Shown here: positions 1 to 64,000 of the stretch, piece after piece
How the letters are laid out: each line of letters begins with the position of its first letter
Numbering within the stretch: position 1 is the stretch's first letter
From: an uncultured Flavobacteriales bacterium
GTDB lineage: Bacteria > Bacteroidota > Bacteroidia > Flavobacteriales_G > Salibacteraceae
Assembly (NCBI GenBank): GCA_913057205.1
Contig: CAJXNO010000009.1
Coordinates: forward strand, 1 to 64,000
Reading direction: 5' to 3'
Length of the DNA: 64,000 nucleotides
The notes under the pieces: generated by a model
What the model was told of the DNA's origin: nothing
The model's input: the letters and a program-made list of their open reading frames with translations, nothing else
Databases searched by the model: none
Made by a program: the position numbers and the translations under genes

Positions 1-35
1 GAAAGCCTACACATATGTGTGGGGTTTTTTTGTTT
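1..35 (+). terminator. Rho-independent terminator of an upstream gene
   Basis: A hairpin pairs positions 6-12 with 17-23 (one T-G pair) around a four-base loop and is followed directly by seven T at 25-31. It probably ends a plus-strand gene or tRNA that lies left of the window. It cannot serve the minus-strand gene whose stop is at 173, because its T-run is on the plus strand. Confidence 0.6.
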
Positions 36-172
36 CACGAAGTGAAGCAAATCGATTGGGTGAGAAGTTTATCCCGAGCAACCGTAGGGTGACGAGGGAA
101 GCCCAACCCGCCTGAGCAAATTCAGTCGGGCAGGAAGGAGGAGCGAAGGGGTTTGCAGGGTTTATTAACCAA
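36..172. other. Hairpin-rich intergenic stretch without a gene
   Basis: No convincing coding frame is present. The clearest element is an imperfect stem pairing 107-115 with 122-130 (one mismatch) around a six-base loop. TTGGG near 57 can pair with CCCAA near 102, and CCC/GGG blocks lie between them. The G-rich, repetitive look suggests a dispersed intergenic repeat or an RNA structure downstream of the terminator, but only a genome-wide copy count could show that. Confidence 0.35.
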
Positions 173-889
173 TCACCTGAGGTCTTTCATCTTGGGTAAG
201 ACACCGCCATTGAACAGGTCCATTTCATTCTTTGGAGCCTGGGGAGCATCCATATCGCGTGCATCCCTTCCGAATGGGTCTCTCTTCTTGGATGACTTTC
301 GTTTTTCTCGTTTTTGCTTCTTGTTCGGCTCCTTATTGAAGAGGCGAAAGCGCTCACCGATGAAGTTCTTTCTCCACAGACGTTTGCTTCGGGCATTCAT
401 TTGCAGCTCCTCATCACTTCGCCTACTACCCCCTGCGGCCGACCCGAAGTGGTCGGGCTGAAGTCCACGTTCCTTGTTGCTCACCGCATTTGAAAAGTGA
501 TCGCTTTGCATCCCGCGCTCCCGCTCCTTAACCCTCCCCTTGAAGTGATCTGCTTGCATGGTGCGCTCCTTAGTGAAGATGCCGCTCTGAAAGAAGTCGG
601 GTTGAAGGGTGCGTTCCTTTTCTCGCTGGATCGCCTTATTGAAAAAGGATGGGAGCTGGTTGCGTTCGGCCACCTCTTGCACCACTTTGGCGTAGAAATC
701 TGGCAAGAATCCGGGGCCCTTAGCTTTCTTCGAGCGCTGCTTTTGGGTGAAACCTCCCTTTAAGAAGGACCTTTCCTTGGCTTGAACTTTGCTATTGAAA
801 TGATCACTCAATAAGCCTTCCTTCTTCTGAGCGTTGCTCAAGATCGGGAGTAAACAAAGTACTAGCAGTAGACGGAAGGCAAACGGCAT
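173..889 (-). CDS. Secreted basic protein with 16-residue tandem repeats, function unknown
   Basis: The 238-residue protein starts with a clear signal peptide (residues 1-20, ending SNA before QKKEG). Residues about 21-150 consist of roughly eight copies of a 16-residue unit. The later copies are regular: a K/R-E-R lead, G/T, L/M, Q, then a D-H-F or D-F-F block, then six variable residues (for example KERTMQADHF, RERGMQSDHF, KERGLQPDHF). The first copies are more diverged. The C-terminal part is very rich in Lys and Arg (around KKQKREKRKSSKKRD) and ends in a less charged tail. I do not recognise a family. It lies 16 nt downstream of recO on the same strand, so it may be the last gene of a porZ-recO operon. 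A T9SS sorting domain is not evident. Periplasmic or surface location is inferred from the signal peptide only. Confidence 0.75.
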   Translation of the reverse strand: MPFAFRLLLVLCLLPILSNAQKKEGLLSDHFNSKVQAKERSFLKGGFTQKQRSKKAKGPGFLPDFYAKVVQEVAERNQLPSFFNKAIQREKERTLQPDFFQSGIFTKERTMQADHFKGRVKERERGMQSDHFSNAVSNKERGLQPDHFGSAAGGSRRSDEELQMNARSKRLWRKNFIGERFRLFNKEPNKKQKREKRKSSKKRDPFGRDARDMDAPQAPKNEMDLFNGGVLPKMKDLR

Positions 890-905
890 CCCTCTAATTT
901 ACGGT

Positions 906-1532
906 TTAGAGGTCAAAGAGATACAAGCTCTCGAGGCGTTCGATCCCAAAGTGTTGCTGAAAACGGTCACACTCTAGGTTGAAAAGCTCCTTTCTACTCA
1001 TGGGCTGGCGCGTGCTTGAACTTATCTCAAAACGCCATCCCAACTGCTCAAGGGCGTTTTTGATGCTTGTTTCAGCGAGCTGAGACACCAATTGCACGTC
1101 AGAGAGGCCCAAGGCTCCAGAAACGCTCACCAAGGCCACCAAAGGATCGGCATCGATCTGCTGTTGGCTCAGAAGCGCATAATAAACCCTCACACGCTGC
1201 AGAAGGTGCGGTAGAGGGAAGTCCTCTTTCAGGGATTTCTGCAACAGTTCAAGGGTGAACAACCATACCACATGCTGCTCCGGTGAGAGTGGGTCGGTAG
1301 GCATGTTTTGGTCCCAACGCGCCTCCATCAATGTAGCCAGCGAGCTTCCTGAACGCTGATTCGCCGCAAACGAGATAAAGCTACCCGGCGTCAGGTGTCC
1401 CGTCAATCGTCGCTTCTTCGGCATTCTGATGTAAAGCGCTTGTAGTCCTTTTGTTTCTGTGAAACATTGCAGGATACGAGCCGAGTCGCTGTAAGGAATG
1501 GCGCGTATGATCAAGCCATGGTCTTTGTACAT
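906..1532 (-). CDS. recO: DNA repair protein RecO, short and divergent
   Basis: RecO works with RecF and RecR to load RecA on SSB-coated single-stranded DNA. The N-terminus (MYKDHGLIIRAIPYSDSARI, then FTETKGLQALYIR) is the typical RecO OB-fold start. I chose the ATG at 1532 because the open frame upstream of it overlaps the end of porZ in another frame and looks non-coding; the chosen start lies 2 nt after the porZ stop, which suggests translational coupling. At 208 residues it is shorter than the usual 230-245, and the C-terminal half is poorly conserved. No zinc-finger cysteine cluster is seen, as in many RecO proteins of this phylum. The family call is good; whether it is fully functional is less certain. 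Confidence 0.85.
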   Translation of the reverse strand: MYKDHGLIIRAIPYSDSARILQCFTETKGLQALYIRMPKKRRLTGHLTPGSFISFAANQRSGSSLATLMEARWDQNMPTDPLSPEQHVVWLFTLELLQKSLKEDFPLPHLLQRVRVYYALLSQQQIDADPLVALVSVSGALGLSDVQLVSQLAETSIKNALEQLGWRFEISSSTRQPMSRKELFNLECDRFQQHFGIERLESLYLFDL

Positions 1533-1534
1533 GA

Positions 1535-3814
1535 CTAATCGAGAAAAAGGACTTTTGCAACTGCTCCTCCGGTACCTTCTCGTGTGGCGCCGAAGACAAG
1601 GTAAACACCACTCGGCACGCGCTGACCTTGTGCGTTGTTTCCATTCCAAGTGGCCGTACCGCCTTGGCTTGTCGTTTCAAAGACCAAGCTACCGGCCGCA
1701 TCCGTTACGCGTACATAGCTGTCTGGGGTCAGTCCTGTGAAGGTGATGTTTCCTCCATAGCCTGGCTTCACGGGGTTGGGGAATACCTTGATCTCCGTAA
1801 GGTTTTCAGCTGGTTCAGTGGCATCACTTCGGTAAGAAAGCAATCCACTTTCCGTAGCGATAAAGAGCTCGCCTGTACTTGGATCCATGGCAAGGTCGCT
1901 GATGTTATTGTCAAGGAGTGGACTTTCTTCCTCCGTAAAGTGCAAGAGCTGTTCCTGTCCATCGGATGAAATGAGGAATAGGCCGGCGCCTCTCGGTGCC
2001 ACCCACTTTCGGTCAGCCCCATCTACGGCCATGCTGATCACAGCGTCGCTTTCAAAAAGGTAGCCATTGAATCCATCTTGGCGAACGATGATCTTCTGCA
2101 CCGAGAAATTGGGTTCAAAAACTTGTTCCAAGTTGTAGATCACACCGATGCCCTCATCCGTTCCGATCCACAGCTCACCGTCGCGGTCCTCTACGAAGCA
2201 ATTTACCGTGTTATTATTCAAGCTTCCGGATGCGGGTGAAGAGGTGATGTTGGCCCAGCGATCATCTTGGGGCGACAACACATCCTCGCCAGGGTCATAT
2301 ACCATCATTCCTTGATCCTTCATCGCAAAGACCAGCATACCGCTGCTATGGAGCAGCAAATCCGTAACGCTTGGCTGGGGAAAGCCCTCAGCAGCGAAGT
2401 TGCTCCAATTATCATCTTGGTCTAAGACACTCAATGTAGACAACGACCTGTTATTCAGCATCCAGATGTTGCCATCTTCATCGATTTCTATATCCCGGAG
2501 TCCGTAATAGGCATCTTGATCGTCTTCCATTCTAGTTTCGGGAAAGTCGATGTGATCGATGATTTCGTTATTCCGATTCAAGACGATGTATCCGTGTCCG
2601 TCAAAGGCAACATACTTGCGGTTCTCATAAGCTGCGATATCCACTGGGTTCCGAATCGACTGATCCTCTTCTGTAAAAAGAAGCTCGGTGGACCACTCTT
2701 GATCTGACAGCTGGAATAGATATGGAGTGTTGAAAGTAAAATCGTTTCCACCAGGCATGGCATAGATGATTCCGTCTTCGGCTTCTACCACACCGATTTG
2801 CCCAGATCGAGGTGAGGAGATATTGATCAGCACGGAGTTCTCCTGATCGCCAAAGGTTGCGATCACCGCACCATGCACGCCGTCAGCAACCACAATCTCA
2901 TTTTCAGTTGCGCTGAACTGCGCTCTGCGGGCGTCCATTCCTGGCTCTGCCCAAAACTGTGTGATCTCGTCGATCAGGTTTCGCTCCTCATCAAACCGCC
3001 TGATTTCTACCCTGCCTGTAACCAGTAGTATGTCTTCTTGTACATCGAACCACCTTAACTCTTCCCCGGCCAGCCATGAAATGGGTTCGAAACTCAGTCC
3101 GTTGCGTTGATACAAGGTGTCGGAACCATCCACTTCATTTCGATGCAAAAGGTAGATGTCATTCTTCCAAGAGAATACCTGCTCAACCTTTTGGATGTTT
3201 CCTGTGAAGCTCAACGCAACCGGATCAGGGTTTGTAAAGGCTTGATCGAGGTGAAGGGCAAACAGTCCATTCGGCGTTGCGAAGAACAGCGAATCACGTT
3301 CGAGGATCGCTGTTTGTAGATTCGCGTCGTCGCCATTGAACCCAAGGCGGGAATACTCTAGAATGTTGTAGCTGGAAAGGTCAAGTTGTATCAGTCCAAT
3401 ACCCGTAACCAGCAAGGCGATTTCGTCTTGGAAAATAATTTCTCGAACCGCTTTATTACCCACGATATTGCTGGTTTGGATCGCAGGCTGGTTCGTCACC
3501 TCATTGTTGGTTCCAAGGATGTCTAAATTGCCGTTATCATAGCCCACAACACACAAACCGTGCTGCTCAGAACAAGCAAACGAGGATATCCTTGTTTGTG
3601 ATAACGCATTGATCTTCGTCAAACTCTGTTTTGATTCTTCCTCACGGTCATAGACCATGACTCCAAATGCATTCGCCGCATAGAGTTTTCCATCCAGCTC
3701 ATCCACCCAATCGAAAATACCCATTGGAAGATGTGACCTCCAACTTCCAACTTGTGGCTGAGCCAAACCTACGAGCGGGAGTAACCAACACCCCAGGAGC
3801 ACGATTCTTTTCAT
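1535..3814 (-). CDS. porZ: Type IX secretion protein PorZ (beta-propeller, with sorting domain)
   Basis: PorZ is part of the T9SS attachment complex on the cell surface; in Porphyromonas it helps deliver anionic LPS to PorU for cargo anchoring. The 759-residue protein begins with a signal peptide (MKRIVLLGCWLLPLVGLAQ), followed by the typical IGxWRSHLP-like opening (VGSWRSHLPMG). Residues about 30-650 are repeated blades of two-component-regulator-propeller type (LYAANAFGVMVYD, GNIWMLNNRSLST, GELWIGTDEGIGV, GELFIATESGLLSY). The C-terminus is a sorting-domain-like module starting at IKVFPNPVKPG, consistent with PorZ itself being a T9SS substrate. The ATG at 3814 precedes the signal peptide; an upstream in-frame start at 3874 would put 20 extra residues before it and is rejected. 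Location next to recO is common in Flavobacteriales as I recall it. Confidence 0.85.
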   Translation of the reverse strand: MKRIVLLGCWLLPLVGLAQPQVGSWRSHLPMGIFDWVDELDGKLYAANAFGVMVYDREEESKQSLTKINALSQTRISSFACSEQHGLCVVGYDNGNLDILGTNNEVTNQPAIQTSNIVGNKAVREIIFQDEIALLVTGIGLIQLDLSSYNILEYSRLGFNGDDANLQTAILERDSLFFATPNGLFALHLDQAFTNPDPVALSFTGNIQKVEQVFSWKNDIYLLHRNEVDGSDTLYQRNGLSFEPISWLAGEELRWFDVQEDILLVTGRVEIRRFDEERNLIDEITQFWAEPGMDARRAQFSATENEIVVADGVHGAVIATFGDQENSVLINISSPRSGQIGVVEAEDGIIYAMPGGNDFTFNTPYLFQLSDQEWSTELLFTEEDQSIRNPVDIAAYENRKYVAFDGHGYIVLNRNNEIIDHIDFPETRMEDDQDAYYGLRDIEIDEDGNIWMLNNRSLSTLSVLDQDDNWSNFAAEGFPQPSVTDLLLHSSGMLVFAMKDQGMMVYDPGEDVLSPQDDRWANITSSPASGSLNNNTVNCFVEDRDGELWIGTDEGIGVIYNLEQVFEPNFSVQKIIVRQDGFNGYLFESDAVISMAVDGADRKWVAPRGAGLFLISSDGQEQLLHFTEEESPLLDNNISDLAMDPSTGELFIATESGLLSYRSDATEPAENLTEIKVFPNPVKPGYGGNITFTGLTPDSYVRVTDAAGSLVFETTSQGGTATWNGNNAQGQRVPSGVYLVFGATREGTGGAVAKVLFLD

Positions 3815-3917
3815 GGATACCTCAACGCGCAATCCTAATTTTATTGTTCTCGCTTTTTTCACTCTGATAATCAACTACTTAAGAAAATATGCGCGTTGCT
3901 GGCATATCTCAGATCCT

Positions 3918-3944
3918 TCGATATAAGCCTCCACAGAGGCCTTT
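3918..3944 (-). terminator. Possible weak terminator after mnmG
   Basis: GCCTC at 3927-3931 pairs with GAGGC at 3936-3940 around a four-base loop. On the minus strand it is followed by a TTATAT stretch rather than a clean T-run, so termination is only a guess. It lies 23 nt past the mnmG stop. Confidence 0.25.
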
Positions 3945-3962
3945 AAACGGTTTCTAAGGCTT

Positions 3963-5846
3963 CTATCTTGTTTCATGTGAAACATTACGTTCAAGGGCTA
4001 CCATTAAGACCGAAATATCCGCAGGCTTCACTCCTGGGACCCTACTAGCCTGGCCGAGGTTGTCTGGCTTCACCCGATCCAATTTCTGTCTAGACTCCAT
4101 CGACAACGACTGTTGGCCCATATAATTAAAGTCCGAAGGAATCTTCATCCGATCTAATGACTGCATTTTTTTGGCCATCTCCTCTTCTCGTCTGAGGTAG
4201 CCTTCATATTTCAGCTCTATCTCTGCGGCGTCATAAACCTCGTCTTGGTACACCAACCCATCCACCCTTTTCTGAAAGTCTTCCGAACGCTGTAGAAGTT
4301 CTTTTGCATCTACATTGGGTCGGGTTAAAACGCTCACCAATTTCACAGACTGCTTTAAAGGTGTAGAACCAACATCAGCGAGGTAATCATTCACCTCATC
4401 AGGTGTTATGCTGGCTTTGTTCATATGCTTCATCAACTGCTCACGGTCCGACAAAAAGCTCTCAAGCGCTTTCATCCTTTTATCTGAAGCCAACCCTAAT
4501 TCATGTGAAATCGGAGTCAACCGTTCCGCTGCACTGTCTTGCCGCAACGTAATCCGATACTCAGCCCTACTGGTAAACATGCGATAAGGCTCATCGGTTC
4601 CCTTGGTAATCAGATCGTCTATCAACACACCAATGTAGGCGTCTTTTCTGGAGAGTATTAAAGGATCTGATTCCTTCACTTTTTGATGGGCATTGATGCC
4701 AGCAATCAACCCTTGGGCGGCCGCTTCCTCATAGCCTGTAGTTCCGTTGATTTGGCCTGCAAAGAACAGTCCTTCCAGAATCTTCGTTTCAAGGCTGTGG
4801 GATAATTGCGTGGGTGGGAAATAGTCATATTCAATCGCATAACCGGGTCTGAACATAACCGCATTCTCGAAACCCGGTATCTCCTTCATCGCCTTGCGCT
4901 GAACATCAAGCGGCAGTGAAGTACTGAACCCATTCACATATACTTCATGTGTATTCCAACCTTCCGGTTCTACAAAGATCTGATGACGATCCTTGTCGGC
5001 GAAACGATGGATCTTATCCTCTATCGAAGGACAATACCTCGGACCTATGGACTCAATCTGGCCATTATACATGGGTGATAAAGCGATGTTATCTCCAATG
5101 ATGTCATGGACCGTACTGTTTGTGTAGGTAATATGACAAGAACGCTGGTCCTTCAAATAACGTGGGCCAATGAATGAAAACTTCTGAGGATCTTCATCAC
5201 CTAATTGCTCTTCCATCTTGGCATAATCCAAGGAACGCCCATCTATTCTAGGAGGTGTTCCCGTCTTCATTCTGCCGGCTTCAAAACCAAAGCTCTTTAG
5301 CTGCTCTGTAATCCCTTTAGAGGAACGCTCCCCCATTCTACCGCCACCCAACTGCTTCTCGCCAACATGAATCAAACCATTCATAAACGTCCCCGATGTG
5401 AGCACCACCGTCTTACTCTCGATCTCCACTCCTAAGGATGTCCTTACCCCAATCACCGCTCCTTTATCTTCCAAAAGACCCGTCACGGCATCTTGCCAAA
5501 AGTCTAGGTTTTCTGTTTCCTCAAGCAGCTCTCTCCACTTGATCGTGAAAAGGGTCCTGTCATTCTGTGATCGTGGACTCCACATGGCTGGACCTTTAGA
5601 TCTATTGAGCATGCGAAACTGAATGGCACTGTAATCACTCACCAATCCGGAATAGCCACCCATGGCATCGATCTCACGAATGATCTGCCCTTTTGCTACG
5701 CCACCCATCGCTGGATTACAAGACATCTGGGCAAACTTTGTCATATCCATGGTGATCAGCAAGGTCTTCGAGCCCAGATTGGCGGCAGCCGCTGCTGCTT
5801 CACATCCAGCATGGCCTCCCCCAACAACTATTACATCGTACTTCAT
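3963..5846 (-). CDS. mnmG: tRNA uridine-5-carboxymethylaminomethyl(34) synthesis enzyme MnmG
   Basis: MnmG (GidA), with MnmE, installs the cmnm5 group on U34 of several tRNAs, using FAD and methylene-tetrahydrofolate. At 627 residues it is full length. The FAD-binding motif VVGGGHAGCEAAAAAA lies at residues 6-21. Other family signatures are MSCNPAMGGVAKGQI (about 42-56), GGGRMGERSS, TGTPPRIDGRS, the FAGQINGTTGYEEAAAQG block and the SRAEYR motif. It follows ybeY by 23 nt in the operon DUF4175 - ATPase - ybeY - mnmG. The last codons, encoding NVSHETR, form one of the parS-like palindromes described separately. Confidence 0.97.
   Translation of the reverse strand: MKYDVIVVGGGHAGCEAAAAAANLGSKTLLITMDMTKFAQMSCNPAMGGVAKGQIIREIDAMGGYSGLVSDYSAIQFRMLNRSKGPAMWSPRSQNDRTLFTIKWRELLEETENLDFWQDAVTGLLEDKGAVIGVRTSLGVEIESKTVVLTSGTFMNGLIHVGEKQLGGGRMGERSSKGITEQLKSFGFEAGRMKTGTPPRIDGRSLDYAKMEEQLGDEDPQKFSFIGPRYLKDQRSCHITYTNSTVHDIIGDNIALSPMYNGQIESIGPRYCPSIEDKIHRFADKDRHQIFVEPEGWNTHEVYVNGFSTSLPLDVQRKAMKEIPGFENAVMFRPGYAIEYDYFPPTQLSHSLETKILEGLFFAGQINGTTGYEEAAAQGLIAGINAHQKVKESDPLILSRKDAYIGVLIDDLITKGTDEPYRMFTSRAEYRITLRQDSAAERLTPISHELGLASDKRMKALESFLSDREQLMKHMNKASITPDEVNDYLADVGSTPLKQSVKLVSVLTRPNVDAKELLQRSEDFQKRVDGLVYQDEVYDAAEIELKYEGYLRREEEMAKKMQSLDRMKIPSDFNYMGQQSLSMESRQKLDRVKPDNLGQASRVPGVKPADISVLMVALERNVSHETR
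3969..3984. promoter_or_regulatory. parS-like palindrome inside the 3' end of mnmG
   Basis: The 16-mer TGTTTCATGTGAAACA differs at one position from the widely conserved ParB-binding parS sequence TGTTTCACGTGAAACA. It is read in frame as part of the MnmG tail (NVSHET). Binding by ParB is inferred from the sequence alone; no parA/parB genes lie in the window. Confidence 0.55.
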
Positions 5847-5854
5847 ATCTCCAT

Positions 5855-5870
5855 TGTTTCACATGAAACC
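5855..5870. promoter_or_regulatory. parS-like palindrome between ybeY and mnmG
   Basis: TGTTTCACATGAAACC matches the parS consensus at 14 of 16 positions and sits in the 23-nt gap between the ybeY stop and the mnmG start, touching the ybeY stop codon by one base. Its central GTTTCACATGAAAC is the reverse complement of the core of the site at 3969. Alternatively it could act as an operator for mnmG, but no repressor is suggested by the context. Confidence 0.5.
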
Positions 5871-6298
5871 TAAAGCAGTTTCAAGTATTTATCCTCTAGC
5901 ACGCGCATTTCAGCGCGCTCGGCATCAGTGGCATCATCATGCCCCAACAAATGCAAAACACCGTGAATGATCATTCGTTTATACTCTTCCTCTACGGACA
6001 CCTGAAAACGATTCGCATTCTCCGCAACCACCGTTGCGTCCAAGTAAATCTCTCCACAGACCGCATCACCTTCATCAAATGGAAAAGTCAAGACATCTGT
6101 AGCATAATCATGCCCTAAATATCTGTTATTCAATTTTTTATGCTCTTCTGAAGGCAGCACTATGGCATTCACCCAGCCCATTTCTGTAGCGAAATCCCTT
6201 GCCATACGACCAATGACCGTTGCAAGCTCTTCAGCCACTTGCGCCTGGATACTCATCCAAGCATCCACTTCTGTAAATTGTTGAAATTCCGGGTTCAT
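5870..6298 (-). CDS. ybeY: Endoribonuclease YbeY, rRNA maturation
   Basis: YbeY is a small metallo-RNase needed for 16S rRNA 3'-end maturation and ribosome quality control. The 142-residue length fits the family. The metal motif HGVLHLLGHDDATD lies near residues 112-125. The first two histidines are conserved, while the third canonical histidine (HxxxHLxGyDH) is replaced by Asp; this replacement is, as I recall, common in Bacteroidota YbeY. The EEHKKLNNRYLGHDYATDVLTFPF segment is the family's central signature. It sits 9 nt after the ATPase gene stop and 23 nt before mnmG, so co-transcription is very likely. Confidence 0.93.
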   Translation of the reverse strand: MNPEFQQFTEVDAWMSIQAQVAEELATVIGRMARDFATEMGWVNAIVLPSEEHKKLNNRYLGHDYATDVLTFPFDEGDAVCGEIYLDATVVAENANRFQVSVEEEYKRMIIHGVLHLLGHDDATDAERAEMRVLEDKYLKLL

Positions 6299-6307
6299 GG
6301 TGCAAAA

Positions 6308-6736
6308 TTAAGCACCAACCTTCTGCGCACTATCGAAATCAAAGCGCATCGTTACCCTTGACCCGCCATCCTCAAAGCTTATCTCATCGGATAAATTCTT
6401 CATAATGAATATCCCTCTACCATTCCCCTTTTCCAAATTAGCAGGGTCTGTTGGGTCTGGAAGCGCGTCTACGTCAAACCCCTCACCTACATCCTTAAAC
6501 ATTACCTCTAGGTAATTATCCGTTCGCTCAATCACACACGTAACCTGCTTCTGAGCGTCTCCCTTGGATCCATGGTTCACGGCGTTCAACATAGCCTCCG
6601 TGCATGCCACCATCACATTCCCGAAGACTTCTTCAGGAATCTGCTGTTCCTCATACATAGATCCTAGCAACTCCTCCACAATGGAGAGGTTCTCTAGGCT
6701 TGCATTTATCTGTTGTTCTATACGCACGTTATTCAC
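6308..6736 (-). CDS. RsbW/SpoIIAB-like ATP-binding (anti-sigma-type) kinase
   Basis: The 142-residue protein is a single HATPase_c domain of the RsbW/SpoIIAB class, which in other bacteria phosphorylate anti-anti-sigma factors or bind sigma factors. The N-box is EAMLNAVNHG (about 68-77), the G1 box is DVGEGFD (about 101-107), and the lid/G2 part is GNGRGIFIMKNLSDEI. The start is GTG at 6736 and lies inside the end of the DUF4175 gene (8-nt overlap), so translation is likely coupled. No STAS-domain partner or sigma factor is adjacent, so its target is unknown. A role in a switch involving an unlinked partner is inference. Confidence 0.88.
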   Translation of the reverse strand: MNNVRIEQQINASLENLSIVEELLGSMYEEQQIPEEVFGNVMVACTEAMLNAVNHGSKGDAQKQVTCVIERTDNYLEVMFKDVGEGFDVDALPDPTDPANLEKGNGRGIFIMKNLSDEISFEDGGSRVTMRFDFDSAQKVGA

Positions 6737-9700
6737 CTAATGGAATGGTACTAAAGTATCGATTTACTTCATTTCTATAAAAAGGTTTCAAATTCGGTGG
6801 AAGTGTTTGGTAAAACTCAACCTCTTTCTCCTTCTCTTTTTTGAAGTTCTCCCATACCTCATCGGGTATACGGAATGGGTTGTAGTTGGTTTTTGCCTCC
6901 CGTTCTTTATCCATCTCTTGTTCGCGTTCTGCTTTCTCAGATTGCAGTAACTTGGTCAATATCTCTTCTTGTCGACGCATTGTTTCTGCATCGATCTTAT
7001 CGAACAGAATATCCTCCTCTGTCTGCTCCATCAACTCTTCCATCTCCTTCATCTGATCGCCTGCGCGCCCACCTTTCTCACCATCCAGCGACTCACTCAA
7101 TTGGCGTAGCTGCTGCCTAATGGCTGCTTGCTGGGCCGCCATTCTCGCCATTTCCTTGCTCATTCCACCCATTCCGCTTCCTCCTTGCTCACCGGGCTTT
7201 TTTCCGTTCGGGTTCTTTCCCTTCTCTTTTGCCTCCTTCATCTTCTGGAGCTGCTTGTTGAGGTTCTCTTGCATTTTCTTCAAGTCACTTGCCGATGGCT
7301 TTTGCCCCTTTCCGCTGCCTGGTTTCTTGCACTCCGCCGACCCGCTCATACTCGGCGCCATCTCCTTTTGCATCTGCTCAATGATTTCATCAAATAGGAG
7401 TGCCAGGTTGTTCAAGGATGTCATGGCATACTGTTGGCGTTCTGCAGCCATCGCCACATACTTGCGTTCCTGGTTTGGGGGTTGGTTCGTCATGTAGCTC
7501 AAGCCTTTCTCCATGCTGAACTTTACGGTTGTGATCTCATCGTTGATCACACGGTCGATCTGCGGCACCCGCTTACTGAGTGCGAGCAAACTGTCCTCAA
7601 CCACCTTTGTGTCGTCAATGATCTTCTTCTGGTCCTTCGCAAAGTCGATGTACTTCGGGTCGTTTGGCTCTACCCGCTTCACGCCTTCCATGATCTTTTC
7701 CTGTTCCACAGAAAGATCAACGATGTTCTCCAGCAACTGACGCATGTCCTCCAAGTTCTCCGTTTGCTGCGAAGCCGCTTGTTGCGATTGAAATTGACTG
7801 AGCTTTTCCTGCATCTTCTTCATGGCCTCACTAGCACCTTCTTGGTCTTCTCCGGCCTTCTTTTCGTTCCCCTTATCCAGTTGTTCAGACGCCTCTTGCA
7901 TTTTTTGATCTGCCTCCTGCATTTCTTCCGAAAGGTCTGGTGTTTGCTTTGGCTCCTCTAGCGCTTGATTGAGTTCTTCCATCTTGTCTAACTCCTGCTC
8001 CAACGCTTTAAGATCGTCGCTCAAGGCGTCTTGCTCCTTCTTAAGTGCATCCGCATCCTCTGACTTCTCCTCTGTACGCTCTTGCAGGTCCTCCTGAGCC
8101 CCCTGGAGCTCATCCAACCGTTCCATGTTCTCTTCTAACTTCTGCTCAAATTCCAACTCTTTAAACAACTCTAACGTTCGATCCAGCTCCTTCTCCAGGG
8201 CCTCGTTATCCATCTTCATCTCTTCCAGCTTCTCCAACATCTGCTCCTTGTTCATCTCCTCTAGCAGCTCTTGGTACTCCCGGTACTTTTCCTTGAACTC
8301 CTCGTCAAAGAGCTTGTCGAACATCTCTTGAACCATCTGCTGCTTCTGCATCAGCTGCTCGGAATAAGGTTGAACCTGGTCGCTCTTCTCCTGAAAGCGC
8401 TTCTGTTCGCGCGCACGCTTCTCCAACTGCTGCATCATTTTCTGCTGCTCTTTGAGCACTTCTTTCAAACGCTCTTGTTCCTCCCAATCTGGTTTGCGCT
8501 TCTCCAGCAAGTCCTTCTTAATAGCATCGAGCTCTTTGTTCAGCTTCTTCAAATCTTCTTGCTCCTTTGAGAGGCTGCTCTTCGTCTTGTCTGCTTCTTT
8601 CTCCGCTTGTTCCATTAGCTCCGCCATGCTAGGAACGCGGTACATGAACGATTGCGATCGCGTTGTCTTGGCGCCATTCACGCCATCGTTATCCGCAACT
8701 TCAAAATAGTAGTTCAACTCGGCACCCTGTTTGCTCATCAGGCTGTCTGGTTTCCAAGCATAGTTGAATCGCTGCTCTGTCAAACCATTGGTAAGTGGTA
8801 AAGCATCGCTTTTCAATACGTCCCCTCCCTGCTCAACACGAAACTTCAGTGCACTGAAGCCGTAGTCATCCGTTAACTCTCCGTTGAAATAATAGAGTCC
8901 AGATAACGAGTCATAGACTTGCTCCACCTGAATCTTAGGATAGGCGTCCATGACCACACTCACCTGGATCTGCACACTATCCACCAAACCACGTTCACTC
9001 ATCAACCTCAGCTTCAGGTTCTGCGATGACAAGAAACGACGCTTGAACCGCGCTTGCACCCCGTCATTCTCAGACTCCAAAACGGTCTGATCAGTTGAAA
9101 CCTCCACTTCGTTCGCATTGCGGTGGCTCAACAACCATTGCACCGTGGTACCTTCCGGAATTTTCAAGTCGCTTCTGTTCAACAGACGCTCCTGCTCTCG
9201 TCTGGTATAGGCTGGGTAGCTCAGGACCGCTTCTGTCTTGATCAGTTTGGGTTGTGGAAGGACCTCCAAAGTGATCGGCGTTGAATACACGCTTGCACCC
9301 CTGACTTGCAGCTCAACATCGTTTCGGAGTTGCTGAAAGGTGTAGCTGAAGGTGTTCTCTGACTGACGCCTCATACGCATCTCCTTTCCATCAAAGATCA
9401 CAAAGCAGTTAGCCGGCAATGCTTCTCCAGCAGTCTGAACCTCCAGGGTGAAGGCACTTCCTTCTGACACCTCGTAATGTGAAGCAGGAAGGATAAAAGC
9501 AAATGGAGCAGGCGACGTAAAGTGTTGATCATACTGGATGATCCGAGCAGCACCTTCTTTGATCACATCAGGCTTCCATAGGCTTATGCCAAACAAGACC
9601 AAGATGGGAATCAAGGTGTAACGCGCCCAGATGAGCGAAGCCCTAAGGTCAACATGCTCGGCGAACCGAATGCTATTGAGTTCATTCGCCTTTCGCTCAA

Positions 9701-10088
9701 GGCCTGCAACCAGCAACGGGCTATGTTCTGTATTGGCGCGTTGGTTGAGGTTCAAGACATTCACCAGTCGGTCTTCTACCGTTGGCAGCGTTTGTTGGAT
9801 GGCCCTGGCCGTATCTTCGGGTGTGCGCGGCTTTAGAACCCCCCCCCACCGTAACGCAGGGAGCAAAACCTGAATGGTAAAGATGCCCAGCGATACAAGG
9901 CTAAAACCGTAGAAAAGAATCGTTCGTGGAACGCGGCCTAGGTAAAGCAAGAACTCAAGGCTTACGAAAAGCAAGAAAAGCGCAGCCACTACTGCAATGG
10001 AAATCAGTACCCCACTCAACAGTCGCGACAAATAGTACCTCTTGTTGAAGGAGGACATGTTCGCCTGTAGCTTAAGAAACTCTTGCAT
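6729..10088 (-). CDS. DUF4175 family protein: membrane anchor with very long coiled coil
   Basis: The 1119-residue protein starts with two membrane segments near residues 20-45 and 55-75 and a third near 150-168. An Ig-like beta-rich region (about 190-470) follows. From about 475 to 850 it is a long Glu/Lys/Gln-rich coiled coil (EKLEEMKMDNEALEKELD and similar). The remainder is low-complexity Met/Gln/Gly/Lys-rich with a short conserved end (LPPNLKPFYRNEVNRYF). The combination matches the Bacteroidota DUF4175 family; its function is not established. The topology suggests an inner-membrane protein with a large periplasmic domain. It heads the operon with the RsbW-like ATPase, ybeY and mnmG. The many long antisense frames across the coiled coil are composition artefacts. 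Confidence 0.85.
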   Translation of the reverse strand: MQEFLKLQANMSSFNKRYYLSRLLSGVLISIAVVAALFLLFVSLEFLLYLGRVPRTILFYGFSLVSLGIFTIQVLLPALRWGGVLKPRTPEDTARAIQQTLPTVEDRLVNVLNLNQRANTEHSPLLVAGLERKANELNSIRFAEHVDLRASLIWARYTLIPILVLFGISLWKPDVIKEGAARIIQYDQHFTSPAPFAFILPASHYEVSEGSAFTLEVQTAGEALPANCFVIFDGKEMRMRRQSENTFSYTFQQLRNDVELQVRGASVYSTPITLEVLPQPKLIKTEAVLSYPAYTRREQERLLNRSDLKIPEGTTVQWLLSHRNANEVEVSTDQTVLESENDGVQARFKRRFLSSQNLKLRLMSERGLVDSVQIQVSVVMDAYPKIQVEQVYDSLSGLYYFNGELTDDYGFSALKFRVEQGGDVLKSDALPLTNGLTEQRFNYAWKPDSLMSKQGAELNYYFEVADNDGVNGAKTTRSQSFMYRVPSMAELMEQAEKEADKTKSSLSKEQEDLKKLNKELDAIKKDLLEKRKPDWEEQERLKEVLKEQQKMMQQLEKRAREQKRFQEKSDQVQPYSEQLMQKQQMVQEMFDKLFDEEFKEKYREYQELLEEMNKEQMLEKLEEMKMDNEALEKELDRTLELFKELEFEQKLEENMERLDELQGAQEDLQERTEEKSEDADALKKEQDALSDDLKALEQELDKMEELNQALEEPKQTPDLSEEMQEADQKMQEASEQLDKGNEKKAGEDQEGASEAMKKMQEKLSQFQSQQAASQQTENLEDMRQLLENIVDLSVEQEKIMEGVKRVEPNDPKYIDFAKDQKKIIDDTKVVEDSLLALSKRVPQIDRVINDEITTVKFSMEKGLSYMTNQPPNQERKYVAMAAERQQYAMTSLNNLALLFDEIIEQMQKEMAPSMSGSAECKKPGSGKGQKPSASDLKKMQENLNKQLQKMKEAKEKGKNPNGKKPGEQGGSGMGGMSKEMARMAAQQAAIRQQLRQLSESLDGEKGGRAGDQMKEMEELMEQTEEDILFDKIDAETMRRQEEILTKLLQSEKAEREQEMDKEREAKTNYNPFRIPDEVWENFKKEKEKEVEFYQTLPPNLKPFYRNEVNRYFSTIPLGE

Positions 10089-10178
10089 ACGCTCAAAGAT
10101 ACCAACGAAAAAGCCGTTGTCTTGTTAAGTTGGGTTAAAGAAAGTTTTGTGCGCTGAGAGGGTTGGATATCAACTCTC

Positions 10179-10186
10179 TATCTTTG
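10179..10186 (+). promoter_or_regulatory. Bacteroidota -7 promoter element before gltX
   Basis: TATCTTTG matches the phylum's TAnnTTTG element and lies 28 nt before the GTG start of gltX, in the divergent gap with the DUF4175 gene. A -33 TTG at the usual spacing is not obvious. Confidence 0.5.
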
Positions 10187-10214
10187 CAGCCTTTTTTAGA
10201 TTAAAACCAGCAAC

Positions 10215-11741
10215 GTGAGCGAAGTTAGAGTAAGATTTGCACCGAGTCCGACCGGACCTTTACACATGGGAGGCGTACGCACCGCCTTGTTCAATTACCT
10301 TTTTGCAAAACACCACAACGGCACCTTCATCCTTCGTGTTGAAGACACCGATCAAACCCGCTACGTTCAAGGCGCTGAAGAGTACATAAAGGAGTCGCTG
10401 GAGTGGATCGGTATGCACACCGATGAGGATCCTTGGAAAGGAGGGCCTTACGGGCCGTACCGTCAATCTGAACGCAAGGCCATGTACCGCCAATATGCAG
10501 ACCAGTTGGTTGAGGCGGGTCACGCCTACTATGCTTTTGATACTGCGGAGGAGTTGGATGAAATGCGCGAGCGATTGAAGCGCGCAAAGGTTCCTAACCC
10601 GCAATACAATGCAGCCGTTAGAACCACCATGAAGAATTCCTTGACCTTGTCGTCAGACGAAGTAAAGGCCCGCCTTGACTCTGGTGATCCATATACGATT
10701 CGCATAAAAATGCCGCGCAATGAAGAGTTGCGATTTGAGGATATTATCCGCGGATGGGTGCAAGTCAATACTTCTAGCCTTGATGATAAAGTGATTTTCA
10801 AGTCGGACGGCATGCCTACCTATCATCTTGCGAACATCGTAGACGACCACTTGATGAAGATCACACACGTGATCCGAGGCGAGGAATGGCTGCCTTCGGC
10901 GCCCTTGCACATCTTGCTTTATCGCTACTTGGGTTGGGAGGATACGCGTCCACAGTTTGCCCACCTTCCTTTGATCCTGCGACCAGACGGCAATGGAAAG
11001 CTGAGCAAACGAGACGGAGACCGATTAGGCTTCCCTGTTTTTCCGTTGGAATGGAAAGACCCTGTAACGGGTGAGATCAGCTCAGGTTACCGTGAGCAAG
11101 GCTACTTCCCTGAGGCCTTCATCAACACCTTGGCCTTCCTCGGATGGAATCCAGGAACGGAAAAAGAACTCTACTCCATCGATGAATTGATCCAAGATTT
11201 CTCGCTTTCACGGGTGGGTAAGTCTGGGGCGAAGTTCGATGCAGACAAGACCAAGTGGTTCAATCAACAATACTTGCGGGAACAATCACAAAACGTGCTT
11301 ATCGAACGCCTTATTCCATACTTGGGCCGCGAACAGATCACTTACGACCGCTCGAAGCTGGGCGTTTTTGTTGAGCTCATGAAAGAGCGCGCTTATTTCG
11401 TTGAAGAAATGTTGGAAGGTCGGTACATGTTTGAAGCCCCGACCGAATACGACGAACGCACCGTGAGTAAGAAGTGGAAAGACGACTCTGCAGCCATCAT
11501 TCGTGATCTTGCTGGAAAGTTCAATTCCGTAGAACCCTTCGAGCCAAGTGCGCTTGAAGCTGTGTTTAAAGGGTTTCTAGAGGAACGATCGCTAGGCATG
11601 GGCGCCGTACTGCCTGTACTTCGTGTTTTGGTAACCGGTAAAGGTGCTGGTCCTGGCATGTTCGACATCATGCATTTCATCGGTAAGGGAGAAAGCTTGA
11701 GCCGCATTGAAACGGGTATTGAGCGCCTGAACAATGGATAA
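10215..11741 (+). CDS. gltX: Glutamate--tRNA ligase
   Basis: This class I synthetase charges tRNA-Glu. The 508-residue length is typical. The HIGH-type motif is in PSPTGPLHMGGVRTALFNYL (residues about 10-29), and the KMSKS-type motif is KLSKRDGDRLG near 260. The start is GTG at 10215; the next residues (SEVRVRFAPSPTGPLHMGG) match the family start, so no upstream extension is needed. Since gatC and gatA are also present in the window, this enzyme may also charge tRNA-Gln for the transamidation route, but no specific discriminator was read. It overlaps folB by 8 nt. Confidence 0.97.
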   Translation: MSEVRVRFAPSPTGPLHMGGVRTALFNYLFAKHHNGTFILRVEDTDQTRYVQGAEEYIKESLEWIGMHTDEDPWKGGPYGPYRQSERKAMYRQYADQLVEAGHAYYAFDTAEELDEMRERLKRAKVPNPQYNAAVRTTMKNSLTLSSDEVKARLDSGDPYTIRIKMPRNEELRFEDIIRGWVQVNTSSLDDKVIFKSDGMPTYHLANIVDDHLMKITHVIRGEEWLPSAPLHILLYRYLGWEDTRPQFAHLPLILRPDGNGKLSKRDGDRLGFPVFPLEWKDPVTGEISSGYREQGYFPEAFINTLAFLGWNPGTEKELYSIDELIQDFSLSRVGKSGAKFDADKTKWFNQQYLREQSQNVLIERLIPYLGREQITYDRSKLGVFVELMKERAYFVEEMLEGRYMFEAPTEYDERTVSKKWKDDSAAIIRDLAGKFNSVEPFEPSALEAVFKGFLEERSLGMGAVLPVLRVLVTGKGAGPGMFDIMHFIGKGESLSRIETGIERLNNG

Positions 11742-12102
11742 GGTAGAGGTAAGGGGTCTCACGTTTCACGCGAAACATGGCTGCCATGCAGAAGAGCGAA
11801 AGACCGGGGGGACATTTGAAGTGGACATTCTGATCGACAGTGACTTCTCGAAGGCTGCAATAAGCGACCGCATCGAAGATGCGATTGACTACGTCACGGT
11901 AATGGCGCTTACGGCTGAGATCATGGCCACCCCTCAAAACCTTATCGAACATGTGGCCAATGATATTGCACAACGGATCTTGGACGAGTTCCAAGAGGCC
12001 CAACGCTGCACGGTGACGGTTAAAAAACTACAGCCCCCGGTTTCTCACCAGTTGCAATACGTTGCCGTAACAAGAATACTTGACCGTTCCGCGAATAATT
12101 AG
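11734..12102 (+). CDS. folB: Dihydroneopterin aldolase
   Basis: FolB converts dihydroneopterin to hydroxymethyl-dihydropterin in folate synthesis. The 122-residue length is standard. It shows the N-terminal VEVRGLTFHAKHGCHAEER (KHG-x4-E type motif with the catalytic Glu), the central DAIDYVTV segment and the C-terminal VTVKKLQPPV with the conserved Lys and Pro. It starts inside the gltX end (8-nt overlap), so the two are co-translated. Part of the TFHAKH coding sequence resembles a parS site, but this protein motif is under its own constraint. Confidence 0.93.
   Translation: MDKVEVRGLTFHAKHGCHAEERKTGGTFEVDILIDSDFSKAAISDRIEDAIDYVTVMALTAEIMATPQNLIEHVANDIAQRILDEFQEAQRCTVTVKKLQPPVSHQLQYVAVTRILDRSANN
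11762..11777. other. Weak parS-like sequence inside folB
   Basis: CGTTTCACGCGAAACA matches the parS consensus at 14 of 16 positions. It encodes the conserved FHAKH stretch of FolB, so the match may be a by-product of the protein sequence. It is listed because two better sites lie 6-8 kb away. Confidence 0.25.
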
Positions 12103-12123
12103 CTAAATTCGCGGCGCTTTAAT

Positions 12124-12194
12124 GGTCTCGTGGCCGAGTGGCTAGGCAGTGGTCTGCAAAACCATCCACAGCGGTTCGAATCCGCTCGAGACCT
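12124..12194 (+). tRNA. tRNA-Cys (anticodon GCA)
   Basis: A complete cloverleaf can be drawn over 71 nt. The acceptor stem pairs GGTCTCG with CGAGACC and is followed by T as discriminator. The anticodon loop CTGCAAA carries GCA, and the T-arm is GCGG-TTCGAAT-CCGC. The CCA end is not encoded. It lies 21 nt after folB and is followed by its own terminator. Confidence 0.95.
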
Positions 12195-12200
12195 CATACT

Positions 12201-12235
12201 AAACCCCGGGAACCTTCTTCGGGGTTTTTTTGTTT
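12201..12235 (+). terminator. Terminator after tRNA-Cys
   Basis: AACCCCG pairs with CGGGGTT across a loop of about nine bases, followed by a run of seven T. It ends the tRNA-Cys transcript, 7 nt after the mature 3' end and just before the metallophosphoesterase start. Confidence 0.85.
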
Positions 12236-12245
12236 ACATGCACGA

Positions 12246-13493
12246 ATGAATCGACTACTGCTCTTTTTGATCCTTAGCGGCGCGCTGCTGCTTTTTGATT
12301 TCTATGCATATCAAGGTCTGAAGGTCGCCATTAATGGCTGGCCTACCTGGGGCCAGCGACTCGCAAAAGGTGCCTTTTGGGGGTTGACGGTAATCACCCT
12401 GCTCTCATTCTTGTTGTATGAGCCCCTTTCGGCATCCGAACGCGGAAGGAAATTCTTGATGATCATCGCTACGGTAGGTGTTGCAAACATTTTTGGTAAG
12501 TTCCTTTTCGCGCTTTGGCTGCTCGTTGATGACGTCATCCGTTTCGCCAAGTGGGGTTGGAACAAACTCAACCCCAACACCCTTGAAAAGGATGGTGGCG
12601 TGAGCAGAAGCGAGTTCTTGGCCAGTCTGGGAGCCCTCTCAGCAACGTTACCTGTTCTATCCATGTCTTGGGGGGTAGTCAGCGGTGCGCACGATTACAC
12701 CGTTAAACGACGCACACTGAAACTTAAGGGACTCCCAACTTCGTTTGAAGGCTACACCATCCTGCAGATCTCCGACATCCATACCGGGTCTTTTTGGAAC
12801 CGAAAAGCGGTTGAAAAAGGAATAGACATGATCAATGCTCAAGGAGCTGATACCGTTTTCTTCACCGGAGACATTGTGAATAACAGGGCTGATGAACTGG
12901 AAGACTGGAAAGATGTTTTTGGTCGAATCTCCGCTAAAGACGGTGTGTTTAGTGTTCTCGGAAATCATGACTACGGAGACTACGTGCCATGGAGTACCGA
13001 AGAAGAAAAGCGTCAAAACCTGCAGCGTTTGATTGACATCCAACGCCATGAGATGGGGTGGGACCTGCTGATCAATGAAAACCGATTCATCCAACGAGGA
13101 GATGATCGAATAGCCGTCATCGGTATTGAGAATTGGGGGGCTCGCGGAAGATTCCCAAAATACGGCGACCTGAAAAAGGGCTATTCCGGTACGGAGGATG
13201 CGCGTGTTAAGCTGTTACTCTCTCACGACCCTAGTCATTGGAAAGCACAAGTTATTCCAGAGTTTCCAAGCATCGATGTGACCTTTTCCGGACACACCCA
13301 CGGTATGCAGTTCGGAATAGAAGTGGGCAGCTTAAAGTGGAGTCCCGTGAAATACTTCTATCCGGAGTGGGCCGACCTCTATAAAGAAGGCGACCAACAA
13401 CTCTATGTAAACCGCGGCTTTGGTTATATCGGCTACCCTGGGCGTTTTGGGATCTTGCCTGAAATCACAGTTTTTACCTTAGAAAAGGCTTAA
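12246..13493 (+). CDS. Membrane-anchored metallophosphoesterase (YaeI-like)
   Basis: The 415-residue protein has about three N-terminal membrane segments (residues 3-20, about 35-55, about 65-90) and a calcineurin-like phosphoesterase domain from about 155. The metal-binding motifs are present in order: DIHTGSFWNRKA, FFTGDIVNNR, GNHDYGDY, LLLSHDP and FSGHTHGMQFG. YaeI-type members hydrolyse UDP-2,3-diacylglucosamine-like or other phosphodiesters; the true substrate here is unknown. The ATG at 12246 was chosen because the open frame upstream runs through tRNA-Cys and its terminator. The N-terminal sequence MNRLLLFLILSGALLLF fits a membrane start. Confidence 0.9.
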   Translation: MNRLLLFLILSGALLLFDFYAYQGLKVAINGWPTWGQRLAKGAFWGLTVITLLSFLLYEPLSASERGRKFLMIIATVGVANIFGKFLFALWLLVDDVIRFAKWGWNKLNPNTLEKDGGVSRSEFLASLGALSATLPVLSMSWGVVSGAHDYTVKRRTLKLKGLPTSFEGYTILQISDIHTGSFWNRKAVEKGIDMINAQGADTVFFTGDIVNNRADELEDWKDVFGRISAKDGVFSVLGNHDYGDYVPWSTEEEKRQNLQRLIDIQRHEMGWDLLINENRFIQRGDDRIAVIGIENWGARGRFPKYGDLKKGYSGTEDARVKLLLSHDPSHWKAQVIPEFPSIDVTFSGHTHGMQFGIEVGSLKWSPVKYFYPEWADLYKEGDQQLYVNRGFGYIGYPGRFGILPEITVFTLEKA

Positions 13494-13516
13494 CTTATTG
13501 CGAATTAGTCAATAAC

Positions 13517-13548
13517 TTGACCCGTAGGGGTGTTCTCCCGTAACTTTG
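13517..13548 (+). promoter_or_regulatory. Complete Bacteroidota promoter before the barrel gene
   Basis: TTG at 13517-13519 and TAACTTTG at 13541-13548 are 21 nt apart, within the usual TTG / TAnnTTTG spacing. The ATG of the next gene is 13 nt downstream of the element, giving a very short leader. Confidence 0.6.
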
Positions 13549-13561
13549 TATCCTACCTGAA

Positions 13562-14746
13562 ATGTTGAGGATCCATTCATCATACCAGCTTTCACTCGCT
13601 TTAGCGCTCATGCTAGGGCTTCTAGCGAATCAAAGCCTAGGGCAACAATTGCGTGATCCAAAGGTGAATGACAAGCGTCCAGAAGTTCCATTGTACAAGA
13701 ACCCAAAGATCAAAGAGAGCGACGTAGACTGGAAAGCGACGCGGTTAGAGTATGTGGTCGGAGGAGGTGCTTCAAACTTTTTAGGTGACCTCGGAGGAGA
13801 AGATCAGCCTGGCCAGCCCTTCGTCTTTGATCTAGAGCCTACCATGACCCGATATGCTGTTTCGGGAGGCGTTCGCTATTTCTTACGCGAATATCAAGCG
13901 ATCCGAGGCTATACGACCTATGCTCGCGTGAGGGGCGATGACGCGTTGACCAATTACCCCAACCGTCGGTACCGCAACCTTAACTTCAAATCGCCCATCA
14001 TTGAGGTCGCAGGTATTTATGAGCTGCATATCCTGAAGCCCGACTATATCCACTACATGGGTGCAAATACTACGCGGGTGTTTGATGGAAATCGTTTTGG
14101 AGCTTACATAAGTGGGGGTGTTGGCGCCTTCTTCTTCAATCCAAAAGGTCGATTAGAGTCGCAGTATTTTGCGCTTCAGCCTTTGCGCACGGAAGGACAA
14201 GGCTTTCCAGACGGACCTGACCCTTACCGTCGCCTTTCCGTTTCCTTACCTCTTGGTGGAGGCGTATACATGTTGTTAAACAAAAACTTCACCGTTGGAT
14301 TAGACTTCGGATACCGTTGGACCATAACCGATTACATAGACGATGCCAGCACCTTCTTTTACGACAATCAAGCAATCGAAGCACGGGACGGCAAGCTAGC
14401 AGCGTATTTTGCCAATCCGAGTGTTGCTTTAAGCGACGTACCGGATGACTTTTGGTATACAGAAAACCAACCTCGGGGAGGGCAGAATAACAACGACACC
14501 TACATGTTTCTTCAGCTCACGCTAAGCAAGTCGTTCACCCCATCCATCACCAACCGAAAGTTCAAGCAAAGCAAGAAAATGAAAGCTCCTTCTTACAACA
14601 AGAAGAAGCTCAAACTCTTCAAGCGAGAGCGCAAAACGCGCACGTACAACAACAAGCGCATCAAGAAGTCGAAGCGGAAGTTCAAGGCACCAAAGCTTGA
14701 TTTCGGAAAGAAACGCAAAAAGAAGAAAGGGTCTATCTCTTTCTAG
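13562..14746 (+). CDS. Outer-membrane beta-barrel protein (DUF6089-like) with Lys/Arg-rich tail
   Basis: The 394-residue protein has a signal peptide (cleavage near residue 27, after NQSLG) and a barrel-like body. The opening VVGGGASNFLGDLGGEDQPG and the SGGVRYFLREYQAIRG strand resemble the DUF6089 family of Bacteroidota outer-membrane proteins. Amphipathic strands and Gly-rich turns continue to about residue 325 (MFLQLTLSKSF). The remaining 70 residues form a strikingly basic tail (FKQSKKMKAPSYNKKKLKL, then KRIKKSKRKFK, GKKRKKKKG). No T9SS domain is present. Such a tail after the last barrel strand is unusual and could contact peptidoglycan, LPS or another envelope polyanion; this is a guess. 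The gene has its own promoter. Confidence 0.75.
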   Translation: MLRIHSSYQLSLALALMLGLLANQSLGQQLRDPKVNDKRPEVPLYKNPKIKESDVDWKATRLEYVVGGGASNFLGDLGGEDQPGQPFVFDLEPTMTRYAVSGGVRYFLREYQAIRGYTTYARVRGDDALTNYPNRRYRNLNFKSPIIEVAGIYELHILKPDYIHYMGANTTRVFDGNRFGAYISGGVGAFFFNPKGRLESQYFALQPLRTEGQGFPDGPDPYRRLSVSLPLGGGVYMLLNKNFTVGLDFGYRWTITDYIDDASTFFYDNQAIEARDGKLAAYFANPSVALSDVPDDFWYTENQPRGGQNNNDTYMFLQLTLSKSFTPSITNRKFKQSKKMKAPSYNKKKLKLFKRERKTRTYNNKRIKKSKRKFKAPKLDFGKKRKKKKGSISF

Positions 14747-14762
14747 GCGAGAGGCGCCGACA

Positions 14763-16058
14763 CTAAATCTTGTAGTTCAGCCCCACCTGAAGATCAACCA
14801 ATTGGTTTGGTTCGGCGTGCTGATAGAATTCACTGCTGCGATCAAAGACCGTAGTAATTGGTAGCATAGCACGTGCATCGATGGTCACGTGTTGGGAGAT
14901 GGTATGCTCATAGCCGGCCATCAAACCTAACCTCCAGCGGTTCAAGCCTTCCATTGTACTTCCATCGTTGCTGCCAAAATCAGCCTTGATGTAATCCGTG
15001 CTGTTGTAAACCATGTACGACTCATTCTCGACACCAATGAGGTAATCCACAAACGTTCCGATGGATGCATTTGAATGAGTGGTCAAGTTTACATGCAGTG
15101 CTACAGGCATGTGTACATAATCAAGGCGTTGCGCAACGAAGCTTTCCCTTACGTTCATAAAGTTTCGACGAAGCTCCAATTCTTCTTCCGTTGCACCACC
15201 GAAATTGTTCAGCAATACATTAGCAAGCGGCTCCAGGTCTACGTCCTGAGATCGCTCAAGTCCATTTCCGGTTCTCCTCAATAGACCGATCTCAGCTGAA
15301 ATGAATGTCTTTGGGCTGAAGGCATAGGTGTAACCAACCGATGCAACTCCATTCAACCTCCACTTTGCCGGGTCGCTCATGGAATTCGACTCACCATTTC
15401 CGGTGCGTATACCCGCACGAACATAAGCGCCATGCTGCCGGAAGATTTTAGCGTCAGGAAGGTCAGGCAGGTCTCTGGCAGCAATGTCTCGTGCACCAGT
15501 ACCGAAGCCTAACGCCGGCATCTTCCCAAGCCTATCCAGCACCCTTCGCGCAAACGCCAGCGGCTCCTTTGATTTAGCAGTTGGATTCCGATCAAATACC
15601 GGTTCTTCTGACGTTTCTGCCAATGCCAGTCCAATGGACGATGAAGGCTCGTCGTCGCTGATATACGGTAGCGCTGGATCAAGCGTTCCAACACGATTGT
15701 TCCTTTGGTTGATCGATTCAGCGCTCACCCAATCCGATGCCGTTTCACTTGACTCGAACCAAGAAGTAGCTGCTTGTACCAATTGAATCCGCTCCGCTGT
15801 TGGGTTTGGTTGTTCAAGAGCCGACCGGTCTTGATTCACCAATCCCGCCACACCTATGATTGCCGCTACTGAGGCCGCCATCCCCCAAGAAGACAGACTC
15901 GTGCCAACGGTGCTCGCTGTGGCTCCTGCGCTGCCAACCATGGCCGCTTCCAGCTCCGATTCGAATCGCACCCACTGTGCGTTCGGATCTACCCGGTGGT
16001 CCTTCACGCCATCAAAACGCGCTTTGAACAGCTCATCTATTTCGTGATGATCAGCCAT
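14763..16058 (-). CDS. Probable dual-membrane-spanning anti-sigma factor with C-terminal beta-barrel
   Basis: The 431-residue protein has a soluble N-terminus (residues 1-55, MADHHEIDELFKARFDG, then DPNAQWVRFESEL), one hydrophobic segment (about 56-74, SSWGMAASVAAIIGVAGLV), a Ser/Thr/Pro-rich linker to about 205 and a barrel-like C-terminal domain from about 210 to the end (SVGYTYAFSPKTFISAEIGLL, RLGLMAGYEHTI, final LVDLQVGLNYKI). Its ATG overlaps the end of the ECF sigma gene by 8 nt. A single polypeptide with a cytoplasmic head, an inner-membrane helix and an outer-membrane barrel matches what was described in Bacteroides as Dma (dual membrane-spanning anti-sigma) proteins. No signal peptide is present at the true N-terminus, which supports this topology. 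Anti-sigma action is inferred from overlap with the sigma gene. Confidence 0.75.
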   Translation of the reverse strand: MADHHEIDELFKARFDGVKDHRVDPNAQWVRFESELEAAMVGSAGATASTVGTSLSSWGMAASVAAIIGVAGLVNQDRSALEQPNPTAERIQLVQAATSWFESSETASDWVSAESINQRNNRVGTLDPALPYISDDEPSSSIGLALAETSEEPVFDRNPTAKSKEPLAFARRVLDRLGKMPALGFGTGARDIAARDLPDLPDAKIFRQHGAYVRAGIRTGNGESNSMSDPAKWRLNGVASVGYTYAFSPKTFISAEIGLLRRTGNGLERSQDVDLEPLANVLLNNFGGATEEELELRRNFMNVRESFVAQRLDYVHMPVALHVNLTTHSNASIGTFVDYLIGVENESYMVYNSTDYIKADFGSNDGSTMEGLNRWRLGLMAGYEHTISQHVTIDARAMLPITTVFDRSSEFYQHAEPNQLVDLQVGLNYKI

Positions 16059-16602
16059 AGAGTAAAGCTAGTTCTGGGTAAATGGCTTTTAGTTTGGTTT
16101 GGATCTGCTTACGTGCCGAAGACAAATGCCATTTTGAGGTGCCTACAGACATATTCAACTCCTCGGCGATTTCTTTGTGACTGTATCCATCGATCGCAAA
16201 CATGTTGAAGACCACCTTGCTGATTGGTGAAATGGTGTCAATGACCTCCATTAACTCTTCAACCGACATGTTGTTTAAACCATCATTGAAGACCTGACTG
16301 GAAGGCATGATCGCATCAAAAGAAAACAGGTCCTTGTATCGCTTGCTCGACCTCAGGTGATCCAACGCCGTGTTGATGATGATGCGCTTACACCAGCCTT
16401 CAAACGAGTTTTCAAAATGGTATTGATCGATCTTCTTGAAGATCTTGATGTACCCTTGGTTGAGCACATCAAGCGCCTCCTCTTCGTCCTTAATGTAACG
16501 ACGCACGATAGCGAGCATAACAGGATAGTAGGACTCGTAGACCTTTCTCTGAGCAACGCGATTGTTGTTCAGGCATCCTTGAATAATCTCGTTCGTGATC
16601 AT
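16051..16602 (-). CDS. RNA polymerase ECF sigma factor
   Basis: The 183-residue protein has sigma-70 region 2 (YIKDEEEALDVLNQGYIKIF, then FENSFEGWCKRIIINTALDHLR, residues about 33-80) and region 4 (KEIAEELNMSVGTSKWHLSS helix-turn-helix, about 143-162). It lacks region 3, which defines the ECF class. It is transcribed before and overlaps the barrel-linked anti-sigma gene by 8 nt, so the two are made together. Autoregulation is likely but no operator was identified. It follows the duplicated-domain secreted protein by 47 nt on the same strand and may share its transcript. Confidence 0.92.
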   Translation of the reverse strand: MITNEIIQGCLNNNRVAQRKVYESYYPVMLAIVRRYIKDEEEALDVLNQGYIKIFKKIDQYHFENSFEGWCKRIIINTALDHLRSSKRYKDLFSFDAIMPSSQVFNDGLNNMSVEELMEVIDTISPISKVVFNMFAIDGYSHKEIAEELNMSVGTSKWHLSSARKQIQTKLKAIYPELALLYG

Positions 16603-16649
16603 GTGCTTTCTGAACTTAAGACGAGCGCACCCAACAAAAGGTTGTTACC

Positions 16650-17252
16650 TTACTTGAACTTGATCACGTTGGCCTTTCGGATACCACTGCCCGCAACCAC
16701 AACGATCGCATCCAAATCTTTGTAACGCTCCTTTGAAATACGGATGAGTTCCGCCTTGAGTTCTTCGATATCTTTCGACCTAAAGGTGACTGGGGTCTCT
16801 ACTTTTCCGAGCAACTGATACTCTGCCGTTGGACTGCTTTGCATGAAGAGCATGATGCCACTTGTAGGAACCGCCTTCGCCTCTTTATGCTTGGGGTTCA
16901 CCTCTTCATCATCACCTCTACCTCTTTTACGCTTTGCGTCAGGATCTGGGTAGTATTGAATGATGTCTGCTTTGCATAGCCCTGTTCCTGGACGGAAAAT
17001 CAACGCATCAAACTCCTCGTGCTCCTTTCGGGTTTGCTTGATCATATGCTCGATCAGTGGCTCCTCCTCATCAGGGCTAAAGGTGGCGCAAGATACCGTG
17101 CCTTTATGGCGGTAAGGGTTTGCGGGCATGCTCTCAACGAAGAGCACCACACCGTCTTTATCGTTCGCGGTAGCCAGGTCGTTCTGAGCGTAAACGCCCA
17201 TAGAAACGAGCGCCATAGAGAGGGTTGCAATAAGCTTGTGATGTGATTTCAT
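16650..17252 (-). CDS. Secreted protein with an internal duplication, function unknown
   Basis: A 200-residue protein with a signal peptide (MKSHHKLIATLSMALVSMGV, ending at VYA). It contains two related units of about 70 residues, near 34-100 and 132-200. Both share the order L-F-x-x-S-x-P, then Y-x-x-x-G-x-V, then a helix ending in DAL/I, then G-T/S-G-L/I-x-K-A-D/N-I/V-I. The linker between them is highly charged (DAKRKRGRGDDEEVNPKHKE). The unit pattern faintly resembles small alpha/beta folds such as YbjQ, but this is only an impression. It lies between the large subtilisin and the sigma factor, all on the minus strand. It might be a target or sensor of the sigma system; that is inference from position. 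Confidence 0.7.
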   Translation of the reverse strand: MKSHHKLIATLSMALVSMGVYAQNDLATANDKDGVVLFVESMPANPYRHKGTVSCATFSPDEEEPLIEHMIKQTRKEHEEFDALIFRPGTGLCKADIIQYYPDPDAKRKRGRGDDEEVNPKHKEAKAVPTSGIMLFMQSSPTAEYQLLGKVETPVTFRSKDIEELKAELIRISKERYKDLDAIVVVAGSGIRKANVIKFK

Positions 17253-17327
17253 GAAAGAAGAATTTCTTCAAATAACGTGAATCTTCTGAATTGTAACCGA
17301 TTCGTTAAGAATTCAACAACATTCTGC

Positions 17328-20300
17328 CTATTGAACAACGAGGCGCTTTTGCACCGACTCATCTCCATGCAGTTCCAACATGTAGACGCCCTTGCTCAAC
17401 GAAGACAAGTCAATCGTTTCCACATTTCCATTGATTCCTCCTTGCAACACCTGCTCTCCTTTCACGCTGTGGATTCGCCATGAACCAAAGCTGGATGTCT
17501 CGGTGAGCTGAATCACAACGCGATCTACCGCTGGGTTAGGATATACCTGAATGCCCGCATCGTTTATTTCATCCACACTCAACGCGTTGATCTCAACAGA
17601 GTAAGTGTCTTCCCCATAAGCGTTCGACACCGTTTGCGTCACCGTATAGCTGGTCATCGATGCATATGTGTGGCTGGCCGGAACACTGTTCAAAACGGTT
17701 CCATCACCCAGATCAAAGTCCATGTCATCTGCATACAAGCTTTGATCGGTGAAGTTTACCGATAAGCTATTCGGGTTTACATAAGCGTAGTCAAAATCCG
17801 CTACAGGTGGGTGATAAACCATTACTCCATCAATGGCAAGATCGCTGTTAAACGACGCTCCCGTAATTCCACGGAATCGAATGTTAACCACCTTTCCGGC
17901 AAATGCATCAAGGGCTACCTCTTGCTCCTGCCAGCTGTTTCCCTGGTTGCCTGACAAAGGCGTCATGACGTCTAGCGTCCATGCGTCTCCATCGAATACA
18001 TCAACATGAAGTTCGCCCATATCGGAACCATACATGTGGAAATAGAAACGGAGAACAGCGCCAGGGCTTTCGCTCAGATCAATGCACGGTGATAGCAGCT
18101 CTGCTGTTTGGAAGTTACACTCTCCACTCGCCTCTAAATACAAGTACCGTCCAAAGCCGTTGTTCGTATAATCCCCCGTTGGCCCCGAGAGGTTTGTTGG
18201 CGTTGCTCCAACGTTGAGGCGCCAGTCTATGTCGTCACCTACTCCGTTGCTTTCGTTCACCCAGTCATTCAAAATGGTACACTCTGTTTCTCCGCAGTTG
18301 TCTGTATTCGGACAGATCGGCATGAGGTCGAAGTCCTCCTCGAATACCGGTGCCTGTAGCTCACCAACCACAACTTGGTATGTCATGCTAGCTGTATCAT
18401 TCCAGTGGTTTTGATCATTGCTTAAGTCAACGATCACGAAGTGGCTGTTCACGCCCTGCCCGTCCAACAAGATGGAATCTGCAAAGTAGAAGGTGTCTAT
18501 TGCTCCAGGCGCAATGTTGGCGGTGAAGCTTTCTGTAGTCAGCAAACCGGAAGCGGTAAAATGAAGCTCCGCATCAAATGAAAGCAGGGGAGAGGTTCCG
18601 TTATTCTTGATCACAAAGCCTGGTTGACGCTCAGCACCGTGACAATCAAACAAGCTCGAGGCGTCTGGGATCATCGTTACAACTTCAGCATCAAAATCAA
18701 GTACACAATTGAATACTCCTGGAGCCTTATTGATGGCCAAGGCTCGCTCTCCACGCGCTCCATCCGTTCCAATGCTGGATACGCTGTACCATACATTCGG
18801 ATCGTTCGGGGCTACTCCATAGTCTACAAATGTGTTGTTGCTGGCAACACCAATGGAATCCATGTACTTCTGTCCAAGCTTATAAACCACGTAAGAACCT
18901 GCAGTGGATACCGTGTTCCACCTCAAGCCGATAGAGTCTGGGCAAGCCCACTCTACTTCGAGGCCTAAAGGAACGTTAATCACGGAAAAAGCATTGGAGG
19001 TGACCTGGGTTGAGCCCTGTGTCAATCGTATGTGAACATCCGCAGAGCTCAGCGAAAATGGCACAGTCCAGTATCGATGACCATCTTCCGCAGGAACACC
19101 TGTTGCGATGGTTTGCCAACTGCTTCCTCCGTTGGTAGAGAATTCTACATCGATGGTTTGACTCAAATCGCCCGCATCCCAACGGATCAACTCTGTAACC
19201 CCCGGAATCAAGGGTTCTCCGCCTACTGGATAGGTGAGGTGGAGTGCCTTCCCTTCAAACATGTGAGTCAAGAAATAAGGCTGTGGACCTTGAGGAACTT
19301 GATGTCCTTCAATGATCACTTGGTAGCTTCCTGCAGCTGGGTTGATGAATTCTACCTGCTCCACGTTATTCAGATGGTCCTCACCATTCGTAGCAGGGAG
19401 TCCAAGGGTTGCTGCATTGGGTGTGTCATCCAGTACATAGGGTAAAATTGTATCTCCATTTGGATTAATCACCTTCATATCAAGGTCATTCACCAAGGCC
19501 GTAGCGGCTCCGACGTTCGCTTCCGGATCTGTCCAATAAACCATAAATCGAGCGCGCGTGGTATTGGCTGGAACATTCAACACTTGTGTGTTCTGTGCTG
19601 CTTGGGCCAAGCTTCCTTCCGTAAAACTTCCTGACTCAATCACTTCATAAGCCCGGCGAGCGTTGATCTGCCCCCAGCCATAGATAAAGTCTGGACCGGG
19701 AGCACCCATATCATCTGCCGTATTCATAGCGATGGCCTTCATCAGACCACCGTCTGGTAGTTCACTGTAGTTGTCCTCATACGCCTGATACAACACCGCT
19801 AACGTGCCTGAAACGCCGGGACACGCCATGCTCGTACCCGTGTAGGTATCGTATGCGTTTCCGCCGATGGTACTGGTCACATTAGTTCCTTTGGCCGAAA
19901 GGTCTGGCTTAATCCGCCCATCATGTGCTGGACCCCTACTGCTGCTGTTCGCGATTTGTCCGAGTTCGTTGACATTAGCAACCGCGATAACATTCTTACC
20001 CATTTTATGTCCTCCGGTGATATTGCCCCAAAAACTTCCGGCGCCATAACCGCAATTGCTCGTTCCTGAGTTCCCTGCAGAGAAGACGTGTAAAAGGCTT
20101 GGATAATCCACACTCTGAGCATCCATTGTGCGCGTTCTAGAGGTGTAACCTGCATTACAACCATCGCTATAGGACGTTGACGTGATCACCACAGCGTAGT
20201 TGTTGTAATGGCTTGGTATGGAGTCATATGCTTGGTACTCTGGCCACGCTTTGTAAACGTGAAGGTCAGCCCCCGGCGCCTGGCCAAGGTTACGAGCATT

Positions 20301-21149
20301 GATGTTTCCGGCTCCAGCTATGGTGCCACCAACGTGATCGCCATGATCGCCATCGCTGATATCCCACCAATGGGTGGTGCGGCCATGATGATCGATGTGT
20401 GGTCCAATTGCACCATCATCTTGCAGCGCCACTCGGATGCCTGAGCCATCGTACTGAAGGCTGTTGTTATTTCTTGTTCCCAAGTAGTTGGTTCGGTGCA
20501 AGGTTTGGGAGGTGTAGTTCTCTGGCTCACCTTCTGCGAACCTCCAGTCGATGAATGCTACCGCTCCATGTGCTGCAAGTGCAGCAACCTCGCTGTTGGC
20601 TACTTCAACCGTAATCGTTTGATACGTGGGATGTGTTTCTACCACATTAAACCCTGCTGCCGCTAAGCTGCGTGCTGCGCGGTTTAACTCGATGTTGCTG
20701 TAGGGAGATACGTTGAGCAACAACCCCTTCTTCGAGCGAGCGTGATCTGGTGTGGTTTCAACGCCCACAACAGATTTATGATATTCCGTATGGGGCGATT
20801 GCGCGTTTAGTCGAAAAGCATTCAACGGACCCAGATCTGCCCCTTCCTTGACTCCAATCAAGTAGAAGCTCTTTGGGTAAAAACCAAGGAAATGAATTCC
20901 TGAAGCCCCAATAGAAGCTTGCTGGCCAATGGTTGGAAACTGCTCCAGAGCAACCAAGCCGTAACGCACACCCTCGAAAGAGGTCCACGCTGCAAGCTCG
21001 TCTTGGCTCAACGATCGATCGCCATCTGGCGCGACCTTGAATTCACCTGACCGCAGGTTGAGTTGTAGTTCTTGGTTCTGATTCTGGGCGGTGGAGGTGA
21101 ATGTAATCAGCGCAAAAATGCTTGCTAGCAGTGCATAACGGTTCGTCAT
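17328..21149 (-). CDS. Secreted subtilisin-like (S8) protease with T9SS type A sorting domain
   Basis: This 1273-residue exoprotein has a signal peptide (MTNRYALLASIFALITFTSTAQ) and an S8 catalytic domain. The triad is seen as Asp in VALQDDGAIG (about 244-245), His in HGDHVGGTIAG (about 272) and Ser in GTSMACPGVSG (about 440). A P-domain-like/beta-sandwich region (about 530-640), Ig/FN3-like parts, a MAM/jelly-roll-like region around 970-1100 and a PKD-like segment (VADFDYAYVNPNSLSVNFTD) follow. The C-terminus is a type A sorting domain beginning IQVYPNPAVDRVVI and ending VQKRLVVQ. It is therefore likely exported by the T9SS, to which the PorZ in this window belongs. The ATG at 21149 was chosen because it directly precedes the signal peptide. 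Substrate is unknown. Confidence 0.92.
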   Translation of the reverse strand: MTNRYALLASIFALITFTSTAQNQNQELQLNLRSGEFKVAPDGDRSLSQDELAAWTSFEGVRYGLVALEQFPTIGQQASIGASGIHFLGFYPKSFYLIGVKEGADLGPLNAFRLNAQSPHTEYHKSVVGVETTPDHARSKKGLLLNVSPYSNIELNRAARSLAAAGFNVVETHPTYQTITVEVANSEVAALAAHGAVAFIDWRFAEGEPENYTSQTLHRTNYLGTRNNNSLQYDGSGIRVALQDDGAIGPHIDHHGRTTHWWDISDGDHGDHVGGTIAGAGNINARNLGQAPGADLHVYKAWPEYQAYDSIPSHYNNYAVVITSTSYSDGCNAGYTSRTRTMDAQSVDYPSLLHVFSAGNSGTSNCGYGAGSFWGNITGGHKMGKNVIAVANVNELGQIANSSSRGPAHDGRIKPDLSAKGTNVTSTIGGNAYDTYTGTSMACPGVSGTLAVLYQAYEDNYSELPDGGLMKAIAMNTADDMGAPGPDFIYGWGQINARRAYEVIESGSFTEGSLAQAAQNTQVLNVPANTTRARFMVYWTDPEANVGAATALVNDLDMKVINPNGDTILPYVLDDTPNAATLGLPATNGEDHLNNVEQVEFINPAAGSYQVIIEGHQVPQGPQPYFLTHMFEGKALHLTYPVGGEPLIPGVTELIRWDAGDLSQTIDVEFSTNGGSSWQTIATGVPAEDGHRYWTVPFSLSSADVHIRLTQGSTQVTSNAFSVINVPLGLEVEWACPDSIGLRWNTVSTAGSYVVYKLGQKYMDSIGVASNNTFVDYGVAPNDPNVWYSVSSIGTDGARGERALAINKAPGVFNCVLDFDAEVVTMIPDASSLFDCHGAERQPGFVIKNNGTSPLLSFDAELHFTASGLLTTESFTANIAPGAIDTFYFADSILLDGQGVNSHFVIVDLSNDQNHWNDTASMTYQVVVGELQAPVFEEDFDLMPICPNTDNCGETECTILNDWVNESNGVGDDIDWRLNVGATPTNLSGPTGDYTNNGFGRYLYLEASGECNFQTAELLSPCIDLSESPGAVLRFYFHMYGSDMGELHVDVFDGDAWTLDVMTPLSGNQGNSWQEQEVALDAFAGKVVNIRFRGITGASFNSDLAIDGVMVYHPPVADFDYAYVNPNSLSVNFTDQSLYADDMDFDLGDGTVLNSVPASHTYASMTSYTVTQTVSNAYGEDTYSVEINALSVDEINDAGIQVYPNPAVDRVVIQLTETSSFGSWRIHSVKGEQVLQGGINGNVETIDLSSLSKGVYMLELHGDESVQKRLVVQ

Positions 21150-21265
21150 AATTAGCTTCTTTTCACAGTTAACGGCCTTAAAGGTACAAGCCGGATCAGT
21201 ACATTTGATAACAATCGGTCGCATACCTTGTTGGTATATTGTTCTCTTAAACACGATTCAGGCAT

Positions 21266-23401
21266 ATGAAATTCAGAGGTCTTCAGCTCCTACTATCAAC
21301 CAGCGCAGCCATTTTACTGTGTTCTTATATTCTTTATGAAACAGGTGGTGGGACCCGAGCCATGGCAGATGATCCCGACGCTCGAAAAGACCGTGTGTTA
21401 TTGGAGGTGTTGATGAAAAGCCTTGAGAACAGTCATTTTCAACCTAAGGCATTGAATGATGCATTTTCTGAAGACGTTTACGACCTCTACTTAGAGCGCT
21501 TGGATTTCAATAAGCGATTCTTGCTCAAAGATGATGTTAAGGACTTGGAGCGTTATAAGCTTCAGCTGGATGATCAAATCAGGACGGGATCCTATGAGTT
21601 CTTCGACCTCTCCTTTGATCTCTACACGAAACGACTGAAGGAAGCGCGAGCTTACTATCCTGAAATCTTAGAAAAAGCATTTGACTTTTCCGTTGATGAA
21701 GACATTGAGTTAGACGAAGAGAAACGAGACTTCGCGAAGGACAAGAAAGACCTGCAGGAGTTCTGGCGGAAAAGCTTGAAGTACCAAGCCCTCACACGCA
21801 TCCACGAAATGGAACGCAAGCAGGAGTCGGCATCAGAAGAGAACGACACCTTGACCATACGCACCTTTGAAGAGATGGAGGCAAAGGCCAGGGAAAACCT
21901 CAAGAAGAGCAACGATCGCTTTTTCGAGCGGTTCGATAAATGGACACGAGACGATATGAAGGAAGTCTACCTCAATGCGATCATGAATGTATATGGCCCG
22001 CACACAGGTTACTATCCTCCAAAAGACAAAGAGAATTTCGATATCTCTATGAGTGGTCAACTTGAAGGAATCGGGGCTCAACTGCAAGAAAAAGATGGCT
22101 ACATCAAAGTGGTAAGTATTGTTCCTGGAAGTCCTTCTTACCTGCAAGGCGACCTGGAGGAAGGCGACATCATCCTTAAGGTTGCGCAGGAAGGCGAGCC
22201 TCCAGTAGACATCACAGACACGCGCATCGATGAAGCTGTAAAGCTGATCCGAGGTAAAAAAGGTACAACGGTTCTCCTGACCGTTAAAAAGATCAACGGA
22301 TTGATCACCGAGATCGCGATTGTACGCGACATCGTGGTGCTTGAGGAAACCTATGCCAAGTCTGCCATCATCCAAGACGGCGATCAGAAAGTGGGATACA
22401 TCAAACTGCCGAAGTTCTACACGGATTTCAATCGACTTGGTGGCCGCACAGCATCAGAAGACGTTCGAACAGAGCTGCTCAAGTTAAAAGAAGAGGGTGT
22501 AGATGGCATATTACTCGATCTGCGGGGGAACGGCGGGGGTTCCTTGAAAGACGCCATCGACATGACCGGGCATTTCATCGAGAGCGGACCTGTGGTTCAA
22601 GTGAAGGGTCGCTACAATAAAGCCGAGGTGATGCGCGACCGGAAGCCGGAAGTGGTTTACGATGGTCCGTTGGTTGTCATGCTAAACCATTTCAGCGCAT
22701 CCGCATCTGAGATCTTAGCGGCGGCCATTCAAGACTATGATCGCGGTATCATCTTGGGCGCAAGTTCAACCTTTGGTAAGGGAACCGTGCAGCGCTTCTT
22801 TGAGCTTGATCGCTATTTGAACAACAGCTTCAGTGAGTACAAGCCACTCGGCGCCATCAAGATCACGACCCAGAAGTTCTATCGCATCAACGGTGATGCC
22901 ACCCAACTCAAGGGGGTGGAGGCCGATATTCAAGTTCCGAACCGCTACAACTATTTGGAGATGGGTGAGAAGGAACAAGATTTTGTGATGGAGTGGGACG
23001 AGATAGAGCCAGCAAGCTATGACGTTTGGAAGCCTAGCTACAACGAATTAGATGTGGTAAAACGCAGCCTTGAACGCATTGAGTCGAACGAAGTCATGCA
23101 ACGCATTGATGAAAACGCAAAGCAACTCAAAGAGCAGTCAGGGCAAACGCTGATCCCATTAAACTATGGCGCATTCAGCGCCCGTCAAGACGCCTTAGAT
23201 GCACAGGAGGATGCGTTCTCCGAGTGGATAAAAGAGCACCGAATCGAGCTGGATGTTCGCAACCTGCAAGTAGACCTTGAAAGTATTGAGTCTGACTCTG
23301 TGAAAACAGACATCAACGATAAGTGGCTCAAGAAGCTTAAGAAGGATGAAACCTTAGACGAGGCTGTGAAAGTGATCAAAGACATGCGGAACGCCGCTTA
23401 A
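21266..23401 (+). CDS. prc: Carboxy-terminal processing (tail-specific) protease, S41 family
   Basis: The 711-residue protein has an N-terminal signal/anchor (about 1-25), a long helical N-terminal region, a PDZ domain (about 245-335, IGAQLQEKDGYIKVVSIVPGS) and the S41 protease core. GILLDLRGNGGGS, the catalytic Ser region FSASASEILAAAI and the catalytic Lys in TFGKGTVQRF are all present. The C-terminal DUF3340-like extension fits Prc-type rather than short CtpA-type enzymes. Such enzymes act in the periplasm on C-terminal tails and peptidoglycan-hydrolase regulators. It diverges from the subtilisin gene and converges on hflX with 3 nt between the stop codons. Confidence 0.93.
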   Translation: MKFRGLQLLLSTSAAILLCSYILYETGGGTRAMADDPDARKDRVLLEVLMKSLENSHFQPKALNDAFSEDVYDLYLERLDFNKRFLLKDDVKDLERYKLQLDDQIRTGSYEFFDLSFDLYTKRLKEARAYYPEILEKAFDFSVDEDIELDEEKRDFAKDKKDLQEFWRKSLKYQALTRIHEMERKQESASEENDTLTIRTFEEMEAKARENLKKSNDRFFERFDKWTRDDMKEVYLNAIMNVYGPHTGYYPPKDKENFDISMSGQLEGIGAQLQEKDGYIKVVSIVPGSPSYLQGDLEEGDIILKVAQEGEPPVDITDTRIDEAVKLIRGKKGTTVLLTVKKINGLITEIAIVRDIVVLEETYAKSAIIQDGDQKVGYIKLPKFYTDFNRLGGRTASEDVRTELLKLKEEGVDGILLDLRGNGGGSLKDAIDMTGHFIESGPVVQVKGRYNKAEVMRDRKPEVVYDGPLVVMLNHFSASASEILAAAIQDYDRGIILGASSTFGKGTVQRFFELDRYLNNSFSEYKPLGAIKITTQKFYRINGDATQLKGVEADIQVPNRYNYLEMGEKEQDFVMEWDEIEPASYDVWKPSYNELDVVKRSLERIESNEVMQRIDENAKQLKEQSGQTLIPLNYGAFSARQDALDAQEDAFSEWIKEHRIELDVRNLQVDLESIESDSVKTDINDKWLKKLKKDETLDEAVKVIKDMRNAA

Positions 23402-23404
23402 TAA

Positions 23405-24631
23405 CTAGTCTTCTTTGTTTTCCTGGTCTTCAGGAAGTTCGTACAAATAATGATTGTATGGAAAGCGCTTGGAATGAATTTCCTTGACCTTATCGTAGAG
23501 CGTCTTTTTGAATTCCTCCACGTTGGTCTTGTTTACCGCTGAAATGAACAAGGTCTGGTGATCCTGTCGGGCCATCCATGATTTTTCCAAGTCTTGCAGG
23601 CGGAGTGCAGGATTGATTTCCCCGTCCCATTTCCATTCTTCTTCGGGCGGCTCTGGATAGCGATCGATCTTGTTGAAGACCAACAGTGTTGGCTTGTCGA
23701 TCGCATCGAGTTCTGCCAAGGTGCTCTCCACGGTTCGGATCTGATCTTCGAATTGGGGGTGGGAAATGTCTACCACATGGAGTAAGATGTCTGCCTCCCT
23801 TACCTCATCAAGTGTGGACTTAAACGACTCAACCAGCTGGTGCGGTAGTTTACGGATAAAGCCCACGGTATCGGCCATCAAAAAGGGCAGGTTCTCGATC
23901 ACCACTTTTCTCACTGTTGTGTCCAACGTGGCGAAGAGTTTGTTCTCGGCGAACACCTCGCTTTTAGACATCATGTTCATGAGGGTCGACTTGCCTACGT
24001 TGGTGTATCCGACCAAAGCCACGCGAACCATGCTGCCCCGATTTCCACGCTGGGTGCGCATCTGCTTATCGATCTTCTCCAGCTTCTTTTTCAAGATCGC
24101 GATCTGGTTGCGGATCATCCGACGGTCTGTCTCGATCTCCTTTTCACCAGCACCACCGCGGGTAGAGGTGCCTCCTCGTTGCCGCTCCAAGTGGGTCCAC
24201 ATACGGGTCAGGCGAGGCAAAAGGTATTCATAGCGCGCCAACTCAACTTGTGTCTTGGCCTGGGAGGTCTGCGCGCGTGACTGAAAGATGTCGAGGATCA
24301 AGAGGCTCCGATCATAGATCTTCTTCTTGAGCTCCTTTTCGATGTTTCGGATTTGTGAGGGAGAAAGGTCGTCATCAAAAACGACCACGTCAATGTCATT
24401 GTCTTTGATGTATTGCTTTACCTCGTTGAGTTTACCCGAACCGATGAAAGTAGCGGGGTTGGGCGTCTCCAAGCTTTGGGTGAATTTCTTAACGGTGTTC
24501 AGTCCAAGCGTGGTAGCCAAGAACTCCAGTTCATCTAAATATTCCTCTAACTTCTCAACCGGCTGCTCTCGGTGTGCAAGGCCTACCAAGACGGCGCGTT
24601 CAATCTCTCCCTTCGTAGAAAATGGTTCCAA
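23405..24631 (-). CDS. hflX: GTPase HflX
   Basis: HflX is a ribosome-associated GTPase that splits stalled or idle 70S ribosomes. The 408-residue protein has the N-terminal HflX domain with the glycine-containing motif NPATFIGSGKLNEVK and the linker RGGTSTRGGAGEKEIETDRR. The G domain has GYTNVGKSTL (P-loop, about 208-217), DTVGFIRKLP (G3) and NKID (G4). The start is TTG at 24631 giving MEPFSTKGEIERAVLVG; no better ATG is near, and the next conserved residues begin right after. It converges with prc with only 3 nt between stops, so the two 3' ends must share any terminator. Confidence 0.93.
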   Translation of the reverse strand: MEPFSTKGEIERAVLVGLAHREQPVEKLEEYLDELEFLATTLGLNTVKKFTQSLETPNPATFIGSGKLNEVKQYIKDNDIDVVVFDDDLSPSQIRNIEKELKKKIYDRSLLILDIFQSRAQTSQAKTQVELARYEYLLPRLTRMWTHLERQRGGTSTRGGAGEKEIETDRRMIRNQIAILKKKLEKIDKQMRTQRGNRGSMVRVALVGYTNVGKSTLMNMMSKSEVFAENKLFATLDTTVRKVVIENLPFLMADTVGFIRKLPHQLVESFKSTLDEVREADILLHVVDISHPQFEDQIRTVESTLAELDAIDKPTLLVFNKIDRYPEPPEEEWKWDGEINPALRLQDLEKSWMARQDHQTLFISAVNKTNVEEFKKTLYDKVKEIHSKRFPYNHYLYELPEDQENKED

Positions 24632-24660
24632 ATAGTGTGGTTGCTTTTACCTTTTTGAGA

Positions 24661-25113
24661 TCACATCCAACTTCCAAACGGACGAAGGAATGGCCAAGGA
24701 ATCATCGCGAAGATCAGCACGAGTGCAATGCCGTAGAAGATCAATATCGTACGGTACTTCTTCTTTGAAGACTCAATGCGTTTCGCCTTGCTGTAGCCGA
24801 TGGTCACTAAAACGATCGCAATGATCATCATGGTGATGTGCTCAATGGCGTAGAAGCGAAGCTCGCTCGATTTCATGAAACCCTCAACGTTCATTATCAC
24901 ATTCATACCCTTTGCTCCCATGAAGTATAGGGCTAAACCAACAACTAATTGAATATGCGAGGTGATCAAACCGAACAGCGCAAACAGCTTGCTTGATTTC
25001 TTATACGACTTCCCGCTGCTTAAACCCATGATCGCATCTACCACTGCTAGAACGATGAAGAGCAAAACCAAATAACGGAAGGAGCTATGAAGGTGATTCA
25101 GGCCTGTGATCAT
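24661..25113 (-). CDS. Small four-helix membrane protein, function unknown
   Basis: The 150-residue protein has four hydrophobic segments near 10-28, 45-68, 87-107 and 123-142, separated by short Lys-rich loops (SGKSYKKSSKL, SKAKRIESSKKKY). The opening ITGLNHLHSSFRYLVLLF with a His pair in helix 1 and His in SHIQLVVG resembles small Bacteroidota proteins often labelled cytochrome B-like. Heme binding is not shown by the sequence. It lies 29 nt upstream of hflX on the same strand, so it may be the first gene of that transcript. Confidence 0.7.
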   Translation of the reverse strand: MITGLNHLHSSFRYLVLLFIVLAVVDAIMGLSSGKSYKKSSKLFALFGLITSHIQLVVGLALYFMGAKGMNVIMNVEGFMKSSELRFYAIEHITMMIIAIVLVTIGYSKAKRIESSKKKYRTILIFYGIALVLIFAMIPWPFLRPFGSWM

Positions 25114-25230
25114 AATTGATTGTAATTCTTGCCAAAAATACGGCGTGTACCAATGGTGAACAAATGGTGTTCACTTTCGTTTCAATGCGCACCAAATTCT
25201 CCGAGCTTTCCCCTTACTTTTGGCGACTTG

Positions 25231-28200
25231 ATGAAACACCTTTTACTTGTCCTCACGATGCTCTCCTTGTCCACCATGGCATGGACACAGGAAACCTTTC
25301 CGGTAAATGGTGTGCACAACCAACGACACTTGGTGCATGCTTTTGTGGGCGCCAAGGTGTACGTCTCTCCGCAGCGCTCCATTGATCAAGGAGTCTTATT
25401 GGTAAAGGATGGAAAAGTACACGCAATAGGTGAGGGCCTATCCGTTCCAGAAGGTGCTGTGGTACATGACTGCAAAGGCCGGGTAATCTACCCTTCTTTC
25501 ATTGACCTCTACGCGGGTTTGAACGTAGAAAAGAAAGACAAAAAGAAAAAAGGCCCCACAGAAAAAAACACCTCCGGCAACTGGAACCCAGCAATCCATC
25601 CCGAGTTCGAATTCGAACCTGTATTTCCGTTCGATGAGAAAAAGGTTGATGACTGGTTGGCGAGTGGAATCGGCGTTGTGCAGCTGCATGAACGTGATGG
25701 CATCATGCGCGGTTCGTCAGCATTGCTGCGTTTTGGGCTCCATACGCCTAACCTTGCAATGATAGAACAGCGTGCTTCACAGCACTTCAGCTTTCATAAG
25801 GGCAGTAGCACCAACGACTATCCATCCTCCCACATCGGTGCCATTGCACTCTTTCGTCAGACGCTGTATGATGCCCAGTGGTATGCAACGACCAAAGACA
25901 AAAAGGAATTCAACCCTTCTTTGGAAGCGCTCAATAACTCCGTTCGAACCAACCGTCCGTTTCTATTTGAGCTTCGGCACCCGCTTTCCCTGCGGAACGT
26001 AGATATGATCGAGGAAGAATTTGGGCTTTCGTTCATTGTGAAAGCAACAGGTAAAGAGTACTTGCTTGAGCCCGAACGCTTGCGTGGACAACGGCTCATC
26101 GTTCCCCTGGCCTTTCCAAAGGCGCTGGATGTTTCTGATCCGTATGTGGCAAGAAGTGTCGCCTTGGATGAACTGAAGCATTGGGAAGCGGCCCCGTACA
26201 ATACGAAAGCACTCCTGAAAAACGGTGCGGAGCTTGTTCTGACGAGAGACACCCTTCCCTCTGCCGCCATCTTCTTGAAGCATCTCCGCAAAGTGCACGA
26301 AACGGGCGTATCGCATGACAGCCTATTGGCTATGCTCACTACCATTCCTGCGTCGTGGTTGAAGGTTGAAGGTATTACAGGAACCCTGCGTGCAGGTGAT
26401 GCGGCCGATTTCTTCATCGCCAACGAAGCATTTACCGCTGCCGATTTCCGTGTAAGCGCTCACTGGAGTAACGGTCAGTTGGTCTATGAAAAACACTACC
26501 TCGACCTGTCGATGGCCGGCACCTATAACTTGGTGATCGATTCTGTGGACTTCACCCTGAAGCTCAAGGAGATCAAGAAAGAAAAGTGGATTGCCAGCGC
26601 AGAGCGCAAGACCGACGGTGTATCCTTTAAAACTCAAGTGGATATGGAACGCAGCCTGCTCCAGATCACCTTGAAGAATGACAGCCTCGATGCTTTGATC
26701 CGACTGAGTGGAAAAGTGAGTTTTGGCGGAACCGTTTGGGATGGCACCGGTCAGCGCAACGACGGTTCTTGGTTCAATTGGGCCGGCATCAAAGACCGCA
26801 AAAGCGGCAAGGAAAAGGAAGCGAAGAATAATGAACAAGACAGCACCCTGCATGCCGAACCAAGCATCTGGTATCCGAATATGGCATTCGGTTTCGATAC
26901 CCTACCTGTAGCTCAAGAGTATGTCATCACCAATGCGGTGGTGTGGACCTGTGCAGACACCGGAAAGCTGGAGCGTTCGGATGTCTGGGTGAAAGACGGC
27001 AAGATCAAAGCTGTAGGGCGCGATATGCTCTATCCTGACGGACTGAAGCGGATCGACGCCAAGGGCAGGCACCTTACTCCTGGTATCATTGACGAACACA
27101 GCCACATCGCGATTCGTGGTGGGGTGAACGAGTGGGCGCAAGCATCTTCAGCAGAAGTGCGCATCTCAGATGCGGTTGATCCTTGGAACGTACAGATCTA
27201 CCGCCACTTGGCAGGCGGGGTTACTGCAGCCCAATTGCTGCACGGCTCAGCAAATCCGATCGGTGGCCAAAGCGCGTTGATCAAGATGAAATGGGGAGAA
27301 ACACCGGATGCCATATTCATTGATGGCGCAGACGGCTTCATCAAGTTTGCACTCGGCGAGAACGTTAAGCGCTCAAATTCCCGAGACCCGAAAGGTCGAT
27401 TTCCGCTAACACGCATGGGGGTAGAGCAAAGCTTCGTCGACGCCTTCACCCGCGCTCAAGAATATCAGGCCTCAAAAGCGAGCGCCCCAGAAGAAACCAA
27501 AGGACGTCGAAAACCAACACCTGAACCTAACTCAACCACAAGAACAGACCTTGAGCTGGAGGCTTTGGTAGAGATCTTGGAGCAAGAACGCTTCATCAGT
27601 TGTCACTCTTATGTGCAGTCTGAAATCCTCATGTTGATGCGAGTGGCAGAGCGATTTGGTTTCCGGGTCAACACCTTCACCCACATCCTAGAAGGCTACA
27701 AAGTGGCGCAGGAGATGAAGGAACACGGCGTTACCGGTTCCACCTTCTCCGATTGGTGGGCTTACAAATTCGAGGTAAACGATGCGATTCCATACAACGC
27801 AGCGCTCATGTCAAAGGTAGGCGTGAATACCGCCATCAATTCAGACGATGCTGAGATGGGTAGACGACTCAATCAAGAGGCGGCCAAAGCGATCAAATAT
27901 GGCGGTGTAAGTGAAGAAGAAGCATTGAAGATGGTGACGATCAACCCAGCTAAAGCCCTCCACTTGGATGACCGCATGGGAAGCATTGAGCCAGGTAAAG
28001 ACGCAGACCTCGTACTCTGGAGCGCACATCCGCTCTCCGTTTACAGCCATGCAGAGATGACCTTTATCGAAGGCCGCAAGTTCTACGACATTCGTCACCA
28101 AGAAGACCTGCTCAAGCGTAACGCAGAAGAACGCGCACGCATCGTTCAGAAGATGCTGGAAGACCCATCCAAAAAGAAAAAGACGGCCGTGCCTGACCAC

Positions 28201-28251
28201 GTAGACGAATACCACTGCGACACCGTGCTTGAAGACTATTGGAACAAATGA
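25231..28251 (+). CDS. Secreted two-module amidohydrolase; first module lacks metal ligands
   Basis: The 1006-residue protein has a signal peptide (MKHLLLVLTMLSLSTMAWTQ) and two amidohydrolase-type modules. In module 1 (about 30-440) the usual xHxH motif after the first strand is replaced by YPSFIDLYAGLN, so it probably lacks the metal site. Module 2 (about 570-1000) has TPGIIDEHSHIAIRGG, histidines in ISCHSYVQSE and FTHILEG, and an Asp in NTAINSDDAEMG. It ends with the family signature GSIEPGKDADLVLWSAHPL. It thus looks imidazolonepropionase/prolidase-like and periplasmic. The ATG at 25231 was chosen over upstream starts because it precedes the signal peptide. It overlaps the next gene by 4 nt (ATGA). 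Confidence 0.85.
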   Translation: MKHLLLVLTMLSLSTMAWTQETFPVNGVHNQRHLVHAFVGAKVYVSPQRSIDQGVLLVKDGKVHAIGEGLSVPEGAVVHDCKGRVIYPSFIDLYAGLNVEKKDKKKKGPTEKNTSGNWNPAIHPEFEFEPVFPFDEKKVDDWLASGIGVVQLHERDGIMRGSSALLRFGLHTPNLAMIEQRASQHFSFHKGSSTNDYPSSHIGAIALFRQTLYDAQWYATTKDKKEFNPSLEALNNSVRTNRPFLFELRHPLSLRNVDMIEEEFGLSFIVKATGKEYLLEPERLRGQRLIVPLAFPKALDVSDPYVARSVALDELKHWEAAPYNTKALLKNGAELVLTRDTLPSAAIFLKHLRKVHETGVSHDSLLAMLTTIPASWLKVEGITGTLRAGDAADFFIANEAFTAADFRVSAHWSNGQLVYEKHYLDLSMAGTYNLVIDSVDFTLKLKEIKKEKWIASAERKTDGVSFKTQVDMERSLLQITLKNDSLDALIRLSGKVSFGGTVWDGTGQRNDGSWFNWAGIKDRKSGKEKEAKNNEQDSTLHAEPSIWYPNMAFGFDTLPVAQEYVITNAVVWTCADTGKLERSDVWVKDGKIKAVGRDMLYPDGLKRIDAKGRHLTPGIIDEHSHIAIRGGVNEWAQASSAEVRISDAVDPWNVQIYRHLAGGVTAAQLLHGSANPIGGQSALIKMKWGETPDAIFIDGADGFIKFALGENVKRSNSRDPKGRFPLTRMGVEQSFVDAFTRAQEYQASKASAPEETKGRRKPTPEPNSTTRTDLELEALVEILEQERFISCHSYVQSEILMLMRVAERFGFRVNTFTHILEGYKVAQEMKEHGVTGSTFSDWWAYKFEVNDAIPYNAALMSKVGVNTAINSDDAEMGRRLNQEAAKAIKYGGVSEEEALKMVTINPAKALHLDDRMGSIEPGKDADLVLWSAHPLSVYSHAEMTFIEGRKFYDIRHQEDLLKRNAEERARIVQKMLEDPSKKKKTAVPDHVDEYHCDTVLEDYWNK

Positions 28252-29558
28252 TGACGCGCCTTTTCATAGTAACCCTGCTCCTGATCGGATCGATGACCTA
28301 CGCACAGGTTCCAACCCCAAGCGAAACCTATGCAGGGCGTATGCTCATTCAATATGCAACCGTACACATTGGAAACGGTGAGGTGCTTCAAAACGGTCTC
28401 GTAGAAGTACAGAACGGTGAGATCAGCAGGGTGGCAGATGCCAGCAAAAGCAGGGTAAATGCTGCGGATTACGATACGGTGATCAACGCAGACGGCGCTC
28501 ACCTTTACCCTGGCTTCATTTTGATGGATAGCCGGCTTGGTTTGACCGAGATCGGGGCCGTACGAGCTACGCATGATTACGACGAAACCGGCGACTTCCT
28601 ACCCAACGTGCGCAGCGCTCCGGCGTTCAATACCGAATCCAAGATCATCCCAACCGTTCGCGCCAACGGAGTGCTGATGGCACAAGTAGCCCCAACGGGT
28701 GGAAGGGTCTCTGGTAAGGCGGCCGTGATGCACTTAGACGGCTGGTCGTGGGAAGACGCAACGATCTTGAGCGATGAAGGGATCTACCTCAACTGGCCAC
28801 GTCGTTACCGGCACACCGGATGGTGGGGAGAGCCTGGGTCGGTAAAGCCGAACAAGAAGTACGATGATGAAGTAGAGGAGGTCTACTCCTTTTTCAAGGA
28901 GGCAAAAGCTTACTCAAAAGCCGGCGATCCCGAAGAAAAGAACCTGCGCCTGGATGCGATGTCAGCGGTTTTCAGCGGTGATGCAAGGGTTTACATCCGA
29001 GTGAACGCTGCGAAAGACATCCTGGACGTTGTACAATTCATTCGGGCCTTAGATCTTCCAAAAAGCGCTGTTGTGGGCGGGGCTGAAGCACATTTGACCG
29101 CCATACCTTTGAAGGAAAACAACATTCCCGTGGTGATCGACCGGGTGCACAAGCTCCCAAAGCAGATCGACGCGCACGTGCACGAACCCTATGCCTTGGC
29201 AGGTATGTTGCGAAAAGCAGGCATCGAGGTAGCTTTCAGTACCAGTGGAGACATGGAAGCCATGATCAGTAGAAACCTACCTTTTCAAGTGGGCACAGCG
29301 GTACATCACGGAATGGAATATGAAGACGCGATTGCTTCCTTGACCTTGACTCCGGCCAAGCTGCTGGGTGTTGATTCCCTATATGGAAGCATTGAACCAG
29401 GGAAGCGAGCCACCCTGTTTCTGAGCGAGGGCGATGCGCTGGATATTCCGACGAATAAACTGTGTTTCGCGCTGATCGAAGGACGGTTCATCGATTTGAA
29501 CAACCATCAAAAGATGCTCTACGAGAAGTTCGCTAGAAAGCACGGCATCGAACCCTGA
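28248..29558 (+). CDS. Secreted amidohydrolase-like protein, probably without metal site
   Basis: The 436-residue protein has a signal peptide (MTRLFIVTLLLIGSMTYAQ) and one amidohydrolase-like module. The place of the HxH motif reads YPGFILMDSRLGLTEIG, so the metal ligands are missing. The C-terminal end DSLYGSIEPGKRATLFLSEGD and the LTLTPAKLLG block are typical of the family. Start options are ATG at 28248, overlapping the stop of the preceding gene as ATGA, or the adjacent ATG at 28251. Coupling with the two-module enzyme suggests they form one complex, with this protein as a non-catalytic partner; that is inference. Confidence 0.82.
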   Translation: MMTRLFIVTLLLIGSMTYAQVPTPSETYAGRMLIQYATVHIGNGEVLQNGLVEVQNGEISRVADASKSRVNAADYDTVINADGAHLYPGFILMDSRLGLTEIGAVRATHDYDETGDFLPNVRSAPAFNTESKIIPTVRANGVLMAQVAPTGGRVSGKAAVMHLDGWSWEDATILSDEGIYLNWPRRYRHTGWWGEPGSVKPNKKYDDEVEEVYSFFKEAKAYSKAGDPEEKNLRLDAMSAVFSGDARVYIRVNAAKDILDVVQFIRALDLPKSAVVGGAEAHLTAIPLKENNIPVVIDRVHKLPKQIDAHVHEPYALAGMLRKAGIEVAFSTSGDMEAMISRNLPFQVGTAVHHGMEYEDAIASLTLTPAKLLGVDSLYGSIEPGKRATLFLSEGDALDIPTNKLCFALIEGRFIDLNNHQKMLYEKFARKHGIEP

Positions 29559-29563
29559 ACACC

Positions 29564-30535
29564 TTATTGGTAGCCCAACACACCACGCACCCGTCCGAGG
29601 GTAGCATCCGCTACGGTACGCGCCTTTTCCGCTCCCTTCATGAGCTCGGCATCTAACGCTGCTTTGTCATTCATCCAGCCATTGTAAGCTTCGCGCTCTG
29701 ATTTGTAGGTTTCCATGATCAGCTCTAACAGGGCCTTCTTAGCATGGCCGTAACCGTAGTTACCGCCTTCATAATTCGCGCGCATCTCTTTGGTCTGGGC
29801 ATCGTTCGCCAATAGGCTGTACAAGGCAAAGACATTACATGAATCTGGATCCTTGGGGTCTTCCAAGGCAGTGCTATCGGTCAGGATGCTCATCACCTGC
29901 TTTTTCAACTGCTTATCGGGCAAGAAGATGTTGATGAAGTTGTCATAGCTCTTACTCATCTTCCGTCCATCGGTTCCGGGTACGATCATGACGCGTTCGT
30001 CAATGCTCGCCTCTGGAAGCACCAGCACATCACCGTAGCGATGGTTGAAGGCTCCGGCAATATCCCGGGTCATTTCGAGGTGCTGCTTTTGATCTTTTCC
30101 TACCGGCACGTACTCTGCATCGTACAGCAAGATATCGGCTGCCATCAGAACTGGGTAGGTGAAGAGGCCGGCATTTACATCGCTCAGGTTCTCGCTTTTA
30201 TCCTTAAAACTGTGTGCGTTCTGCAACATCGGAAAAGGAGTGAAGCAGTTGAGGTGCCACATGAGCTCCGTTACTTCAGGCACATCGCTTTGTCGGTAAA
30301 AGGTATTGGTGGAAGTGTCGAGTCCGAAAGCCAGCCAAGCAGCAGCAACGCCATAGGTGTTTTCCTTGATCCGGTCCGCATCTTTGATCGCCGTAAGCGA
30401 ATGCAAGTTGGCGATGAACAGAAACGCTTCGTGGTCAGGTTGTTGCGCCATCCGAATCCCGGGTTGTATCGCACCCAAGATGTTTCCTAAGTGAGGTACG
30501 CCCGTTGCTTGTATGCCCGTTAAGACTCTAGCCAT
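29564..30535 (-). CDS. trpS: Tryptophan--tRNA ligase
   Basis: A 323-residue class I synthetase charging tRNA-Trp. The HIGH-type motif is in TGVPHLGNILGAI (about 11-23), and the KMSKS motif is GRKMSKSYDN near 193-202. The start ATG at 30535 (MARVLTGIQATGVPHLGN) matches the family; an upstream in-frame start at 30568 would add 11 residues not seen in relatives. It converges with the amidohydrolase-like gene with 5 nt between the stops. Confidence 0.96.
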   Translation of the reverse strand: MARVLTGIQATGVPHLGNILGAIQPGIRMAQQPDHEAFLFIANLHSLTAIKDADRIKENTYGVAAAWLAFGLDTSTNTFYRQSDVPEVTELMWHLNCFTPFPMLQNAHSFKDKSENLSDVNAGLFTYPVLMAADILLYDAEYVPVGKDQKQHLEMTRDIAGAFNHRYGDVLVLPEASIDERVMIVPGTDGRKMSKSYDNFINIFLPDKQLKKQVMSILTDSTALEDPKDPDSCNVFALYSLLANDAQTKEMRANYEGGNYGYGHAKKALLELIMETYKSEREAYNGWMNDKAALDAELMKGAEKARTVADATLGRVRGVLGYQ

Positions 30536-30643
30536 GGTGAAATTTTTGCCAAATGTAACCGTGTCCAATCAAATCAGCGCCTCATGCAAGGTCTTAACAT
30601 AGAATTGAATGCGCGCTGCTTGCTTTCAGATTACCTTTGCGTT

Positions 30644-31396
30644 GTGTATTACCTGCTACAACCATTTCGTGTACTGTGGAAAGTGTGGTTTTTCCTCTTC
30701 TTTACCACCTCTTTGGTTGTGCTCTATCCACTGCTGAATTGGGCTTTGGGTCGATCAGAGCGCTGGCCTCGTGCCTTTCGGATCATGCAAACCTGGGCCT
30801 TCTGGCTGCTGGCTGTTCCTGGGATCTGGATGAAGATCAAGAAGACTACACCACTGCCCGAGCCACCGTTTATCATTTGTCCAAACCACAGTTCCTACGT
30901 AGATATCATTACGATGTACCGGACCTTCGAGGATTATTTCATCTTCATGGGAAAGATGGAACTCAACAATTGGCCCTTATTCCACATCTTCTTCAGCAAA
31001 GGGATGAACATCTCTGTAGACCGCGCCAGCATCACGGGGGCTCAGAAAGCCTATGATCGCGCGAAGGATGAGTTGGACAAGGGACACAACATTGTGATCT
31101 TCCCGGAGGGAACCATTCCACCCAGCGCACCTAAACTGAAGATCTTTAAAAACGGTGCCTTCAAGTTGGCCATCGAAAAGAACATTCCGATCGTGCCGGT
31201 GACCTTTTTGACCAACTTCAAGCGACTCCAAGCCGGACCCGCACTCAGAAACATGGGCGGCCCAGGTCCGTCAGAGGTCATCATTCATCCTGCGATCTAT
31301 CCAAAAGATTATGCGGAAGGCGGCGCCAGCGCTATGCGAAATGATACTTTTGCCATCATCGAAAAACCTCTATTGGAACGGTATGGAAATCAATGA
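30644..31396 (+). CDS. 1-acyl-sn-glycerol-3-phosphate acyltransferase (PlsC family)
   Basis: PlsC-type enzymes add the second acyl chain in phosphatidic acid synthesis. Motif I is CPNHSSYVDI (HxxxxD), and motif III is IFPEGTIPPSAPKLKIF. Two membrane segments lie near the N-terminus. The start is uncertain: an ATG at 30584 exists, but TACCTTTG at 30632-30639 looks like a promoter element lying inside that longer frame. I give the GTG at 30644 (about 250 residues), which matches where relatives begin; a slightly later GTG/CTG is also possible. Its end overlaps gatC by 14 nt. Confidence 0.85.
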   Translation: MYYLLQPFRVLWKVWFFLFFTTSLVVLYPLLNWALGRSERWPRAFRIMQTWAFWLLAVPGIWMKIKKTTPLPEPPFIICPNHSSYVDIITMYRTFEDYFIFMGKMELNNWPLFHIFFSKGMNISVDRASITGAQKAYDRAKDELDKGHNIVIFPEGTIPPSAPKLKIFKNGAFKLAIEKNIPIVPVTFLTNFKRLQAGPALRNMGGPGPSEVIIHPAIYPKDYAEGGASAMRNDTFAIIEKPLLERYGNQ

Positions 31397-31673
31397 TCAA
31401 CATATAGACAAGCTCTCTGACCTGGCTCGACTTCAGTTCAATAGAGAAGAGCGAGAAGCCATGAAGGCAGACATGAAGAAGATGATCGATTTCGTGGAGC
31501 AATTGAATGGTGTAGACACCACAGGCGTTGAGCCGTTGATCTACATGACAGAAGATACATTAGAACTAAGAAAAGACGAACTGGGTCCAGAGCTCAGTCA
31601 AGCAGATGCCTTGAAAAACGCGCCGTCAAAAGACAGCGATTACTTCAAGGTGCCAAAAGTGCTGGATAAGTAG
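31383..31673 (+). CDS. gatC: Asp-tRNA(Asn)/Glu-tRNA(Gln) amidotransferase subunit C
   Basis: GatC stabilises the GatA-GatB heterodimer that converts misacylated Glu-tRNA(Gln) or Asp-tRNA(Asn). The 96-residue length is standard. It opens with MEINDQHIDKLSDLARLQF and has the central MKKMIDFVEQLNGVDTTGVEPL and the C-terminal DYFKVPKVLDK. The ATG at 31383 lies inside the acyltransferase end. gatA follows after tatA; no gatB is in the window. Confidence 0.92.
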   Translation: MEINDQHIDKLSDLARLQFNREEREAMKADMKKMIDFVEQLNGVDTTGVEPLIYMTEDTLELRKDELGPELSQADALKNAPSKDSDYFKVPKVLDK

Positions 31674-31736
31674 CCTGAGGCAAACGCAGTGACCGTTGCT
31701 TTCTTACCTTCGCAACTCGTTTAAAAGCAAATCATC

Positions 31737-31907
31737 ATGGGTGGAATAGGACCTTGGCAAATCGTACTGATCATCGCAGTTCTGCTGCTGTTATTCGGGG
31801 GTAAGAAAATCCCTGAACTAATGCGTGGACTAGGAAAAGGCATGAAGGAATTCAAAGACGCCACCAAAGAAGATCAAGACAACTCCAACGATAAACTGAA
31901 GGACTAA
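31737..31907 (+). CDS. tatA: Twin-arginine translocase subunit TatA/TatE
   Basis: A 56-residue protein too short for standard length cut-offs. It has the Tat signature: a short N-terminal membrane helix ([20 protein letters not shown]), the hinge Phe-Gly-Gly and the amphipathic helix [18 protein letters not shown], followed by a charged tail ([14 protein letters not shown]). TatA oligomers form the passage for folded proteins exported with RR signal peptides. TTACCTTCG near 31704 may be a promoter. It lies between gatC and gatA, both on the same strand. TatC is not in the window. Confidence 0.92.
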
Positions 31908-31946
31908 GCGCCTGTAGCGTAAGTCGTTCATCCAACACTGGATCAC

Positions 31947-33368
31947 TTGTCACAAACAGCGTACACGTTTCAATCCCTCGCCCAAACGAGGGAAGACCTG
32001 CTTTCTGGAAAGATCAGCGCTTCCGCCCTGGCGGAGCATTACCTGAGCAAGGCCAAGTCAGAAGATAAGTACAACGCCTTCCTAGAGCTGTTCGATGCCT
32101 CTGCTTTGGAGACTGCAGCGGCCATTGACAAACGCATTGCCGCTGGTGAGCCTGTGGGCAAGCTTGCGGGCTGCATCATCGGAATCAAGGATAACATTTG
32201 CTACAAAGGCCATAAGGTGGGTGCCGCTTCTAAGATCCTAGAAGGATTCGAATCCATGTTCACTGCCACGGCTGTTGAGCGCTTACTCCAAGAAGACGCC
32301 ATCATCATCGGTCGGCTGAACTGTGATGAATTTGCGATGGGTAGTTCCAATGAGAACTCCGCTTATGGTCCGGTGAAGAACCCGATCAACCCTTCATTGG
32401 TGCCCGGTGGTTCATCCGGAGGTTCTGCCAGCGCGGTGGCTTCTGGCTTGTGTATGGCGAGCTTAGGTTCAGATACCGGAGGATCTATCCGTCAACCCGC
32501 ATCGTTTACGGGATTGGTTGGACTAAAACCCACGTATGGCCGCATCTCTCGTTATGGGTTGATCGCCTTTGCTTCGAGTTTTGACCAGATCGGTCCGTTT
32601 ACCAAAACCGTGGCGGATGCTGAATTGATGTACCAAGTGATGGCAGGACGGGATCAGATGGATTCTACTTCAGCCAGGCGACCGGTTCATGAGCAACGAA
32701 CTTCAAAGAAAACTTATCGCTTCGCCTACTACAAAGAAGTAATTGAAAGCGAGGGCATGCACCCAGATACCCGAAAACTTTTCGATGAGAAAGTAGCGGG
32801 TCTGAAGGCAGAAGGCCATGAGGTAATCGAAGCGTCTTTTCCCTATTTGGATCAACTCGTTCCTTGCTACAACGTACTTGCTATGGCAGAAGCAAGTTCA
32901 AACCTTGGACGCTATGATGGTGTGCATTACGGTAAGCGCAGCGAAAAGGCGGAGGACATCCCTAGCACCTATTTCAACAGTCGATCTGAAGGTTTCGGGC
33001 CGGAGGTGAAGCGCAGGATCATGTTAGGAACCTTTGTATTAAGCACCGGTTACTACGACGCTTACTACTCGAAGGGTCAGAAAGTACGCAGGTTGATCAA
33101 AGACGCCACAGACAAATTGTTGACCGAGGTTGATTTCATTCTCTCTCCCACCACCCCGCACCCTGCATTCAAGATCGGAGAGAAGGCAGACGACCCCATT
33201 GCTTTGTACCTAGAGGATATCTTCACGGTGCAAGCAAACTTAACCGGACACCCTGCTATCAGTGTCCCCATGGGAACCACAGCAGATGGACTCCCTTTGG
33301 GCATTCAGTTGCTGGGAAATGCCTTTGATGAGGAAACTTTGTTCAACGGAGCATCGTTATTGCATTAA
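31947..33368 (+). CDS. gatA: Asp-tRNA(Asn)/Glu-tRNA(Gln) amidotransferase subunit A
   Basis: GatA is the amidase that supplies ammonia from glutamine. The 473-residue length is typical. The Ser-cisSer-Lys triad is seen as Lys81 (GIKDNICYKG), Ser156 in VPGGSSGGSASA and Ser180 in SDTGGSIRQPA. The start is TTG at 31947 (SQTAYTFQSLAQTREDL); no ATG is close and the following sequence fits the family start. It is separated from gatC by tatA and 39 nt of spacer. Confidence 0.95.
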   Translation: MSQTAYTFQSLAQTREDLLSGKISASALAEHYLSKAKSEDKYNAFLELFDASALETAAAIDKRIAAGEPVGKLAGCIIGIKDNICYKGHKVGAASKILEGFESMFTATAVERLLQEDAIIIGRLNCDEFAMGSSNENSAYGPVKNPINPSLVPGGSSGGSASAVASGLCMASLGSDTGGSIRQPASFTGLVGLKPTYGRISRYGLIAFASSFDQIGPFTKTVADAELMYQVMAGRDQMDSTSARRPVHEQRTSKKTYRFAYYKEVIESEGMHPDTRKLFDEKVAGLKAEGHEVIEASFPYLDQLVPCYNVLAMAEASSNLGRYDGVHYGKRSEKAEDIPSTYFNSRSEGFGPEVKRRIMLGTFVLSTGYYDAYYSKGQKVRRLIKDATDKLLTEVDFILSPTTPHPAFKIGEKADDPIALYLEDIFTVQANLTGHPAISVPMGTTADGLPLGIQLLGNAFDEETLFNGASLLH

Positions 33369-33474
33369 TCATCATGATGAACATGGATGCGTGAATAAGG
33401 AACATTACGCCTTCTTCACCTGCATTAACTTTAGTTGATCTTTGGAATTACATCTAAAAAGACTTTGTCCAAGT

Positions 33475-34944
33475 ATGCGGAACGCAACCATTCTTTTATT
33501 CCTTCTTTCACTCCTTCCACTTACATCGAGTGCGTTGGCAGTGCGACCAGACAGCAACGGAACCGAGACCAAAGACACCTTGGTGCTTAAAGATGTTCCC
33601 GAGGCTGCGGCTATAGACAGCACGATCCTATGCTTCTATGAAGACCTTCGCCTGTTTACCGATGACCTATCCGGTCCAGAAGACCTGCTCACCGCGGATT
33701 CTGTTCCCACCTTCTCAGACAGCATATACCAAGCTCGTCTGGCAGAGCTGAACAAGCGTACACCGTTTGAATTGTCATACAACCAGATCGTCGGGGCTTT
33801 CATTCAACTTTACGTAAGTAAGCGAAGGGAGTTGAGTTCACGCTGCCTTGGTCGCTCAGAACAATACTTTCCACTTTTCGAGGAAACTTTTGATCGCTAC
33901 GGTCTTCCGCTGGAATTGAAATACCTTGCCGTAGTAGAATCTGCATTAGATCCAACGGCACGGAGCATAGCTGGTGCAACCGGACTTTGGCAGTTTATGT
34001 ACGGTACAGGTAAAGTTTTTGACCTGGATATCAATTCCTACGTAGACGAACGTCGAGATCCTGTAAAATCCACCGAAGCAGCCGCAAAATATTTGAGCTA
34101 CCTCTACAACATGTTCGGTGATTGGAACTTAGCCCTTGCAGCGTACAACTGTGGTGAGGGACGCGTTTCTCGCGCTATTCGTCGCAGCGGTGGACGCAAG
34201 GATTACTGGGAAGTATATCCTTTCCTACCACGAGAAACACGCGGTTATGTACCCGCCTTCATTGCTGTGAACTACCTGTTTGCACATGCCAATGACCATC
34301 TCATTCCAGCCGCTCCGGTTGAGTACAGTTACTATGAAATGGATTCCGTACACATCGATCGAAAGGTGTCGTTTGCCACGGTTGCTGAGATCATCGATGT
34401 TGAAGAAACACAAGTAGAAGCATGGAACCCCGTCTATCGCCTCAAAGTAGTTCCAGGGTATAACGATTATAAGGCCCTTTACCTTCCGAAAGCGTACCTC
34501 AACCTCTGGGTGGCCAATGAGGATACCATTCAAGCCATGTTGGCTGAAAAAGAAGAAGAAACTGAGGTAGAGGCTCCAAAGGATGTGATCTACTACACCG
34601 TTCGTTCAGGAGATTACCTGGGTAAGATCGCTTCAAGGTATGGGTGTTCTGTACGTCAGATCCAATACTGGAACGGCATGAGCGGAACCTACTTAAAGCC
34701 GGGTCAACGCCTGGTACTGTACGCAGATCAAGTGAAAGCCCCCGCTCCAACACCTGCACCAGCGCCGGTAAAGATCGAGGAAGATGGAAAGAATGTCTAT
34801 TATAGCATACGTCCGGGCGACACCCTCTGGGATATTGCAAAAGCAAGGGGAGTTTCTGTAGAAGACCTTAAACGTTGGAACAGCGGGATGAATTTCAACC
34901 GTATGAAGCCTGGCCAACGCATCGTAATCGGAAAAGCAGCTTGA
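33475..34944 (+). CDS. MltD-like lytic transglycosylase with two LysM domains
   Basis: The 489-residue protein cleaves peptidoglycan between MurNAc and GlcNAc. It has a signal peptide (MRNATILLFLLSLLPLTSSA). The SLT domain (about 125-260) has the catalytic Glu in KYLAVVESALDPTARS, followed by GATGLWQFMYGTG, and the later NLALAAYNCGEGRVSRAI. Two LysM domains follow (about 380-425, YYTVRSGDYLGKIASRYG; about 440-486, YYSIRPGDTLWDIAKARG), joined by a Pro/Ala-rich linker. The ATG at 33475 was taken because it begins the signal peptide. The stop overlaps the next gene's TTG start as TTGA. Confidence 0.93.
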   Translation: MRNATILLFLLSLLPLTSSALAVRPDSNGTETKDTLVLKDVPEAAAIDSTILCFYEDLRLFTDDLSGPEDLLTADSVPTFSDSIYQARLAELNKRTPFELSYNQIVGAFIQLYVSKRRELSSRCLGRSEQYFPLFEETFDRYGLPLELKYLAVVESALDPTARSIAGATGLWQFMYGTGKVFDLDINSYVDERRDPVKSTEAAAKYLSYLYNMFGDWNLALAAYNCGEGRVSRAIRRSGGRKDYWEVYPFLPRETRGYVPAFIAVNYLFAHANDHLIPAAPVEYSYYEMDSVHIDRKVSFATVAEIIDVEETQVEAWNPVYRLKVVPGYNDYKALYLPKAYLNLWVANEDTIQAMLAEKEEETEVEAPKDVIYYTVRSGDYLGKIASRYGCSVRQIQYWNGMSGTYLKPGQRLVLYADQVKAPAPTPAPAPVKIEEDGKNVYYSIRPGDTLWDIAKARGVSVEDLKRWNSGMNFNRMKPGQRIVIGKAA

Positions 34945-35963
34945 GCATTAAACAGCTTCTCATACCGTTCATCGCACTGCTTCTTTTCAGTTGTGGAGAG
35001 GCCAGTCGAAAAGAACTTTTGCCAAGAAATTCTGGCGCCAAAGGTGAGGTTGCTGTAGTAGCACCAGCCGAAGTTTGGAGCACCTCAGTAGGAGATGCCA
35101 TCCGGGAAGAAATGCGGATATTAATGTACGGACTACCACAAGACGAGCTCCTGCTTAATCGCGTGGAGATCAAGGAAGGTGGTTTCAAAGAGATGTTTCA
35201 AACGCATCGCAACATCCTGAAGATCGAAATTCACCCAAATCAACCCGCAAAGGTTCAAGTCCGACGCGATGTTTATGCCCGTCAACAGCTTTTCATTCAA
35301 GTGAATGTTCCTTCCATGAACGCCTTACCTGAGGTACTCTCCACCAGAATGAAGGACATCCTTAGGCTATTTCACGAAGCGGAGATCGATCGATTGATTG
35401 AACGCAACGAAGATTTTGGTAAGGATGAACTCAATCAAGAAGTGAAGGAGCACATAGGCCTGAACATCACCATGCAAGACAAGTTTCAAGTAGCGGTAAA
35501 AGACGATGACTTCATCTGGCTACGCCTAGATCAAAGCAAGCCTTTAGGTGGCTATCAGCATTCCATCAGTCAAGGTTTATTGATCTATCGCCGACCTTAC
35601 CAAGACACCATTCAGTTCTCCGATAACAGCCTCTTTGCCTGGAAAAATGCTGTCAATCAGCGCTATGTAGAGGGTCCACAGAACAGCTACATGAACATCA
35701 GCGAACGCTTCATCCTGCCAAAAAGCAAACGCGTAGTGTTTCTAGATCAAACAGCCATTGAGATCCGCGGACTTTGGCGTATGGAGGGTTACTTCATGGG
35801 CGGACCGTTCTATGCCTTGAGTTTCTTTAATCCGAATGATGGAAACCAATACATGGTGGAAGGTTATGCCTATGCACCGCAGTTCGATAAAGCTCCGCTC
35901 ATACGTGAGATCGAAGCTATGGTGAAGAGTATCCGGTTAGATGCTGAAAATCAAAACAACTGA
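34941..35963 (+). CDS. DUF4837 family lipoprotein
   Basis: The 340-residue protein has a lipoprotein signal (LLIPFIALLLFSCGEAS, with the lipobox Cys after LLFS) and no recognisable catalytic motif. The length and blocks such as EVWSTSVGDAIREEM, MNISERFILPKSKRVVFLD and RMEGYFMGGPFYALSF fit DUF4837, a Bacteroidota-specific family of unknown function. The start is TTG at 34941, inside the stop of the lytic transglycosylase gene; a frame from upstream starts would lie antisense-like within the LysM domain and is rejected. The tight coupling suggests a role with the transglycosylase in the envelope. Confidence 0.82.
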   Translation: MSIKQLLIPFIALLLFSCGEASRKELLPRNSGAKGEVAVVAPAEVWSTSVGDAIREEMRILMYGLPQDELLLNRVEIKEGGFKEMFQTHRNILKIEIHPNQPAKVQVRRDVYARQQLFIQVNVPSMNALPEVLSTRMKDILRLFHEAEIDRLIERNEDFGKDELNQEVKEHIGLNITMQDKFQVAVKDDDFIWLRLDQSKPLGGYQHSISQGLLIYRRPYQDTIQFSDNSLFAWKNAVNQRYVEGPQNSYMNISERFILPKSKRVVFLDQTAIEIRGLWRMEGYFMGGPFYALSFFNPNDGNQYMVEGYAYAPQFDKAPLIREIEAMVKSIRLDAENQNN

Positions 35964-36877
35964 TCGATATCCACATTACCTCCGGTAACAATGATGGCGA
36001 TCTGCTTTCCTTTCCACCGCTCTTTGTGGCGATCCATGGCAGCAAACGGAACGGCACAAGACGGTTCAATTAGGGTCTTGCTGTAATCCCAAATGAGCTT
36101 CATCCATGGCAAAATGTCTTCCTCTTCTGCTAGCAACACTTCTACCTCATGGTCTTTAAGCACCTCAAACGGTACTTCACCCACCGTGGTTCGCAGTCCA
36201 TCAGCCACCGTATTTGGCGTAAAGGAAGTAATGCGTTCTCCCTTCTCAAGTCCTTCATAACCATCGGCCGCATTTGCAGGTTCTGCGCCAATAACTTTAG
36301 CCTTTGATGAAAAATGATGTGCTGCCAAGGTGGTACCAGCTAATAATCCACCTCCACCGAGTGGTGCCGCAATGATGTCAACTTCCGGTAGATCATATAA
36401 GATTTCCATGGCGCACGTTGCTTGTCCTTCAACGATCCATTCGTGATCAAAAGGAGGTATAATCACGGCATTGAATTCTTCTGCAAGCGCCGCTGCAGCG
36501 CTCACTCGTGATTCAAAGGTTGGCTCACATAAGTGCACCGTAGCACCCCATTTCTTAGCATTCTGGATCTTCTTCTTATTTGAATTCGATGGCATCACCA
36601 CATGGGCAGGAATTCCCAAGCGTTGCCCCATGTAAGCTACCGCTTGAGCATGATTTCCAGAACTGTGCGTAACCAGCGCCTTTGATCCCTCAGGCAGCTG
36701 TAATGCAAAATTGCTCGCCCCCCTGATCTTGAAGGCTCCAATCGGTTGAAACTGTTCACACTTGATGTACACCTCCGCATCCCAGCGCTCACTTAAGGCA
36801 TTGAGCTTCATTAAAGGAGTATGGATTCGAATTCCTTCGGTCCGAGAAAAAGCTTGTTGAAGTCGTTGCTTGTTCAC
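35951..36877 (-). CDS. PLP-dependent threonine/serine dehydratase-like enzyme
   Basis: The 308-residue protein is a fold-type II PLP enzyme. The PLP-binding Lys is in FKIRGASNFA (about 45-54), the phosphate-binding Gly loop is APLGGGGLLAGT, and THSSGNHAQAVAYMG is the Asn-loop. The start is GTG at 36877. No C-terminal ACT regulatory domain is present, so it is the short, catabolic-type or serine-racemase-like form. Threonine ammonia-lyase versus serine racemase cannot be decided here. It overlaps the 3' end of the DUF4837 gene by 13 nt (convergent) and lies 3 nt after rpiB. Confidence 0.88.
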   Translation of the reverse strand: MNKQRLQQAFSRTEGIRIHTPLMKLNALSERWDAEVYIKCEQFQPIGAFKIRGASNFALQLPEGSKALVTHSSGNHAQAVAYMGQRLGIPAHVVMPSNSNKKKIQNAKKWGATVHLCEPTFESRVSAAAALAEEFNAVIIPPFDHEWIVEGQATCAMEILYDLPEVDIIAAPLGGGGLLAGTTLAAHHFSSKAKVIGAEPANAADGYEGLEKGERITSFTPNTVADGLRTTVGEVPFEVLKDHEVEVLLAEEEDILPWMKLIWDYSKTLIEPSCAVPFAAMDRHKERWKGKQIAIIVTGGNVDIDQLF

Positions 36878-36880
36878 CGC

Positions 36881-37309
36881 TTAGCAAGGAATCTTATCTA
36901 CACGTCGCTGGTGCCGTCCTCCTTCATACTCCGCATCCATGTATGCTTTCGTGATGTTCCATCCATCCTCAACACTGATGAAGCGTGCAGGAAGTGCAAT
37001 CACATTAGCATTGTTATGTTGCTTGGTCAAGGCTGCAATCTCCGTTTCCCAACACAGTCCACAGCGAATGTCTTTATGCTTATTGGCCGTCATGGTCATT
37101 CCGTTGGCCGTTCCACATATGAGTATTCCAAAATCGGCTTTTCCTGAACTCACATCCTCACACACCGGATGTGCAAAGTCTGGATAGTCCACACTATCCT
37201 CAGAATCCGTTCCGTAATTGGTTACTTCAATTCCTTGTTTTTCAATTGCTTCGATGATAAACTGCTTGTGTGATACACCAGCGTGATCTGCTCCGATGGA
37301 TACTTTCAT
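36881..37309 (-). CDS. rpiB: Ribose 5-phosphate isomerase B
   Basis: RpiB interconverts ribose 5-phosphate and ribulose 5-phosphate. The 142-residue length is standard. It begins MKVSIGADHAGVSHKQFI, has the TDSEDSVDYPDFAHPV segment, the catalytic CGTANGMTM loop (Cys near 66) and the HNNANVIALPARF block. The ATG at 37309 is used because an upstream start at 37330 would add residues not found in the family. TACTTTTG at 37328-37335 on the minus strand, about 20 nt before the start, is a likely -7 element. The dehydratase gene follows after 3 nt. Confidence 0.95.
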   Translation of the reverse strand: MKVSIGADHAGVSHKQFIIEAIEKQGIEVTNYGTDSEDSVDYPDFAHPVCEDVSSGKADFGILICGTANGMTMTANKHKDIRCGLCWETEIAALTKQHNNANVIALPARFISVEDGWNITKAYMDAEYEGGRHQRRVDKIPC

Positions 37310-37703
37310 GTGGATTATTCTTTGCCACAAAAGTATCGGAACGGATAAGTATGGAAAAGCTGTTTATTTCTGTTGATTATTGGGGACAAGAATTCTCGTG
37401 GTCATTCAAATAAATTCTTAAGAGAATCGTACCTCCACTTTTGCAAGCTTAATTTGTTGTTTTTCTGAACCTGGGTTATGAACCCTCAAGAACGAAATTG
37501 TGACAAAATTTTATGCGCTCAGATACGTTAGCAATTCCACTAACAGGATGTTCAAAAACCCTTAAATTCATTGAATATGAAATCATTCGAATGGTATAGC
37601 TTGTTAATTTCAAATGATAAGTGAGGTACGCAATGCTTCGGATGAAAAATCTATTCACAGAACTAACAGCATATATAGTAGTAATAGAAAATTTTAGAAT
37701 TAA
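37310..37703. other. AT-rich gap of about 390 bp with no supported gene
   Basis: This is the longest gene-free stretch in the window and much richer in A/T than the flanking genes. It holds the rpiB promoter at its left end and a small perfect hairpin (GGGTT-ATG-AACCC near 37471). A minus-strand frame of 82 codons exists but starts and reads like random AT-rich sequence. I see no RNA gene. It may hold the promoter of the YwqK-like gene and perhaps degraded DNA. Confidence 0.5.
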
Positions 37704-39281
37704 TTGATTATTGGTTTCGTTCATAAAGAAAAGAAGATCATCTGGGGAATAGCCCTCGGCATCGTCCTAATTTTGGCAGATGAAACAAAGGCGCAAAAAA
37801 CGGATCCAAATGGCTACAACAAATTCTACTACGAAAGCGGTGCCTTGTCCAGCGAAGGAAAATTGGTTAACGGAAAACCGGAGGGCTATTGGAAGAATTA
37901 CTACGAGTCTGGAGTAATAAAATCAGAAGGGTTCCGGGCCGGCCACGAATTGGATAGTCTGTGGAAATTCTACAACGAAGATGGGATCCTTCTCGAGGAG
38001 ATATCCTACAAGCATGGCAAGCGAAACGGCATTACCAAAAAGTACAACAAAGAAGGTTTTCTTGAAACCAGCATCCCTTTTGAGCAGAACAAAGAACAAG
38101 GTGTCGCTTTTACCTACTACTCCAACGGCGCCATTCATACCGAGATGGTGTTTGATCAAGGTGCTGAAATTGGAGAGGTTTATGAGTTCAGTCCTACAGG
38201 CGACATCATCACCATCACTACTTACAAGAATGGCGTATTTATCCGTCAAGAACGCATCAACCGAAAAGATAAGCAGGGAGATAAACAAGGCGTTTGGAAA
38301 ACCTTTTATGACGACAGAACCGTTCAATCAGAGGGTCGGTATAGCGATAACCTGAAGGATGGATACTGGAAGGAGTATTCACCCAAAGGTTTGTTGCTGC
38401 AGACCTACAAATACGAGAAAGGAGAGCTCATTACCGACGCGGAAGAAATTGCTGACTTAGAGATTGAAGAATCGTATTACCCGGATAGCGATGGACAGCT
38501 TCGTTTCAGGGGAACTTATCGCAATGGAAAACCGCATGGAACCCATATTTGGTTTGCGGAAGATGGGAGCATTGATAGTGCAAAGGTTTTTAGAAATGCG
38601 TATGTAATCGCCAAAGGTAGACTGAGTGCCGATGGTCTACGCATTGGTCCTTGGAAGGAATATTATTATCCCACCGGAGAACTGAAAGCTGAAGGGGAGT
38701 ACCAAGGTGGATATCGTTATGATGAATGGATCTATTACTTCCAGAACGGAAAGATTGAGCAGCGGGGTAAGTATGCGAGTAAGGGAAGGCCAGATGGAAA
38801 ATGGCGATGGTTCTATGAAAACGGTGAACTGCTTCGCGAAGAATCCTTCAAGCAGGGGAAAGAACACGGATGGTTGATTGAGTATGCTGATTCAGGAAAG
38901 GTCATTACCAAAGGCGAGTACATTGATGGTAACAAAGAGGGTGAGTGGTTCTATGAGATCGGAGATCATTTAGAGCAAGGTGTGTACGAGTATGGATTAC
39001 GACAGGGCAGATGGGAACACCGTTATTTGAGCAACGGTAAACTTCGCTTTGAAGGGGCATACTTCGATGGATTGGAACAGGGAGAACACACCTGGTACTA
39101 TGATACGGGAGCAAAGATGCTCGAGGGCGAGTTTGTATCAGGGGTAAAAGAAGGCGAATGGATCCGTTACAATAGAGACGGTTCTATTTTCGTTAACATC
39201 GAGTATCAATCCGGACAAGAGATTAAAGTGGATGGATACAAAATAAAGATCAAACCCGCCGGTGATGGCGATGAAGAATAA
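37704..39281 (+). CDS. YwqK/MORN-type repeat protein, exported
   Basis: The 525-residue protein has an N-terminal hydrophobic segment (IIWGIALGIVLILAD, about 12-26) that looks like a signal peptide. The rest is about twenty repeats of 22-25 residues built on the pattern Y-x-x-G-x-L-x-x-E-G-x-Y-x-x-G-x-x-x-G-x-W-x-x-Y (for example WKNYYESGVIKSEGFRAG and WKEYYYPTGELKAEGEYQGG). This is the variant MORN repeat found in YwqK-family proteins. These often form elongated beta-sheets; binding partners are unknown and the antitoxin label in databases is weak. The start is TTG at 37704. It stands alone after an AT-rich gap and before an orphan response regulator. Confidence 0.8.
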   Translation: MIIGFVHKEKKIIWGIALGIVLILADETKAQKTDPNGYNKFYYESGALSSEGKLVNGKPEGYWKNYYESGVIKSEGFRAGHELDSLWKFYNEDGILLEEISYKHGKRNGITKKYNKEGFLETSIPFEQNKEQGVAFTYYSNGAIHTEMVFDQGAEIGEVYEFSPTGDIITITTYKNGVFIRQERINRKDKQGDKQGVWKTFYDDRTVQSEGRYSDNLKDGYWKEYSPKGLLLQTYKYEKGELITDAEEIADLEIEESYYPDSDGQLRFRGTYRNGKPHGTHIWFAEDGSIDSAKVFRNAYVIAKGRLSADGLRIGPWKEYYYPTGELKAEGEYQGGYRYDEWIYYFQNGKIEQRGKYASKGRPDGKWRWFYENGELLREESFKQGKEHGWLIEYADSGKVITKGEYIDGNKEGEWFYEIGDHLEQGVYEYGLRQGRWEHRYLSNGKLRFEGAYFDGLEQGEHTWYYDTGAKMLEGEFVSGVKEGEWIRYNRDGSIFVNIEYQSGQEIKVDGYKIKIKPAGDGDEE

Positions 39282-39341
39282 AGTGACCGTTTACCTCATG
39301 AAAATATTTCTATCTTTTCGCTCCAAATTCCATGCTGAACG

Positions 39342-40085
39342 ATGAATATCCTAGTTGTTGAAGATGAGAGTATTGTGGCCAAAGACATTCAAGTTTGTTT
39401 GAAAAAATTGGGCTATGATGTGGTTGGTGTTGAGTCCACCGGAGAATCTGCTGTGGAAAAAGCAGAAGATTTGAAGCCAGATTTGGTGATGATGGACATC
39501 ATGCTGAAGGGAGAAATGAGCGGAATTGAAGCAGCTGATCTGATCAGAAAATCAAGAAATATTCCGGTGATCTTCCTTACGGCATATACCGATCGAAATA
39601 CAGTAGATAAAGCAAAGGAAACAGAGCCTTACGGCTACATCATCAAGCCGTTCAAGGAAATCGACATCCAAACAGCGATTGAAATTGCGATGTATAAGCA
39701 CGGACGTGAGATGCAGGTGAAGAAGGAGCGCGACATGTACTACAGCATGGTTGAGAAGCAGGACTCAACCGATATGATGTTCGTGAAGGCGAACCAGCGC
39801 TTGGTCAAAATCCGTTATGAGGACATCTACTTCATTGAAGCACTCAAGGATTACGTGGTCATCAACACCATGGAACGTCGCTACACCATCCATAGTACCA
39901 TGAAAGACATCGAGCGAAAGATGCCGGAGAAAGAATTTGTTCGCGTGCACCGCTCCTTTATCGTTCGTTTAGATAAGATATCAGAGATCGATCATTCAAA
40001 CGTGATCCTGGAGAACGATAAGAAGACCATTCCAGTGGGAGGATCGTATAAGGACCTGCTTCAGCAGCGGTTGAATTTGATTTAA
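39342..40085 (+). CDS. LytTR-type response regulator, orphan
   Basis: The 247-residue protein has a receiver domain (1-120) with the acidic pocket VVEDES, phospho-acceptor Asp52 (VMMDIML), Thr in FLTAYTD and Lys in YIIKPFK. The C-terminal half is a LytTR DNA-binding domain (FVKANQRLVKIRYEDIYFIE, then VRVHRSFIVRLDKISEI and GGSYKDLLQQRLN). LytTR proteins bind direct repeats upstream of target genes. No histidine kinase is nearby, so its signal is unknown. A Bacteroidota-like TATCTTTTCG lies 30 nt before the ATG. The next gene begins right after its stop. Confidence 0.92.
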   Translation: MNILVVEDESIVAKDIQVCLKKLGYDVVGVESTGESAVEKAEDLKPDLVMMDIMLKGEMSGIEAADLIRKSRNIPVIFLTAYTDRNTVDKAKETEPYGYIIKPFKEIDIQTAIEIAMYKHGREMQVKKERDMYYSMVEKQDSTDMMFVKANQRLVKIRYEDIYFIEALKDYVVINTMERRYTIHSTMKDIERKMPEKEFVRVHRSFIVRLDKISEIDHSNVILENDKKTIPVGGSYKDLLQQRLNLI

Positions 40086-40136
40086 TCCCGCATAAATAAG
40101 TTAAACGTATTTTTCAGAATTTCTTTAGTCATTGGC

Positions 40137-41624
40137 TTGATTATCTGTAGTTTACTAAATATCCATGCCCAACAATTCCAATGGGTAAAGTCATTCGGTG
40201 GTGCATCAAATGACGTTCCTAAATCGATTACCACCGACGTTCTTGGCAATGTCTATACTACAGGTTCTTTCATTAGTACAGTTGATTTCGATCCAGGACC
40301 AGGCGTAAGCAATCTAACCTCAAATGGTCAAAATGATGTATTTGTACAAAAGTTAGATGTCTTAGGTAACTTAATATGGGTAAAATCCTTTTGGGGATCA
40401 AGCGTTGATCAAGGTCTTTCTGTATTGGTAGACTCTCTAGGTAATGTTTATACTACTGGGCGTTTCAGTGGTACAGTAGATTTTGATCCCGGTCCCGGGG
40501 TCAGTAACCTAACCTCAAATGGTCATGAAGATAGATTCATACATAAGATGGATGTGCAGGGCAATTTCGTATGGGTAAAAACCTTTTGGGGAATCTCAGG
40601 TGGTTTTTCATCATTTTCAATAGATAAATCGGGTAATACCTATACAGCTGGATATTTCGATGGTGCAGTAGATTTTGATCCCGGTCCTGGGGTTAGCATC
40701 TTAGTATCGAATGGTAGTAGCGATGCGTTCGTACAAAAGCTAGATGCTTCAGGCAACTTTCTGTGGGCAAAATCCTTTGGGGCAACAAGTTCTTCTTCAA
40801 GTCCTTTTTTCAGTAACACAGTGGGTATAGACTCACCTGTATTTGTAGACGCTTTAGATAATGTTTATACTACAGGAAGTTTCTTTGGAACAATAGATTT
40901 TGATCCTGGGCCTGGGGTTAATAACCTAACCTGGAGCTCCGGTAAAAGTAATTACATACAGAAGCTAGATGCTTCAGGCAACTTTCTATGGGCTAAGTCA
41001 TTCGGTGGTTATTCAGTCACCGTAGACCCCTCAGGTAATGTCTATATTACAGGAACTTTCAGTGATACAATAGATTTTGATCCTGGGTCGGGAGTTTATA
41101 ACTTAATATCAAAAGGTAGAGGAGATGTATTTGTGCAAAAATTAGACTCCTTGGGTAACTTCAATTGGGCGACGTCTTTCGGCGGAATTTCTAATGAATC
41201 AGGAGACGTTTTGTCGGTAGACTTATCAGGTAATGTTTATACGACTGGAAACTTTAATGGTACCGGAGACTTCGATCCAGGTCTGGGAACAACAACTTTA
41301 TCATCGAACGGCAGCGTAGATGTATTTGTACAGAAGCTAAGTCAGAGCAACTTCAATGTAGGTATTAGAAATGCAACAGACCTTGTTCAGGCAGAGGTCT
41401 TTCCTAATCCGTCAAGGGGTTTGTTTAATATCGAAAACGCAACGGGGTCACCACTGCGTTTAGAGGTTTATGACCAATCAAGCAACTTGATACATACGGA
41501 CGATATTGATGAGCGCACGCAACACAAGCTGGACTTAGGCGTAGCAAACGGCATATACCTGCTTCGGATGAAGAACGAAAACACCGGTGTCATCCAATGG
41601 AAGCGTTTGGTGATCATACGGTAA
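40137..41624 (+). CDS. SBBP-repeat cell-surface protein with T9SS sorting domain; start codon damaged
   Basis: About 495 residues from TTG at 40137. Six to seven repeats carry the motif F-D-P-G-P-G-V-x-N-L, each followed by F-V-Q-K-L-D and W-x-K-S-F-G (SBBP, beta-propeller type). The C-terminus is a type A sorting domain (VFPNPSRGLFNIENATGS to WKRLVIIR). From TTG, only the end of a signal peptide is made. Reading 15 codons further upstream to an ATA at 40092 gives a full signal peptide (MNKLNVFFRISLVIGLIIC if ATA is read as Met). ATG may have mutated to ATA, or ATA may be used. The DNA is AT-rich compared with neighbours. It follows the LytTR gene closely. Confidence 0.72.
   Translation: MIICSLLNIHAQQFQWVKSFGGASNDVPKSITTDVLGNVYTTGSFISTVDFDPGPGVSNLTSNGQNDVFVQKLDVLGNLIWVKSFWGSSVDQGLSVLVDSLGNVYTTGRFSGTVDFDPGPGVSNLTSNGHEDRFIHKMDVQGNFVWVKTFWGISGGFSSFSIDKSGNTYTAGYFDGAVDFDPGPGVSILVSNGSSDAFVQKLDASGNFLWAKSFGATSSSSSPFFSNTVGIDSPVFVDALDNVYTTGSFFGTIDFDPGPGVNNLTWSSGKSNYIQKLDASGNFLWAKSFGGYSVTVDPSGNVYITGTFSDTIDFDPGSGVYNLISKGRGDVFVQKLDSLGNFNWATSFGGISNESGDVLSVDLSGNVYTTGNFNGTGDFDPGLGTTTLSSNGSVDVFVQKLSQSNFNVGIRNATDLVQAEVFPNPSRGLFNIENATGSPLRLEVYDQSSNLIHTDDIDERTQHKLDLGVANGIYLLRMKNENTGVIQWKRLVIIR
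40250..41330 (+). repeat. Tandem coding repeats of the SBBP protein
   Basis: About six imperfect units of roughly 170-210 bp recur. Each carries a GATTTTGATCC(T/C)GG(T/G)CC-like block (near 40287, 40483, 40675, 40903, 41075, 41270) followed by a TCAAATGGT-like block. They are coding repeats of a beta-propeller, not a CRISPR or mobile element. The high DNA similarity of neighbouring copies hints at recent unit duplication or gene conversion. Confidence 0.65.
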
Positions 41625-41668
41625 TCTGTAGCAAGTAAGCTTCAAGGGTTCTCTTTAAAAAAAAGAGA

Positions 41669-43810
41669 TCACTCAGCAATCGTCAGATCGATCCGTCGGT
41701 TCTCAATATCCGCAGCTTCTACTTTGATCTTTACATCTTCACCTAAGCTAAACTTACGCTTGGTGCGTTGTCCGATGATGGCCATGTCCTTCTGGTCGAA
41801 GTAGTAATAGTCGCCCGGAATATCGCGTAAGCGAACCATACCTTCGCACTTATTGGCGCTGATCTCTACGAATATACCCCATTCGGTTACTCCGCTGATC
41901 ACGCCATCAAACACTTCACCTACCGCTTCCTGCATATAAATGACTTGATAGAGTTTGGTGGATTCACGTTCAGCTTCTGTTGCTTTACGTTCCATTAAAC
42001 TGCTGTGCTTACACAACTTATCAATCGGCGCTTCATTCGCAGATTTTCCACCGTTCAAATACTGAAACAACAATCGATGTGCGATCATGTCAGGGTAGCG
42101 GCGGATTGGCGAAGTGAAATGGCTGTAGAATGGAAAACCAAGTCCAAAGTGACCGATGTTATGGGTTGAATACTCTGCCTTTGCCATGCTTCGAATAGCT
42201 AGCATTTCAACGATGTTCTGCTCAGGCTTACCTTTTACTTCTGATAGCAATCCGTTCAAGGTAGCTGCGATCTTCTCTGGATTAGAGAGGTCTACCTTGT
42301 AACCGAAGCGCTTCACAAAGTCTGCGAAATCCTGCAGCTTAAGTTGGTCTGGCTGATCGTGCACACGATACACAAAGGTCTTCGCATGCTCATTTTGCTT
42401 GTCCTTCTTACCAATCTTGGTTGCAACAGCCTTATTGGCTAGCAACATAAACTCCTCGATGAGTTTATGCGCGTCCCGTTGAACTTTGAAGAACACGTCT
42501 ACGGGTTTCTTGTCATCGTTCAACTTGAATTTAACTTCGGTCTTTTCAAAAGCGATGGCTCCTTCTTTCATGCGACGAGCACGGATGGTCTTCGCAAAAT
42601 TGTTGATGGTAGTGAGGGCTTCTACGTGCAAGCCCTTTTCCTCTTCAAGGATATTTTGTACCTCATCATAGGTAAAACGATGGTCGCTATGGATTGCTGT
42701 TCTGCCGATCCAGGTGTTTTTGATGTTGGCTTTCTGATCCAATTCAAACACGCAACTGAAGGTGAGTTTATCCTCTTTCGGACGAAGAGAGCATACTTGA
42801 TTAGAGAGCACTTCTGGCAGCATAGGAATGACACGATCTACCAGGTAAACCGATGTTGCGCGAAGCTGTGCCTCTTTCTCTAGGGCAGTTCCTTCCTGTA
42901 CGTAGTGGGTCACGTCTGCGATGTGCACTCCCACTTCAATATTTCCATTTTCAAGCACGCGGTAGGAAAGCGCATCATCGAAATCCTTTGCATCATCTGG
43001 ATCGATGGTGAAGGTGAGGATGTCACGAAAATCTCGGCGCTTAGCCACTTCACTTTCCGGTATATCCATGGTGATGTGCGCACATTCTTTTTCAACCGCT
43101 TCAGGAAAGCGAAGCGGAAATCCGAATTGGGCAAGGATGGCGTCGCCTTCGGCGTTCATATCTCCTGGCATTCCCAGAACTTCCGTTACCTCTGCTTTTG
43201 GGTTCAAGCGGATGTTTTCCCAATCTTTTAATCGGACCACTACCTTCTCTCCAACCTTGGCTCCGTTCAGATCGCGTTGGTCGATGAAAAAGTCGACGGA
43301 TATCTTGGGGTTATCTGGCATCGCAAAGTACCTACCCTCATGCATGAAAATCACCGCCGGGAAGATCTCATGGGCGCGTTCAACAATGTTGATCACCTTG
43401 CCTTTCGGTCTTCCACTTCCTTGTCTGCTGGATAATAGTCGAATTCCGACCAAGTCTCCATCCAGCGCACGATCGGTGTATTGCTCAGGGATCATGATGT
43501 CGCGCGCGAATCCTTGGATTTCCACGAAGGCATTTCCACTTCTGTTGAAGGAAATGATGCCCTCGAGCTCATCAACAGGACCAGTCCAGCGGTATTTACC
43601 ACGCCGCTCTTCTGCGATCAATCCGTCTTTTATCATCGATTCGATCACCGCGATCAGGATCTGCTTCTCTGCGGCATCCTTGATGCCGATCTTAGCGGAA
43701 AGCTGCTTGTGATTCACAACACTGTTGGGTTGTTCTCGAAAGAATCGGCTGATCCGGTTGCGTGTTTTCTTTACTTGTTTCTCTAGTTTCTTGTGGGTCT
43801 TTTTTGACAT
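41669..43810 (-). CDS. rnr: Ribonuclease R
   Basis: RNase R is a 3'-5' exoribonuclease that degrades structured RNA. The 713-residue protein has N-terminal cold-shock-like domains, the RNB catalytic core (ILTFTIDPDDAKDFDDALSY with the metal-binding Asp residues, near 260-285; later HFGLGFPFYSHFTSPIRRYPD) and a C-terminal S1 domain (GVISGVTEWGIFVEISANKC). It ends shortly after the S1 domain without the long Lys-rich tail of the E. coli enzyme. The Lys-rich start (MSKKTHKKLEKQVKKTRNRI) is typical for Bacteroidota. It converges with the SBBP gene, 44 nt apart. Confidence 0.95.
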   Translation of the reverse strand: MSKKTHKKLEKQVKKTRNRISRFFREQPNSVVNHKQLSAKIGIKDAAEKQILIAVIESMIKDGLIAEERRGKYRWTGPVDELEGIISFNRSGNAFVEIQGFARDIMIPEQYTDRALDGDLVGIRLLSSRQGSGRPKGKVINIVERAHEIFPAVIFMHEGRYFAMPDNPKISVDFFIDQRDLNGAKVGEKVVVRLKDWENIRLNPKAEVTEVLGMPGDMNAEGDAILAQFGFPLRFPEAVEKECAHITMDIPESEVAKRRDFRDILTFTIDPDDAKDFDDALSYRVLENGNIEVGVHIADVTHYVQEGTALEKEAQLRATSVYLVDRVIPMLPEVLSNQVCSLRPKEDKLTFSCVFELDQKANIKNTWIGRTAIHSDHRFTYDEVQNILEEEKGLHVEALTTINNFAKTIRARRMKEGAIAFEKTEVKFKLNDDKKPVDVFFKVQRDAHKLIEEFMLLANKAVATKIGKKDKQNEHAKTFVYRVHDQPDQLKLQDFADFVKRFGYKVDLSNPEKIAATLNGLLSEVKGKPEQNIVEMLAIRSMAKAEYSTHNIGHFGLGFPFYSHFTSPIRRYPDMIAHRLLFQYLNGGKSANEAPIDKLCKHSSLMERKATEAERESTKLYQVIYMQEAVGEVFDGVISGVTEWGIFVEISANKCEGMVRLRDIPGDYYYFDQKDMAIIGQRTKRKFSLGEDVKIKVEAADIENRRIDLTIAE

Positions 43811-43880
43811 AAATGTTGAAAATGAGCGCTGCTGCGCTATCTAGAATGATTTTATTTTGTGGGATTGCTTGAACTTTGGA

Positions 43881-43911
43881 TTGAACCTACCGTTTCTTCC
43901 CTATATTTTTG
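43881..43911 (+). promoter_or_regulatory. Promoter of the ferritin gene
   Basis: TTG at 43881-43883 and TATTTTTG at 43904-43911 are 20 nt apart and fit the TTG / TAnnTTTG pattern. The ferritin ATG lies 18 nt downstream. No Fur- or PerR-type inverted repeat was recognised. Confidence 0.6.
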
Positions 43912-43929
43912 ACTGAAAATTAAGCAGAT

Positions 43930-44448
43930 ATGTTATCAAAAAAAGTAGAAGCAGCTCTCAATGAACAAATCAAGATGGAAGGGATGTCCAGTAATTTTTA
44001 CTTGGCCATGGCATCTTGGGCAGAGGAGAACGGGTATGCAGGCGTGTCAGAGTTCTTGTACAAGCATTCTGACGAGGAACGCTTCCACATGCTTAAGTTG
44101 ATCAAATACATGAACGAACGTGACGGCAAGGTAATCATTCCTGCCTTTGAACAGCCGCGTTCAGATTATGATGCTGTTAAACAACTCTTTGAAGAGCTTT
44201 ACAAGCATGAAACAAAGGTTACGCAGAGCATCGGTGAATTGGTTGGTGTTTGTCTGGATGAAAAAGACTTTACTACCCATAACTTCCTCCAGTGGTACGT
44301 TAGCGAACAGTTGGAAGAGGAAGCCTTAGCTAAGACGATCATCGACAAGATTAAGTTGATGGGCGACGATAAGAGCGCGTGGTATCACTTTGATCGTGAC
44401 ATCGCCTCGCTAACGGTTACCAGTGTTGCTGATGAAGGCGCTGCATAA
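43930..44448 (+). CDS. Ferritin (non-heme, bacterial)
   Basis: Ferritin stores iron as a mineral inside a 24-subunit shell. The 172-residue protein has the four-helix pattern of bacterial FtnA. Ferroxidase ligands are visible as Glu near 17 (KMEGMSSNFYLAM region), Glu/His in HSDEERFHMLKLIKYMNER (about 48-65), and later Glu in the TTHNFLQWYVSEQLEEE helix. It is monocistronic: it has its own promoter and is followed by a strong terminator. Confidence 0.95.
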   Translation: MLSKKVEAALNEQIKMEGMSSNFYLAMASWAEENGYAGVSEFLYKHSDEERFHMLKLIKYMNERDGKVIIPAFEQPRSDYDAVKQLFEELYKHETKVTQSIGELVGVCLDEKDFTTHNFLQWYVSEQLEEEALAKTIIDKIKLMGDDKSAWYHFDRDIASLTVTSVADEGAA

Positions 44449-44473
44449 ACCAACAAGGAAAATCGTTTGTAAG

Positions 44474-44498
44474 AACCCTGCTTTGGCGGGGTTTTTTT
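44474..44498 (+). terminator. Terminator after ferritin
   Basis: AACCCTGC pairs with GCGGGGTT around TTTG (one T-G pair), followed by a T-run reaching 44498. It overlaps the stop codon of the convergent thioredoxin-like gene by 2 nt. The opposite strand lacks a matching T-run, so it is one-directional. Confidence 0.85.
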
Positions 44499-46167
44499 AT
44501 GTCTTGGAAATACTGTCGATCAGCTGAAGGTATTCCTTACGGAAATCATCGTAGTAATGACCCCCAGTGGCTGGACCGGAGAAACCGGTGTGGATCCGAA
44601 CCACCTCATGTTGGTTATCCAAAACGATCAGCGTAGGGTAAGAAACCATAGCGCTCAACGCAGGTAGAACGCGCTGTACTTTCTGCTTATTGGTTTTCAA
44701 CCCGGCAAGCAGAATTGGATATTCGATCCCGAGGCTTTGTTTGTAACGCGCGATGTTTTCGATGGCTTTGTTGGAATCGGAGACCAGCTCAAAGTCCAGC
44801 GCAAGGATCTCGATGGAGCTGCCGAACCGATCCTGTACTTCTTGTAGAAACCGAGTTTCATCCAGGCAATTGCTACACCAAGTACCCATGATGCTTACCA
44901 GCACAGGTTTACCAGCAAAGCGATCATCGTCCAAGGACCACTGCTTCCCATTCATGTCCGTTACCTGAAAATTGAAGCGCTCATTGCTGCGGATGCTTGT
45001 GAGTTGCTCAGCATCAGGAAGCTCATAGTTCACACCTAAACTTGCCTCCCATTCTTGTCGCCAAGTCTTTCCAGCTTTGAATACCCCTTTCAAGCTGCTT
45101 CCGTCAATCTCTGCTTTGAAATAATAACAATGCGTTCCGTCCATCGAACTCAGCAGAAGCGAATCATTCCTGATCACCCCGGCCAAATAGCGGTAATCGC
45201 CTGTTGGTGTCAATACCGAACCGTGGACGATATGATGGTTTTGCATCAAGCTCAATAAGACCGTATCGTGCTGCTGACCATCTTGGTTCATGAATAGCAT
45301 TCGGTGGTCTCCTTGGAGGTCGATCGCTGAGGTATCCACGGTTTCGGTCACGTCAAATCGAGCATAGCTGCCTGCGTGAGCCGACACTTCGATCACACGC
45401 TGTTGATCATACTTCGCATTGACCCACGTTCCGGTCTTCAGCGTGTCGCTATTCGTATTCCACTGGAAGTAGGCGTTGAAATACTCTGATACGTATCGAT
45501 CGTTGTTCCCATCCTTGCTGAAGCGGAGCAGCTCATCTCCGTTTTTAATCAGCAGGCCATCTTCTTGTTCGATCATCAAGGCAGGCATCTTATCGTCGCC
45601 CAAGTCAAAAAGAACACGCCACACTTTTCCCTTGGGCAGAATGCTACCTTGAACGTATTGTGTGTTGCTGAACAACGTAGGAATGCGTTGATCTATAGCC
45701 AGAACGTAACTGTTGCCCGTATAGGTGAACGATTGTTCTGAACTGGAGAGCAGGTTGTCGCGCTTCTTGACGATGCGGTAATGCGTGAGCTTGCGGTTGG
45801 ACAAGGTGTATTCTACCGATCGGATTTCTTGTTTTTTTGTGCGTGCCTCAAAGCGAACGACGCGATCAGCGCCTACTTGTTCATCCGTGATGGTATAGGC
45901 GTCTTTGAATCGCAGCTTATTCACATCATCTTTGAGAAAGGCTTGAAACTCCTTCTTCCAATCTACCGCAAGGGGCTTAGCGTGCACCACCGTTTGGCTG
46001 TCTTGAATCGACCACTTTAAACTAATGGCACCGGCTTGATTTAGGCTGTCGGCGATGGCTGCCATGCTGGGTAGTCCCGGAATGATCACTGGATCATCTT
46101 GTTCAGGCAGTTCCGCGCACGACAGTAAGCCGATCAGAAATAAAGCAAATACAGCCGCTCGCGTCAA
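44497..46167 (-). CDS. Lipoprotein with C-terminal thioredoxin-like (TlpA) domain
   Basis: The 556-residue protein starts with a lipoprotein signal (MTRAAVFALFLIGLLSCAE; lipobox Cys at 17). Residues about 20-370 are a beta-rich region I do not recognise. The C-terminal domain (about 385-540) is TlpA-like: FAGKPVLVSIMGTWCSNCLD with the CxxC pair, LALDFELVSDS and a cis-Pro-type MVSYPTLIVLD. TlpA-like lipoproteins reduce disulfides in periplasmic proteins or cytochromes. The start is TTG at 46167, inside the pheS stop (TTGA), so it is likely co-translated with pheS although the functions differ. Confidence 0.85.
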   Translation of the reverse strand: MTRAAVFALFLIGLLSCAELPEQDDPVIIPGLPSMAAIADSLNQAGAISLKWSIQDSQTVVHAKPLAVDWKKEFQAFLKDDVNKLRFKDAYTITDEQVGADRVVRFEARTKKQEIRSVEYTLSNRKLTHYRIVKKRDNLLSSSEQSFTYTGNSYVLAIDQRIPTLFSNTQYVQGSILPKGKVWRVLFDLGDDKMPALMIEQEDGLLIKNGDELLRFSKDGNNDRYVSEYFNAYFQWNTNSDTLKTGTWVNAKYDQQRVIEVSAHAGSYARFDVTETVDTSAIDLQGDHRMLFMNQDGQQHDTVLLSLMQNHHIVHGSVLTPTGDYRYLAGVIRNDSLLLSSMDGTHCYYFKAEIDGSSLKGVFKAGKTWRQEWEASLGVNYELPDAEQLTSIRSNERFNFQVTDMNGKQWSLDDDRFAGKPVLVSIMGTWCSNCLDETRFLQEVQDRFGSSIEILALDFELVSDSNKAIENIARYKQSLGIEYPILLAGLKTNKQKVQRVLPALSAMVSYPTLIVLDNQHEVVRIHTGFSGPATGGHYYDDFRKEYLQLIDSISKT

Positions 46168-47195
46168 AATGTGGATTGAAATTGTTTGAGGAAACGAATG
46201 TCGTTCTCGAAGATCATGCGGATATCGGGTATCTGGAAGCGTTGCATGGCGCTGCGCTCAAGCCCCATACCAAACGCAAAGCCGGAATATTTTTCGGGGT
46301 CGATGCCGCAGCTCTCCAAAACCGCCGGGTCAACCATACCACAGCCCATCACCTCTAACCAACCGGTTCCTTTAGTGATGCGATGATCCACTTCGTTCTC
46401 TAAGCCCCAATAAACATCCACCTCAGCACTCGGCTCAGTGAATGGGAAATAGGATGGACGTAGTCTGATCTTGCTTTTACCGAAGAATTCTTTGGCGAAG
46501 TATTCCAAGGTTTGTTTCATGTCGGCGAATGTTACGCCTTCATCAATGTACAGTCCTTCGATCTGGTGGAAGATGCAGTGAGACCGCGCGGAGACCGCCT
46601 CGTTTCTAAAAACACGTCCGGGCGCGATGATCCGGATCGGTGGCTTTTCGTTGGTCATGACGCGTACTTGAACAGACGAAGTGTGTGTTCGAAGCACGTG
46701 ATCTTCTTCACCGTTGGGATTACGTACGAAGAAGGTGTCTTGCATATCCCTTGCAGGGTGTTCCGGCGGGAAGTTAAGCGCAGTGAAATTGTGCCAATCG
46801 TCTTCGATCTCTGGGCCTTCGGCCACAGAGAAACCAATGCCATGGAAAATGTCGATGATCTCTCGTTTGATGATGGAGATCGGGTGTTCAGCGCCGAGTT
46901 CACGCAACATGCTGGGTCGCGTCAAATCGATCGATACCTTTTCTGTTTTCTGTTCGCTGAGTTGTTCTTTCCAGCTGTTGACCTTCTCTTCCGCTTCGTT
47001 CTTTAGGCCGTTGAGCACCTTGCCAAAAGCGCGCTTCTCTTCGCTTGAAACGGATTTGAACTCTTGAAACAAGTCTTTGAACAGGCCCTTTGATCCGAGG
47101 TACTTGATGCGAAACGCTTCTACAGCGTCCAGGTCACTTGGCTGGTGCGATGACAGCTCCTTTTTCAGGGCTTCGATCTTCTCCGAGAACTTCAT
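46164..47195 (-). CDS. pheS: Phenylalanine--tRNA ligase alpha subunit
   Basis: A class II synthetase subunit that acts with PheT on tRNA-Phe. The 343-residue length is typical. It has the N-terminal coiled coil (FSEKIEALKKELSSHQPS), motif 2-type FRNEAVSARSHCIFHQIEGL (near 205-225) and motif 3-type GFAFGMGLERSAMQRF (about 305-320). pheT is not in the window. It ends in a TTGA overlap with the thioredoxin-like lipoprotein gene and lies 15 nt after the cyclophilin gene. Confidence 0.96.
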   Translation of the reverse strand: MKFSEKIEALKKELSSHQPSDLDAVEAFRIKYLGSKGLFKDLFQEFKSVSSEEKRAFGKVLNGLKNEAEEKVNSWKEQLSEQKTEKVSIDLTRPSMLRELGAEHPISIIKREIIDIFHGIGFSVAEGPEIEDDWHNFTALNFPPEHPARDMQDTFFVRNPNGEEDHVLRTHTSSVQVRVMTNEKPPIRIIAPGRVFRNEAVSARSHCIFHQIEGLYIDEGVTFADMKQTLEYFAKEFFGKSKIRLRPSYFPFTEPSAEVDVYWGLENEVDHRITKGTGWLEVMGCGMVDPAVLESCGIDPEKYSGFAFGMGLERSAMQRFQIPDIRMIFENDIRFLKQFQSTF

Positions 47196-47210
47196 GCCGC
47201 GAAAATAGGC

Positions 47211-48026
47211 TTAATCGAGCACACGAACGGTCATGCGCATCGGGCTTGTTGGGCGCTCGCCTTCCTTTTCCACAGAAGCGATCATGTCGATCACCTCCAT
47301 TCCTTCAATCACTTGTCCGAAAACCGTGTATTGCATGTCTAGATGCGGCGTTCCACCGATGGTTTTGTAGGTTTCGAGCTGTTCTTCTGTGTAGGTAAAC
47401 GCCTTTTCCGCCATGCGTGCTTCAATGATGGGGTCAACCTCTTCCATTACCGCCATGATGTCGTCTTGATTGGACTCCTTCTGGGCTTTTTTGACCCGTT
47501 GAAGGTAGTCTAAGTTTTCCTCTGCCATAAAGAAAGAGCGGGTGATGCGATTCCGAATGGCGTTGTTCACTTGGTTTTGGAAATTCGTCAATTGTTCATC
47601 GTTGAACGTGCGTCCTTGTACAATGTAGAACTGACTGCCAGAGCTTTCTTGTTCCGGATTCACATTATCTCCTTTTCGAGCAGCACACAGCGCACCTTTT
47701 TGGTGCACGAAGGCAGGGTTGAACTCCGCCGGAATCGTATAGCCGGGTCCGCCGTTACCAGGAACACCCTCTTTTCCTTCTTTCGTATTCGGGTCGCCGC
47801 CTTGGATCATGAAGTTCTCGATGACACGGTGGAAAGTGGTGCCATCGTAAAAGCCTTCTTTGGCCAGCTTCAAAAAATTATCCCGATGCAAGGGGGTTTC
47901 ATCATACAGCTCAAGCGTAATGTTGCCAGAGTCCGTTTCGATCACTACTCGGGCGCGGTCGCTCTCTTGAGCCAGTGCAGCGCTCGATATCAAGGTGCTT
48001 AGGAGTAAGATGAAGCTTCTTTTCAT
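47211..48026 (-). CDS. Secreted cyclophilin-type peptidylprolyl isomerase
   Basis: The 271-residue protein has a signal peptide (MKRSFILLLSTLISSAALAQ) and a cyclophilin domain that catalyses proline cis-trans isomerisation in the periplasm. Signatures are GFYDGTTFHRVIENFMIQGGDP, SSGSQFYIVQGR and YTVFGQVIEGMEVIDMIASV. A helical insertion of about 75 residues (around 150-225, NNAIRNRITRSFFMAEENLD and following) splits the domain before its last strands; this is common in Bacteroidota cyclophilins as I recall it. The ATG at 48026 precedes the signal peptide. pheS follows after 15 nt. Confidence 0.92.
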   Translation of the reverse strand: MKRSFILLLSTLISSAALAQESDRARVVIETDSGNITLELYDETPLHRDNFLKLAKEGFYDGTTFHRVIENFMIQGGDPNTKEGKEGVPGNGGPGYTIPAEFNPAFVHQKGALCAARKGDNVNPEQESSGSQFYIVQGRTFNDEQLTNFQNQVNNAIRNRITRSFFMAEENLDYLQRVKKAQKESNQDDIMAVMEEVDPIIEARMAEKAFTYTEEQLETYKTIGGTPHLDMQYTVFGQVIEGMEVIDMIASVEKEGERPTSPMRMTVRVLD

Positions 48027-48121
48027 GGTGCTGTTCGTCTTGATATTAGGTGTCGACAAAGTTTGTCGAAAAAAGCGAGGTATAAATGTGTTATTTTTGA
48101 CCGTTCACAGCACATGAGTCT

Positions 48122-48526
48122 ATGAAAAACATGAATCGAATTCTCAGCATTGCGATCGTTCTAACGAGCTTCATCATCACCGGGTGCGATAATGACCCTG
48201 GACCTGGAATTGCAGAAGTTAAAGTGATCAACGCAGAAGGGGTGTCGCAACCAGGCGTGACGGTACGTATGTTCTGTACGCAGCCAGGTTGTGTGGTAGA
48301 TCGGGTAGGAAGAACCAACAGCCTGGGTGTATACACGCAAGAATTTGAACTCCCTGTAGTGCTTCGTGTGCGAGCAGTGCGCTATGATACAATCCGAACG
48401 GTACAAGGCTTACCGCCCAATCAGATCGTGAACATCAAGGTGGATTCCGTATGTGGTGAGGGTTTTGTGGATGTAGAGAATGACGCCATCGCAAGCGAGA
48501 CGATCACCATTCTTGAATGTAACTGA
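48122..48526 (+). CDS. Small lipoprotein with carboxypeptidase-regulatory-like fold
   Basis: The 134-residue protein has a lipoprotein signal (MNRILSIAIVLTSFIITGCDN). The rest forms one Ig-like domain with the pattern AEVKVINAEGVSQPGVTVRM, TNSLGVYTQEFELPVVLRVRA, typical of carboxypeptidase-regulatory-like/Cna-B-like folds. Four cysteines besides the lipid Cys (TQPGC region, FCT, VCGEG, LEC) could form disulfides. TATTTTTG at 48092-48099 is a probable -7 element, 22 nt before the start. The function is unknown; an adhesive or sensory surface role is possible. The 3' end overlaps the convergent next gene by 23 nt. Confidence 0.8.
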   Translation: MKNMNRILSIAIVLTSFIITGCDNDPGPGIAEVKVINAEGVSQPGVTVRMFCTQPGCVVDRVGRTNSLGVYTQEFELPVVLRVRAVRYDTIRTVQGLPPNQIVNIKVDSVCGEGFVDVENDAIASETITILECN

Positions 48527-48839
48527 TCACTGCCTCTTTCATCAACTTTTCTTGTTCTGAAGAGCCTAGTTTAGGGAGTCGCTCCGTACGTTGGTAATGC
48601 GGCCAGCCGTCTTTGTCTTTCCCTACAAACTCGTAATAGCCATATGGTTCAAGCAGGCTGCAGACCGCCAAGTGGATCACGTCGATCTTTTGGTCTTTGT
48701 TCAATCGCCTCGGACCTTGACCCAGCTCATTTACCCCGATAAGGAAAAGCGCCGCTTGCAGATCAACCGGCTGACCAAAGTGGGCCTCTAGCTTGGCTGT
48801 AGCCTCCTTCCATTGCTGTTCAAAATCCTGTTCATTCAT
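48504..48839 (-). CDS. Conserved hypothetical protein of 111 residues
   Basis: A soluble, mostly helical acidic protein (MNEQDFEQQWKEATAKLEAH, then DLQAALFLIGVNELGQGPR, KIDVIHLAVCSLLEPYGYY, ending AVISYIQEW). I recall similar short uncharacterised proteins in Bacteroidota but no function. There is no signal peptide or membrane segment, so it is probably cytoplasmic. It diverges from cvpA over a 49-bp gap and overlaps the lipoprotein gene by 23 nt at the 3' end. Confidence 0.75.
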   Translation of the reverse strand: MNEQDFEQQWKEATAKLEAHFGQPVDLQAALFLIGVNELGQGPRRLNKDQKIDVIHLAVCSLLEPYGYYEFVGKDKDGWPHYQRTERLPKLGSSEQEKLMKEAVISYIQEW

Positions 48840-48888
48840 CGCAGCAAAGGTATGTGGTGGACCGGTCAGACGACACTAGATTTGTGCT

Positions 48889-49440
48889 ATGGATTTCAAC
48901 CATTGGGACATCATCCTTTTTCTGCCACTGCTCTTCGCTGCGTGGAAGGGGTTTCGAAAAGGGTTGATCGTTGAGCTGGCCTCCATCATCGCATTGATCG
49001 CAGGCCTCTACATCGCGGCTAACTTTTCAGAATGGGTGGCTGATATGCTCAGAACTTGGTTGGGATGGGAAGGAAGTGGGCTCAGCTATGCATCCTTCTT
49101 CATTACTTTCCTCGGGGTGGTCTTTGGTATTTACGCCTTCGCCAAGGTGGTGGAAAAAGCGGTTGACCTGGTTGCCTTGAAACTGCTCAACAAGATCTCT
49201 GGAGCACTATTTGGGGTGTTGAAGGTTGCGCTGATCCTCTCGATCGTACTCAACTTACTGGGGTGGCTGGATGCGCACATCCCCATCCTTTCGAAATCAG
49301 AGCCGCACAAAAGCTTGTTGTTCGACCCAATGCAGGCCCTTGCGCCTACCATCTTACCTGTAATCATCGAGACCGAATGGATGGAGAAGACCGAAAACCT
49401 GATGGCGCCATTGTTAGATGATGATCCTAACCCTGAATAG
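48889..49440 (+). CDS. cvpA: CvpA family membrane protein
   Basis: The 183-residue protein has four membrane segments (about 9-20, 28-48, 65-85, 102-122), as in CvpA. The start DIILFLPLLFAAWKGFRKGLIVELASIIALIAGLYIA matches the family's Gly-rich first hairpin. CvpA was linked to colicin V production and purF regulation in E. coli; its role elsewhere is unclear. TAGATTTG at 48877-48884 lies 4 nt before the ATG, so the transcript could be leaderless. The 3' end overlaps pgk by 14 nt (convergent). Confidence 0.88.
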   Translation: MDFNHWDIILFLPLLFAAWKGFRKGLIVELASIIALIAGLYIAANFSEWVADMLRTWLGWEGSGLSYASFFITFLGVVFGIYAFAKVVEKAVDLVALKLLNKISGALFGVLKVALILSIVLNLLGWLDAHIPILSKSEPHKSLLFDPMQALAPTILPVIIETEWMEKTENLMAPLLDDDPNPE

Positions 49441-50605
49441 CGTGAACGCCCGGTAGGGTCTTTCCTTCTAGCAACTCCAACAACGCCCCACCACCGGTAG
49501 AAACGTAACTTACCTTATCGGCGATCCCGAACTTCTTTACGGCCGCAACAGAGTCGCCACCACCCACCAAGCTGTAGGCATCCGACGCCGCGATCATGTC
49601 GCCCAAGGCACGTGTACCTGCCTCGAAGTTGCTCATTTCAAACACACCTAACGGGCCGTTCCAAAGAATGGTCTTACTGGAAGCAATCACAGATCGATAT
49701 GCCTCGATGGCCTTTGGTCCAACATCCAACCCCATCCAACCTGCTTCGATCGCGTTCGAGTCAACCACCTTGGTATCCACATCGTTAGAGAATGCGGTGG
49801 CTACAACGGAATCCTCAGGAAGGAGTACTTGTACGTTTTGTTTTTCGGCTGCAGCTAGGATCTCAAGGGCGGTATCCAAATAGTCGTTCTCCACCAAGGA
49901 AGTGCCGATGCTTCCACCTTGCGCTTTGATGAAGGTATACGCCATACCGCCGCCGATGATCAGGTTGTCCACCTTTGGAAGCAGGTTCGTGATGACCTCG
50001 ATCTTACTGCTCACTTTAGCGCCACCGATGATTGCGGTGTAAGGGTGTTCTGCGTGGTCGAGTACCTTCTGACCATTCTTCACCTCGGCTTCCATCAAGT
50101 AACCAAACATTTTGGTCGGCATGAATTTCGCCACAACCGTGGTGGAGGCATGTGCTCGGTGGGCTGTTCCAAAGGCATCATTGATATAAACATCACCCAG
50201 TGCCGCCAACTGCTGCGCAAAGCCTTCATCCCCCTTCTTTTCGGCGCCGTGGAAACGCAGGTTTTCCAACAACAAGACCTCACCAGGCTTCAACGCCTTG
50301 GCTTGAGCAAGGGTATCATCGCCCACACAATCAGACGCAAACTGAACGGAACGACCAATGGCTGCTTCGAGTGCGCTTACCACATGTCGCAAAGAGAACT
50401 TATCCTCCGGCCCATCCTTTGGCCTTCCAAGGTGCGACATGAGGATCACGCTTCCGCCTGCATTCAAGACGCGTTGAATGGTAGGAACGGCGCGAACGAT
50501 GCGCGTATCATCACGCACTTCGAGGGCATCATTCAGTGGAACATTGAAATCAACACGGATCAGGGCACGTTTACCGGAAAAATCGAAAGAATCTATCTGA
50601 GACAT
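49427..50605 (-). CDS. pgk: Phosphoglycerate kinase
   Basis: Pgk makes ATP from 1,3-bisphosphoglycerate in glycolysis. The 392-residue length is typical. It has the N-terminal RALIRVDFNVPLND, the hinge and substrate region SHLGRPKDGPEDKFSLRHV, the AIIGGAKVSSKIEVI block, NGPLGVFEMSNFEAGT and the nucleotide loop GGGDSVAAVKKFG. It is transcribed alone on the minus strand; a -7 element is visible upstream. Confidence 0.97.
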   Translation of the reverse strand: MSQIDSFDFSGKRALIRVDFNVPLNDALEVRDDTRIVRAVPTIQRVLNAGGSVILMSHLGRPKDGPEDKFSLRHVVSALEAAIGRSVQFASDCVGDDTLAQAKALKPGEVLLLENLRFHGAEKKGDEGFAQQLAALGDVYINDAFGTAHRAHASTTVVAKFMPTKMFGYLMEAEVKNGQKVLDHAEHPYTAIIGGAKVSSKIEVITNLLPKVDNLIIGGGMAYTFIKAQGGSIGTSLVENDYLDTALEILAAAEKQNVQVLLPEDSVVATAFSNDVDTKVVDSNAIEAGWMGLDVGPKAIEAYRSVIASSKTILWNGPLGVFEMSNFEAGTRALGDMIAASDAYSLVGGGDSVAAVKKFGIADKVSYVSTGGGALLELLEGKTLPGVHAIQG

Positions 50606-50622
50606 GGCACTAGTTTAGGCAG

Positions 50623-50630
50623 CAAAATTA
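50623..50630 (-). promoter_or_regulatory. -7 promoter element of pgk
   Basis: On the minus strand TAATTTTG matches TAnnTTTG and lies 17 nt before the pgk ATG. The -33 TTG is not clearly placed. The divergent holB start lies only 25 nt beyond, so both promoters share a short gap. Confidence 0.45.
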
Positions 50631-50654
50631 ACTTTAAGCCCAAAAGAAGGACAG

Positions 50655-51803
50655 GTGAAAAAGGAAGATATTCCAGGACAACATGGGCTGAAGAAGGTGT
50701 TCACCAGCATGGTAGACAACAACCGCCTTCCCCATGCCCTGCTCATCCACGGAACGGGCAACGGCACCGCTTTGGCGATGGGCTATTTCTTGATCGCCTA
50801 CCTGTTGTGCGAAGAGAAGAACGGCAAGGAACCTTGCGGGGTGTGCAACAACTGCCAGCGCAACTATAACCTCCAACATCCGGATGTACATTACATCTAC
50901 CCCATCAACAAGACCAAGGATGTTAAGCGCGATAGCGATCAACACTCCACCTCGTTCTTAGGCCCATGGCGCGCAATGCATGGGGCAGGCCCTTACTTTA
51001 CGGTGGAAGACTGGTATGCGCACCTAGACATCGAGAATAAACAGGGTTACATCGGCAGCTTGGAGAGTTCAAAGTTCAGGGAGAAGATTGCACTCAGGTC
51101 TTACGAAGGCGGATACAAGGTTTTCTTGATCTGGGGGGCCGACAAAATGAACCCGGCGTTCGCGAATAAGGTGCTGAAGAACTTGGAGGAGCCCAATGAG
51201 AAGACCCTCATCCTCTTGATAACGGAGAACCCCAATGAACTGCTAACCACCATCCTTTCTCGGGTACAGCGCTTCCAAGAGGAGCCTCTTTCGGATGCTG
51301 ACCTGCAGCACTTTCTGCAACAGCGTTTCGGGCTGAGCGAACAAGACGCGATCAACATGGCCTTTCGCGCAGAGGGAAGTGCGATCGATGCCATCAAAGA
51401 AGTGGAGCACGGACAGAGCGAAGGACTGGAGCGCTTCAAAGACTGGATGCGATTGGCTTACAAGCAAGACATGACCGGGCTCTTCAATTGGAGCATTGAA
51501 ACCGCTAGATTGAATCGTGAGCACGCGCGGCTTTTCATCAAAACGGCACTGAGTGTATTGGATCGGTGCTTTCGAATGGGGTGGATTCAAACCAACATTC
51601 CGATGGAGGGTGAGGAAGCGGAATTCTATAAAAACTTCTCTCCCTTCATCGATAGTGGCAATATTGAGTACTTCATGGAGTTGTTACAAGAGGCGTCCTT
51701 TCATATCGACCGGAACGTCAACGAACGGATCGTTTGGTATGACACAAGCATCAAGGCGGTTCGATTCATCCACGCAGGCAGGAAACGGGCCGCTCAGGCA
51801 TAG
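50655..51803 (+). CDS. holB: DNA polymerase III delta-prime-like subunit
   Basis: The 382-residue AAA+ protein is part of the clamp loader. The zinc-binding cysteines are C52, C61, C64 and C67 (EEKNGKEPCGVCNNC). The Walker-A site is degenerate (IHGTGNGTALAM), as expected for delta-prime, which does not hydrolyse ATP. Later signatures are KVFLIWGADKMNPAFANKVL, NLEEPNEKTLILLIT and LLTTILSRVQRF, the sensor-1-like end. The start is GTG at 50655. It opens the cluster holB - ricT - gldH - PBP1A, which I recall as conserved order in Flavobacteriales. Confidence 0.9.
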   Translation: MKKEDIPGQHGLKKVFTSMVDNNRLPHALLIHGTGNGTALAMGYFLIAYLLCEEKNGKEPCGVCNNCQRNYNLQHPDVHYIYPINKTKDVKRDSDQHSTSFLGPWRAMHGAGPYFTVEDWYAHLDIENKQGYIGSLESSKFREKIALRSYEGGYKVFLIWGADKMNPAFANKVLKNLEEPNEKTLILLITENPNELLTTILSRVQRFQEEPLSDADLQHFLQQRFGLSEQDAINMAFRAEGSAIDAIKEVEHGQSEGLERFKDWMRLAYKQDMTGLFNWSIETARLNREHARLFIKTALSVLDRCFRMGWIQTNIPMEGEEAEFYKNFSPFIDSGNIEYFMELLQEASFHIDRNVNERIVWYDTSIKAVRFIHAGRKRAAQA

Positions 51804-51842
51804 TTGAATTCAAGTAGATTTGTAACTCAAACGCAGCAAGAA

Positions 51843-53138
51843 ATGGGATGTGGAAATTGTGGTAGTGGAGGATGCGGAACAACCCCGGCAGGTTGCAAGA
51901 ACAACGGCAATTGTGGAACATCAGGATGCAACAAGCTTGATGTCTTCGATTGGCTCACCGGCATGGAGCGAACCGCTTCGGGTGAGTCGACCTTTGTTGA
52001 AGTTCGCTTCAAGAATACGCGCAAGGAGATCTATCGAAATCCAGAGAACTTAAGCCTTACGGTGGGCGAGGCGGTGGCTGTAGAAGCAACCACAGGTCAC
52101 GACATCGGAATGGTATCCCTGACCGGAGAGTTGGTGCGCTTTCAAATGAAGAAGAACCGCATCAATCCGAACTCCAGAGACATAAAAAAGATCTATCGAA
52201 AGGCATACGAGGCCGACCTTGAGATCTATAAAACGGCACGCGACCGCGAGCAGGAGACCATGATCAAGGCACGACAGATCGTGCGTGAAATGGGGCTTAA
52301 CATGAAGGTGAGTGATGTGGAGTATCAGGGCGATAACAACCGCGCTACCTTCTATTACATCGCAGAGGAGCGGGTCGATTTCAGGGAGCTGATCAAAGTG
52401 TTGGCAGACACCTTCCGCATACGTGTAGACATGCGTCAGATCGGAGCGCGCCAAGAGGCCGGAAGGGTTGGCGGCATCGGCTCTTGTGGACGAGAGTTGT
52501 GCTGTAGCACATGGCTTACGGACTTCCGCACGGTGTCGACTTCTGCTGCCCGCTACCAGCAATTGAGCATCAATCCGATGAAGCTAGCAGGACAATGCGG
52601 CAAGCTGAAGTGCTGCCTGAACTACGAGCTAGATTCCTACATGGATGCGATCAAGCATTTCCCTGACCACCGGGTAAAGCTTAAGACCAAACGGGGCACA
52701 GCCATGCACCAGAAAAGCGACATCTTCAAAGGAATGATGTGGTATGCCTATGAAGACAACCTGAGCGAATTCATTCAACTGGAGGTGGATCGCGTGAAAG
52801 AAGTAATCGCCTTGAATGAGAACGGGAAGACCGTTGAAGACCTGGGCAAGTTCAAGTTTGTTGAAGTGGTGGACGAGAAGGAGTTGACCTTCGATAATGT
52901 TGTGGGTCAGGATGACCTAACACGCTTCGACAACCAGAACAAGAAGAGACGCAACAAAAAGCGAAAGGGCCCAAGGCAAGGCGGAAAAGGATCAGCGGCC
53001 AAAGGAGGCGGCCAAGGAGATGGACAGAAGTCATCTAATCAGCAGAAGTCAGACCAGCGCTCAAAAGGCAGCGGCGGAAGAGGTCGCGGAAGAAGAAAGG
53101 GCAAGAGCGGCGGAAACAAACCAAAACAAGAGGGTTAA
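51843..53138 (+). CDS. ricT: PSP1-domain protein RicT (YaaT-like)
   Basis: In Bacillus, RicT (YaaT) forms an iron-sulfur complex with RicA and RicF that affects RNase Y. The 431-residue protein has a cysteine-rich N-terminus (MGCGNCGSGGCGTTPAGC, then CGTSGCNKL), the PSP1 core (FVEVRFKNTRKEIYRNP; RVDFRELIKVLADTFRIRVD) and conserved cysteine blocks (GSCGRELCCSTWL, GQCGKLKCCLNYE). The last 75 residues are low complexity and basic (KKRRNKKRKGPRQGGKGSA and following), possibly RNA-binding. The ATG at 51843 is chosen because it starts the Cys-rich N-terminus; a TAGATTTG element lies at 51815-51822. It precedes gldH by 4 nt. Confidence 0.9.
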   Translation: MGCGNCGSGGCGTTPAGCKNNGNCGTSGCNKLDVFDWLTGMERTASGESTFVEVRFKNTRKEIYRNPENLSLTVGEAVAVEATTGHDIGMVSLTGELVRFQMKKNRINPNSRDIKKIYRKAYEADLEIYKTARDREQETMIKARQIVREMGLNMKVSDVEYQGDNNRATFYYIAEERVDFRELIKVLADTFRIRVDMRQIGARQEAGRVGGIGSCGRELCCSTWLTDFRTVSTSAARYQQLSINPMKLAGQCGKLKCCLNYELDSYMDAIKHFPDHRVKLKTKRGTAMHQKSDIFKGMMWYAYEDNLSEFIQLEVDRVKEVIALNENGKTVEDLGKFKFVEVVDEKELTFDNVVGQDDLTRFDNQNKKRRNKKRKGPRQGGKGSAAKGGGQGDGQKSSNQQKSDQRSKGSGGRGRGRRKGKSGGNKPKQEG

Positions 53139-53142
53139 ACGC

Positions 53143-53610
53143 ATGCGAAAGGTTTCCTTCATCGTACTGATCACGCTTATTGGACTTGTTGCTTGCAAGC
53201 CGGATAGCTTGGTCAACGCTACCACACCAATCGAAAACGGTACGTGGGCATATGAAGACAGCCGGAAGCTAGAAGTGGAGGTAACAGACACCTTAACACC
53301 TTTTGATTTTTATGTATTGGTGCGCCATGGGGCGAACTACCCTTACCAAAACCTGATCCTCTACTTTAAGACCTACTATCCGAACAACACCTATACGGTA
53401 GATACCATTGACTGTCCACTGGCAGCGCCATCAGGTAGGTGGATGGGAAGTGGACTGGGTGATATGCTTGATAACCGGATCATGTTCAAAAGAAGTGTAC
53501 AGTTTGCTCAGGCTGGGGCGTACAACTTCGAACTTCAACATGCGATGCGACCAGATACGATCTGTTGCGTGCACGACATCGGACTTTTGATACAACGCGC
53601 TGGAAACTAG
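53143..53610 (+). CDS. gldH: Gliding motility lipoprotein GldH
   Basis: GldH is a lipoprotein needed for gliding in Flavobacterium and often kept in non-gliding relatives. The 155-residue length fits. The lipoprotein signal is RKVSFIVLITLIGLVACKP (Cys at 18-19). The body shows the GldH pattern: NGTWAYEDSRKLEVEVTDT, FYVLVRHGANYPYQNLILYF, APSGRWMGSGLGDMLDNRI and FELQHAMRPD near the end. The start at 53143 follows the ricT stop by 4 nt; the longer frame beginning at 53020 runs inside ricT and is not used. Confidence 0.93.
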   Translation: MRKVSFIVLITLIGLVACKPDSLVNATTPIENGTWAYEDSRKLEVEVTDTLTPFDFYVLVRHGANYPYQNLILYFKTYYPNNTYTVDTIDCPLAAPSGRWMGSGLGDMLDNRIMFKRSVQFAQAGAYNFELQHAMRPDTICCVHDIGLLIQRAGN

Positions 53611-53623
53611 CGCTCAAGAACAA

Positions 53624-56038
53624 GTGATGAAACGACTTTTGATCCTCTTCTGGGTAGCCATTATCGGAGGGCTCTTGTGCTTTTTTACCGTTTTTTACTT
53701 CGCAGAGAAAGGCTTTCTTGGGAAGATGCCTACCGTAGAAGACCTGCAGAACCCGAAGAGTGATCTTGCCAGCGAGGTCTACAGCTCAGATGGAAAGGTA
53801 CTCGGAAAGTACTTCTATCAGAACCGTACGAATGCGCAGTATGCAGACCTATCGGAGCACTTGGTCAACGCACTGGTAGCCACCGAAGACGAGCGCTTTC
53901 AAGAACATCCGGGCATCGACCTCAAGGGAACCCTCCGGGCGGTAGCCTACTTTGGCAAACGAGGAGGAGCAAGTACCATCACCCAGCAGTTGGCGAAAAT
54001 GCTTTTCACCGAGCGCAGGTCAACCAATACCTTCAAGCGTGTGATCCAAAAGATCCAAGAGTGGATCATTTCTGCGAAGTTGGAGCGGTACTACACCAAG
54101 GAAGAGATCATCACGATGTACTACAACCGCTTCGACTTCGTGAACAACGCAGTGGGCATCAATTCGGCGGCACAGGTATACTTCAATACATCTCCCGATT
54201 CTTTACAAGTACATGAAGCAGCCATGCTCGTTGGCATGGCCAAGAACCCCTCGTTGTTCAACCCCGTGCGCCGTCCAGACACCACCCTCCAGCGGAGAAA
54301 CGTAGTGCTTGGACAAATGCTGAGGAACAACTACATCACCCAGCAGGCCTTCGATTCATTGAGTGCCTTACCGCTCGGGTTAGAATACAGACAGGTGGAT
54401 CACAGTGAAGGTATCGCGCCATATTTCCGGGAGATCTTACGGGGTGAGCTGAAAGAGATCTTGCGCCAGAAGAATCCAGACGGTTCTTATGTCTACGCAA
54501 AGGAAGACGGGGAGCCGTACAACATTTACAGCGATGGCCTCCGTATTTTCACCACCATCAACAGCAAGATGCAGACCTATGCGGAGTGGTCGGTTCAGCA
54601 GTACTTGAAAGAATACCTTCAACCGACCTTCTCGCGAGAACTGAAGCGGCGCAGCAATTTCCCGTTTGCAAGCCTTTCGGATAAGGAAGTAGAGCAAGTG
54701 ATGCACACGGCCCGCCGCAGGACATCGCGGTATCGGATACTTACCGGGCAAGAATGTCACAACTGTCACCGTCGGGGCGATTTCGTTCAAAAACAAAGCA
54801 TCGATGGTGTAGATCACTGGGTATGTTCGGCAGAAGACTGTGGAGAGTCGATCCGGGTGATTCCGGAGGACTCGATCGGAGTGGTATTTGATCAGCCGGT
54901 ACGCATGCGGGTGTTCTCTTGGCAAGGCGAGGTCGATACCATGATGTCTCCGAACGACTCCATTCGTTATTACAAGAGCTTTTTGCAATCGGGATTGATG
55001 AGCTTGGATCCGCATACCGGGCACATCAAAGCGTGGGTAGGCGGCATTGACCACAAGCACTTCGAGTACGATCATGTGTACCTCGCCAAACGCCAGGTGG
55101 GATCTACCTTTAAGCCATTTGTCTACGCCCTGGCCTTAGATGCGGGATTGTCCGCGTGTCATCGTGTACCGAACATTCCCTACACCTTCAAAAAAGGAGA
55201 GTACGGCCTACTGCGCGACTGGACGCCTGAGAACGAAGGCGACGACTATGGTTATGAGGTAACCTTGAAGTATGGTTTAGCGAACTCCATGAACACCATC
55301 ACCGCGTGGGTCATGAAGCGGTTTACGCCGCAGGCAGCGGTGTCTTACGCCAGAAAATGTGGTATTCAATCGCACATTGAGCCGGTACCTTCTTTGGCAC
55401 TGGGCGTGGCTGACCTCAACCTCCACGAAATGGTATCGGCCTATAGCACCTTCGCGAACAAGGGTATGCGCATGGAGCCGATCTACCTGCTGCGTATAGA
55501 AGACAACGGCGGAACTGTGATCTACGAGCCAGACCAAGAGATCCACGAAGTGATGAGTGAGGAGCACGCGTATAAAATGCTCGACCTCATGATGGGAGTT
55601 ACCGCTGGAGAGCGCGGTGGACCAGAGAATAAAAAAACGGGTACGGCCATTCGGATGCACTATGATCGTCCAGACCGCGGGTATGATGGCATCCCATGGG
55701 ATGTTCAAGTGGCTGGAAAAACAGGAACTACCCAAGGGAACTCAGATGGTTGGTTCATGGGAGTGGTACCCGACTTAGTGACGGGCGTGTGGGTAGGAGC
55801 TGAAGACCGAAGTGTTCGCTTTACGCGCACCTCGTTGGGTCAAGGCGCCAACACCGCGCTTCCGATCTGGTGCTACTATATGAAGAAGGTATGGAAAGAC
55901 AGTTTGCTCAACGTGCCTCAGCGTCCGTTCGACGTGCCAGAAACCCTCAAAAATTATAACTTCGATTGCGATAATACGGGAGGTTCTGATGCCTTTGATC
56001 AAGACAATGTCGACATTGAAGACCTCTTTGGAAACTGA
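53624..56038 (+). CDS. Penicillin-binding protein 1A, with a four-cysteine insertion
   Basis: A bifunctional peptidoglycan synthase of 804 residues. An N-terminal membrane anchor (about 3-25) is followed by the GT51 transglycosylase domain (ATEDERFQEHPGIDLKG with the catalytic Glu; STITQQLAKMLF; AAMLVGMAKNPS). The transpeptidase domain has SxxK in GSTFKPFVYAL, SxN in LANSMNTI and KTG in AGKTGTTQGNSDGW. Between the two domains, residues 378-406 carry C378-x2-C381-x19-C401-x4-C406 (GQECHNCHRR, WVCSAEDCGE), which resembles a zinc ribbon or disulfide knot. I do not know this insertion from relatives. It is the last gene of the holB-ricT-gldH cluster, 13 nt after gldH. Confidence 0.93.
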   Translation: MMKRLLILFWVAIIGGLLCFFTVFYFAEKGFLGKMPTVEDLQNPKSDLASEVYSSDGKVLGKYFYQNRTNAQYADLSEHLVNALVATEDERFQEHPGIDLKGTLRAVAYFGKRGGASTITQQLAKMLFTERRSTNTFKRVIQKIQEWIISAKLERYYTKEEIITMYYNRFDFVNNAVGINSAAQVYFNTSPDSLQVHEAAMLVGMAKNPSLFNPVRRPDTTLQRRNVVLGQMLRNNYITQQAFDSLSALPLGLEYRQVDHSEGIAPYFREILRGELKEILRQKNPDGSYVYAKEDGEPYNIYSDGLRIFTTINSKMQTYAEWSVQQYLKEYLQPTFSRELKRRSNFPFASLSDKEVEQVMHTARRRTSRYRILTGQECHNCHRRGDFVQKQSIDGVDHWVCSAEDCGESIRVIPEDSIGVVFDQPVRMRVFSWQGEVDTMMSPNDSIRYYKSFLQSGLMSLDPHTGHIKAWVGGIDHKHFEYDHVYLAKRQVGSTFKPFVYALALDAGLSACHRVPNIPYTFKKGEYGLLRDWTPENEGDDYGYEVTLKYGLANSMNTITAWVMKRFTPQAAVSYARKCGIQSHIEPVPSLALGVADLNLHEMVSAYSTFANKGMRMEPIYLLRIEDNGGTVIYEPDQEIHEVMSEEHAYKMLDLMMGVTAGERGGPENKKTGTAIRMHYDRPDRGYDGIPWDVQVAGKTGTTQGNSDGWFMGVVPDLVTGVWVGAEDRSVRFTRTSLGQGANTALPIWCYYMKKVWKDSLLNVPQRPFDVPETLKNYNFDCDNTGGSDAFDQDNVDIEDLFGN

Positions 56039-56053
56039 TAAAAAACAAAGTCC

Positions 56054-56758
56054 ATGGCGATCAACAAAGTTGTAAACGGAGTAGAAGAAGGAATAGCGGG
56101 CATTGCTGACGGCATGACCATCATGTTTGGTGGCTTTGGCCTTTGTGGAATCCCAGAACACTCCATAGCCGCCATTCGAGATAGTGGCGTCAAGAACCTG
56201 ACCTGTATTTCAAACAATGCAGGCGTTGATGGTTTCGGGCTTGGTCTGCTCCTTGAGCGAAAGCAAGTTAAAAAGATGATCTCTTCCTACGTTGGTGAGA
56301 ACGACCTGTTTGAGCAGCGAATGCTATCTGGTGAATTGGATGTGGAGTTGATCCCACAAGGAACACTGGCAGAACGATGTCGAGCTGCAGGAGCGGGCAT
56401 TCCAGCCTTTTTCACACCGGCGGGATACGGCACAGAAGTAGCCATCGGCAAGGAAGTACGCTGGTTTGATGGGAAGCCACACATCTTAGAACACGCGTTC
56501 AATGCTTCGTTCGCATTTGTGAAAGCGCAAAAGGGCGATACGGCGGGTAACCTCATTTTCAACGCTACGGCACGCAACTTCAACCACGCCATGGCCATGG
56601 CTGGAAAGATCACGGTAGCAGAAGTGGAAGAGCTTGTTCCAGCGGGAGAACTCGATCCCAATGATATCCACACACCCGGAATCTTTGTGCAACGCATCTT
56701 CGAAGGGCAGCACTTTGAGAAACGCATAGAGAATCGAACCGTTCGGGAGCGCCAATAA
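56054..56758 (+). CDS. scoA: 3-oxoacid CoA-transferase subunit A
   Basis: This subunit pairs with ScoB to move CoA between succinyl-CoA and acetoacetate. The 234-residue protein has the CoA-transferase family start ([30 protein letters not shown]), [42 protein letters not shown] and a C-terminal [15 protein letters not shown]. The catalytic Glu is expected in the B subunit. It starts 15 nt after the PBP1A stop. The B subunit is 1.75 kb downstream, separated by a glycosyltransferase gene. Confidence 0.94.
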
Positions 56759-56766
56759 AAAGGGCC

Positions 56767-58464
56767 GTGAACCACAGTCGTGCTTCAAAATGGTTTGCCT
56801 GGGTCTGGTCAGCACTGATCCTCATTTTCCTATTCCTTCGAGCGTGGGCAGTTCAGGTGACGCCCGATGAGGCTTACACCTATAATGCTTTTATTCAGTC
56901 ATGTTCATCCTTCACCCCTTGGGTACGGTGGGAGGCGAACAACCACCTACTCAATACGATCCTGTCCTCAGCCAGCATACAACTTTTTGGAGACAGCACC
57001 CTTGCCCTGCGCTTGCCAAACGTCTTGAGCTGGCCGCTCTTTGCTTGGTCGGCGTATCAACTGCTTCGCCCATTGCAGAACGGCATGTTGCGTTCTTCTG
57101 GCTTGGTGGTGCTGAGCGCTAGCCCCATGCTGCTGGAATTCTTTGCCCTGTCACGCGGCTACGGCATGTCGTTGGCGATGATGCTATTGAGTATTCATCT
57201 TCTGAACAAGGTGATCCAAGCCAAACAGAGAGCGCATTGGTGGTGGCTTTTAGTGGCCTCACTGCTCCTGCTTTCTAACCTAAACCTCCTTCCCTTCGTG
57301 CTGCTTTCTGGCGCCTTGGTTAGCTATAAGGTCAGACCAAGTAGGCTGACGTTTACCGTAGTTTTTCTGCTGATCATTTCGGTATTTGTTGCCTATGGTA
57401 TTCAGCTGAACTCGGCAGGTGTATTGTACTATGGAGGAAGCTCACTTTGGTCGAGTACGGTAGTGAAGAGTGTCGGTTTGATGACGGGCTCATCATGGGC
57501 GGCGTGGGTCTATGTGGTTCTGCTTGTTCCGGTGTTGATCGGCGCGGGTCGCATGAAGCCACAAAGCCTATTCAAGGATAATCAACTGAATCCTTGGCTT
57601 TTGGTCATTCTTTTGTTGTTGTGGGCGGGTGTGGTAGTGCAGCATTGGGTGTTGAACACGCCTTTCCCTGAGGGAAGAACCGCCCTCCACCTTTGGCTCT
57701 TGTTCATCGTTATGGCGCTGCGCTTAGTCGAAGGTATGCCGCGGGCGAGTTCCTTAATAACCGTTACAGCATTCCTTCTCACTGCATCAACAGCCAGCAC
57801 CTTGGAATGGAATAAGAGCTTTCTCTGGAAGGAGGCCTACTTGAATGAGGCTGCGATAGAATTGCTTACCGCACATCAAGCGAAGGAGGGTAACTTATCG
57901 ATTGGGATTGAATACCCTTACGCCTACACATGGTCATTCATCCAGCGACAACAAGATCACCCGTTGATCCCGCAGCGGTTGAGTAAGGGTGATGACCCAA
58001 GCAGGTTCGATGTGCTCTTGTTGAACGAGGAAAGCCCGGTACCTGCAGGTTATAAAGCGATGGCAGAAGGCCAGTCAGTCTCATATCGCTTCCATCAAAG
58101 AGCAGCGGCAACCAACCAACGTCACTTTATTGAAGATAGGCGCATTTCAGAGCAAGGAAGTCAAGAGTTTCTTACAATCCTGGAAGAAGAAATCGCGCAA
58201 GGCGATGGAGCGTTGCGACTTGACCTTGACTTGGACCTTCAGGTGAATGCGTGCGCTGAGGTCTTCTTGGTCTTTAATGCTGGCGATGGACGCTACGAAC
58301 AGATAGAGCTTTCAGACTACGGTACGGATGGAAAGCTAAAAACTTCGCTGGTTCGCTTTCTACAGGAAGACACAAGACGCGCGCTAGCTTGGTCTGTGTA
58401 CCTCTGGAATCCTTCACGCTCCGACATCTCATCAAATCTTCACCTCAAGCTACATCAGCTATGA
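56767..58464 (+). CDS. Membrane glycosyltransferase of GT-C (family 39-like) type
   Basis: The 565-residue protein has about ten hydrophobic segments in the first 380 residues. The first loop carries the GT-C catalytic-type acidic pair TPDEAYTYNAF (about 36-46) followed by WEANNHLLNTIL, and FGDSTLALRLPNVLSW fits the ArnT/PMT superfamily. The C-terminal 180 residues are soluble and probably periplasmic. Such enzymes transfer sugars from lipid carriers; donor and acceptor are unknown. The start is GTG at 56767, 8 nt after scoA. It sits between the two subunits of one CoA-transferase, which is an odd place. Confidence 0.82.
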   Translation: MNHSRASKWFAWVWSALILIFLFLRAWAVQVTPDEAYTYNAFIQSCSSFTPWVRWEANNHLLNTILSSASIQLFGDSTLALRLPNVLSWPLFAWSAYQLLRPLQNGMLRSSGLVVLSASPMLLEFFALSRGYGMSLAMMLLSIHLLNKVIQAKQRAHWWWLLVASLLLLSNLNLLPFVLLSGALVSYKVRPSRLTFTVVFLLIISVFVAYGIQLNSAGVLYYGGSSLWSSTVVKSVGLMTGSSWAAWVYVVLLVPVLIGAGRMKPQSLFKDNQLNPWLLVILLLLWAGVVVQHWVLNTPFPEGRTALHLWLLFIVMALRLVEGMPRASSLITVTAFLLTASTASTLEWNKSFLWKEAYLNEAAIELLTAHQAKEGNLSIGIEYPYAYTWSFIQRQQDHPLIPQRLSKGDDPSRFDVLLLNEESPVPAGYKAMAEGQSVSYRFHQRAAATNQRHFIEDRRISEQGSQEFLTILEEEIAQGDGALRLDLDLDLQVNACAEVFLVFNAGDGRYEQIELSDYGTDGKLKTSLVRFLQEDTRRALAWSVYLWNPSRSDISSNLHLKLHQL

Positions 58465-58493
58465 TCGTGCGCAATAGATTGCGGGATAGTCTC

Positions 58494-58501
58494 TAAATTT
58501 G
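58494..58501 (+). promoter_or_regulatory. Possible internal promoter of scoB
   Basis: TAAATTTG fits TAnnTTTG and lies 6 nt before the scoB ATG. It would give scoB its own, nearly leaderless transcript and so compensate for the separation from scoA. A -33 TTG at standard spacing was not found. Confidence 0.4.
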
Positions 58502-58507
58502 ACCACT

Positions 58508-59164
58508 ATGGCATTAGACAAAAACGGTATTGCAAAACGAATTGCCCAGGAGCTTCAAGATGGGTATTACGTGAACCTTGGAATCGGCATTCCAACCTTG
58601 GTAGCGAACTACATTCCAGACAAGATCGACGTGGAGTTCCAGTCGGAGAATGGGATGTTGGGCATGGGGCCTTTTCCGTTTGATGGAGAGGAAGACCCAG
58701 ATTTGATCAATGCAGGAAAGCAGACCATCACCGCTCAGCCGGGTGCCGTGTTCTTTGATTCCTCCACCTCCTTTGCTATGATCCGAGGTCAGCACGTTGA
58801 CCTAACCGTGTTGGGTGCCATGGAGGTCAGTGATCAAGGCGATATTGCCAACTGGAAGATCCCAGGAAAGATGGTCAAGGGCATGGGTGGTGCCATGGAC
58901 CTGGTGGCTTCGGCCAAGAACATCATCGTCGCCATGATGCATACCAACAAGGCAGGCGAGTCGAAGCTCTTACGCCAGTGCACCCTGCCGCTAACAGGCG
59001 TGCGTTGCGTAACTCGAGTGGTCACCAACCTGGCGGTGTTGGACATCACTCCAAAAGGTTTCAAGCTGGTAGAACGCGCCCCTGGTGTCAGTGTGGAGGA
59101 AATCAAAAACGCTACCGAGGGCCGACTGATCATCGAAGGAGACATCCCGGAAATGCGGCTTTAA
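58508..59164 (+). CDS. scoB: 3-oxoacid CoA-transferase subunit B
   Basis: The 218-residue protein has the family signature with catalytic Glu in VEFQSENGMLGMGPFP (about 41-56), the start RIAQELQDGYYVNLGIGIPT, and GGAMDLVASAKNIIVAMMHT. The ATG at 58508 (MALDKNGIAKRIAQEL) matches relatives; a TTG at 58499 would overlap the promoter-like TAAATTTG and is less likely. With ScoA it forms the heteromeric enzyme used in ketone-body or fatty-acid degradation. Confidence 0.95.
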   Translation: MALDKNGIAKRIAQELQDGYYVNLGIGIPTLVANYIPDKIDVEFQSENGMLGMGPFPFDGEEDPDLINAGKQTITAQPGAVFFDSSTSFAMIRGQHVDLTVLGAMEVSDQGDIANWKIPGKMVKGMGGAMDLVASAKNIIVAMMHTNKAGESKLLRQCTLPLTGVRCVTRVVTNLAVLDITPKGFKLVERAPGVSVEEIKNATEGRLIIEGDIPEMRL

Positions 59165-59221
59165 CCAGTGGTCCGGCCTATGAACAATGGGTCAATGGAC
59201 ATGTCTATTTGATAAACGTTT

Positions 59222-60214
59222 ATGATCGCCATCACCGGAGCAACCGGACTCATCGGTTCCCATATTGCCCTAGCGCTATTGAAGGAAGGGAAAACCCTTC
59301 GGCTATTGAAGCGACCTCAGTCGGCTACGGGCGCCCTCGATCAGTTGTTGCGATTCCATGATGTAAGCTCAGGCAGCTATACCTGGGTGGATGCCGATAT
59401 CAACGACCCAACCAGCTTGCATGTGGCTTTTGATGGATGTGAACGGGTTTACCACAGTGCCGCAATGGTTTCCTTTGACCCAGGAGATACGGCAGAAGTA
59501 TTTGAGACGAACATCACGGGGACACAGCATGTGGTAGACCAGTGCTTGGTCAAAGGGATCAAGTTGACCTACATCAGCTCCACCGCCGCTATCGGTGATC
59601 AGAAGATCGATGGGGTTTTGACTGAAGCAAGCGTTTGGACCTCCGATCGCGGGCGTTCATCGTATGCGCTCAGCAAGCGTTACGCTGAGCTGGAGGTACA
59701 TCGGGGCGTGCAGGAAGGGTTGGATGCGGTGATCGTAAACCCCGGGGTGGTGATCGGTCCAGGCAAGTGGGGACAAAGCAGCACCACAATCTTTTTATCC
59801 GGAAAGAAAGGCATGCGCTTCTATCCAACTGGCAGCAATGGCTTTGTAGACGTGCGTGATGTTGCGGAGATCAGCGTTGCGCTGTCTAATGGCTCTCAGG
59901 CATTGAAAGGTCAACACTTGTTGATTGGTGAGAACTTAAGCTTCAAGGAGCTTTTCACTAAGATCGCCATGGAACACGGCTCTTCTGCTCCGTCTACAAA
60001 GGTTCCCGCTAGCCCAGTTCGATTTGTTGCGAGCGTTCTGGCGTTCTTGGAAAAGTGGAGGGTAAGTCCTTTTTCCGTCACATCTGAAAACTTGAAGTCT
60101 GCCTACCGTAAGCATGTTTACTCCAACGATAAAATACGTGAGTTAGGATTTTCTTTCCGCTCGATCGATGAGGCCATCAAGTACACAGCCGAGGTGTACC
60201 GATCAGCCCACTAA
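59222..60214 (+). CDS. NAD-dependent epimerase/dehydratase (extended SDR)
   Basis: The 330-residue protein has the nucleotide-binding motif GATGLIGSHIA (residues 6-16), DxDINDP (the D-x-D at about 58-60), and the catalytic YxxxK as Y148/K152 (SSYALSKRYAE). The fold fits extended SDRs related to dihydroflavonol reductases or 3-beta-HSD-like enzymes; I cannot name the substrate. The 3' end overlaps the DUF4296 gene by 4 nt (convergent). Confidence 0.9.
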   Translation: MIAITGATGLIGSHIALALLKEGKTLRLLKRPQSATGALDQLLRFHDVSSGSYTWVDADINDPTSLHVAFDGCERVYHSAAMVSFDPGDTAEVFETNITGTQHVVDQCLVKGIKLTYISSTAAIGDQKIDGVLTEASVWTSDRGRSSYALSKRYAELEVHRGVQEGLDAVIVNPGVVIGPGKWGQSSTTIFLSGKKGMRFYPTGSNGFVDVRDVAEISVALSNGSQALKGQHLLIGENLSFKELFTKIAMEHGSSAPSTKVPASPVRFVASVLAFLEKWRVSPFSVTSENLKSAYRKHVYSNDKIRELGFSFRSIDEAIKYTAEVYRSAH

Positions 60215-60633
60215 TCCTTAGCGACGCCTTCCGTTTGCGCCCCTTCTTCTTCTTCTTCTTGTTTTTTCTCCTTTGCCACTCGCGTGCTTAGGATCTCCAT
60301 AGCATCATCATAGATCGTTTCCATGATGCCGAAATCATTTTTCCAATGGTCAAGGCTCTTCATGAAACGATCTTTGGATACCGCAGCGGTATCAAAATAG
60401 CCGATGTAGGCCAATCGAGCCTCATCCTGCAGCTTCTGCTTCCTTACCTCTCTGCTTCGTATTGCTGCTTCTAGCACCTGAATATCGGCCATGAAGAGCG
60501 CCATACTGTCGGGTGGAATTATTCCTTGGGGTACTTGGAGTGTTTGGTCTTCGGATTGCTCGCCGCTGCAAGCAACGATGAGTGTCATAAGGAAAAAGGA
60601 AACGAGCGCGCGATGGGTATGGTTCGCCGTCAT
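60211..60633 (-). CDS. DUF4296 family lipoprotein
   Basis: The 140-residue protein has a lipoprotein signal (RALVSFFLMTLIVACSGEQ) and the DUF4296 pattern: IPPDSMALFMADIQVLEAAI, YIGYFDTAAVSKDRFMKSLDHW and the helix FGIMETIYDDAMEILSTR. It ends in an acidic tail (KKQEEEEEGAQTEG). The function is unknown. The ATG at 60633 overlaps the stop of the glycosyltransferase gene as ATGA; the longer frame to 60888 lies within that gene and is not used. Confidence 0.85.
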   Translation of the reverse strand: MTANHTHRALVSFFLMTLIVACSGEQSEDQTLQVPQGIIPPDSMALFMADIQVLEAAIRSREVRKQKLQDEARLAYIGYFDTAAVSKDRFMKSLDHWKNDFGIMETIYDDAMEILSTRVAKEKKQEEEEEGAQTEGVAKD

Positions 60634-61340
60634 ATCATGAAACGCATTTGCATAACCCCCCAAAACGCCTCTTTGAAGATGCCGGTGCTCATTTTTGAGT
60701 GACCGGCAATGCGATCGGTAAAGGTGATCGGCACTTCCATCAGGGTGAATTTCTTGCGCCAAGCGCGGTACTTCATTTCGATCTGGAAAGCATAGCCGAT
60801 GAAACGCACCCCGTCTAGGTCGATGGCTTCTAAAACGGCCCTTCTGTAGCACTTGAAGCCTGCTGTAGTGTCTTTGATGTTCATCCAAAGCACCAGGCGC
60901 ACGTAGACCGATGCGAAGTACGACATCAAGATCCTCCCGATGGGCCAGTTTTCTACCTTGCCTCCACGCACATAGCGTGATCCGATGGCCACGTCTGCGC
61001 CACCCTCTTTCGCAGCGATGTAAAGCCTCACCAAGTCATCGGGATTATGGGAGAAGTCGCAGTCCATTTCAAAGAAATATGCGTAGCTGCGTTGGAGCCC
61101 CCATTTGAAACCATGGATGTATGCGGTGCCTAGGCCAAGCTTTCCAGTTCGTTCCTCGATATGAAGCCGGTCAGGATATTCAGCTTGAAGTCGTTTCACA
61201 ATATCTGCCGTACCATCAGGCGAGCCATCATCAACGATCAACAGATCAAAGTCTGCTGGCAGGGAAAACACCTTGTGCACCATGCGTTCAATGTTTTCTT
61301 TTTCGTTGTAAGTGGGTATGATTACAAGGGCTTCTGACAC
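60630..61340 (-). CDS. Polyprenol-phosphate mannosyltransferase-like GT2 (DPM1 type)
   Basis: The 236-residue GT2 enzyme transfers a sugar, usually mannose, to polyprenol phosphate at the membrane. Signatures are ALVIIPTYNEKENIERM, LLIVDDGSPDGTADIVK, the DxD-type FEMDCDFSHNPDDLV and GFKCYRRAVLEAID. It lacks C-terminal membrane helices, like the soluble DPM1 form. The GTG at 61340 (SEALVIIPTYNEKEN) is chosen because the frame upstream has no family similarity. The product could feed GT-C enzymes such as the one at 56767; that link is inference. Confidence 0.9.
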   Translation of the reverse strand: MSEALVIIPTYNEKENIERMVHKVFSLPADFDLLIVDDGSPDGTADIVKRLQAEYPDRLHIEERTGKLGLGTAYIHGFKWGLQRSYAYFFEMDCDFSHNPDDLVRLYIAAKEGGADVAIGSRYVRGGKVENWPIGRILMSYFASVYVRLVLWMNIKDTTAGFKCYRRAVLEAIDLDGVRFIGYAFQIEMKYRAWRKKFTLMEVPITFTDRIAGHSKMSTGIFKEAFWGVMQMRFMI

Positions 61341-61432
61341 GAGAAATCTGTGGTTTTGGCGAAGATAATCTGAAAAACGAGAATGCGTTCTTAAAGAACC
61401 ATAACGCAGCACGAGCCGCAGTTGTTGGTTCC

Positions 61433-62872
61433 TTATTCAATCGCTTTTCTTCCCGGAAAGGCATGGCGTTTCAATACGCGTGATCTATCGGCCAAAACCG
61501 CCGGAGATTTCAGCAGTCCCCACAAGCGTGCTCTGGCCAATGCGCCGCTTTCTTCAATATCTATCACGGGGTCCGGGTAGCTGTAGGTAATACCGTAAGC
61601 AATGCGCTCGAAAGAGGTGACCTTCCATGGCTCATGAATCAGGTTGGTTGGAATGTTCGCCAGTTCCGGTACCCAGGCACGTATAAACTTCCCATCCGGG
61701 TCGTGCTCGTATGACTGCTTAACGGGATTGTAGATCCGCACCGTATTGATCCCCGTCATGCTTGACTGCATTTGGATTTGCCCATAGTGAATACCCGGCT
61801 CAAAATCCAAGAATTGTGCAGCCAACCATGTTGCCAGTGGGCGCCAATGCTGCCAAAGGTGATGGGTCCAAAAGCTCACGAGCATCGCACGCATCCTAAA
61901 ATTGAGGTAACCAGTGGCCGCTAGGCACCTCACGCATGCATCTACCAAAGGAAATCCGGTTCGCCCTGCGCAGAAGCGTTCAAAGAGTTCTGGATCATAC
62001 TCCGTTCGTACCTCATCGTATCCACGATTCACCGCGCGGTATTCCATTTGATGCTCTGACTCAAATTTCTGGATGAAGTGATCGTGCCAGCTGAGTCTGC
62101 TCTGAAAGAAGCGGATCGAGAATCCAGCTTGCTGCTTCGTTGCTTGCCATACCTCGCGAAGTGATACGTTTCCCCACGCGAGGTAAGGCGATAGCCGGCT
62201 GCAGCTCTCTTGTGCGAGCAAGGGCTTAGAAATGTGTTGTGGGTACTTCTCATGACGATGTGCCAAAAAGCTCGCAAGGCATTCCTCTGCACGGGCTCTA
62301 CCACCCTTCTGCATCTTGTATTCAGCCGTTGTGTCATGTGGGGCGCTATAGTTTTCAAAGGGGCAAGCAGTTTCATCCAGTTCAGCAAAAGAGATTTGTC
62401 CTAAATCGATCTCAGGGATGTGGGCTTCCATACGCTCCTTCCAATGCTGTTTCCACCCAACTCGGTGGTTAGCGCCCCGCACCACTCCACCATACGGGAA
62501 CTCCGTCCAGGTTACCCCAGCGTCATCGCACAGGGCTCTTACCTTTTTGTCTCTGTGATAGGTTTTTTCGATCCCGACTTCTTCGTAAGAAAGTAGCTGT
62601 TTGACTCCGTGGTGCAGGAACAGCCATTGGAAGAAAGGCACCGCATCGGCTGCGAGTAGGTGGAGTTTAGCACCAAACGGAGCGAGTTGTGCGTTCATTT
62701 CATGCACGCTCTCAGCGATGAACTGCCAATGCCGATTACTGTAGTGGGGGTCGTCTTGGAGCAAGGGTTCAACAAGTGCGATCAAGAGGGTTTGCACTTC
62801 ATTCTCCATCGCCGCCAGCAAGCCTTCGTGGTCGGAGAGTCGAAAGTCGCGTTTACACCAAATTACTTGCAT
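61433..62872 (-). CDS. Deoxyribodipyrimidine photolyase / cryptochrome family protein
   Basis: A 479-residue FAD protein for light-driven DNA repair or sensing. The N-terminal alpha/beta part begins [20 protein letters not shown]. The FAD-binding helical domain has [47 protein letters not shown] and [20 protein letters not shown]. Subclass (CPD, 6-4 or cryptochrome) cannot be decided by eye; the NTVRIYNP stretch suggests a separate Bacteroidota/marine group. The ATG at 62872 is used in place of the GTG codon just before it. Confidence 0.92.
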
Positions 62873-62974
62873 CACTTACTATAACAGGCCGACAAAAATT
62901 TGGTTGAATCAGACCAAAGCGTTAAAAGTTTCGATGAAAGTCCTATATTCACCTTTCAGTTAGTTAGACTACCT

Positions 62975-64000
62975 ATGAAAAAACTACTACTCTCGCTCCT
63001 TGCCACGGGATTTTTTGCGTTCGGAGGATACGCCCAAACCTTGCTTTATGATCAGACGGCAAACGTTGGTACGGGTGGAATTCTGTGTCGCACGCATGAT
63101 AACCCCTCTCAAGCCAATTTCAATACGGAGGGCGCAGATGATTTTGAGGTTCCGGCGGGGGAGACCTGGAACATCGATAGCGTTATCACTTTAGGTACGT
63201 ACAACTTTTTCTCCCCGCCAGCACTGGTTCCAACCATTGTAGCCATCTACAACGATAACAACGGACAGCCAGGGACACTCGTAGCGCAAGACACGGTTGC
63301 GGACGGTGATCCTGACAATGACCAGGACTTAGAAGTATACCTCAACAGTCCGATCTCACTCAGCGCGGGCAAGTATTGGTTGAGTGTTCGCCTATATACC
63401 TCTGCTGTGCCATGGTATTGGCTGCGTATTCCTGAACTGGTTTCTTCAGACCCATCTCATTGGAGGAACCCAGGAGGTGGATATAACCTGTGCAACAACT
63501 GGGCTCCCTTGGTGACCTGCTTGGCTACCGTAACAGATTCAAGCTATGCTTATCAAATCTATGGTTGTTTGGCGAGTGGTCAGGCATCGATCACGCCAAC
63601 AGACACCAGTGTGTGTGTGGGTGAAAGCGTTACCCTCTCTGTTTCCAGCACCTACAGTTCTTCGAACTTCGAATGGCCTGACGGCTCCACAGGAACCACC
63701 TTTGTGGTGGACTCAACCGGTTCGTATAGCGTAACAGTAGACAATGGCGCAACAGCATGTGCAGTTGAGGTGGTGCTGACCTCAAATGTGAATGTGGTGC
63801 AAGTATCACAGCCTGAGTTGAACGACACATTGGTTTGCGAAAACGACCTGCCATTTATCTTTCAAGCCCCGTCCGCCAGCTGTGCGAACTGCACCAATAT
63901 CTGGCCTGATGGCTCTTCAGGCATCTTCTTCGCAGCACAAAGCGCGGGAACGTATACACTAACCATTGAAGACACTGTTACGGGCTGTTCGCTTTCGGAT
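62975..64000 (+). CDS. Secreted protein with Ig/PKD-like repeats, truncated by window end
   Basis: The frame is open from the ATG at 62975 to the window end (342 codons seen). It starts with a signal peptide (MKKLLLSLLATGFFAFGGYA). Residues about 20-200 form a beta-rich domain (FEVPAGETWNIDSVI, PTIVAIYNDNNGQPG, SLSAGKYWLSVRLY). From about 205 it has repeats of an Ig-like unit with the marks SVCVGESVTLSVSS, WPDGSTGTTF, SGSYSVTV, then a second WPDGSSGIFF copy. Such proteins commonly end with a T9SS sorting domain, which would lie beyond the window. No function can be given. It lies divergent to the photolyase gene. Confidence 0.85.
   Translation, partial: MKKLLLSLLATGFFAFGGYAQTLLYDQTANVGTGGILCRTHDNPSQANFNTEGADDFEVPAGETWNIDSVITLGTYNFFSPPALVPTIVAIYNDNNGQPGTLVAQDTVADGDPDNDQDLEVYLNSPISLSAGKYWLSVRLYTSAVPWYWLRIPELVSSDPSHWRNPGGGYNLCNNWAPLVTCLATVTDSSYAYQIYGCLASGQASITPTDTSVCVGESVTLSVSSTYSSSNFEWPDGSTGTTFVVDSTGSYSVTVDNGATACAVEVVLTSNVNVVQVSQPELNDTLVCENDLPFIFQAPSASCANCTNIWPDGSSGIFFAAQSAGTYTLTIEDTVTGCSLSD

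Follow-up and report, generated by a model that had tools for sequence, protein, structure and literature searches.

The closest described systems are the Dma1/Das1 and Dma2/Das2 pairs of Bacteroides thetaiotaomicron (PMC13088901) and the EcfO/Reo pair of Bacteroides fragilis and Phocaeicola vulgatus (PMC13114119). In the Dma pairs, the anti-sigma factor consists of a head, one membrane helix, a long disordered tether and a C-terminal barrel, while in EcfO/Reo the anti-sigma chain is described as running from the cytoplasm to the surface. FecR/FecA likewise conveys an outer-membrane signal to an ECF sigma factor by way of an inner-membrane anti-sigma factor.

The window analysed here is a stretch of 64,000 nucleotides (contig CAJXNO010000009.1, assembly GCA_913057205.1) from an uncultured Flavobacteriales bacterium of the family Salibacteraceae. 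The features of the locus are the following.

14763..16058, minus strand: Dma-type anti-sigma factor of 431 aa (open reading frame, OMP_b-brl_2, conservation, AF2)
15927..16058, minus strand: its predicted cytoplasmic head, residues 1-44, with helices 5-16 and 25-44 and with D8, F11 and W29 (AF2, conservation, coupling to the sigma factor)
15834..15899, minus strand: its predicted inner-membrane helix, residues 54-75 (hydropathy, AF2, position kept in relatives)
15447..15833, minus strand: its predicted periplasmic tether, residues 76-204 (modelled by AF2 at low confidence; 77% of it small, polar or charged)
14766..15446, minus strand: its predicted 8-stranded OmpA-like outer-membrane barrel, residues 205-431 (OMP_b-brl_2, AF2, structural alignment)
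16051..16602, minus strand: ECF sigma factor of 183 aa (open reading frame, sigma-70 region 2 and region 4 domains)
16650..17252, minus strand: Sec-exported protein of 200 aa, first gene of the operon (open reading frame, repeat comparison, conservation of the locus)
17267..17283, minus strand: promoter-like element GATTC-N6-TTTGAA, conserved, 14 nt before the first gene
13562-14746, plus strand: PorG-like (T9SS) protein whose long tail is rich in lysine and arginine; its gene faces the anti-sigma gene in convergent orientation, 16 nt apart
17328-21254, minus strand: S8 protease of 1308 aa with MAM, PKD and T9SS type-A sorting domain, on the same strand as the operon

The original prediction described an ECF sigma gene that overlaps the gene of the 431-residue protein by 8 nt, and this is indeed what the open reading frame coordinates give, the two genes sharing nucleotides 16051-16058. 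The sigma factor (16602..16051) was found by domain search to contain both region 2 and region 4. Against TIGR02985, a Bacteroidetes sigma family, it scores 85.7 bits, which lies under the curated cut-off of 126.4.

The 431-residue protein had been proposed to combine a head, a single inner-membrane helix, a linker of about 130 residues and a C-terminal barrel, and the AF2 model, built with 27 relatives, together with the Pfam match to OMP_b-brl_2 (residues 212-405, above the gathering score) reproduces all of these parts. In the model, helices are present at residues 5-16, 25-44 and 54-75, the confidence is low from the membrane helix to residue ~204, corresponding to a tether of ~130 residues, and barrel strands follow at 209-430 with pLDDT values mostly of 94-98, such that structure prediction yields the barrel at high confidence. 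The chain ends in LVDLQVGLNYKI. The membrane segment is modestly hydrophobic, with a Kyte-Doolittle maximum of 1.67 at residues 56-74. Its assignment as a membrane helix, also part of the original prediction, agrees both with the AF2 helix at 54-75 and with the relatives, 104 of 107 of which have a membrane helix near residue 48 (median protein length 441). Residues 207-431 align structurally with OmpA, OprF, PagL, NspA and a designed barrel at Z values of 15-17, and the matches to the four natural proteins indicate that the C-terminal domain is an 8-stranded outer-membrane barrel. A search by sequence for solved structures with the anti-sigma profile gave no match, and Pfam returned no FecR domain in the protein.

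The anti-sigma protein is encoded in each of the 12 congeneric genomes examined, at 25-43% identity for those aligned, and OMP_b-brl_2 is matched by every one of the 23 aligned relatives, which shows that the 431-aa frame is not a chance one. The protein is also encoded in another genus of the same family (G015). In the aligned relatives the tether varies freely, and the invariant residues of the head include D8, F11, R14, F15 and W29; D8, F11 and W29 remain invariant in a wider alignment. In genome G009 (L006/L029, G009:C5:17554-18853) the anti-sigma frame is broken near residues 38-49, by either a sequencing error or a true mutation, with the sigma gene and the first gene of the operon intact.

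Beyond the family, we searched 395 Bacteroidia genomes with a profile built from 28 diverse relatives; 358 gave a match at an E value of 1e-6, a count that includes some barrel-only or partial matches. Of 109 loci fetched with this Dma profile from Bacteroidia genomes, an ECF sigma gene immediately precedes the anti-sigma gene in 107, and in 51 loci the two genes overlap by 4 nt. Tether length, measured in 101 barrel-type relatives, has a median of 169 and never falls below 94 residues, and a minimum of ~94 residues is what one expects for a chain that must span the periplasm. We have also searched from the other side, with the alignment of the sigma factor only. This retrieved relatives, whereas a single-sequence protein scan of the named genomes found none. 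Among 80 named loci, from Saprospiraceae, Cytophagales, Pedobacter, Bacteroidales and Flavobacteriales records, a long enough gene stands directly downstream in 76, and the products of 36 of these 76 match OMP_b-brl_2; homologues are present in the Bacteroidales records L043, L058, L091 and L110. The Dma-type design is not confined to Bacteroides but widespread in the class Bacteroidia, and the suggestion that its occurrence outside Bacteroides is something unusual does not hold. With this, the Dma design is extended from gut Bacteroides to most of the class.

Several related loci deserve mention. The same genome holds one more Dma-type pair of sigma factor and barrel anti-sigma factor (L127:2357-4291, G000:C6:66871-68775; anti-sigma protein of 454 aa), and a further ECF sigma gene that overlaps the gene for a membrane-anchored protein of 460 aa (L130:2068-4015, G000:C7), which has no Pfam or NCBIfam match and a barrel-like end, YFNIGFLF. 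In Chitinophagaceae- and Cyclobacteriaceae-like records, short anchored proteins of 200-290 aa that lack a barrel are encoded directly behind related sigma genes (L036, L049, L054, L067-L069, L072, L078, L079, L081, L082, L087, L090, L095). Behind another related sigma gene (L038:5283-7124), the protein has a C-terminal PorP/SprF barrel (E 1.5e-21) and an ambiguous membrane helix.

The proposed interaction between the head and the sigma factor has a part that can be computed, and this part came out in its favour, in that head residues covary with sigma residues. When 176 sigma/anti-sigma pairs were analysed by mean-field direct coupling, the barrel columns serving as internal control, the top couplings between the two proteins (S for sigma, H for head) are S117-H11 (z 12.5), S164-H8 (z 12.2) and S55-H36 (z 7.4), followed by S26-H28 (z 6.3) and S7-H10 (z 5.8). 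For comparison, z reaches 6.7 for the best barrel pair, and the maxima of eight random re-pairings lie at 6.6-8.2. The couplings involve sigma region 4 for head residues 8 and 11, one turn apart on helix 1, and region 2 for residues 28 and 36 on helix 2. In the window proteins the top predicted contacts are between sigma L117 and head F11 and between sigma R164 and head D8. At the latter two positions R164 occurs with D8 and K164 with E8, in 129 of 162 barrel-type pairs and in 47 of 49 pairs of a second class described below. Changes of S117 and H11 on a shared branch number 10 versus 0.8 expected in one analysis, and in another 6 versus 0.9 for all pairs and 4 versus 0.6 for the barrel types alone, the count varying with the tree and the sequence set. 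With plain mutual information the two highest pairs are both head pairs, and the top 50 contain 12 pairs with head columns against a re-paired mean of 11. There is no general excess for the head, and the argument for contact therefore rests on the specific pairs. Taken as such, the covariation is evidence, short of proof, that the head contacts the sigma factor. D8-R164 and F11-L117 constitute, to our knowledge, the first residue-level prediction of how such a head grips its sigma factor.

The first gene of the operon encodes the 200-aa protein, which the original prediction had noted as a secreted protein with a duplicated domain. The duplication is real, with two repeats at about residues 28-105 and 128-200 that match each other with an hhalign E value of 8e-17. 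The view of it as a mere neighbour has to be given up: the gene leads the sigma/anti-sigma operon, a place that is conserved, with the sigma gene directly after it where loci were read, and it occurs in 13/13 genomes of the genus as well as in G015, from a sister genus. In this protein Q23, which follows a predicted AxA cleavage site, is invariant, and inspection found neither a lipobox nor a type IX tail. Elsewhere in the family there is no full-length copy, just weak, partial matches. The window operon lacks a conserved lipoprotein-like gene of ~370-380 aa that comes after the sigma/anti-sigma pair in most of the family's other genera (L016-L022, L025, L026). Comparison of the repeats with PDB and Pfam gave no family at significance, a kinship with RcsF suggested by their look was dismissed at an hhalign probability of 0.3%, and the single-sequence AF2 model is poor (pLDDT 41). 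The exported protein is probably a partner or an output of the switch. A Dma version that is tied, in one genus, to a single conserved exported partner makes it testable, within an operon of few genes, what Dma barrels sense.

The element GATTC-N6-TTTGAA also precedes the same gene in five relatives, with about one exact copy per genome. As a regulon motif it was rejected: matches with one mismatch are close to the level of reversed-pattern controls, and hence no wider regulon was found. The -7 box of the main sigma factor is TAnnTTTG (PMC12632263), which the element resembles, and the element is not assignable to the sigma factor of the window. The operon's first gene starts 75 nt downstream of the S8 protease gene, and the convergent order of the PorG-like and anti-sigma genes is kept in the relatives read. 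No Rfam element was found within 13000-22000.

We consider it likely, with a probability of about 0.8, that the window pair works as a Dma-type switch of sigma and anti-sigma factor, in which the sigma factor is sequestered by one chain that reaches both membranes and is released when the barrel end is disturbed. The anatomy, the conservation, the operon and the head-sigma covariation are all covered directly by the analysis above. We infer that in the cell both ends of the chain are inserted in their membranes. The head would keep the ECF sigma factor bound at the inner membrane, helix 1 lying on region 4 and helix 2 on region 2, and the same chain would cross the inner membrane once, continue as a flexible periplasmic tether and end as the 8-stranded barrel in the outer membrane. 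The signal may be a disturbance of the outer membrane or of barrel insertion, with a ligand of the barrel as a further candidate; the barrel would then no longer hold or shield the tether. The chain would then be pulled or cut, regulated proteolysis being the likelier route, and the freed sigma factor would transcribe at least its own operon, the first product of which, the periplasmic two-domain protein, may serve as an effector or as a feedback partner of the barrel. The experiments on Dma1/Das1 and Dma2/Das2 (PMC13088901) and on EcfO/Reo (PMC13114119) support this mode of working. The anatomy and the phenotypes of the dma1, dma2 and reo deletions together make sequestration, with release on perturbation of the barrel end, the most likely reading.

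Another option considered is that the chain is cut soon after synthesis into a separate outer-membrane barrel and a plain inner-membrane anti-sigma factor, such that no molecule spans the envelope. The poor conservation of the tether and its low AF2 confidence are as a protease-accessible region would show, and short relatives without a barrel do occur behind related sigma genes. However, the loci examined encode head and barrel as one chain, and if the product were cut there would be no need for a tether of at least ~94 residues, which makes early cleavage unlikely. It could also be imagined that the anti-sigma protein is no inhibitor but a positive co-factor that recruits the sigma factor to the membrane, since architecture and covariation alone fit inhibition and activation alike. 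Partners of ECF sigma factors that are encoded directly downstream are, however, generally inhibitors. Moreover, deletion of dma1, dma2 or reo raises the output of the partner sigma factor in Bacteroidales (PMC13088901, PMC13114119), and we regard an activating role as very improbable.

The role of the 200-aa periplasmic protein could also go beyond mere output, if it carried the signal itself by binding the barrel or the tether and thereby setting the release of the sigma factor. It would then inhibit at rest and be titrated by stress, as CpxP and Spy are for Cpx. The gene stands first in the operon, and the full-length protein is found only where the orthologous pair occurs (13/13 in the genus, and G015). 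On the other hand, other genera of the family have the same kind of pair without this protein, with a lipoprotein gene downstream instead, which means that the basic mechanism can do without it. A signal-carrying function is a possibility that we hold to be rather doubtful.

Sorting the proteins encoded downstream of related sigma genes revealed a second class, which has the same head and helix and a tether, followed by a PKD and/or a T9SS type-B sorting domain (CHU_C, TIGR04131) and no barrel. In 40 full-length examples from Bacteroidia genomes, the ECF sigma gene is directly upstream in all 40 and the membrane helix lies at residues 39-65. Two members are present in the same genome as the window, one with TIGR04131 above the cut-off (L128:2712-3707, G000:C1:62711-63703) and one just under it (L129:2859-4124, G000:C10:43858-45120); other examples are L039, L041, L066, L080, L086, L299-L337 and L339. 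In most genomes of the genus, a frame for a PKD and T9SS type-B cargo of ~1000 aa stands directly before the second-class sigma gene (L129:137-2236; e.g. G011:C34:172424-173197). Type-B tails are known to bind PorP-like barrels at the surface (PMC9143113), and in P. gingivalis the tailed protein PorA signals to the PorXY-SigP pathway (PMC7712824). In the open-licence literature we found no description of an anti-sigma factor with a type IX sorting tail, and the T9SS-tailed class is apparently undescribed. One can speculate, at what we would call even odds, that a sigma-binding head, an inner-membrane helix and a long tether form a general Bacteroidota cassette with a swappable far end, either an OmpA-like barrel or a T9SS type-B domain, and that in the T9SS class the sigma factor is informed, through a chain held at both membranes, when the tail is secreted or docks at the surface. 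If true, this would be a new way of coupling secretion to transcription.

Judged against the known systems, the likeness to the Dma idea of Bacteroides put forward in the original prediction is supported, as the architecture fits the published definition on each testable feature. The match comprises head, helix, tether, barrel and adjacent ECF sigma gene; the published definition also names the group ECF21 for the sigma factor. Dma1/Das1 and Dma2/Das2 share all of these with the window pair, and also the occurrence in Bacteroidota, the host of the window belonging to the class Bacteroidia. The operons differ, in that DUF4943 and DUF4858 genes stand behind dma2, while the operon of the window is led by the tandem-domain exported protein. 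EcfO/Reo, also encoded side by side, is a proposed outer-membrane stress sensor (PMC13114119), similar to the role proposed here, but its regulon contains nigD lipoproteins, none of which was seen beside the window operon. In FecR/FecA the barrel is a separate TonB-dependent receptor, whereas in the window barrel and anti-sigma factor are one chain, with neither a FecR domain nor an adjacent TonB receptor gene, the neighbours being the PorG-like protein, the 200-aa protein and the S8 protease. The window pair is thus an already known Dma architecture, and its operon partner is new.
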